Virus record (IMG/VR): IMGVR_UViG_3300046006_001758
Coordinates: 1 to 25,266 of that record
DNA length: 25,266 nucleotides
Strand: one strand, 5' to 3'
From: a virus
The stretch's first letter is position 1. Each line of letters begins with the position of its first letter. The position numbers and the translations under genes are program-made. This document shows, piece after piece, positions 1 through 25,266 of the stretch. The notes beneath the pieces were generated by a model. It saw only the letters and a list, made by a program, of their open reading frames with translations, was not told where the DNA came from and made no database searches.

Positions 1-4
1 TAGG

Positions 5-3000
5 TCAATAGGCCTGAATCACGGCGTCGATCAGCCCCGGCACTTGCGCGCCAGCGGCGTTGAGCACGTAGACCATGGGGCCCAGCGTGGTGTTGGTTTT
101 GTCGGCATAGCGGGCGGTCACGCCGCCATTGCCATCGGCCTGCACCGTGATCTGGATGTTCTTGATGGCCAACAGCCCTGCAGGCACGGCCAAGCGGGTG
201 CCGGTGGCGCTGACGGCCAGGTCGTTCGTGTTGACGGTGATGTCGGGCACGTCCAGGTTGGCTTGCAGCGTTTGCATGACTTCGGTGCCCGTGCCGCCAG
301 CGGTGGTGATGCGAAAGCGGAACGTCTCGCCGTTCACCGCGTCGGCATAGCCGGGCCAGACTGACCAGTCTTGCGGCTGGCCATAAAACGGGTCGGTGTC
401 TGGCCCATAGAAAAAGTCGCCGCTGATGCCGTAAAACGCCTCCGCGTTGTCGCGGGCATATTCAATGGTGTAGCTGCTGGCCACAATGCTGTGGCTGAGC
501 GTGAGCCGACCGGGGCCGTTGGAGATGACGTCCCACTCATACCGCATGCTCTGGCTTTGCGAAAGCGCATAAAACGGGCTGGTGTCCATGCCATAAAACG
601 GCTCTTCGTCTGCGCCATAAAACAAGTCCGTCGCGCTGGCCACCAGCTGGCCACCGACCACGCTGGCGTTGGTTTTGATGCCGGGCCATGCGGTGTGCTG
701 CGGCCAGGTGTTGACCACGTTGTCGACCAGCGCATCGCCCAGGTTGACGGTGATGACGGCGGCGTTGGTGCTTTCGTTGCCCGTGGTGTCCACGGCTTTG
801 ATGAGCAGCGTGACGGTGCCCGTGGGCCGGTTGACCAGGGTGTAGGGTGTCTCGGTGATCAAGCCGTCGTGCAGGTCGGCAGCCGTGGGCCACCAGGTGT
901 TTTGCCCATAGTGGAAGCGGATTTTGTAGCCCGCCAGGTCGATGGCATCCACCGGCGACCAGTTCAGCACATCACCCGTGATGGCAAAGACCAACACATC
1001 GGGCGGCGGCACGCTCAGGCCTTGCACGGTGTAGCCAATGCGCTGCGCGGTGCCGCGCATGCCCAGCGAGCTGAAAGGCCGAAGCTCCAGCGCCCACACC
1101 TCGCTCAGGCCGCCCATCCAGCTGAATGATCGGTTCAGCGTGGTGCCCAGCAGCTCCAGTGGGCCATCGCCCCGTGCACCCCAGACTTGCACGCTGTTGG
1201 TGGCCTCTACAGAGTCGAAGTCCACCGACAGATCGGTGTACCAGGTGTTGCCTTGGCGGCGCAGCACTTCATTCACGCGCAGGTTGCTGATGGCGGGCGT
1301 GACCGACAGCAGGCTGCGGTTGGGCGGCGGCGTGTACGCGCCCGAGTTGACAAACGGCCAAAACTCGTCAGGCAGCGGCACCACGGTGACCTGTGCGCCG
1401 GCCATGCCGCCCATGGGCTCGACCTTGCTGACCACCACACGCAGGCCAGGCGTCGCCTTGAAGTCAAAAACCCACAGCGCATCGTGCACTTGGCCACCCG
1501 CCCCCACGCTGCCCGGCAAAGGCACGCCCGCAGGCCATGCGCCCACCAGCGTGACCGACCGCGCCGTGCCGGTGAAGGCCTGCACCTGAAAAATGCGGTA
1601 TTGCGCCTCGCCCAGCAGGCGCAGGCCAATGAACTTGTTGGACGCACCACCGGGGCCGGTGGCGGGCACGGCATCGTCTAGCCCCAGGGTGATGACGCCA
1701 CCCACATCGGTCACGCTTTGCACGCGGCCACTGTAGCCCCATTGGGTCATGTCGTGGCTCAGGCTCAGCACGGTGCCGCGCCGGTAGGTCAGGTGTTCCA
1801 GGTCTTGCTCAAACGTGATGGCCTTGGCCATGTAAATGTTTTGCGCCATGCTGTGGCGGGCCAGCACGGCGGCATGCGGTTCGCTGGTGATGCCCAAGTT
1901 GCTCAGGCGGGCGGTGCTGCGCGGCATGGTGACGCCGGGGGCCAGCACGCGCAGGGCGTTCCATTGGTTGCCTTGGGCGCGGTCAAAGTAGCCGTATTCG
2001 ATTTCGTCGGCCCTATCGTTCAGGTCGTATTGCACCGAAAACGACTTGGCCTTGATGTTGCCCATGTTGATCACGCCTTCGATGGGCGCATCGTCTGCCA
2101 GCCACTGCACGCCCAGCTTGCCGTCGGGCATGGACATGCTGCCCATCCCAGCGTAGGCGATGGCGTCCAGCAGGTCGCCGTGGCTCATGGCGTCTTGTAT
2201 GTGCGCGTCGAACGTGAAGCCGCGCGCGGTGCACCACACGGTAAATGCTTTGATGCTGTCCAGGTCGATGCGGCTGTCAGGCCAGCCCAGGCCCGCCATC
2301 AGGCGACCGTTTTCGTCGTAAAAGCCCCGCGCATAGGCGAGCATGATCGTGCCGGGGTTGCTCAGGCCATCACCCCGGTTGGTGGCGGTGACCCACGCGC
2401 TGCCATTCCAATGCGGGCAGGGCTTGGCGGTCAGGATGCCGTTGAGTTCGTCAATCGCGCCGCTCAGCTGGCCGCTGGCCTTCATGTTCACGGCCAGCAG
2501 GGCCTGGCCGGGAAAACTGGTGGTCTGCGCCTGGAAGCTGCGCAGCTGGATCCACTGCACAGCGTTTTGGCCACTGGTGCTGGTGTTGTTGGCTGTGAGC
2601 TTGCGCAGGCGCACGTCGTATTGGCCCAGCGCAACAGGGATGGCGAATGTGCGGCGCAGGGGCTTGGCGGTGCTGTTGAACAACCAAGCAACCCCTGCAG
2701 CCGAATAAAGATCAACCCAGCGTTTTTTCTGGATGAGTCCCCATATTGCAAAGTCGCCACCTTCTCCAGAATAGGGAGCCCATCCATATTCGGTGTAATC
2801 CTCTTCCACCCGCTTGGTCGATCCGGTTTGCAAGCCCACCCAATTGCCCGACCCGGCCACGGCATATTGAATTTCAATGTCGCACTGGCGCTGCACCCAC
2901 GCGCCGCTGTAGGGGTCGGTAGCAAACAAATTCGCCTCGATGTCGATGGCGATCTGCGCGGTGCCGGGGCTGGTGGTGCGGGTGACCCACGGGCCGGTGC

Positions 3001-3784
3001 CGGTTGGCGCGTCCAGCAATGCACCCGGGATGCTGTCCACGTTGTTGCCAGGCATGGCGGAGCTGTAGCCGTTGCCGGGCAGTCCGCTGGCGGCGATGCT
3101 CACGCTCTCAAAATTGCCAATGGCCGTCTGGCCGATGCGCAGGTTGTCCACCCGCTGGCAGTTGATGCCCAGGTGAAAGATCTGCTGCAGGTATTGGTCC
3201 TCGCCGCCAAAATACGAATAAGGCTGCGCGGCCAGGTCGAACACGGCATAGGGCTGGCCCAGCACCAAGCTCATGGGCTGCCACAGGCGCTGGCTGTTGC
3301 GGCCACCGCTCAGGCTGTAGGTCGGCTCCACGCTGTTGCTGGCCGTGTCCATGCTAGGGGCTTTGGGTGGCGGCAAGATGCGGTTGATGATCATTGAGCC
3401 AGCGGCAAAGGCCACCGCGCCGATCAAGGCGGCGCTAAAAGTGCCAGCCGTTGCACCAAGCGTGCTCAGCAGCAAACCACTGCCTGCACCCATGGTGAAA
3501 TAGGCTAACGCAGCAAACGCGATGATCTTGATCACGTCGCCTTGAGCAGCTGCCCGGCACTCGATCACCTGCCCATGGTGCACGCGCACGCGCCCCCATA
3601 GGATGGCGGGCACCTGCAGGCCGCCCACTTCCACCACCCAGGTGCTGTCCACAGCGTGGCGCTGCAGCAGGCTCAGCAGTGTTTCGCCGTCTTGCTGCAG
3701 CACGGCCACGCTGGTCTGGCCCTGTGTGGTCAGCGGGTGCGGGGTGCGCACCAGGCGGGTGGGCTTCACATCGATTACTTCCAT
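5..3784 (-). CDS. TipJ/gpJ-type host-specificity (central tail tip) protein with gpI-like N-terminus
   Basis: This 1259-aa protein should form the tail tip that contacts the host receptor. Residues 1-75 look like the beta-grasp domain of a gpI-type tail assembly protein. Residues about 86-136 are a long hydrophobic, Gly/Ala-rich stretch ending in ILPPP. A J-type block follows, with PYSYFGGEDQYLQQIFHLGI at about residues 188-207. The C-terminal third looks like beta-sandwich (FN3-like) modules and contains a cluster of FYG repeats around residues 1053-1140. The frame stays open upstream to 3919, but I chose the ATG at 3784. It has a GAGGGG Shine-Dalgarno sequence at good spacing, and it overlaps the NlpC/P60 stop by 10 bases as usual in this operon. 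No separate gpI gene is present, so I and J appear fused. Family assignment is firm; the domain boundaries are inferred. Confidence 0.9.
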   Translation of the reverse strand: MEVIDVKPTRLVRTPHPLTTQGQTSVAVLQQDGETLLSLLQRHAVDSTWVVEVGGLQVPAILWGRVRVHHGQVIECRAAAQGDVIKIIAFAALAYFTMGAGSGLLLSTLGATAGTFSAALIGAVAFAAGSMIINRILPPPKAPSMDTASNSVEPTYSLSGGRNSQRLWQPMSLVLGQPYAVFDLAAQPYSYFGGEDQYLQQIFHLGINCQRVDNLRIGQTAIGNFESVSIAASGLPGNGYSSAMPGNNVDSIPGALLDAPTGTGPWVTRTTSPGTAQIAIDIEANLFATDPYSGAWVQRQCDIEIQYAVAGSGNWVGLQTGSTKRVEEDYTEYGWAPYSGEGGDFAIWGLIQKKRWVDLYSAAGVAWLFNSTAKPLRRTFAIPVALGQYDVRLRKLTANNTSTSGQNAVQWIQLRSFQAQTTSFPGQALLAVNMKASGQLSGAIDELNGILTAKPCPHWNGSAWVTATNRGDGLSNPGTIMLAYARGFYDENGRLMAGLGWPDSRIDLDSIKAFTVWCTARGFTFDAHIQDAMSHGDLLDAIAYAGMGSMSMPDGKLGVQWLADDAPIEGVINMGNIKAKSFSVQYDLNDRADEIEYGYFDRAQGNQWNALRVLAPGVTMPRSTARLSNLGITSEPHAAVLARHSMAQNIYMAKAITFEQDLEHLTYRRGTVLSLSHDMTQWGYSGRVQSVTDVGGVITLGLDDAVPATGPGGASNKFIGLRLLGEAQYRIFQVQAFTGTARSVTLVGAWPAGVPLPGSVGAGGQVHDALWVFDFKATPGLRVVVSKVEPMGGMAGAQVTVVPLPDEFWPFVNSGAYTPPPNRSLLSVTPAISNLRVNEVLRRQGNTWYTDLSVDFDSVEATNSVQVWGARGDGPLELLGTTLNRSFSWMGGLSEVWALELRPFSSLGMRGTAQRIGYTVQGLSVPPPDVLVFAITGDVLNWSPVDAIDLAGYKIRFHYGQNTWWPTAADLHDGLITETPYTLVNRPTGTVTLLIKAVDTTGNESTNAAVITVNLGDALVDNVVNTWPQHTAWPGIKTNASVVGGQLVASATDLFYGADEEPFYGMDTSPFYALSQSQSMRYEWDVISNGPGRLTLSHSIVASSYTIEYARDNAEAFYGISGDFFYGPDTDPFYGQPQDWSVWPGYADAVNGETFRFRITTAGGTGTEVMQTLQANLDVPDITVNTNDLAVSATGTRLAVPAGLLAIKNIQITVQADGNGGVTARYADKTNTTLGPMVYVLNAAGAQVPGLIDAVIQAY

Positions 3785-4206
3785 TTGTAAAACCCCTCGA
3801 TGCGCTGACCGCGCCAGGCGAAGTCGCGCAGGCGGTTGAGGCTGGCCGAGCCCATGGCGTGCGAGTTGTGCAGCACCCACACATCGCCCCGGTACACAAA
3901 CACGGTGCCGATGTGCCAAGCCAACTGGCCGCCGTCGACCGGCGTGGTCAGCAGCACGCCGCAGCCGTGCACCGGCTCTTGGATGCGTTCGGCCAGCGCG
4001 TCACGCGCCACGGCGATCTGGCGGGCCTGACCGGCGCGGCCCATGCTGTGCACGCCGAGCTCGGTGGGGATGGTCAATTCGCGACCAAAAACTTGGCGCT
4101 GCACGTCCAGAAACAAATGCGCGCAGTCGTACACGCCGGGCACGTATTCCACGCCCACATAACTCTGGGCGTCGGCAAAATCTTGGGCTTCGGTGCTCAT
4201 GTTCAT
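3775..4206 (-). CDS. NlpC/P60-family tail peptidase (gpK C-terminal-like)
   Basis: This 143-aa cysteine peptidase belongs to the NlpC/P60 superfamily and probably cuts host peptidoglycan from the tail tip during DNA entry. The catalytic cysteine is C28 in YDCAHL. H98 in AWHIGT is the likely catalytic histidine, and H113/N114 are candidates for the third polar residue. It corresponds to the C-terminal half of lambda gpK; no JAB/MPN metallopeptidase half is attached. The start shown uses the ATGA overlap with the upstream DUF1833-type gene. A second in-frame ATG at 4200 lies five bases after an AGGA and could be the true start, removing two residues. It is followed directly by the tail-tip J gene, the usual order in lambda-like tails. 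Confidence 0.88.
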   Translation of the reverse strand: MNMSTEAQDFADAQSYVGVEYVPGVYDCAHLFLDVQRQVFGRELTIPTELGVHSMGRAGQARQIAVARDALAERIQEPVHGCGVLLTTPVDGGQLAWHIGTVFVYRGDVWVLHNSHAMGSASLNRLRDFAWRGQRIEGFYKWK

Positions 4207-4679
4207 CCTGGAAACAAGCCGGGCGTGTTTTGTGGGTCAAACCGCACGCGCACCGCTGTTTGGCGCATGGTGTCGTCTGCGCCCATGGTGCAAGTCACGG
4301 CGGTGGGCGTGATGCTGATGCCCGACAGCTGGGCAATAAATTGGTAATCCACCACGGTGGGCGTGGCGCGGCTGACCAACTTGAAGGTGCCCAGCAGCTC
4401 AGCACCCACGGGCAGGCCCTCTATGGCGCCGGTCAGTTCGCGGCCCACGTTGTCGATCTGCAGCTGAGCGCGGGGGTTTTCGCCTCGGGCGTCGTTGGGC
4501 AGCTTGCAGGCAAAGGGCAGCGCCACATAAGTCTGCCCGCCAATGATCCAGTCGCGGGTGTCGTTGCAAATCAGCACCGGGCTGGCAAAGCTGGCATGGT
4601 CGATCTGCAGCAGCTCCAACACGCCATGCGGGTCAGACGTGGCTTGCAGCTGGGTGCGGGTGGATGCGCTGACGCTCAT
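4203..4679 (-). CDS. DUF1833-like tail-tip protein
   Basis: This 158-aa soluble protein resembles the phage DUF1833 family. Visible landmarks are LELLQIDHASFASPV near the N-terminus, a central GQTYVALPFACKLPN stretch, and a C-terminal part ending in FDPQNTPGLFPG. In lambda-like tail operons such genes lie between the tape measure and the NlpC/P60 and J genes, where lambda has its tip proteins L and M. A role in the tail-tip complex follows from that position. It starts directly after the stop of the preceding gene (TAA then ATG, no gap), with a GGAG about ten bases upstream of its ATG. It ends in an ATGA overlap with the peptidase gene. The biochemical function is not known. Confidence 0.8.
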   Translation of the reverse strand: MSVSASTRTQLQATSDPHGVLELLQIDHASFASPVLICNDTRDWIIGGQTYVALPFACKLPNDARGENPRAQLQIDNVGRELTGAIEGLPVGAELLGTFKLVSRATPTVVDYQFIAQLSGISITPTAVTCTMGADDTMRQTAVRVRFDPQNTPGLFPG

Positions 4680-5048
4680 TTAGTAGGCGCTCCGCAGGTA
4701 TTCAAGCTGCAAGCTGCGTTCAGCAAACGTCCAGGCGCGGCTGCCGGGCTTGAGCGCCCCAATGTCGCCGCCCACAATGCGGGCCTGCACGTTGGTGCCG
4801 GTGCGCGGGTTCGTCCAGGTGAACCAATCAGCGCCGCCCCCGATCTGGGTGTAGACCCAATCCTCGAAGTCGGTGGCGTTGACCTTGGTGCGGAAATACA
4901 GCGTGACGGGCACGGTCACCATGGCGTCACTGGCCATGCGCCGCTGCTTGGGGACGCCGCGCTCCATCTCGGAGCGCAGCACCACGCTGGCGGGTTGCTC
5001 GGCTGTGTCTGCCCAGGCAATGTCGACATAAGTGGGGAAGGTGGCCAT
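4680..5048 (-). CDS. Minor tail protein, uncharacterised (gpM-position)
   Basis: This 122-aa protein contains no motif I recognise by name. It starts FPTYVDIAWADT, has a basic VPKQRRMASDAM segment and then alternates short beta-like stretches (VTVPVTLYF, DWFTWTNPRTG), consistent with a small beta-rich tail-tip adaptor. Its position directly after the tape measure matches the lambda gpM/gpL position, and that is the main reason for the call. The ATG follows immediately on the TAA of the tape measure gene. Its ribosome binding site (GGGAG) lies inside the end of that gene, so the two are translationally coupled. Confidence 0.7.
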   Translation of the reverse strand: MATFPTYVDIAWADTAEQPASVVLRSEMERGVPKQRRMASDAMVTVPVTLYFRTKVNATDFEDWVYTQIGGGADWFTWTNPRTGTNVQARIVGGDIGALKPGSRAWTFAERSLQLEYLRSAY

Positions 5049-7364
5049 TTATCGCGCTCCCTGTGGCACAAAGCGGCTGGCCGTGGCGTTGAACAGGCTG
5101 CCAGAGCCCGCCGCCATGTTGCCCGCCATGCTGTCTTCGATCTGGCGAATCACCACATCCAGCGTCATGTTGCCTTGGCTGTCTTGGCTGGTTTTGACGT
5201 CTGCCGTCTGGCCGCTGCCTGGCAGCACGTTGACCACCACATTGGCCCCGCTGCCGCCCGACATGGTGACCGGGATGGTGCGGCCATCGGGCAGGGGCAC
5301 ATAGGCCTCGTTCATGCGGCCTTCGCCAAAGATGGCGAGCTGCGGGCTGTCGGCGATGCCGCCGTTGCTGTAGGCGTTCATGGGCAGCGGGCCACCGGAC
5401 GACATGACGCCGCCGTTGGCGAAAAACGTCCCCATGTCTTGCGAGCCGTAGGCCGCGCCGGTGCCAAAGTCTGCACCTGCACTGCCACCAAAATAGCTGC
5501 CAATAGCCTTGCCCAAAATGCCCGACAGCGGCCCGGTGACCGACTGCTGGATCTGCATGCGGATCATGTCGCTGATGATGCTGTCGGCCAAGCTCTTGAA
5601 GTCCAGCTTGCCGGTGCGCACAAAGTTGGTGAGCGCGTCTTCCATGCCCCGGAAGGCGTTGGTCATCACGCCCTTGGTGTTTTCGCCCATCTTGCTGATG
5701 CTGAGCTGGTATTCCTTGACCGCATCGTTGACGCCGCGCATGGCGTCATATTGCTGGTTGATCTGGTCGGCTTGCTGGGCCATGAACTCGGCCCGGGTGT
5801 CGCTGGCCAAGCGCTGCACAGCGGCCAGCCGCTCGGTGGCCTCGATCTGGGTGATCAGGCCGTTGTTGGCGTCGTTCATCACCATCGACTCGGCCTGCGC
5901 CACTTTGGTGGCCAGTTCGCGCTCAAACGTGAGGCGGGCCACCTCTTCGGCGGTTTTGCCGATCAGCGAGGTGTTGAACGCCATGGCCCGCGCTTCGTCC
6001 GACATGGCCAAGATCGTGCGGCCATAGGCCAGTTCGGCCTGCTCTTGCAGGGTGATCAGCTCGCGCATGCCTTTTTCTTCGGCATCGTTGGCGATCTTTT
6101 TGTGGTTGAAGGCGTCGATCTGCGCAGCCACGGCCAGCGCTTGTTCTTTTTGGGCAAAGGTGAATTTGTCGCCGCTGATTTTCAGCATGCGCTGCACCTC
6201 GTCAACCTTGGTCATCTGGCCAGTCAGGTTGGCATATTGGTTGGTCAGCTGGTTGACCAGGTTGGCGCCGAAGTCGCTTTGGCTTCCAGCCGCGTCCTTT
6301 TTGGTCACCACAGGGGCTGCAGTCTTTGTCGTGCCACGCATGAATCTGCGCGACACCGCATCCCCCGTGTCTCCAGCACCAGACAGCGCCTTGAGTTGCT
6401 GCAACTCTTTCAGGTAGCCCAGCTGCTTTTTTGTTTTGGCAATATCGGCGTCAATGCTGTCTGCGCCGGTCTTGGTCGCAAAAATCTTGGTCGAATAGGC
6501 TGCCCGCTCTTTTTCCAATTCGCGCAGTTCGTCAGACAGGGCGCGGATGTTCTCACCCTGCGTTTTGAACGGGTTGATGGTGCCCATGGTCAAGATGGCA
6601 TCCATGAACCCATCAGAGTTCTTGATGCCCGCCAGCAGCTCCTGGCTGATTTCCATGATCGACGGCAGCAGCTGGCTCATGATCGACATGCTGGCCGCTT
6701 CGGCTGTCAGGCCCAGCTTCTTCATGTTGTCATTGAAGTCGGCGGCAGCCTTGGCCGCATTGCCGCCCAGGTTGACGCCAAGCCGCGCAGCTTCATCAGC
6801 CGAATCAGACAGCCCCTGCTTGCCCAGGTTCAGCACCGGGATCATGTCCATGCCGGACTTGCCCAGCGCCTTCATCGCCAGCGCTGCTTTTTCGGGGCCG
6901 TCTTGCCAGCCAGAAAAGCGCTCAGCCATGTCTTCCAGCACCTTGTCGGTGCTGCGCAGGTTGCCGCTGGCGTCTTTGAACGACACGCCCATGGTCTTGA
7001 AAACATTGGCCGCTTCGTCGCTGCCGCCTGCCGCCTCGCCCATCAGCTTGGCCAAGTGCTTTAAACCCGTGCCCAGCTGCTCAGTGGTAGTGCCCACCGA
7101 CTCACCCGCAAACCGCAGTTTGCTCAGCGCCTCGACCGACACGCCCGTTTTTTCGGACATTTCATCGAGCTGGTCCATGGTGTCCAGCGCTTTGGACAGC
7201 ATGGTCACTGCGCCCGCCACGCTCAAAACGCCCGCAGCCATAGGCCCCATGAGGCTGGTGGCGCGGGTCACGGTGTCGCCAATGCTGGCGATGTTGCGCT
7301 TGGCCGACTCCAAAGCCGCCTTGGTCTGGTCTACCGCCGTCAGGACAATTTTTGCTTCAGACAT
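5049..7364 (-). CDS. Tail tape measure protein (lambda-like)
   Basis: This 771-aa protein sets the length of the tail tube and is ejected with the DNA. The N-terminal 120 residues contain an amphipathic/hydrophobic section (IGDTVTRATSLMGPMAAGV) followed by a segment rich in TGVSVEAL-type helices. The centre is rich in Ala, Gln, Lys and Glu and predicted helical. The C-terminal third holds the lambda-type tape-measure signature region (GKLDFKSLADSIISDM, then a Gly-rich tail with SYFGGSAGADFG). At roughly 0.15 nm per residue the tail would be near 115 nm, a rule-of-thumb estimate. It lies directly after the chaperone G/GT pair, six bases past the GT stop. Confidence 0.95.
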   Translation of the reverse strand: MSEAKIVLTAVDQTKAALESAKRNIASIGDTVTRATSLMGPMAAGVLSVAGAVTMLSKALDTMDQLDEMSEKTGVSVEALSKLRFAGESVGTTTEQLGTGLKHLAKLMGEAAGGSDEAANVFKTMGVSFKDASGNLRSTDKVLEDMAERFSGWQDGPEKAALAMKALGKSGMDMIPVLNLGKQGLSDSADEAARLGVNLGGNAAKAAADFNDNMKKLGLTAEAASMSIMSQLLPSIMEISQELLAGIKNSDGFMDAILTMGTINPFKTQGENIRALSDELRELEKERAAYSTKIFATKTGADSIDADIAKTKKQLGYLKELQQLKALSGAGDTGDAVSRRFMRGTTKTAAPVVTKKDAAGSQSDFGANLVNQLTNQYANLTGQMTKVDEVQRMLKISGDKFTFAQKEQALAVAAQIDAFNHKKIANDAEEKGMRELITLQEQAELAYGRTILAMSDEARAMAFNTSLIGKTAEEVARLTFERELATKVAQAESMVMNDANNGLITQIEATERLAAVQRLASDTRAEFMAQQADQINQQYDAMRGVNDAVKEYQLSISKMGENTKGVMTNAFRGMEDALTNFVRTGKLDFKSLADSIISDMIRMQIQQSVTGPLSGILGKAIGSYFGGSAGADFGTGAAYGSQDMGTFFANGGVMSSGGPLPMNAYSNGGIADSPQLAIFGEGRMNEAYVPLPDGRTIPVTMSGGSGANVVVNVLPGSGQTADVKTSQDSQGNMTLDVVIRQIEDSMAGNMAAGSGSLFNATASRFVPQGAR

Positions 7365-7370
7365 TCCAGG

Positions 7371-8032
7371 TCAGGCCCCACTTTGTTTGCGCCACAGGCG
7401 CAAGGTTTCTCGTTCCATCACTTGCACGGCTTGGGTGACTTCGGGCCAGTCGGCCCGGGGCACCTCTTGCATTTCCAGCACAAAGGCCAAGGCCTCCATG
7501 CGCAGGCCAATCGGCCCATTCATGCCCACGCTCCACTGCGTGGACATGGCCCGGAACACCGCAAACGGGGCCACGTTTTCTGGCCACACATCCAGGTGGT
7601 CGGGCTCTTTGGGCGTTTCGGCCTTGAGTCCAAAGGCTGCAAGGGCTTGGTCGATGTGTTCTTTGTCTTCAAACCCTTCGATCAGTCGCCTTGCAGCCTC
7701 TATCAGTTTTTTCGTTTCGCCTCGGTCAGCTCTTTGAGGTAAGCCCGGAAAATCTCACCTTGCGCGGCGGGGTAGTTGTCCAACAAGTCGGTCAACGCGG
7801 TCAGGCTGTAGGGCACTTCGGTGCCGTCATCGGCCTGCACGCCAGCCCAACCCGCCACCACTTTGTGCAGCGTTTCGGCACCGTCTTGGGTGCCGGTTTC
7901 GCCGATCCACTTGGCCAGCGCGGCCTTGTTTTGGTGCTTGAAGGTGAACAACACCTCCAACGGCTCGGACAAGCCGGGCACGGACAGCGCCACGGGCGCG
8001 GTGAAGGTGGGTTTGGGGTTGAGCTTGAACAT
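7371..8032 (-). CDS. gpGT-like tail assembly chaperone made by -1 frameshift (C-terminal DUF1799 domain)
   Basis: If ribosomes slip -1 on the A AAA AAC heptamer at 7712-7706, the upstream 109-codon reading frame continues in a frame open to 7371. The result is a 220-aa fusion: 109 codons read to the slip site, 39 codons of linker, and a 72-residue domain of the phage DUF1799 type (VWPENVAPFAVFRAMSTQW). The 39 linker codons contain no stop. The C-terminal part occurs right before the tape measure gene, as lambda T does, and its product should bind the tape measure and recruit tube subunits. The only start inside the second frame is a GTG at 7589 with no clear ribosome binding site, which favours the frameshift route. 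The fusion is inferred from sequence, not demonstrated. Confidence 0.82.
7634..7712 (-). other. Programmed -1 ribosomal frameshift signal (slippery heptamer plus stem)
   Basis: Read on the minus strand, the slippery heptamer A AAA AAC occupies 7712-7706 in the zero frame (codons CGA AAA AAC), followed at once by the TGA stop. After a 6-nt spacer comes AGGCTGCAAGG (7699-7689). Its perfect 11-base complement CCTTGCAGCCT lies at 7644-7634, giving a stem with a 44-nt loop. A GAGG seven bases upstream of the heptamer may act as an internal Shine-Dalgarno-like stimulator. Heptamer, spacer length and stem all match the classical -1 frameshift design. Efficiency cannot be read from sequence. Confidence 0.82.
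7703..8032 (-). CDS. Tail assembly chaperone (gpG-like, unshifted product)
   Basis: This 109-aa protein lies between the tail tube and tape measure genes, where every lambda-like phage has its tail assembly chaperone. It opens with FKLNPKPTFTAPVALSVPG and a GLSEPLEVLFTFKHQNKAAL stretch, as in other phage tail chaperones. It ends in KELTEAKRKN, with the last three codons lying on the A-rich slippery sequence and the TGA stop directly behind it. Such proteins coat the tape measure during tube assembly and do not remain in the virion. A smaller share of translation should continue into the GT form described separately. The ribosome binding site is weak (GAGAG about 11 bases upstream of the ATG). 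Confidence 0.85.
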   Translation of the reverse strand: MFKLNPKPTFTAPVALSVPGLSEPLEVLFTFKHQNKAALAKWIGETGTQDGAETLHKVVAGWAGVQADDGTEVPYSLTALTDLLDNYPAAQGEIFRAYLKELTEAKRKN

Positions 8033-8061
8033 GCGCGGGTTGTCTCTCGGGTTTGTTTTTG

Positions 8062-9018
8062 TTACTTGCTGTAGATGATCAGGTCGTCATTGCCGACCAC
8101 GGGCACGCTGCGGGTGTCGAAGCCGATGAGGCGTCGACCGTTGGCGTCTGCCTTGGTGGGGTTGATGAGCTGCACAGCGGCCATGTGCACGCCGACGATG
8201 GAGCCAGCGGTGGTGCCGTGCTCCAGGCTCACGGCCTGCAGGGTGTTGCTTTTCACGCTGGTCATCAGGGTCACTTCCTGTGCGCCAGTCAGGTCGAGCT
8301 GAATGGAGCCGGTGACAGCGCGGTCGGTGATGTCGATGTATTCAGCGCCCAGCAGCGGGGTGTATTGCACGGCGTTGCCAATGTCGAGCTGCAGGCCTTG
8401 GCTCACGTAAGTGCTGCCACCTGTGACCACGCCTGCGGCGTAGCTTGCGCCAAACTTGACGTCGCCCGTGTTGGGGTCGGTGATGACGATGGGCTGCTTC
8501 CAGGCGGTGAGCGTGGTGGTGGGGTTGGCCACGGCGGTCACGCCGCCGTCTTTGCCGGTGAAGCTGAAAGCCAGCGTGGGGCGCTCGCCGATGCCCATTT
8601 GCATCTTGAACGTGCCTTTGGCGCCCAGCAGTTTGTGCAGCACGCCGTCGTCGTAGTAGTACAGCGTGGCGCTCTTTTGGTTGCTGGGGGTGTCGGGGGC
8701 GTATTGTTTGTGGGTGGTGCCCGATTCGACAAAGCCGCAAGCCACCAGCAGCGCACCCCATGGGGCGGCGGTGGCGGCGGTGCCGCTGCCTGCCAGTTCC
8801 ACGGTGAAGTCGATGGACACATAAGCGGTGCCCACCAGTTGCTCGCTCGCACCGAAATAGGGGCGCACGATGGAGCGGTCGACGTTTTGGGCGTTCAGCG
8901 GGTTGATGGTCACATCGCTGATCAGCAGGGCATTGGCTGCGCCTGTGGGCGTGGCGTCGGTGCCCTCGGTGGTTTCGATCTTGGCCAGCAAGGCGGTGTT
9001 GCGGATATAGCGGGGCAT
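8062..9018 (-). CDS. Major tail tube protein
   Basis: This 318-aa protein is the likely tube subunit. It begins PRYIRNTALLAKIETTEGTD, typical of phage tail tube proteins that start with a short arm and a TEG(T)DATPT-like turn. It continues as alternating beta-strands rich in Thr, Gly, Val and Ala, with TFKMQMGIGERPTLAFSFTG in the middle. The length is in the range of large tube proteins that carry an extra outward-facing domain. It follows the tail terminator by two bases. The GGAG ribosome binding site overlaps the end of the terminator gene, and the next gene is the chaperone G. Cys and Trp are scarce, as expected of a tube protein. Confidence 0.88.
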   Translation of the reverse strand: MPRYIRNTALLAKIETTEGTDATPTGAANALLISDVTINPLNAQNVDRSIVRPYFGASEQLVGTAYVSIDFTVELAGSGTAATAAPWGALLVACGFVESGTTHKQYAPDTPSNQKSATLYYYDDGVLHKLLGAKGTFKMQMGIGERPTLAFSFTGKDGGVTAVANPTTTLTAWKQPIVITDPNTGDVKFGASYAAGVVTGGSTYVSQGLQLDIGNAVQYTPLLGAEYIDITDRAVTGSIQLDLTGAQEVTLMTSVKSNTLQAVSLEHGTTAGSIVGVHMAAVQLINPTKADANGRRLIGFDTRSVPVVGNDDLIIYSK

Positions 9019-9020
9019 GG

Positions 9021-9452
9021 TTACTCCAGGTTGAGTGATTGGGTGCGGTGGCGGATGAGGTAGGTCATGAGCGCGCAGCCCATGCGGTCTTGTTCGTGGT
9101 CAAAGTCGAAGTTGATGGCTTGCAGCTGGCAGTCGGCCACGGTGCCGCCCAGCGTGGGGTCGGCGGCCAGGCGGGCGTAGGCGTCTTGCATCAGGGCATC
9201 GACCGCCAGATCTGGCGACAGGCTGGTGCTGCGGGCGTAGCACTCCACCACCACCAGCGTGTCGGTGTTGATGGGCGCACCAAAGATGGCCAGGCGCTCA
9301 AACTGCGACTCTTGCAGGCGCACCACGACAGCAGTGGTCCACTCAGCGGCCAGCGGCTTGATGCGGGCGCGGCTGATGTTGGAGCTGACAGGGGTGCCCG
9401 CGCTCAGCGCAGTCACCATCGAGCCAACGACATTGGCAAACACGGTGGTCAT
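9021..9452 (-). CDS. Tail terminator/completion protein (gpU-like)
   Basis: This 143-aa protein sits between the head-tail joining protein and the tail tube protein, the place of lambda U. It contains a helical N-terminus (VFANVVGSMVTALSAG), a VVVRLQESQFERL strand, VVVECYARS and a C-terminal DRMGCALMTYLIRHRT strand. This is the alpha/beta pattern of tail terminators that form a hexameric ring on the tube and stop its growth. No catalytic motif is expected or seen. It shares an ATGA overlap with the upstream gene. The identification rests on position and fold pattern more than on diagnostic residues. Confidence 0.75.
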   Translation of the reverse strand: MTTVFANVVGSMVTALSAGTPVSSNISRARIKPLAAEWTTAVVVRLQESQFERLAIFGAPINTDTLVVVECYARSTSLSPDLAVDALMQDAYARLAADPTLGGTVADCQLQAINFDFDHEQDRMGCALMTYLIRHRTQSLNLE

Positions 9453-9736
9453 GTGGCGGCCTCCAGAGTCAAGGTGCTGATGCCTGTGCCGTCAGGCTGG
9501 TGCACGGTGACCAGGTAGCTTTTGCCGTTGACCACGACGGGCTTGCCAATGGGGTCGGCGGGCACTTTGGCGGTGGGCAGCGTGACGATGGGTGCCACGC
9601 TGCTCATGCCATAGGGCCCCACATCGCCCATGGCGTAAGCGGCGTCGAAAATCACCGACATGCTTTGTCCGTCCACGGTCGCCGTGACGGCGAACTCGCT
9701 TTCTTCAAAAAACACATCGAATGATTCGGTGAACAC
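9449..9736 (-). CDS. Head-tail joining protein (gpFII-like)
   Basis: This 95-aa acidic, beta-rich protein resembles the small head-tail attachment proteins of lambda FII type. An N-terminal FTESFDVFFEESEFAVTATV stretch precedes a core ending PIGKPVVVNGKSYLVTVHQP. The protein would cap the connector once the head is full and present the tail-binding surface. It starts at a GTG with an AAGG about nine bases upstream; no ATG is available nearby. It lies 39 bases after the capsid gene and ends in an ATGA overlap with the tail terminator gene. Confidence 0.7.
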   Translation of the reverse strand: MFTESFDVFFEESEFAVTATVDGQSMSVIFDAAYAMGDVGPYGMSSVAPIVTLPTAKVPADPIGKPVVVNGKSYLVTVHQPDGTGISTLTLEAAT

Positions 9737-9775
9737 GCTTTGGGCCTTGGGTGATGGGGTTGCCTACACTGCCGA

Positions 9776-11677
9776 TCAGGCGGTGATGATGTCCACGAAC
9801 GAAGCGAAGGACTCGAGGTTGCGCACGGCCACATCGACGTCTTGCAAAGCCACGACGCGCACGGTGCCAGCGGTGGAGCCTGTGTAAGGGTCCACCATCA
9901 GGTCCAAGCTGCCCCACATGCCGATCATCAAATCAGCCCAGTTGCCGAACAACATGGCCGACAGGTTGGTGCCTGTGCCCTTGGTGATGTTGGATGGCAC
10001 GGCGTTGGTGATGGCGGTCTGGTAACCGTTCAGCGGTGTGTTGCCTGCTTCGTAGATCGGCTGGCCGTTGGAAGTGGTGAACTTCTCTGTGGACTTGAGC
10101 TTGCCGCGCACCTTGGCGTTGGTCAGGTAGCCCAGAGTGCCCACGTCGGCGTTGGCCGAGCTGATGGCTGTTTCCAGAGCGACGATGTTGGCCCATGTAG
10201 GTGCAGCGCCGTTGGTGCCGCCCACCACTGCGGGTGTGGTCAACAGGGTCATCAAGCCGGAAGGCTGGTTGGACGCGCCCGAGCCGTTGATGGCGGCTTG
10301 CTGGATGGCCAAGCCCAACACGGTGGCCAGGTCGGTTTGCACCAAGCTCTCCACAGCGATGCTCGACTGCAACAACAGGCGGCGGGAAATGTCAGTCCAT
10401 GCGCCCACGGTTTTGGGTGTCATGGTGACTTGGCCGAACGACTGCTGCGACTCAGTAGGCGCGGCGTTTTCTGCCACCCAGTAGGCTGTGGCAGAGCCAG
10501 TTTGCTTGGGGATGGCGACTTGGCCGACCAAGCCAGTCATCATGCGGGTGCCCATGCGGTTGATGACCATGGCGTTGCGCAAGATGTCGATGAAGCTGCC
10601 AGACAACAAGTCTGTGGCCACGGTGTTGCCACCGGCTGTGGGCGTGCCGACCAACAGGTCGCGCTTTTGCACTTCGTTGGGCACAAACAGGCCACGGGCC
10701 GATTTGCCCAGCACTTTGGACTGAGCTTCGGAGCACTCGCGCTCGAAAGCGGCGGCGCGTTGGGCGGCTTGGTCGCCGGGGTTGCTCAGCGCGTTGAGGG
10801 CACGCATCAAGCTGTAACGCTTGACTTCGGCCTTGTCCATGCCGATGTCGGCTGTGGCGACGGGCTTGGTGCTCATGACGCGCAGGGCTTCGGCTTGGAA
10901 CTGCTCAACAGTGTGGCCAGCCTGAATGGACTTCATGGCCAGCTCAGCGCCGCCAGGGATGGAGGCTGCGATTTTGGTGATGTCGGCGGCGTGGTTGCGC
11001 TGGTCGACGACTTCGATGACGGAATCGGTCATTTTCTTTTCCTTCGATTTGATGGAGGGGGTGATAACGGTGGGGGCGGTGCGCTCTGCAGGCACGGGCT
11101 CGGGCAAAGTGGCCTCGGTCACGGCAGCTGGGGCTGCTGTGGTGTCGGGTTCTTGGCTGCGGCCCACGCCAACGCTGGCGTCAGCTGGCACGGAGACCAG
11201 CGAAACTTCGTAAGGCGTCCAAGAGGTCACGCGGTAGGTTTCCACACCGTCCTTTGTGCTCTCCAAAAGCGCCTCATTGATCATGTAGCCGACGGACACA
11301 TTGCGGCGGATGCCGTCGCGCACGTCTTGCCACACTTCCTCTGCGCGAACGCTTTTGCCAAAGCGCACCACGGCTCGACCTACCCGGTCGGTGCCGATTT
11401 CGACAGATTCGATAACGCCCACGACATCTCGGGTGTCGTGGTCGCATAACAGGTTGGCACCCGAGCGCAGGCGGCTGGTGTCCATGGCGCTGGGGGTGCA
11501 GTCCAAAATCTCGATGCCCCACCACCGCTCATAAGGTTGCTCGCTGGCAAAAGCCAAAGTGGCGGTGCGGGCGGTTTCGTCAATGGCGGCGCGTTCGACC
11601 ACCAAGCCGCGCACGCTGCGCTTGTCTTGGTTGATCTGGCCGATTCGCTCGGCGCTGAGGTGTTGTGCGGTGGTCAT
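9776..11677 (-). CDS. Prohead protease-major capsid protein fusion (HK97-like)
   Basis: This 633-aa protein combines two functions usually encoded separately. Residues 1 to about 170 form a prohead protease of the HK97/herpesvirus assemblin type, with H80 (LLCDHD), S128 (RNVSVGY) and E157 (PYEVSLVSVPAD) as the likely catalytic triad. Residues about 175-215 are a Pro/Ala/Glu linker. Residues 216-633 form the HK97-fold major capsid protein, with a helical scaffold-like delta region, then GRLFVP-like ARGLFVPNEVQ, AYWVAENAAPTES and the C-terminal DPYTGSTAGTVRV. I chose the ATG at 11677, which has AAAGG nine bases upstream, over the longer GTG form at 11719 that lies inside the 33-bp repeat. An internal ATG at 11032 has a strong ribosome binding site and may give free capsid protein. 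Confidence 0.92.
   Translation of the reverse strand: MTTAQHLSAERIGQINQDKRSVRGLVVERAAIDETARTATLAFASEQPYERWWGIEILDCTPSAMDTSRLRSGANLLCDHDTRDVVGVIESVEIGTDRVGRAVVRFGKSVRAEEVWQDVRDGIRRNVSVGYMINEALLESTKDGVETYRVTSWTPYEVSLVSVPADASVGVGRSQEPDTTAAPAAVTEATLPEPVPAERTAPTVITPSIKSKEKKMTDSVIEVVDQRNHAADITKIAASIPGGAELAMKSIQAGHTVEQFQAEALRVMSTKPVATADIGMDKAEVKRYSLMRALNALSNPGDQAAQRAAAFERECSEAQSKVLGKSARGLFVPNEVQKRDLLVGTPTAGGNTVATDLLSGSFIDILRNAMVINRMGTRMMTGLVGQVAIPKQTGSATAYWVAENAAPTESQQSFGQVTMTPKTVGAWTDISRRLLLQSSIAVESLVQTDLATVLGLAIQQAAINGSGASNQPSGLMTLLTTPAVVGGTNGAAPTWANIVALETAISSANADVGTLGYLTNAKVRGKLKSTEKFTTSNGQPIYEAGNTPLNGYQTAITNAVPSNITKGTGTNLSAMLFGNWADLMIGMWGSLDLMVDPYTGSTAGTVRVVALQDVDVAVRNLESFASFVDIITA
11032..11046 (-). 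promoter_or_regulatory. Internal ribosome binding site and ATG for separate capsid protein synthesis
   Basis: Inside the protease-capsid gene an AAGGA is followed after seven bases (AAAGAAA) by an in-frame ATG at 11032. Translation from here would give a 418-aa protein starting MTDSVIEVVDQRN, which corresponds to the delta-domain start of an HK97-type capsid subunit. The surrounding peptide is Lys-rich (KSKEKK), so the A-richness could be explained by coding alone. The Shine-Dalgarno match and spacing are nevertheless among the best in the window. Proteolysis of the fusion is the alternative route to free capsid protein. Confidence 0.55.
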
Positions 11678-11696
11678 GTGTGTGGCCTTTGCGTGG

Positions 11697-11726
11697 ATTA
11701 AATGGGCGGTGGTGTTCACTTGTTAA
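11697..11726 (-). promoter_or_regulatory. Candidate promoter for the capsid-tail block
   Basis: On the minus strand TTAACA (11726-11721) lies inside the 33-bp repeat, followed after 18 bases by TTTAAT (11702-11697). Each hexamer matches five of six sigma-70 consensus bases. Transcription would begin around 11690, leaving a leader of about a dozen bases that contains the AAAGG of the capsid fusion gene. The equivalent place at the other repeat copy has the same TTAACA but only a poor -10 (GACATT, 18090-18085), so an activator may be needed there. This is a pattern match only. Confidence 0.4.
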
Positions 11727-11745
11727 GCAAAACGGTGAACACTTC
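11712..11745 (-). repeat. 33-bp dispersed repeat with inverted repeat, copy 1
   Basis: Bases 11713-11745 are identical to 18101-18133 over all 33 positions. The element contains the inverted repeat GTGTTCAC (11712-11719) and GTGAACAC (11735-11742), separated by 15 bases. It begins at the stop codon of the 73-aa gene and ends 35 bases before the start of the protease-capsid fusion gene. A perfect 33-bp match between two intergenic sites six kilobases apart is far beyond chance. An operator/activator site, a promoter element or an RNA processing hairpin are the main possibilities. Confidence 0.9.
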
Positions 11746-11965
11746 ACGGGTGCATGAAGCAAAGCAGCTCGGCCTCGCGGCGGCGGCGGTTGCGGCGCAG
11801 GGGCGCGGGGGGCGGCTGCCACATCCACGGCGCACCAATGCGCAAGGGGCGGCGGCGCTTACCCTTCACGCCGCCAGCGGCTGGCGCGTCTTCGCTCACC
11901 TTGCCCCAGGTGTTCTTCCAGGTATTGGCCCAGCTTTTGGCCCAAGCCGATTTGCGGGCGGTCAT
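11744..11965 (-). CDS. Small basic, Trp-rich protein of unknown function
   Basis: This 73-aa protein starts at an ATG that overlaps the preceding stop (ATGA) with a GAGGG nine bases upstream, so it is probably translated. The N-terminus has four tryptophans in a regular spacing (SAWAKSWANTWKNTWGKV), compatible with an amphipathic helix. The C-terminal half is very basic (KGKRRRPLR, RRNRRRREAE) and Pro-rich. I recognise no family. A nucleic-acid- or capsid-binding role would fit its charge and its place directly before the capsid gene, but that is conjecture. Its stop codon lies at the edge of repeat copy 1. Confidence 0.6.
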   Translation of the reverse strand: MTARKSAWAKSWANTWKNTWGKVSEDAPAAGGVKGKRRRPLRIGAPWMWQPPPAPLRRNRRRREAELLCFMHP

Positions 11966-12336
11966 GGGGCGTAACCCTCGGGGCCCCATTCATCACCCTC
12001 GGCCCCGGTGCCACCCACGGGCACGGTGTTGACCTGGACGATGTTGGCGTTGAGGGTGGTGGCGGCAATTTCGGCCAGCGTCAAAAGCCCATTAGGCGCA
12101 GGCAACACCTCGACGCCATTTGCCCAATAAATCTCTCCGCTGGCGATTTTGTTTGCCCCATCAAAGTAGCAAACCAGGTACTTGCCGTCAGCCGATCCGC
12201 TGGGCATGTCGGCATAAAACTCCCCGAGGCTGCCAATCTCTGTCATCGCCAGCCCCGCCTGGACAAGCAAGCCGTCTTTGTAGAGCGAGAAAGTGATGGT
12301 TTGGCCGTGCAGCGCCGAAAGGGTGATGGGTGCCAT
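11962..12336 (-). CDS. Hypothetical beta-rich head-region protein
   Basis: This 124-aa acidic protein reads as one beta-sandwich-like domain. GQTITFSLYKDGLLVQ, EFYADMPSGSADGKYLVCYF and SGEIYWANGVEVLP alternate strand and turn in the way of small phage immunoglobulin-like or adhesin-like domains. The last 40 residues are a Leu/Ala/Thr helix-like segment and a Gly/Glu-rich end (GGTGAEGDEWGPEG). Lying between a fibre-like gene and the capsid gene, it could decorate the head or belong to the fibre, but no named family is recognised. Its stop overlaps the start of the next gene. Confidence 0.7.
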   Translation of the reverse strand: MAPITLSALHGQTITFSLYKDGLLVQAGLAMTEIGSLGEFYADMPSGSADGKYLVCYFDGANKIASGEIYWANGVEVLPAPNGLLTLAEIAATTLNANIVQVNTVPVGGTGAEGDEWGPEGYAP

Positions 12337-12341
12337 ACTGC

Positions 12342-12692
12342 TTACCCCAAGGCCTTTTCAGACGCCACATCATCTGCTGGAGGTGACGGCACTTCTTCGG
12401 GTTTTTCAGGTGCAGCGCAAACCTCAAAACCCGGAAAAAACTCCAGCGCCACCTCATGCATCAAAGTGAAAAGATCGGGGCGGCGCACGTTGATCTCGTA
12501 TTTCCCAAGGTGGGCGGTGTGTGACTGTCGGTTGTCGAAAAACGCTTGCTCGTTTTCAAACATCATCACGCTCACCGACACACCGTAGGGAAACGAAGCG
12601 GATGCGAGCACAAACACCAGTTCACACTTCTTCGCGGTCAGCGGGTCACGTGGAACGGGTACAAATTGAGATCCGTTAGGATTTTTCAGCAT
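12342..12692 (-). CDS. Hypothetical protein (head region)
   Basis: This 116-aa protein begins MLKNPNGSQFVPVPRDPL. A ribosome binding site (AGGTG) lies within the end of the preceding 68-aa gene, which it overlaps by 17 bases. The middle (KCELVFVLASASFPYGVSVSV, then MMFENEQAFFDN) looks like a folded alpha/beta core. The C-terminus is an acidic Pro-rich tail (EKPEEVPSPPADD). The frame is open to 12779, but the upstream start lacks a binding site and would bury much of the previous gene. No family recognised; coding is supported by spacing, binding site and composition. Confidence 0.65.
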   Translation of the reverse strand: MLKNPNGSQFVPVPRDPLTAKKCELVFVLASASFPYGVSVSVMMFENEQAFFDNRQSHTAHLGKYEINVRRPDLFTLMHEVALEFFPGFEVCAAPEKPEEVPSPPADDVASEKALG

Positions 12693-12882
12693 TGGACACC
12701 TCGCCTGTGTTGGTTGTTGCTGCGTCAGTTGCGGGCTTCGCTTTCCGCTTGGGTTTTTCTGGCGGGTTGATGGCCACATGAATAGCCTCTGCGGATTCGC
12801 GCAGCTTGTCGTGCTGATCGGCTGTAAGCAGTGCGAGGCGCGAGGCTTGGTACAAGTTCGACAGTGCGGTTTGAATGTCCAT
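12676..12882 (-). CDS. Small hypothetical protein
   Basis: This 68-aa soluble protein has a helical N-terminal half (MDIQTALSNLYQASRLALLTADQHDKL and on, residues 1-37) and a Lys/Pro/Ala-rich C-terminal tail (NPPEKPKRKAKPATDAA). A good AAGGA ribosome binding site precedes the ATG by six bases, and the fibre-like gene ends 14 bases upstream. It could be a small chaperone or accessory protein for the fibre, judging only from position. No transmembrane segment is present, so it is not a spanin. Confidence 0.65.
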   Translation of the reverse strand: MDIQTALSNLYQASRLALLTADQHDKLRESAEAIHVAINPPEKPKRKAKPATDAATTNTGEVSNAEKS

Positions 12883-12896
12883 GATTTTCCTTCGAG

Positions 12897-13520
12897 TTAA
12901 AAGGCCACGCGCAGCTCACCCGTGGCGGTGCGGTAGACGGCGCCAGAGGTCATGCCGCCAGCAATGGCGGATGGGTTGTCGGCAAATACGGGCAGTTCGG
13001 CCACGTGGAGCCTGGATGTCGGGTATGCTGTCCCTATGCCGACATCTCCATTGGCTGTCAGAGTCATCCTATAGCCGCCTCCCGCTTGATAAAAAGCAAA
13101 GCTACCAAGTGGAGCCCAGGCCTGTGGCCCAGTAGATATAAAACTCCAAGACTGGCCACCTACTGGACGACTATCAATAGATAAAGCTGTTCCAACTCCA
13201 CCACCGTCATTTACGATATTGAGTGGGCCAACTGCGTTGTTATCAGTTGAGCCTTTAACCTCTAGTTTATGCGTTGGTGTCTTCGTCCCGACCCCTAACC
13301 GCTTGTTCGTGTTGTCCCAAAACAGGTTGTCGTTGTCTTGCGCAAGCGTGGTGCCGTTTGAAAATGGGATTGACCCAGCGGTCAACGCCGGGACCGTCGG
13401 GATGGCTGCCAGCCGATCGGCCACGGCCTTGACCGACGGATACTTGATGTCACTCGCAGCGTCAGCAAGAAAGTCAGTCGATTTGTTGAATATGTATTCG
13501 GTGTTAGCTGTTGCGTGCAT
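12897..13520 (-). CDS. Fibre-like structural protein, possibly a head fibre
   Basis: This 207-aa protein has tail-fibre hallmarks. An N-terminal SDIKYPSVKAVADRL motif is common at the head end of fibre shafts. Two shaft repeats of the type RLGVGTKTPTHKLEVKG and GDVGIGTAYPTSRLHV flank a central domain (residues about 95-150) rich in Gly, Ser and aromatics. A short C-terminus includes SGAVYRTATGELRVAF. It lacks an endosialidase-type chaperone domain. It lies in the head/lysis module rather than behind the tail-tip gene, so a head fibre or decoration role is possible. The DNA encoding its centre (about 13060-13300) is visibly richer in A+T than its neighbours. The frame is open to a GTG at 13577, but the ATG at 13520 avoids overlap with the preceding gene. 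Confidence 0.75.
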   Translation of the reverse strand: MHATANTEYIFNKSTDFLADAASDIKYPSVKAVADRLAAIPTVPALTAGSIPFSNGTTLAQDNDNLFWDNTNKRLGVGTKTPTHKLEVKGSTDNNAVGPLNIVNDGGGVGTALSIDSRPVGGQSWSFISTGPQAWAPLGSFAFYQAGGGYRMTLTANGDVGIGTAYPTSRLHVAELPVFADNPSAIAGGMTSGAVYRTATGELRVAF

Positions 13521-13554
13521 CGCTTTTGTCCGTAATCCTTTGCAGACTGCCAGC

Positions 13555-14070
13555 TCAAAGGCTTGCAGGCCCACCACTTGGCGGCGAGACAGTCATATCG
13601 CTTAGGCCATCCACCAACGCTGATGACGCACCCGCATGCCGGCTGGCGATCATGTGCAGCAAGCCGGGGTGCATGCGCCATGGTTCGGCGTGGCCGATGA
13701 TGGCGGCGCAGACTTCACTGCAAAACCATCGGTGTGGGTGTTCGCCGCTGATGAATGGCAGCACGCTGCGCACGCAGCCGATGAAGTCATACGGGCGGCC
13801 AGCGTTTCCGGCCAGAAAATTCCAGAACGCGTCTTCGTCCACATGGGGCAGCGCGATGACGTCCCATTTGTCGGGGTTAAGTTGCATGCGCTTGATGCGC
13901 ACGCCGCCTTCGGTGCCCGCGCTGGTCAGGCAGTCCACGGGGCCAGCAAATGGGTCGCCCAGACAAATCTCGCTGTGGCTGTAGATTGACCTGGTGAAGT
14001 ACCGGATGGCGCGGTTGATCAGCCCTTTCCAGCCGGGCTGGGTGCCTTTGTAGCTTGCGAGGTAGAGCAT
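13555..14070 (-). CDS. Permuted papain-like (YiiX/NlpC-P60-related) cysteine hydrolase
   Basis: This 171-aa protein carries the motif set of circularly permuted NlpC/P60 enzymes. H32 lies in IYSHSEICLGD near the N-terminus, YDFIG at 94-98, and the presumed nucleophile C117 in RWFCSEV. YiiX-like enzymes hydrolyse amide or acyl bonds, and the substrate here is unknown. It follows two small membrane proteins, so it may be the lytic enzyme of the lysis cassette; no classical endolysin is visible in the window. I chose the ATG at 14070, with GAGG six bases upstream, over the open frame to 14109, which would overlap the previous gene. Such genes are sometimes misannotated as enoyl-CoA hydratase. 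Confidence 0.75.
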   Translation of the reverse strand: MLYLASYKGTQPGWKGLINRAIRYFTRSIYSHSEICLGDPFAGPVDCLTSAGTEGGVRIKRMQLNPDKWDVIALPHVDEDAFWNFLAGNAGRPYDFIGCVRSVLPFISGEHPHRWFCSEVCAAIIGHAEPWRMHPGLLHMIASRHAGASSALVDGLSDMTVSPPSGGPASL

Positions 14071-14078
14071 GGCAGGCC

Positions 14079-14369
14079 TCAGTCTTTGGTGGTGCGGATG
14101 TCGAGCCATGGGCGACTGGTGAAGCGGCTGGCCACCAGGGCATAAATCAGTAAAACACTCACGGCAAAGGCAACATCAATACCCCCGGCGATGTATTCGC
14201 CCATGGCAATGGCGGCAAGCTTGGCGAGCGCGGTCAGACAAGGCAGCAGCACAACAAGGCGCACCCACAATGGGTGCCCGTCGTTGAGCCGGTGGGCGCA
14301 GTAGCCACCGATGGCGGTTAGCGCCAACAGGCACAAAACGAAGCAAATTAAAACGGGCGATGCGGTCAT
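14079..14369 (-). CDS. Small membrane protein, possible second holin or antiholin
   Basis: This 96-aa protein has three hydrophobic segments at about residues 4-22 (VLICFVLCLLALTAIGGY), 36-54 (LWVRLVVLLPCLTALAKLA) and 62-82 (IDVAFAVSVLLIYALVA). It ends in a short charged tail, the topology of class I holins. The ATG has AAGG seven bases upstream. It lies between a clear holin and a permuted NlpC/P60-like enzyme, so a holin or antiholin role is plausible. I recognise no named family. Confidence 0.68.
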   Translation of the reverse strand: MTASPVLICFVLCLLALTAIGGYCAHRLNDGHPLWVRLVVLLPCLTALAKLAAIAMGEYIAGGIDVAFAVSVLLIYALVASRFTSRPWLDIRTTKD

Positions 14370-14415
14370 GGGCGGGCCTTATTTGGGATGGTTTGGGGTT
14401 TATTGCTGCTTGGCA

Positions 14416-14435
14416 GCCCGCTTGAAGGCGCGGGC
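14416..14435. other. Small GC-rich hairpin between holin and second membrane-protein genes
   Basis: GCCCGC at 14416-14421 pairs with GCGGGC at 14430-14435 around an 8-base loop. It lies in the 82-base gap 14370-14451, which otherwise holds nothing I can identify. No T-run follows on either strand, so it does not look like an intrinsic terminator. It could modulate read-through or mRNA stability. Confidence 0.4.
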
Positions 14436-14451
14436 TTCATGGAGTCCGCGG

Positions 14452-14826
14452 TTACATCCCCGCCTTGCCTTTGATCTTGTCGCCCACCGCGCCCAAGATC
14501 ATGGGCAGCTTGTTGCAGTTGAAGCCGACGAACATCGCGATCAGCGCCGGGGTGTAAGCGCCGTCAAGCCCCGGCACCATGCTGGCAACCAAGCTGGTGG
14601 CGGCCCAGCTGAACACCAGCGACACGGTCACGCCGATGAAGATAAAGCCAAGGCTCTGCATGAGGGTCTGCCCCTTCATGCCAGACAGCGCAATGAAGCA
14701 GCCCGCCAGCGCGGAGATGACGACGAGCATGACGTCTGCCGCCACAGGGCCAATGGCCCCGATGAGCAGTGCCAAAAATCCGACACTGGCTGCGCCGGTT
14801 GCGGTGGTAGAAATGGGTTCGGCCAT
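14452..14826 (-). CDS. Holin
   Basis: This 124-aa protein is almost wholly hydrophobic, with three to four membrane segments at about residues 15-48 (long, with a GPVAAD break), 58-82 (LGFIFIGVTVSLVFSWAATS) and 93-112, then a Lys-rich C-terminus (GDKIKGKAGM). Length, N-terminal soluble lead (MAEPISTTATGA) and charged tail are those of phage holins, which form pores in the inner membrane at lysis. It starts five bases after the portal stop, with GAGAG overlapping the portal end. Placing lysis genes directly after the portal is not lambda order. Confidence 0.75.
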   Translation of the reverse strand: MAEPISTTATGAASVGFLALLIGAIGPVAADVMLVVISALAGCFIALSGMKGQTLMQSLGFIFIGVTVSLVFSWAATSLVASMVPGLDGAYTPALIAMFVGFNCNKLPMILGAVGDKIKGKAGM

Positions 14827-14831
14827 GGTGT

Positions 14832-16763
14832 TTACTCTCTCGTTTCGATGGTGTATTCGGTGGTGGTGTTGACGATTTCGTCGTTCGCGTCGCGCTTGAC
14901 GGTTTGCACGGCGCGGGTGGGGTGCTGCACGACCACTTGGGCGGGCGGCATGTTGGCCTCAAAGTTGACGGCGGGCGCGGTGACGTTGACCACAGGGGCG
15001 GCCACGTTGACGACCGGGGCGGCTTGCTGGGGCACGTTGACGACGATGGGCATTTCGGTGGCGACTTCTTTGATGTGCGCGGTCATGGCGTCGGTGAGGC
15101 CGCGCATTTGCGTCTCGATGTCGGCGGTGGACAGTTGCACGGTTGTTTGGCGGTTGTTCAGCCCAGCGATCACAGCCATCAGCTCAGTGTGTTGGCGTTG
15201 CGCCTGGTCGTTGGTAACTGCGCTGTGGCTGGGCTGATCTGTGGTGGCTTGGCTGCGGCCACCGTTGGCCTGCGTGGGCTGTGCGCCTGCGTTGGCGGCG
15301 GTTTGTGCGCCGGGTGCGCCTTCGTAGGCGGTAAGCGCCACGCCAAACTCAGCGGCCAGTGCTTGCGCTTGGCCGATGGCTTTGATGGTGTCTTCGTAGT
15401 CGTAGCCCATCGATGCGCACAGGTCTTGCGGGGCCATGAGGCCCGCTTTGACGGCCAGCACCTTGGCGTTCATGTCGCTTTGTGGGTCCACCCATTCCCA
15501 GCGGCGGGCTTGCCATTCGTGGCGGGCAAACTTGGCGGCTTTGCTGGCAGGCAGGGCCGAGCCGTTGGGCATGACGATCGCGCCCGACAGCAGCGCCATT
15601 TGCAGCCACTGTTTGTAGACGGGCTCAATAAAGCAGCCGATGAACCATTCTTGGTCGTGCGTCCAGCGGTCGCGCTCTTCCAGCGTGCCCGATCGGATGC
15701 TGGAAAAGCTGACGCCTTCCAAGTCATTGGCCAGTGAGTGATAGGCCACGCCCCAGCCGGTGGCGATGCGTTGCAGGCAGGTCTTGGCGAAGGGGCCAAA
15801 TACCTCGTTGGGGTATTTGCTGTCGTGCGGCTGAAAGCTCACGCCCTGGGGCAGTGTGTCGTAGATGCCGGGCTGGGTGGCGGTGATGGTCGCGCCCGAT
15901 GCGTCGGCCTGCCCGATGGGGGCCATGCCGTCTGGCGTGGTGAAAAAGCCGTAATGGTTGGCACCATGCTCAGCGGCCAGCAGCGCCGACAGCATGAAGC
16001 CGCCCAGGTGGTGCAGGCTGAGCATGCCGGGGGCCATCCAAGGGATCCCTCGCACTTGCTCGGCGCGGGTGACCTTGAACCGGTGCAGCATTTCGTCTGC
16101 GGCCACGCGGATGCGGTGGCGGCTGGTGCGTGTGCCGTCATTGGGGTGCGCTTCAAACAACCACACGGCCACGGGGCGGCGGTACTTGTTGACCTCCACG
16201 CCCATGATGACGGTGTTGTCGCCATAGCTGCCGTTGTGGGTGGTGTCGATGCGGTCCACATCGATGACTTGCAGCGCGAAGTTGAAGCGGTTGCCCGCGT
16301 CTGCGCCTTTGACGATGCGCACCAGAAACTCGCCATCGCTGGGCAGGCTGCCCATGATGTGGGTGCACAGGTCGGCAAAGCTCAGTTGCCCCGTCACGTC
16401 ACACGCTTGGCCCCATTCGGCCCAGGCTTGCTCGATGGCGGCATTGGCCAGGCGGTCGGGTTTGCCGGGGGAATCCTCCACCCGCGCTTGCAGGCGCACG
16501 CCCACGGGGCCGACCACGTTGTCTTCGACCATGCGCTTGAACTTGGCGGCATAGTCGTTGTTTTGCACCAGCTGGCGACCACGGCGGCGCAGCAGGTCCA
16601 GGTCTTGGTGCAGCTCTTGGTTGATGCTGTTGGCCGTGGAAAACCATTCGCTGGTCATGCGGTCCAGGCGGGCGGCTTCAAAGCGGCGCACTTGGCCCTT
16701 GGCCGGGGTGTTGCCGGTGACCCATGCGGCGGCGCGGCGGAAAATGTTGGGTTGTTGGCTCAT
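14832..16763 (-). CDS. Portal protein (lambda gpB family)
   Basis: This 643-aa protein is the portal through which DNA enters and leaves the head. The body matches lambda-family portals: N-terminal helices with RRFEAARLDRMTSEW, then NQELHQDLDLLRRRGRQLVQ, DNVVGPVGVRLQAR, QVIDVDRIDTTHNGSYGDN and GIPWMAPGMLSLHHLGGFML. The C-terminal 120 residues are an unusual low-complexity extension with an ETQMRGLTDAM helix and repeats of VVNV(A/T)AP. It lacks the ClpP-like protease that lambda has downstream; instead a HK97-like protease is fused to the capsid protein. It overlaps the phosphatase gene by ATGA. Confidence 0.95.
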   Translation of the reverse strand: MSQQPNIFRRAAAWVTGNTPAKGQVRRFEAARLDRMTSEWFSTANSINQELHQDLDLLRRRGRQLVQNNDYAAKFKRMVEDNVVGPVGVRLQARVEDSPGKPDRLANAAIEQAWAEWGQACDVTGQLSFADLCTHIMGSLPSDGEFLVRIVKGADAGNRFNFALQVIDVDRIDTTHNGSYGDNTVIMGVEVNKYRRPVAVWLFEAHPNDGTRTSRHRIRVAADEMLHRFKVTRAEQVRGIPWMAPGMLSLHHLGGFMLSALLAAEHGANHYGFFTTPDGMAPIGQADASGATITATQPGIYDTLPQGVSFQPHDSKYPNEVFGPFAKTCLQRIATGWGVAYHSLANDLEGVSFSSIRSGTLEERDRWTHDQEWFIGCFIEPVYKQWLQMALLSGAIVMPNGSALPASKAAKFARHEWQARRWEWVDPQSDMNAKVLAVKAGLMAPQDLCASMGYDYEDTIKAIGQAQALAAEFGVALTAYEGAPGAQTAANAGAQPTQANGGRSQATTDQPSHSAVTNDQAQRQHTELMAVIAGLNNRQTTVQLSTADIETQMRGLTDAMTAHIKEVATEMPIVVNVPQQAAPVVNVAAPVVNVTAPAVNFEANMPPAQVVVQHPTRAVQTVKRDANDEIVNTTTEYTIETRE

Positions 16764-17506
16764 GCGAAAAAGGCCTCTTGTTCTGGCTGGCGGGGCTTTT
16801 TGGTGTGGCTGGCCTTACCCATCGTGGACGCATCGAGGATGGTGAAACCGTTGCCCTTGGGGTGCCAGCCCGCCGTGTCAATGAAGATCGTGTTGCCCAG
16901 GCTGGTCACGCGCTCCATAGGCGTGTGACCGACAACCACGGCGTCAACGCCCGAAACCATCGAGTCGTCCATGTTGTTGATGCGGTCACGCGACCACGTA
17001 GCCATCATGGTCAGGTGATCGCGTTGCATTGGGGTGAGGTCGTCTCGTTGAAGATCGACTGCAAAGGCTGTCCAGTCGTTGGATGGGCAGCCCGCATGGA
17101 CGATGCCCAACAGGCCCAAATCCGTTTCCAGCTCAATTGCGATCGGCAGCGCAGCGAATGCGTCGGCGTAAAGCTGGCGCACCTCGGGCGTGTTGCCGAC
17201 ATTCCAAGCGCCACCATTGGCCACGTAGTTCGACCGATCACCCATGCCTTGCGCCCAGTCGATGGCCATGCCTTCGTGATTGCCCTGCACGGCGTGAAAC
17301 CATGGCTTGGCCAGCCATTCAAGCGCATCGTCTGACTCTGGCCCACGGTCGACAAGATCACCGACCGAAAACAGGCGGTCGCCCGCCTCTGGGTTGAAGC
17401 CAACTTCATCCAGCAAGGATTGCAATTTGGTGAAGTGGCCGTGGATGTCGCCCACGATCAGATCGCGGCCCGTGGTGTTTTTGGCGAATTTCTTGAACAG
17501 AGTCAT
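16760..17506 (-). CDS. PP2A-type serine/threonine protein phosphatase (metallophosphoesterase)
   Basis: This 248-aa enzyme has the complete PPP-family motif set. GDIHG carries D20 and H22, GDLVDRGP carries D50 and R54, and GNHE carries N76 and H77. HAG with H137 and VVVGHTPM with H194 complete the set. These spacings match the lambda protein phosphatase closely, and the residues bind two metal ions and the phosphate. It should dephosphorylate Ser/Thr, possibly also Tyr or His, residues in host or phage proteins. The gene lies in the middle of the head operon between connector and portal, with ATGA overlaps on both sides and a GAGG binding site. It is therefore co-expressed with late structural proteins, unlike lambda's gene in the nin region. 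Substrate unknown. Confidence 0.92.
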   Translation of the reverse strand: MTLFKKFAKNTTGRDLIVGDIHGHFTKLQSLLDEVGFNPEAGDRLFSVGDLVDRGPESDDALEWLAKPWFHAVQGNHEGMAIDWAQGMGDRSNYVANGGAWNVGNTPEVRQLYADAFAALPIAIELETDLGLLGIVHAGCPSNDWTAFAVDLQRDDLTPMQRDHLTMMATWSRDRINNMDDSMVSGVDAVVVGHTPMERVTSLGNTIFIDTAGWHPKGNGFTILDASTMGKASHTKKPRQPEQEAFFA

Positions 17507-18060
17507 GCGCCAAACCTCACGTAAATGCGGCCAGGCACACCGCCCGTGCCGTTGGCGGCGTTGGTGGCGGCTTGCTCGCGGGCCACTTCGCCTTTGAGGC
17601 GGTCGCGCAGTTGCAGCAGTTCGCCCATGCTGTAGTGTTTGAGGCGGCGGCCTGCGATTTCGTACTCTTGCACGTTGCTGGTGGCGGTCTTGAGCATGAC
17701 GGCCTCAACGGCGTCGAGCATGACTTTGCTGGGGGTGCGGCTGTCGAGGGTGGCCACGCTGAAAGATGGCTCGACCACGATCTGGCCCGTGCCCACGGTG
17801 TAGACCTCGCCCGCGTTGCTGACCTGCGCCCGCCAGGTGTAGGTGCCCGCCACCCACGCGGCGGTGGTGGCTGCGCTGGCGGTGGCCAGGTGGTCATCGC
17901 CCTGCGCGGTGGCCGTGATGGTGATCTTGGCCGTGGCGTTGATGAGTGTGTAAACCAGCGCCCAGCCCGCGCTGGCAGGGTAGTCGGCCAGCGTCTTAAG
18001 CCACTTGGCGGTGTCGCCCGCAATGATGCGGAGGGGTTCGGTGGTGGGGGTGGTGGTCAC
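17503..18060 (-). CDS. Two-domain head protein: beta-sandwich plus gpW-like joining segment
   Basis: This 185-aa protein has an N-terminal beta domain (about residues 5-95: PLRIIAGDTAKWLKTL, WALVYTLINATAKITI, AGTYTWRAQVS) resembling small Ig-like phage domains. The C-terminal helical part has LDAVEAVMLKTATSNVQEY, IAGRRLKHYSMGELLQLRD and EVAREQAA. The helical part recalls gpW-type head-tail joining proteins, which have a similar ATVQ...GRR..Y...DL pattern. It lies between terminase and portal, as lambda W does. The start is a GTG at 18060, giving MTTTP, the usual beginning of this protein type. A TTG form starting at 18144 would run through the terminator tail and repeat. Function is inferred. 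Confidence 0.75.
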   Translation of the reverse strand: MTTTPTTEPLRIIAGDTAKWLKTLADYPASAGWALVYTLINATAKITITATAQGDDHLATASAATTAAWVAGTYTWRAQVSNAGEVYTVGTGQIVVEPSFSVATLDSRTPSKVMLDAVEAVMLKTATSNVQEYEIAGRRLKHYSMGELLQLRDRLKGEVAREQAATNAANGTGGVPGRIYVRFGA

Positions 18061-18100
18061 GGTGCTTCGGTGTGGTTTGCACCGAATGTCACCGCTGTGA

Positions 18101-18133
18101 TGTTCACTTGTTAAGCAAAACGGTGAACACTTC
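18101..18133 (-). repeat. 33-bp dispersed repeat with inverted repeat, copy 2
   Basis: This copy is identical to 11713-11745 and includes TGTTCAC (18101-18107) and GTGAACA (18123-18129). It lies 14 bases downstream of an intrinsic terminator and 40 bases upstream of the first head gene's GTG start, where a new promoter is needed. TTAACA (18114-18109) occupies the same place as in copy 1. The following bases are only partly conserved and the -10 is weak. Confidence 0.9.
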
Positions 18134-18146
18134 GCCCAGCCCAAAG

Positions 18147-18192
18147 AAAAACCCCCGCGCTCCTGGTGCGCTCGTCAGCGCGGAGGCGGGGG
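18147..18192 (-). terminator. Intrinsic transcription terminator
   Basis: On the minus strand CCCCCGCCTCC (18192-18182) pairs with GGAG-C-GCGGGGG (18163-18152), 11 base pairs with one bulged C. It is followed at once by TTTTT (18151-18147) and a further CTTT. It lies directly after the 63-aa gene and before repeat copy 2. It should end transcription from the replication/packaging side and isolate the head operon, unless antitermination operates. Confidence 0.88.
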
Positions 18193-18210
18193 CCGTGTTG
18201 TTGGTTTTGT

Positions 18211-18402
18211 TTATTTAGGCGTTTGCCCGTGAAAGTAGCGCATCGGCAGCGGCTGCAGCCTGTCGGCCTGCACATGCTCCACCGGGCCAAGCCCCCAGCC
18301 ATCGTCCACCAGCCGCCGCACCGGCACCGTGACCCCGCCCGATTTCATGGCCATGACCTTGGCCTGGTGGAATAGGTAGAGGTGGCCTTGTTGGGCGGTC
18401 AT
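18211..18402 (-). CDS. Small hypothetical protein before the terminator
   Basis: This 63-aa protein starts three bases after the stop of the Mor-like gene, with a strong AAGGGG binding site overlapping that stop. It ends just ahead of the intrinsic terminator, so it is the last gene of its transcript. It contains QGHLYLFHQAKVMAMKSGG and LVDDGWGLGPVEHVQADRLQPL, mixed alpha/beta with no motif I recognise. Small partners of this kind occur near terminase genes in many prophages, function unknown. Confidence 0.65.
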   Translation of the reverse strand: MTAQQGHLYLFHQAKVMAMKSGGVTVPVRRLVDDGWGLGPVEHVQADRLQPLPMRYFHGQTPK

Positions 18403-18405
18403 GCC

Positions 18406-18813
18406 TTACCCCTTGCTGTTGATGATTTTCCAAAGCGCTGTGCGCCCCAGCCCGTAGCGGCGCTCCAGCAGGGCCATGCGCTCGCCGTTTTGGTGGTCGC
18501 GCAAAATGGATGCGTTGCGGCTGCTGCGTTCGCGGCGGGCGGTTTCTGTCGTGCTGGGGATGTAGACCCGATCCCCTGCGTATTCGCGGTGTTTTTGTTC
18601 GCTGACTTTCAGGGCCAGCGCTTGCAGCTGGTCGCGGTGCTCGGTCAGCGCGGCGCAAAAGTCAGGGGCCAACTGCAGCACGGCGTCGAGCACATCGTCG
18701 ATCAGGTCATCGGGCGCGGCCACAAATGCGGGGGTGACCATTTTCTTGGCATCAGGCAAATGGTCGTCCAGCAGGTCGGCGGGCGTGGCGGTGGCGGTGG
18801 CTTTTTTCACCAT
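18406..18813 (-). CDS. Mor/C-family transcription activator
   Basis: This 135-aa protein resembles the middle-gene activator Mor of phage Mu. An N-terminal acidic helical dimerisation part (DDLIDDVLDAVLQLAPDF) is followed by the short strand GDRVYIPS at residues 80-87, the same GxVYIP signature as Mor. Residues about 100-131 form a helix-turn-helix (ILRDHQNG, MALLERRYGLGRTALWKII). Mor binds a dyad next to weak promoters and recruits RNA polymerase. Here the gene overlaps the terminase end by seven bases. It is followed by one small gene, a terminator and the first of two identical sites containing an inverted repeat. Control of the late head operon is therefore a reasonable inference. The binding site itself is not known. 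Confidence 0.85.
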   Translation of the reverse strand: MVKKATATATPADLLDDHLPDAKKMVTPAFVAAPDDLIDDVLDAVLQLAPDFCAALTEHRDQLQALALKVSEQKHREYAGDRVYIPSTTETARRERSSRNASILRDHQNGERMALLERRYGLGRTALWKIINSKG

Positions 18814-20864
18814 GTTCGGGCGTTTCCTGGTTGGCGCGATGGGCGGCGCATTTGGGGGCGGTTTTGCTGGGCTTGGGCAGCGGCGGCTTGCAGGTCGGCG
18901 GCTGCGTCCGGACCCGTAAATTTATCTGGTTGTTCGCTGTTTGTGTCAGTGTTTGTGGCTGGCAATGCAAACAAATCTCCGCTGCGGGGTTGCACGGCGT
19001 CTTCCAGCTTTTCCCACATGGCCGAGGTGTAGGCGTGCAGGCCCAGGGCGTGGGTGCAAAAAATGGCGTAGACGGTGCAGTCCAGCACTTCGTTGCGGGC
19101 GCGTTTGGTGTTGACCCACTTGTATTCAATGCCCCGGCTGGTCTTTTGCGGCACGCGGCTTTCGGCTGTGAGCTGGGTGTAGAACTCGATGGGCAGGTCT
19201 TTGGAAAAGTGCACGTATCCCGCGCCGGGCTGGGTGACCATGAGGCGGCCATAAACCAGGTCTTTGGCGGTGTCGGTGCCCACGTACCACAGGCGCACGC
19301 CGCGCTTGAGCACTTGGCCGCGCCAATTGACGTCTTGAATGGTGGCTTTGCCCTTGACCATTTTGCTGGGCTGCGGGTCACCGCGCACGGCAAACACGCG
19401 CATGCGTTCGCGGTTGCGGCAGTAGTTGTAGGCCTGGTGCGTGAAGTGGCCGCCCGTGTCCACGGCCATGGCTTCGATTTTCATGCCGCGCCCGTTGGCG
19501 TGGCTGAAAACGGTCTCGCGGTAGGTGTCGAGCTTGTCCCATTCGCGCTCGTCGGCGGGGTTGGCGGGAATGACGGTGTAGTCGACCGCCCACATCTCTT
19601 CGCCCTTGCCGATGGCCCAGGTGACCAGCTCGAAGCGGTTGTCTTGCACGTCGCACCCGGTGACCAAAACCAAGCCACCGAAGGGCACGGTGAAGCGTTT
19701 GTAGCTTTCGGCACGCAGGGCCAGGGCGTTTTCGTCGGCCTTCTCGAGCGTTTCTTCCCAGCACTCGCCCAGCGTTTCGTTGACAAAGCCTTCCAGCGGG
19801 CCAGTCTCGCCTGCCTTCTTTTTGGTGTTGGCTTCCAAAAACTCGCGCACGATGTCTGGCCATGAGCGCTGGGGGCTGTAGGCCGTCCAGATGTGAAAGG
19901 CCACATGGCGCGGGGCGTTGCGCTTGTCGCCGTGGGCGTTGCGCCACACGCCGTCGTGGCCATAGCGGTATTCGCCGCACTCGCTCACCCAGCACGCGCC
20001 TTGCTCCCACAGCTTCAGGTAGTCGGCCTGCGTGATGGTGCCCCGGCAATGCGGGCACACATGGCGCACGGTGGACGGGTCCGCGCCGTCCCACTTGAAG
20101 CCGTGGTCTACCTTGGCCCCGCCCCATGCCAACGGGTGCTCGGCCTCGCAGTGTGGGCAGGTGATGTGGTAGGTCACCCGCGCATCGGCGTGCTCTTCGC
20201 GGTATTCCACATGGCTCAAGCCTTTGACCCGTGGCGTGCTGCCCGCGATCAGCTTGGGGAACGGGGCCCCTTCCAGGCGGCCACGCGCCAGGGTGATCGG
20301 GTCCGACGATTTCTCGATCTTTTGGTCAAAGCCGTCGGCTTCGTCCAGCATGGCCACGGCCACAGTGATGCGCCGGTAAGCCCGCGCCGCCTTGCCGCCC
20401 AAAATGTGCAGCACCGAGCCCAAGAACGACTTGAGCTTCATGGTGTCTTCTTTGCCCGTCAACAGCACCGGCTTGATCGCGTCCACATCGCGCAGCATCG
20501 GGTCAACCTCAGACTTGACAAAGCTGTCACGGTCATCGTCGGTCGGCTGCCACAGCGCCTGCTTGCGGCGGCGGTGGGCTGCGTTGTACGCCATAAACGC
20601 CAAAAGCGTTTTGGAATAGCCAACCCGCTTGGCTTTGCGCATGGTCACTTCCTCAATGTCATCATTGCTGAAGGCGTCCATCCAGCCTCGCTGGAATGGA
20701 TATGCGGTCCACCGCCCTTGGGTGTGACTTGCTTCGGCGCTCAAAAAGAAATGCTCCTCTGCCCAGGCGCTCAAAGTCTGTGGCGCCACAGCCTGCAAGG
20801 GCGACAAGCCGGTGGTGATCGCCGCCAATACAGCTTGCAGGGTTTCGGATGGAGCTCGGCTCAT
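18807..20864 (-). CDS. Terminase large subunit (GpA family)
   Basis: This 685-aa packaging motor has the lambda gpA layout. An N-terminal ATPase has a deviant Walker A (KRVGYSKT, residues 79-86) and Walker B MLDEAD (172-177). A zinc-binding loop contains CPHC (236-239) and CPHC (270-273). The C-terminal nuclease starts with TGCDVQDNRFE (presumed metal ligand D405) and includes AVDTGGHFT. The final 60 residues are a low-complexity Ala/Gln/Pro/Arg tail that probably docks on the portal. It translocates DNA into the prohead and cuts concatemers; GpA relatives typically use cos ends. The start overlaps the small subunit stop by ATGA. Confidence 0.96.
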   Translation of the reverse strand: MSRAPSETLQAVLAAITTGLSPLQAVAPQTLSAWAEEHFFLSAEASHTQGRWTAYPFQRGWMDAFSNDDIEEVTMRKAKRVGYSKTLLAFMAYNAAHRRRKQALWQPTDDDRDSFVKSEVDPMLRDVDAIKPVLLTGKEDTMKLKSFLGSVLHILGGKAARAYRRITVAVAMLDEADGFDQKIEKSSDPITLARGRLEGAPFPKLIAGSTPRVKGLSHVEYREEHADARVTYHITCPHCEAEHPLAWGGAKVDHGFKWDGADPSTVRHVCPHCRGTITQADYLKLWEQGACWVSECGEYRYGHDGVWRNAHGDKRNAPRHVAFHIWTAYSPQRSWPDIVREFLEANTKKKAGETGPLEGFVNETLGECWEETLEKADENALALRAESYKRFTVPFGGLVLVTGCDVQDNRFELVTWAIGKGEEMWAVDYTVIPANPADEREWDKLDTYRETVFSHANGRGMKIEAMAVDTGGHFTHQAYNYCRNRERMRVFAVRGDPQPSKMVKGKATIQDVNWRGQVLKRGVRLWYVGTDTAKDLVYGRLMVTQPGAGYVHFSKDLPIEFYTQLTAESRVPQKTSRGIEYKWVNTKRARNEVLDCTVYAIFCTHALGLHAYTSAMWEKLEDAVQPRSGDLFALPATNTDTNSEQPDKFTGPDAAADLQAAAAQAQQNRPQMRRPSRQPGNARTW

Positions 20865-21385
20865 TCGTCGTCCTCGGCTTCAAATTCGGCATCGTCAGCC
20901 GGTGCAAGGTTCTTGGCCACCAGGTCAGCCGTGGCCCGCACCCACTCGTTGCGGGCGTTGGCCAGCAGGCTCATCACCTGGTCACGCGCAGCCTCGGGCA
21001 AGTCGGGGCAGGTTTTGCGCAGGGCGGCGGGCAGCTGGTCGAAGCGCTCCACCACCGACTGGCTGGCCGTGGCCAACACCTCAGACAGCAGCCCGATCGG
21101 CGCGTACTCACCACGCGCCAAGGCGTTTTTGATTTCTTGGCCCTCGCGCTGAGAGCGCTTGAGCGCCGCCGACTCTTGCGCCGGGTCCAGGCCGTCAGCC
21201 GTGTCACCCAGCCGCCCAGCCGCTTGCTCACGCAGCCGCCCGCAGTAGGCCAAGATCAACCCGCCCATGCTTTCATCGGCAGGCAGCTTGCCCTCGGTGA
21301 TCATGGCGTTGATGGCTTGCTTGGTCGTGCCCACCACCGAGGCCACCACCGTCTGCACAGCAGGCACTTGCAGGTCAATCATCAT
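20861..21385 (-). CDS. Terminase small subunit (Nu1-like)
   Basis: This 174-aa protein directly precedes the large terminase with an ATGA overlap. The N-terminus (VPAVQTVVASVVGTTKQAINAMITEGKLP) is a winged-helix/HTH-like DNA-binding domain similar to gpNu1-type subunits. The central helix is LKRSQREGQEIKNALARGEY. A Leu/Ala-rich helical part and an acidic end (APADDAEFEAEDDE) are the likely contact to the large subunit. It should bind the packaging site near cos. Two adjacent ATGs at 21385 and 21382 compete; a GAGGGG lies 10-13 bases upstream. Confidence 0.85.
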   Translation of the reverse strand: MMIDLQVPAVQTVVASVVGTTKQAINAMITEGKLPADESMGGLILAYCGRLREQAAGRLGDTADGLDPAQESAALKRSQREGQEIKNALARGEYAPIGLLSEVLATASQSVVERFDQLPAALRKTCPDLPEAARDQVMSLLANARNEWVRATADLVAKNLAPADDAEFEAEDDE

Positions 21386-21502
21386 GTCGGGTCAACCCCT
21401 CTATGAAAATCATGAAACAGTGGATTCCCGCGCTTCGATTCGACCCGTGATACACCCATGGGAAGAACCTGGACACGGGGGGTCGTGGTGGGGTGATCCA
21501 AA
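21386..21502. other. Intergenic region upstream of terminase, candidate packaging (cos) region
   Basis: These 117 bases between the HNH endonuclease and the small terminase hold the largest non-coding space in the packaging block. An imperfect dyad pairs CGACCCGTG (21441-21449) with CACGGGGGGTCG (21474-21485), with a three-base bulge and 24-base loop. There is no T-run for a terminator. In lambda and HK97-type phages cos lies next to the small terminase and HNH genes, so this is where a cos site would be sought. I cannot identify the cut site. Confidence 0.35.
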
Positions 21503-22369
21503 TCAAAGAAGGAACAGAACTGCATCACTCTTCTCCATGTTTTGTTTTGCCCACATCGGGCGCAGGTTTGTAAAGTGATTGAGTGCAATCAAATCCTCTT
21601 CTGACTTTGCCGTAGCCAGTGGGATGATGTGATCGATGTGAATCTCTGAACCAAGTGTGGCCCAACTCATTCCTTTTGTGAACTGCCGCTCAATGTGTTC
21701 TTTTAGTTCTTTGGCTGTGCATCCCAATATCTGCATCGTCTTGCTTGTTTTGGTATACCCACCGCGCTTAAGCGCGTCTTTTAGTCGTTTCTTTATGTTT
21801 TCTCTTAGCTTGAACAAGGGATCTTCTTTGCGCTTTTCCCGAAGCCTTTTGTTCACGAGATCTCTGTTTTCTGTTTTGTAACGTTTTGAAGCGGCACGCA
21901 TTTGCGCTGCGTTCTTTTTGTACAAATCTCTTCTTCTTGCTAAGTGCGCCGCTTTGTTTTTATCTCTTCTCTCTTTGCTTTTTTGTGCATCACACGCCTT
22001 GCACAAAGGCATTAATCCATCACTGGCTGCAGCGTTCTTGCTAAAGCGGCCTACATTCAAAACAGATTCACATCGTCTGCATAGCTTCATGCCCGCATCT
22101 TTAAGGCGCTGAAGCTCCACGTCTTTTGACTGTTTCTCAGCGTGTAACTGGTAAGCCTTTACATGAGCATCTTTCAGCGCATACCTTCCCGTCTTTGGTG
22201 GGTTATGTGTGGCCGCAATGGCTCGCAATTTGTTTTTTCGTTCGCGCCTGTAGTCTGTTGGTGTTTGCTCTTCTGATTGTTTGTTCCAGGCGCGAATCTC
22301 GCGGCCTTCTGCTTCGGCTTTTTTTCGCCTTTGTTTTCTGCATCGGAGTGCGTTTTTACTGATGGCCAT
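21503..22369 (-). CDS. HNH endonuclease with zinc-finger-like domain
   Basis: This 288-aa very basic protein has a C-terminal HNH nuclease. HIDHIIPL places H244, D246 and H247, followed by N264/H265 (ALNHFTNLRP) and N277 (WAKQNMEKSD). A C4 knuckle at C97, C100, C123 and C126 (LCRRC and PLCKAC) precedes it, and a long Arg/Lys helical linker joins them. The final residues are the usual HNH end plus AVLFLL. The DNA is clearly richer in A+T than the flanking genes, suggesting recent arrival. It begins one base after the gpZ stop and lies beside terminase. It may therefore be a free-standing homing endonuclease or, as for HK97 gp74, a helper of terminase at cos. Confidence 0.88.
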   Translation of the reverse strand: MAISKNALRCRKQRRKKAEAEGREIRAWNKQSEEQTPTDYRRERKNKLRAIAATHNPPKTGRYALKDAHVKAYQLHAEKQSKDVELQRLKDAGMKLCRRCESVLNVGRFSKNAAASDGLMPLCKACDAQKSKERRDKNKAAHLARRRDLYKKNAAQMRAASKRYKTENRDLVNKRLREKRKEDPLFKLRENIKKRLKDALKRGGYTKTSKTMQILGCTAKELKEHIERQFTKGMSWATLGSEIHIDHIIPLATAKSEEDLIALNHFTNLRPMWAKQNMEKSDAVLFLL

Positions 22370-22370
22370 G

Positions 22371-22937
22371 TCACTTCACCCGGTTGAACTTTTCGGTGTA
22401 GTACTTCACTTCACGGTCGAACAGGCTCGGGAACTTGTCGACCATGAAGCGCTGCACCTTGGTGTTGATGCGCTTGGTGTTGAACATCTGCGCCACGTCA
22501 ATGGTTTGGATGGCTTTGATGGGCAGGCGCTTGGGGCCGACGCGGATCATCACGGTCTTGCCGTCGTTGATCATGAAGGCACCAGGGATCAGGTGGCGCG
22601 GGCCGTTGCGCTTGATCTTGATGGTGACGCCCTTCTTAGTTTGGCGTGCACCGAACGCAGCCACGTTGAGCGAACGGCCACGCTTGGCTGGTGACTCCAA
22701 TGACGCTTGCATGCGCAGCTCACCCTTGAAGGCGTTGGCCTTGTTGATGCGCAGTGATTGGTTGATCTTGCTGGCCGTGATCATGAACTCCTGGCGAATC
22801 TCGCGGCTCATGGATGTCTTGGCCTGGGCGATGGTGGTGTTCAGGGCGCGTGATGTGGCTTGGCGTGCGATGTCATCACGCAAGGTGTCGAGCGACCGCA
22901 TCACATCGGGGAAGTTGTGGCGAATGTCGATCCTCAT
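22371..22937 (-). CDS. Minor tail protein Z-like (gpZ)
   Basis: This 188-aa basic protein resembles the lambda gpZ family, which completes the tail and positions the DNA end in the head-tail connector. It begins MRIDIRHNFPDVMRSLDTLR, then has the helical ATSRALNTTIAQAKTSMSREI and KINQSLRINKANAFKGELRM. A beta section with MIRVGPKRLPIKAI and KVQRFMVDKFPSLFDREVKY follows. The ATG at 22937 has AGGGG eight bases upstream; the open frame to 23015 would bury the previous gene. In lambda, Z lies in the head-tail completion region. Here it lies upstream of the terminase genes, separated from all other tail genes. Confidence 0.85.
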   Translation of the reverse strand: MRIDIRHNFPDVMRSLDTLRDDIARQATSRALNTTIAQAKTSMSREIRQEFMITASKINQSLRINKANAFKGELRMQASLESPAKRGRSLNVAAFGARQTKKGVTIKIKRNGPRHLIPGAFMINDGKTVMIRVGPKRLPIKAIQTIDVAQMFNTKRINTKVQRFMVDKFPSLFDREVKYYTEKFNRVK

Positions 22938-22941
22938 GCGC

Positions 22942-23154
22942 TCACCCCTGTGCGTCCATGGCCTTGATGGCTTGCAGAACCGCTGCCCGTGAGGGTGCGC
23001 CCTGGTGTCGGGCAATGGCTGCGAACATGGCCATTTGAGCGCCTTTGAGTGGCCGCGCTGATCGGATCAAGCGGGCGCAGCAGTGGGTGCAGGTCATGCT
23101 GTACCGACCACTGAGCGGCTGTTGTTTTGAGGATTGACAGGATTCGCATGGCAT
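22942..23154 (-). CDS. Small zinc-finger-like phage protein
   Basis: This 70-aa protein has CESC near its start and CTHCC at about residues 22-26, a probable zinc knuckle. A helical C-terminus follows (ARLIRSARPLKGAQMAMFAAI, then GAPSRAAVLQAIKAMDAQ). The pattern CxxCCARLxxSARP is familiar from small phage proteins of unknown function near replication genes. Its stop is five bases from the gpZ start. The ribosome binding site is poor. A different frame overlapping here lacks the cysteine pattern. Confidence 0.7.
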   Translation of the reverse strand: MPCESCQSSKQQPLSGRYSMTCTHCCARLIRSARPLKGAQMAMFAAIARHQGAPSRAAVLQAIKAMDAQG

Positions 23155-23172
23155 GGTGCTTGGTTTTGTTGT

Positions 23173-23337
23173 TCATTTGGCCCATTTGCCATCGACTGAT
23201 TTGATGCGCCCGAACTCGGACAGGTAAGACACGGTTTGGCGGGCACGCTGCACAGGCCAGCCGGTGATGGCGATGATCTCGCTCATGGCCAAGGCCCCGT
23301 GATCCAGCGGGCGCAGCAGGGCATAGGTGCGAGTCAT
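23173..23337 (-). CDS. 54-aa HTH-like protein
   Basis: This short gene begins with an ATGA overlap on the DnaC-like gene stop, with AAGG seven bases upstream. It reads MTRTYALLRPLDHGALAMSE, then IIAITGWPVQRARQTVSYLS and EFGRIKSVDGKWAK. The centre has the helix-turn-helix spacing seen in small winged-helix proteins, ending with a wing-like turn. It is likely a DNA-binding regulator or replication accessory protein. Confidence comes from the overlap, the binding site and the clean end 18 bases before the next gene. Confidence 0.65.
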   Translation of the reverse strand: MTRTYALLRPLDHGALAMSEIIAITGWPVQRARQTVSYLSEFGRIKSVDGKWAK

Positions 23338-24125
23338 GCGGCGGCCTTAGCGGCTTTGGCGCGGTAGCTGTCCCAGGTGAACGACACCATGCGGCCACCG
23401 CCTTCGCGCATACGGTCCACCAGGCGCTCGCCCATGTAGTCGACCAATGCTGGCGCGTCCAAGTTGGTCAACAAGATCGTGGGCAGCATGTTTTCGTAGC
23501 GGTTGTTCAGGATCTCGAAAATCAGCGCCTTGTTGAAGTCGGTGCCGTAATCCATGCCCACCTCGTCCAAGATCAGCAGCGGAATGCCGCTGAAGTGGTC
23601 GATCTCTTTTTGCTCGGTGGTGTCTGAGTCTTTGGCAAACGAGCTTTTGATCTGGCGCATGACTTCGGCCACGGTGGCAAATTGCACCTCGCCGCCTTGC
23701 TCGATCACCTCATGGGCAATGCTGCAGGCCAAGTGGGTTTTGCCTGCCCCCGCCTTGCCAGAAAAGATCAGGCCCGTGCCCGCCTGGCTGACCTTTGACC
23801 AGCTTTCAGCGTAGTTGCGGCAAATGTTCAGCGCCTTGGCTTGGCCATCGTTTTCGACGGCGTAGTTGTCAAAGCGGCGGGTCTTGAAGCGCAAGGGAAT
23901 GCGGCTTCGTTCATGGCGGGCGATTCGGCTGGCCTCGATCTGGCGCAGACGCCTCTCTTCGATTTCCTTTTTTGTGCGCTCTTCTGCTTCTTTTTGGCAG
24001 ATTGGGCATCGCGTGCTGCCGTGCCCCTGCCTTCCAGCGATGGTGAACAATTTGACGGTGTAGTCGCCATGCGTTGTGCAGGTGCGCGATTCCTCGACCA
24101 CGTTTGAATCAGAAACGGCCATCAT
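23334..24125 (-). CDS. DnaC-like helicase loader (AAA+ ATPase)
   Basis: This 263-aa protein loads the host replicative helicase at the phage origin, the role of lambda P. It has an N-terminal zinc-finger-like group (C16, H19, C40, C43), a charged coiled-coil linker (residues 44-75), and an AAA+ domain. That domain carries Walker A GKAGAGKT (123-130), Walker B LLILDEVG and the sensor-like TILLTNLD, then RLVDRMREGGG. The N-terminal zinc group followed by DnaC fold is common in Burkholderiales prophages. The ATG at 24125 has AGGAG seven bases upstream and overlaps the initiator gene by 17 bases. Initiator and loader are translated together. Confidence 0.92.
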   Translation of the reverse strand: MMAVSDSNVVEESRTCTTHGDYTVKLFTIAGRQGHGSTRCPICQKEAEERTKKEIEERRLRQIEASRIARHERSRIPLRFKTRRFDNYAVENDGQAKALNICRNYAESWSKVSQAGTGLIFSGKAGAGKTHLACSIAHEVIEQGGEVQFATVAEVMRQIKSSFAKDSDTTEQKEIDHFSGIPLLILDEVGMDYGTDFNKALIFEILNNRYENMLPTILLTNLDAPALVDYMGERLVDRMREGGGRMVSFTWDSYRAKAAKAAA

Positions 24126-24825
24126 GGGTGACTCCTTTTGTGTAATCCATGCCCGAAATGTCGTGGTAGACCTTTGGCTTCGCGCCGGGCTTGCCAGCGG
24201 CTTTGTCCTCTGGCTTGACCCAATCGGCCTTGAACGACTGCCAGCCGCGTGTGCAGCACATGGCCAGCGCTTGGTCCATCGTGATGCCAGCCTTTTCGGC
24301 CTCGGTGCGCATGCCTGCCAGGGCGGTTTCGGTCAATGCTGATTTTTTCGATTTCCTGATCAACAAAAAGTCAGACCACACCGATTCCGAAATATCGTCT
24401 GGACGCGGCAGCGTCTTATTTCGGTTAAGTGATGGTTCTATTGACGGTTCATTGACGGTTATGGGTGCCAAATTGGCGGGGGTGGGGTGCCAAATTGGCG
24501 GGGGTGGGGGTGCCAAATTGGCGGGGGTGGGGTGACAATCTGGCGGGGGTGCCAAATTGGCGGGGGTGCCAAATTGGCGGGGGTTGAGGTGGTAAACGGT
24601 GCTTCGACCTGTACGCTCAACTGCCCTGACGGCTTTCATTTTTGTCAGTTCTGATATGTGCCTTTGGACGGTCCGCTCGCCCATGCTGCAGCGCTCAGCA
24701 ATGGTCGAAATGCTTGGGTAGCACTCGCCCTGGTCGTTTGCGTTGTCACACAGGCTCAAAAGAACCATCTTGGGGCCAGATGCGATATCGGACTTCCACG
24801 CCAAGGTCATCAATGCAATGCTCAC
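24109..24825 (-). CDS. Replication initiator protein (lambda O-like, HTH)
   Basis: This 238-aa protein has an N-terminal winged helix (residues about 18-80: LSLCDNANDQGECYPSIST, AERCSMGERTVQRHISEL), typical of phage replication initiators that recognise the origin. Residues 86-121 form a Pro/Ala-rich linker in which TPANLAPPP recurs, encoded by six 18-bp DNA repeats. The C-terminal domain (VWSDFLLIRKSKKSALTE, then MTSM-free helix, CTRGWQSFKADWV) probably contacts the helicase loader encoded next door. As in lambda O, the origin appears to lie within the gene. It overlaps its upstream neighbour by ATGA. Confidence 0.85.
   Translation of the reverse strand: MSIALMTLAWKSDIASGPKMVLLSLCDNANDQGECYPSISTIAERCSMGERTVQRHISELTKMKAVRAVERTGRSTVYHLNPRQFGTPANLAPPPDCHPTPANLAPPPPPIWHPTPANLAPITVNEPSIEPSLNRNKTLPRPDDISESVWSDFLLIRKSKKSALTETALAGMRTEAEKAGITMDQALAMCCTRGWQSFKADWVKPEDKAAGKPGAKPKVYHDISGMDYTKGVTHDGRF
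24441..24460. repeat. Short direct repeat flanking the iterons
   Basis: TTGACGGTT occurs at 24441-24449 and again at 24452-24460, in the A+T-richer stretch (about 24340-24460) directly next to the iterons. Such a stretch next to initiator sites is where origin unwinding would be expected. The repeat could also be accidental, being short. Confidence 0.4.
24466..24584. repeat. Iteron array, probable replication origin
   Basis: Six copies of TGCCAAATTGGCGGGGGT start at 24466, 24488, 24511, 24533, 24550 and 24567. Five are perfect. The fourth is degenerate (TGACAATCTGGC...). Each perfect copy contains the palindrome GCCAA-A-TTGGC. The spacing is 22, 23, 22, then 17 and 17 bases, so the first copies lie two helical turns apart and the rest closer. 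The array is inside the initiator gene, next to an A+T-richer stretch, as in the lambda origin. Confidence 0.85.
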
Positions 24826-25181
24826 AGACCTGCCCCTTCAATGCTGGCCTGCTGAGCGACCAGCTCAACGATGCGGCCTTTTCGACCATCGGTATCAGTC
24901 ACGCCAACCACCTCACGCAAGCGGCCAGCGGTGATCAGTTCACCAATGCGGCTGCAGACGGTCTGGGGCATGATTTCGACGCCGCTGCGGGTCAAGTGGT
25001 GCCATACGTCCAGGTAATGCACGCGGCTGGTGCCTCTGGCCCGCATGGCCCGCATGGCGTCCAGCACCTGCTGTTGGCGTTTGGATAGCTTTGCGGCGGT
25101 CAGGTCGCGCCATACGTCACGCGAGTGGCCGAGACCACTGGTATCGGCGCGCTCAGAGGCAGTCATCACGGCTTCGGTCAT
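24822..25181 (-). CDS. Winged-helix DNA-binding protein
   Basis: This 119-aa protein looks like a single winged helix-turn-helix. KLSKRQQQVLDAMRAMRARG leads into YLDVWHHLTRSGVEIMPQTV, then CSRIGELITAGRLREV and a wing-like TDTDGRKGR stretch. It could regulate the replication operon or assist initiation; the first 25 residues are polar and probably disordered. A GAGG eight bases upstream supports the ATG at 25181, which overlaps the preceding stop. It ends in an ATGA overlap with the initiator gene. Confidence 0.78.
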   Translation of the reverse strand: MTEAVMTASERADTSGLGHSRDVWRDLTAAKLSKRQQQVLDAMRAMRARGTSRVHYLDVWHHLTRSGVEIMPQTVCSRIGELITAGRLREVVGVTDTDGRKGRIVELVAQQASIEGAGL

Positions 25182-25266
25182 TTGGGGAACCTCACGATGT
25201 TGTTGATGCGTTTGTTGGTCACGTAGCGGGCGGCCAAGGCTTGGCTGACGGCGTGGGTGGCGGCTT
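25178..25266 (-). CDS. Partial gene at window edge (C-terminal 28 residues)
   Basis: An open frame enters from the right edge and ends with a TGA at 25178, overlapping the next start as ATGA. The visible end is AATHAVSQALAARYVTNKRI followed by NNIVRFPK. The amount visible is too short to assign a function; the overlap pattern is the main reason to treat it as real. Confidence 0.55.
   Translation of the reverse strand, partial: AATHAVSQALAARYVTNKRINNIVRFPK

Follow-up and report, generated by a model that had tools for sequence, protein, structure and literature searches.

The DNA analysed here, a virus record of 25,266 nt (hereafter the window), very probably contains, judging from its sequence and from its relatives, a Mor/C-family late activator gene together with its two target promoters, in a phage of the lambda type. 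That the Mor-like protein activates late transcription at these two dyad-bearing promoters is considered highly probable, and would give the large group of lambda-type phages found in Betaproteobacteria a mechanism of late-gene control. In the literature searched, which was covered in part, no earlier account of these promoters was found.

A duplicated 33-bp element and its gene context

The predicted promoters are marked by a 33-bp repeat, with copy 1 at positions 11713-11745 and copy 2 at positions 18101-18133. The copies are identical at all 33 positions, as had been claimed in an earlier interpretation of the letters of this DNA (the sequence-only reading), and each contains the perfect dyad TGTTCAC-N15-GTGAACA (11713-11741 and 18101-18129). 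A search of the whole record allowing up to three mismatches returned these two copies alone, against an expectation of 0.00 from dinucleotide shuffles. Because all recognised phage genes of the window are on the minus strand, the functional reading of the repeat is TGTTCACCGTTTTGCTTAACAAGTGAACA, and all features described below are on that strand. Copy 2 is predicted to be the activator site of the connector/portal promoter, based on the identity of the copies and the occurrence of sites at the same place in relatives, and copy 1 that of the protease/capsid-tail promoter, based on the identity of the copies and the portal-capsid position occupied in most relatives.

Copy 1 precedes the capsid-tail block, the first gene of which encodes a protease-capsid fusion (9776-11677; PF05065, E 1e-48, and PF04586, E 2e-10), with its ATG at 11677 located 36 bp downstream of the repeat. 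Copy 2 precedes the connector-portal block, which starts with a head-tail joining (connector) gene (17503-18060; phrog_5774, E 1e-41), with its GTG start codon at 18060 located about 41 bp downstream of the repeat, and which also contains the portal gene (14832-16763; PF05136, E 3e-88). These distances bear out the earlier description of a site 35-40 bases before each structural block. Between the connector and portal genes lies a gene for a NinI-like serine/threonine phosphatase (16760-17506; phrog_246, E 2e-68). The stretch from the portal gene to the capsid promoter is occupied by an extra cassette (11744-14826) containing a tail-fibre-like gene, a phrog_1128 gene, a membrane protein gene and small ORFs, whereas the gap between portal and second site is 10-100 nt in most relatives.

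The -35-like hexamer TTAACA, already reported for both copies, is present within the dyad spacer of each (11721-11726 and 18109-18114). Candidate -10 hexamers are found 10 bases downstream of the 29-mer dyad in both cases: GACATT for the portal promoter (18085-18090, with a predicted start at about 18078), assigned through the fixed distance to the dyad described below, and TTTAAT for the capsid promoter (11697-11702, with a predicted start at about 11690), which is kept in the relatives L007, L010 and L012. The 18-nt spacing of TTTAAT in copy 1 had been recognised in the sequence-only reading and stands, but GACATT, at the same spacing in copy 2, had been overlooked. A generic sigma-70 scan found no promoter, these -10 hexamers being too weak for it. 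Just upstream of copy 2, between the TerL-Mor operon and the portal promoter, is an intrinsic terminator (approximately 18140-18194), identified by its fold energy (-33 kcal/mol, z -3.1) and followed by UUUUUCUUU, in agreement with the terminator previously noted at this place.

The activator gene (18406-18813, 135 aa) directly follows its upstream neighbour, the gene for the terminase large subunit TerL (GpA; 18807-20864; PF20454 and PF05876). Its product is, by domain profile, a member of the Mor/C family, matching PF08765 (Mor; E 4e-8, 33.6 bits against a curated cut-off of 24.9) and the PHROG late transcriptional activator family phrog_532, consistent with the original call of a Mor-like protein. 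A profile search with this protein also matched Mu Mor (1rr7, 3e-12) and Mu C (9l0x, 2e-9), as well as 9l0y. An AlphaFold model contains two helices predicted with high confidence, at residues 113-120 and 124-133 (block pLDDT up to 98), the second of which (RTALWKIINS, codons 18415-18444) is the predicted recognition helix, based on this model and on the co-variation with the site arms described below. A whole-chain Foldseek comparison with Mor gave a weak match, below significance (E 0.36), and a tblastn search against isolated phages gave no match. A 63-aa ORF between the activator gene and the terminator (18211-18402), the frame of which is kept in the relatives L007 and L010, had no Pfam or PHROG match.

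Distribution and geometry of the sites in related phages

Relatives were collected using TerL as the bait, which performed far better than the Mor protein, the latter recovering 7 viral loci only and none in bacterial genomes. The survey yielded 157 loci, with 80 taken of the 428 viral TerL relatives counted, and a Mor-like ORF is located right after TerL in 106 loci. Most of the named hosts are Betaproteobacteria (such as Polaromonas, Variovorax, Comamonas, Noviherbaspirillum and Caldimonas), and some are Gammaproteobacteria. When dyad pairs were sought de novo, blind to the arm sequence of the window and to the -10, 37 of 68 Mor-bearing loci yielded a high-scoring pair, whereas 0 of the 25 TerL relatives lacking Mor and 0 of the 68 shuffled loci did so. 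Two loci with a Mor-like ORF, L020 and L021, neither of which has a site pair, had automatically been counted as Mor-lacking, and their reassignment (0/23 Mor-lacking and 37/70 Mor-bearing) leaves the conclusion unchanged. Among the related phages and prophages surveyed, the site pair was thus found only alongside a Mor relative, and the concern, raised at the outset, that the element might be widespread in phages lacking this protein was not borne out.

Weaker or half-site pairs were found in eight further loci (L053/L146, L064, L065, L073, L079, L097 and L129), with the same -10 placement readable by eye in most of them, and about 18 of the 68 Mor-bearing loci, several with a different gene order, had no recognisable pair by any scan. 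In four Mor types (L053/L146, L097, L129 and L073), the left arm and core (e.g. GTCGCAATTTGGCCTAGTTTT) are repeated after Mor and before the capsid gene and the right arm is absent; in L129 and L073 a -10-like hexamer is still located 37-38 nt from the left arm. This arrangement suggests that the left arm and core may be enough at these sites, and that the right arm is not always needed.

The gene order in related phages and prophages is TerL, Mor-like gene, site, portal, site, capsid. Usually 5-70 nt separate the Mor domain from the first site (about 300-670 nt in the close relatives of the window, in L016 and in L052), and the second site usually lies between portal and capsid. The arm sequence is particular to each phage and, where both sites are present, is shared by the two. 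For example, L004 contains both identical sites and an identical Mor, the shorter L006 contains one site, and L005 contains the site and the recognition helix of the window, though its Mor is just 79% identical. By contrast, L010 contains GTTTAC...GTAAAC and L007 contains GTCAAC...GTTGAC at both sites, both arms of both copies having changed jointly relative to the window. The L007 Mor is 92% identical to that of the window, yet its recognition helix differs (YSLSKQAIWKIINS versus YGLGRTALWKIINS).

When whole records were searched with the arm sequence, every phage in the records of 28-43 kb showed exactly two copies, as did most host genomes of 3.4-5.8 Mb; one genome of 6.6 Mb had one extra match. 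Two copies are likewise present in the whole record of L012. Noviherbaspirillum denitrificans (L051 and L094) contains two copies of the prophage with identical sites, giving four in the genome. In every near-complete phage counted by arm sequence, the predicted regulon would consist of two promoters, those of portal and capsid. Some loci have further features in this region: a tRNA-Leu (cag) gene lies between the small post-Mor gene and the terminator in L008 (1063-1145), L009 (3239-3321) and L010 (3796-3878), and the Stenotrophomonas prophage L091 contains two tandem GTCTCA dyads 74 bp apart, 437 and 511 nt after TerL.

The geometry of the sites was analysed in 41 non-redundant phages (82 sites), the -10 having played no part in choosing the sites. 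Of the 82 sites, 59 have the hexamer xAxxxT starting exactly 11 nt past the dyad, with about 3 expected by chance. At other distances it is present in 0-5 sites, except for 10 sites at +10, which mostly reflect a one-base register shift in the CGGAAC class. The dyad spans 24-28 bp, varying between phages, with 6-bp arms and 12-16-bp spacers. Even where the arms differ greatly in sequence, a core similar to TTTGCCTTAA is often retained in the spacer. If the xAxxxT hexamer is the -10, the left arm begins at about -50, the right arm occupies about -29 to -24, and the centre of the dyad is at about -37.

Co-variation of recognition helix and site arms

Across the 41 non-redundant phages, the distance between arm sequences correlates with the distance between recognition helices (r 0.58). 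The correlation persists in a partial Mantel test that accounts for TerL and for the remainder of Mor (r 0.51, p 2e-4; highest of 5000 permutations, 0.27), and TerL adds nothing to the prediction of the arm once the helix is included. In 29 pairs of nearest TerL relatives, the arm differs in 20, and the contact residues differ in 20/20 of those; conversely, the 7 pairs sharing contact residues all share the arm (one-sided Fisher 2e-5).

The pairing of helix and arm is illustrated by GLGRTALWKI with GTTCAC, HRNTLWKI with GTTTAC, SRMALWKI with GTAAAC, and SKQAIWKI, from the Mor 92% identical to that of the window, with GTCAAC. Mors with the helix SRATxYR are all accompanied by GTCTCA, despite distances of up to 0.89 in the rest of the protein. 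Further pairs include RTRxYEI with GTCCGG, RRILQ with GTGAAA, SDRYVR and its variants with CGGAA, and SRQRIHQ with GTCAAG. The same contact residues can accompany different arms, as in SRRTxYR, found with GTGACA and GTGCCA, and DRRTLYR, found with GCGGGA. The strongest couplings are between helix column 3 (T125 in the window) and arm base 3, and between column 7 (K129) and base 5, where Arg is found with G at base 3, and Arg with C and Glu with G at base 5, as ranked by z-scores that ignore phylogeny. These residue-base couplings are chemically sensible and suggest direct readout.

In held-out loci with an identical helix, about half of which are near relatives of training loci, the predicted arm together with a correctly placed -10 was found in 12 of 16, compared with 0 of about 330 for control arms. 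The site arms follow the Mor recognition helix, giving a natural recognition code that spans dozens of viruses. In these natural activator-site pairs, changes at a few helix positions go along with changes at a few bases, making the DNA specificity of the Mor/C family directly testable, with the cryo-EM entries of Mu Mor (9l0y) and Mu C (9l0x) with RNA polymerase providing a structural frame. Orthogonal activator-promoter pairs may also serve as laboratory tools.

Proposed mechanism and comparison with known systems

In the mechanism proposed, the activator would be made from the terminase operon and bind the two dyads via its predicted C-terminal helix-turn-helix. It would most likely do so as a dimer or a larger oligomer, each 6-bp arm (GTTCAC...GTGAAC) receiving one recognition helix. 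The bound activator would recruit host RNA polymerase to two promoters with a weak, rigidly placed -10 (GACATT or TTTAAT) and at best a poor -35, the portal-side promoter directing expression of connector and portal, and the other that of protease, capsid and tail. Read-through from the terminase operon would be blocked by the terminator in front of the first site, so that the structural genes would wait for the activator. As four activator chains are listed in the Mu C-RNA polymerase entry (9l0x), an assembly larger than a dimer may, by analogy, act at the window sites. We infer binding, oligomeric state, activation and timing from sequence comparisons, and the early proposal that the Mor-like protein activates both sites draws support from the arm/helix co-variation, the fixed -10 and the restriction of the sites to Mor-bearing loci.

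The same dyads could instead serve as operators, with the Mor-like protein or a different phage regulator repressing portal and capsid. The right arm, inferred to span about -29 to -24, would fall between the -35 and the -10, a region frequently used by repressors, and the sequence evidence addresses the pairing of protein and site rather than the sign of regulation. Repression is nevertheless improbable, as the -10 hexamers are poor and lack a good -35, like those of activator-dependent promoters, Mor and C, of the same family, act as activators (PMC4287176, PMC4461284), and portal and capsid are late genes, with the activator gene in an upstream operon behind a terminator. Binding by a host regulator or a different phage regulator merely correlated with Mor is more improbable still: the support for Mor consists of co-variation, but the arms still follow the Mor helix once TerL and the remainder of Mor are taken into account, and host genomes are mostly devoid of sites outside the prophage. 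A role of the repeats as an RNA hairpin or processing site, independent of the Mor-like protein, has a slightly lower probability again; the copy 1 dyad can fold (-13 kcal/mol, z -3.4), but transcription is predicted to start beyond the dyad, the arms change in step with the Mor recognition helix, and an Rfam search of the window gave no match. Least probable is that the repeats were left behind by recombination or module exchange, as a recent duplication or a boundary sequence with no regulatory role. The identity of the copies, including the spacer, and their bracketing of a module might suggest this, but relatives contain other sequences at these two positions, and within one phage the two match fully or almost fully. 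The arms also change jointly in the two copies and in the two half-sites, the co-variation across 41 phages contradicts such an origin, and the fixed -10 would be left without a reason. The RNA hairpin, recombination scar and host operator readings were rejected.

Activation by the Mor-like protein has its closest parallel in Mu. In both cases a Mor domain with a C-terminal helix-turn-helix, a predicted one in the window protein, is encoded directly upstream of the promoter concerned, which has a dyad upstream and a -10 with no proper -35, and the order of activator gene, terminator and activated promoter is the same. The Mu Mor element spans -51 to -36 (PMC4287176) and consists of 16 bp, with two 5-bp repeats and a 6-bp spacer (PMC4390567), such that the upstream half-site begins at about -51/-50 in both systems. 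The Mu Pm element is centred at -43.5 and controls a middle operon, whereas the window-family dyads, which lack this 16-bp length and centre, span 24-28 bp with 6-7-bp arms, are centred at about -37, and precede the late structural genes of a lambda-type phage. As a refinement of the earlier comparison with Mor/C dyads, the left arm coincides with the Mu Mor upstream half-site, but the right arm is located elsewhere (about -29 to -24), and the sites do not conform to the Pm geometry. By eye, a long dyad GTAAA...TTTAC, with its left arm from about -50 as in the window family, can also be read in Mu Pm itself (L168, 1975-2060; the Mu Mor query sequence was 100% identical to Mu records). Mu C, a Mor paralogue, resembles the window protein as predicted here in activating several late promoters (lys, I, P and mom) (PMC4461284), and the order of C gene, terminator and Plys matches that of the window. 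It differs in acting at four promoters with divergent sites upstream of -35, compared with two promoters and near-identical sites in the window, and a long dyad could not be fitted by eye to Mu Plys.

We put forward, as a possibility somewhat short of even, that this family represents a widespread late switch of distinct geometry, in which an activator pair or tetramer straddles the -35, with arms at -50 and in the -35/-10 spacer, in a mode unlike that of Mu Mor and C, and in which the fast-diverging helices constitute a readable residue-to-base code. If so, the late promoters of uncharacterised phages would be predictable from the activator sequence alone.

In P2-type phages, the phage-encoded activator Ogr/Delta likewise acts on dyads at several late promoters. 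The zinc-binding Ogr recognises TGT-N12-ACA near -55, whereas the window protein is a Mor-family protein with a predicted helix-turn-helix, its sites differ in sequence and position, and their outer TGT and ACA are 23 nt apart. In lambda, Q acts by antitermination from one late promoter. The phages whose late genes Q governs share their TerL (GpA) and portal families with the window, but the window has two predicted promoters adjoining a putative helix-turn-helix activator, the gene for which appears to fill the regulator slot held by Q in the lambda system. Elsewhere in the window, about five tandem copies of a 17-23-nt unit (GGGTGCCAAATTGGCGGGGGTG) are present at 24463-24584, within an ORF at 24109-24825.
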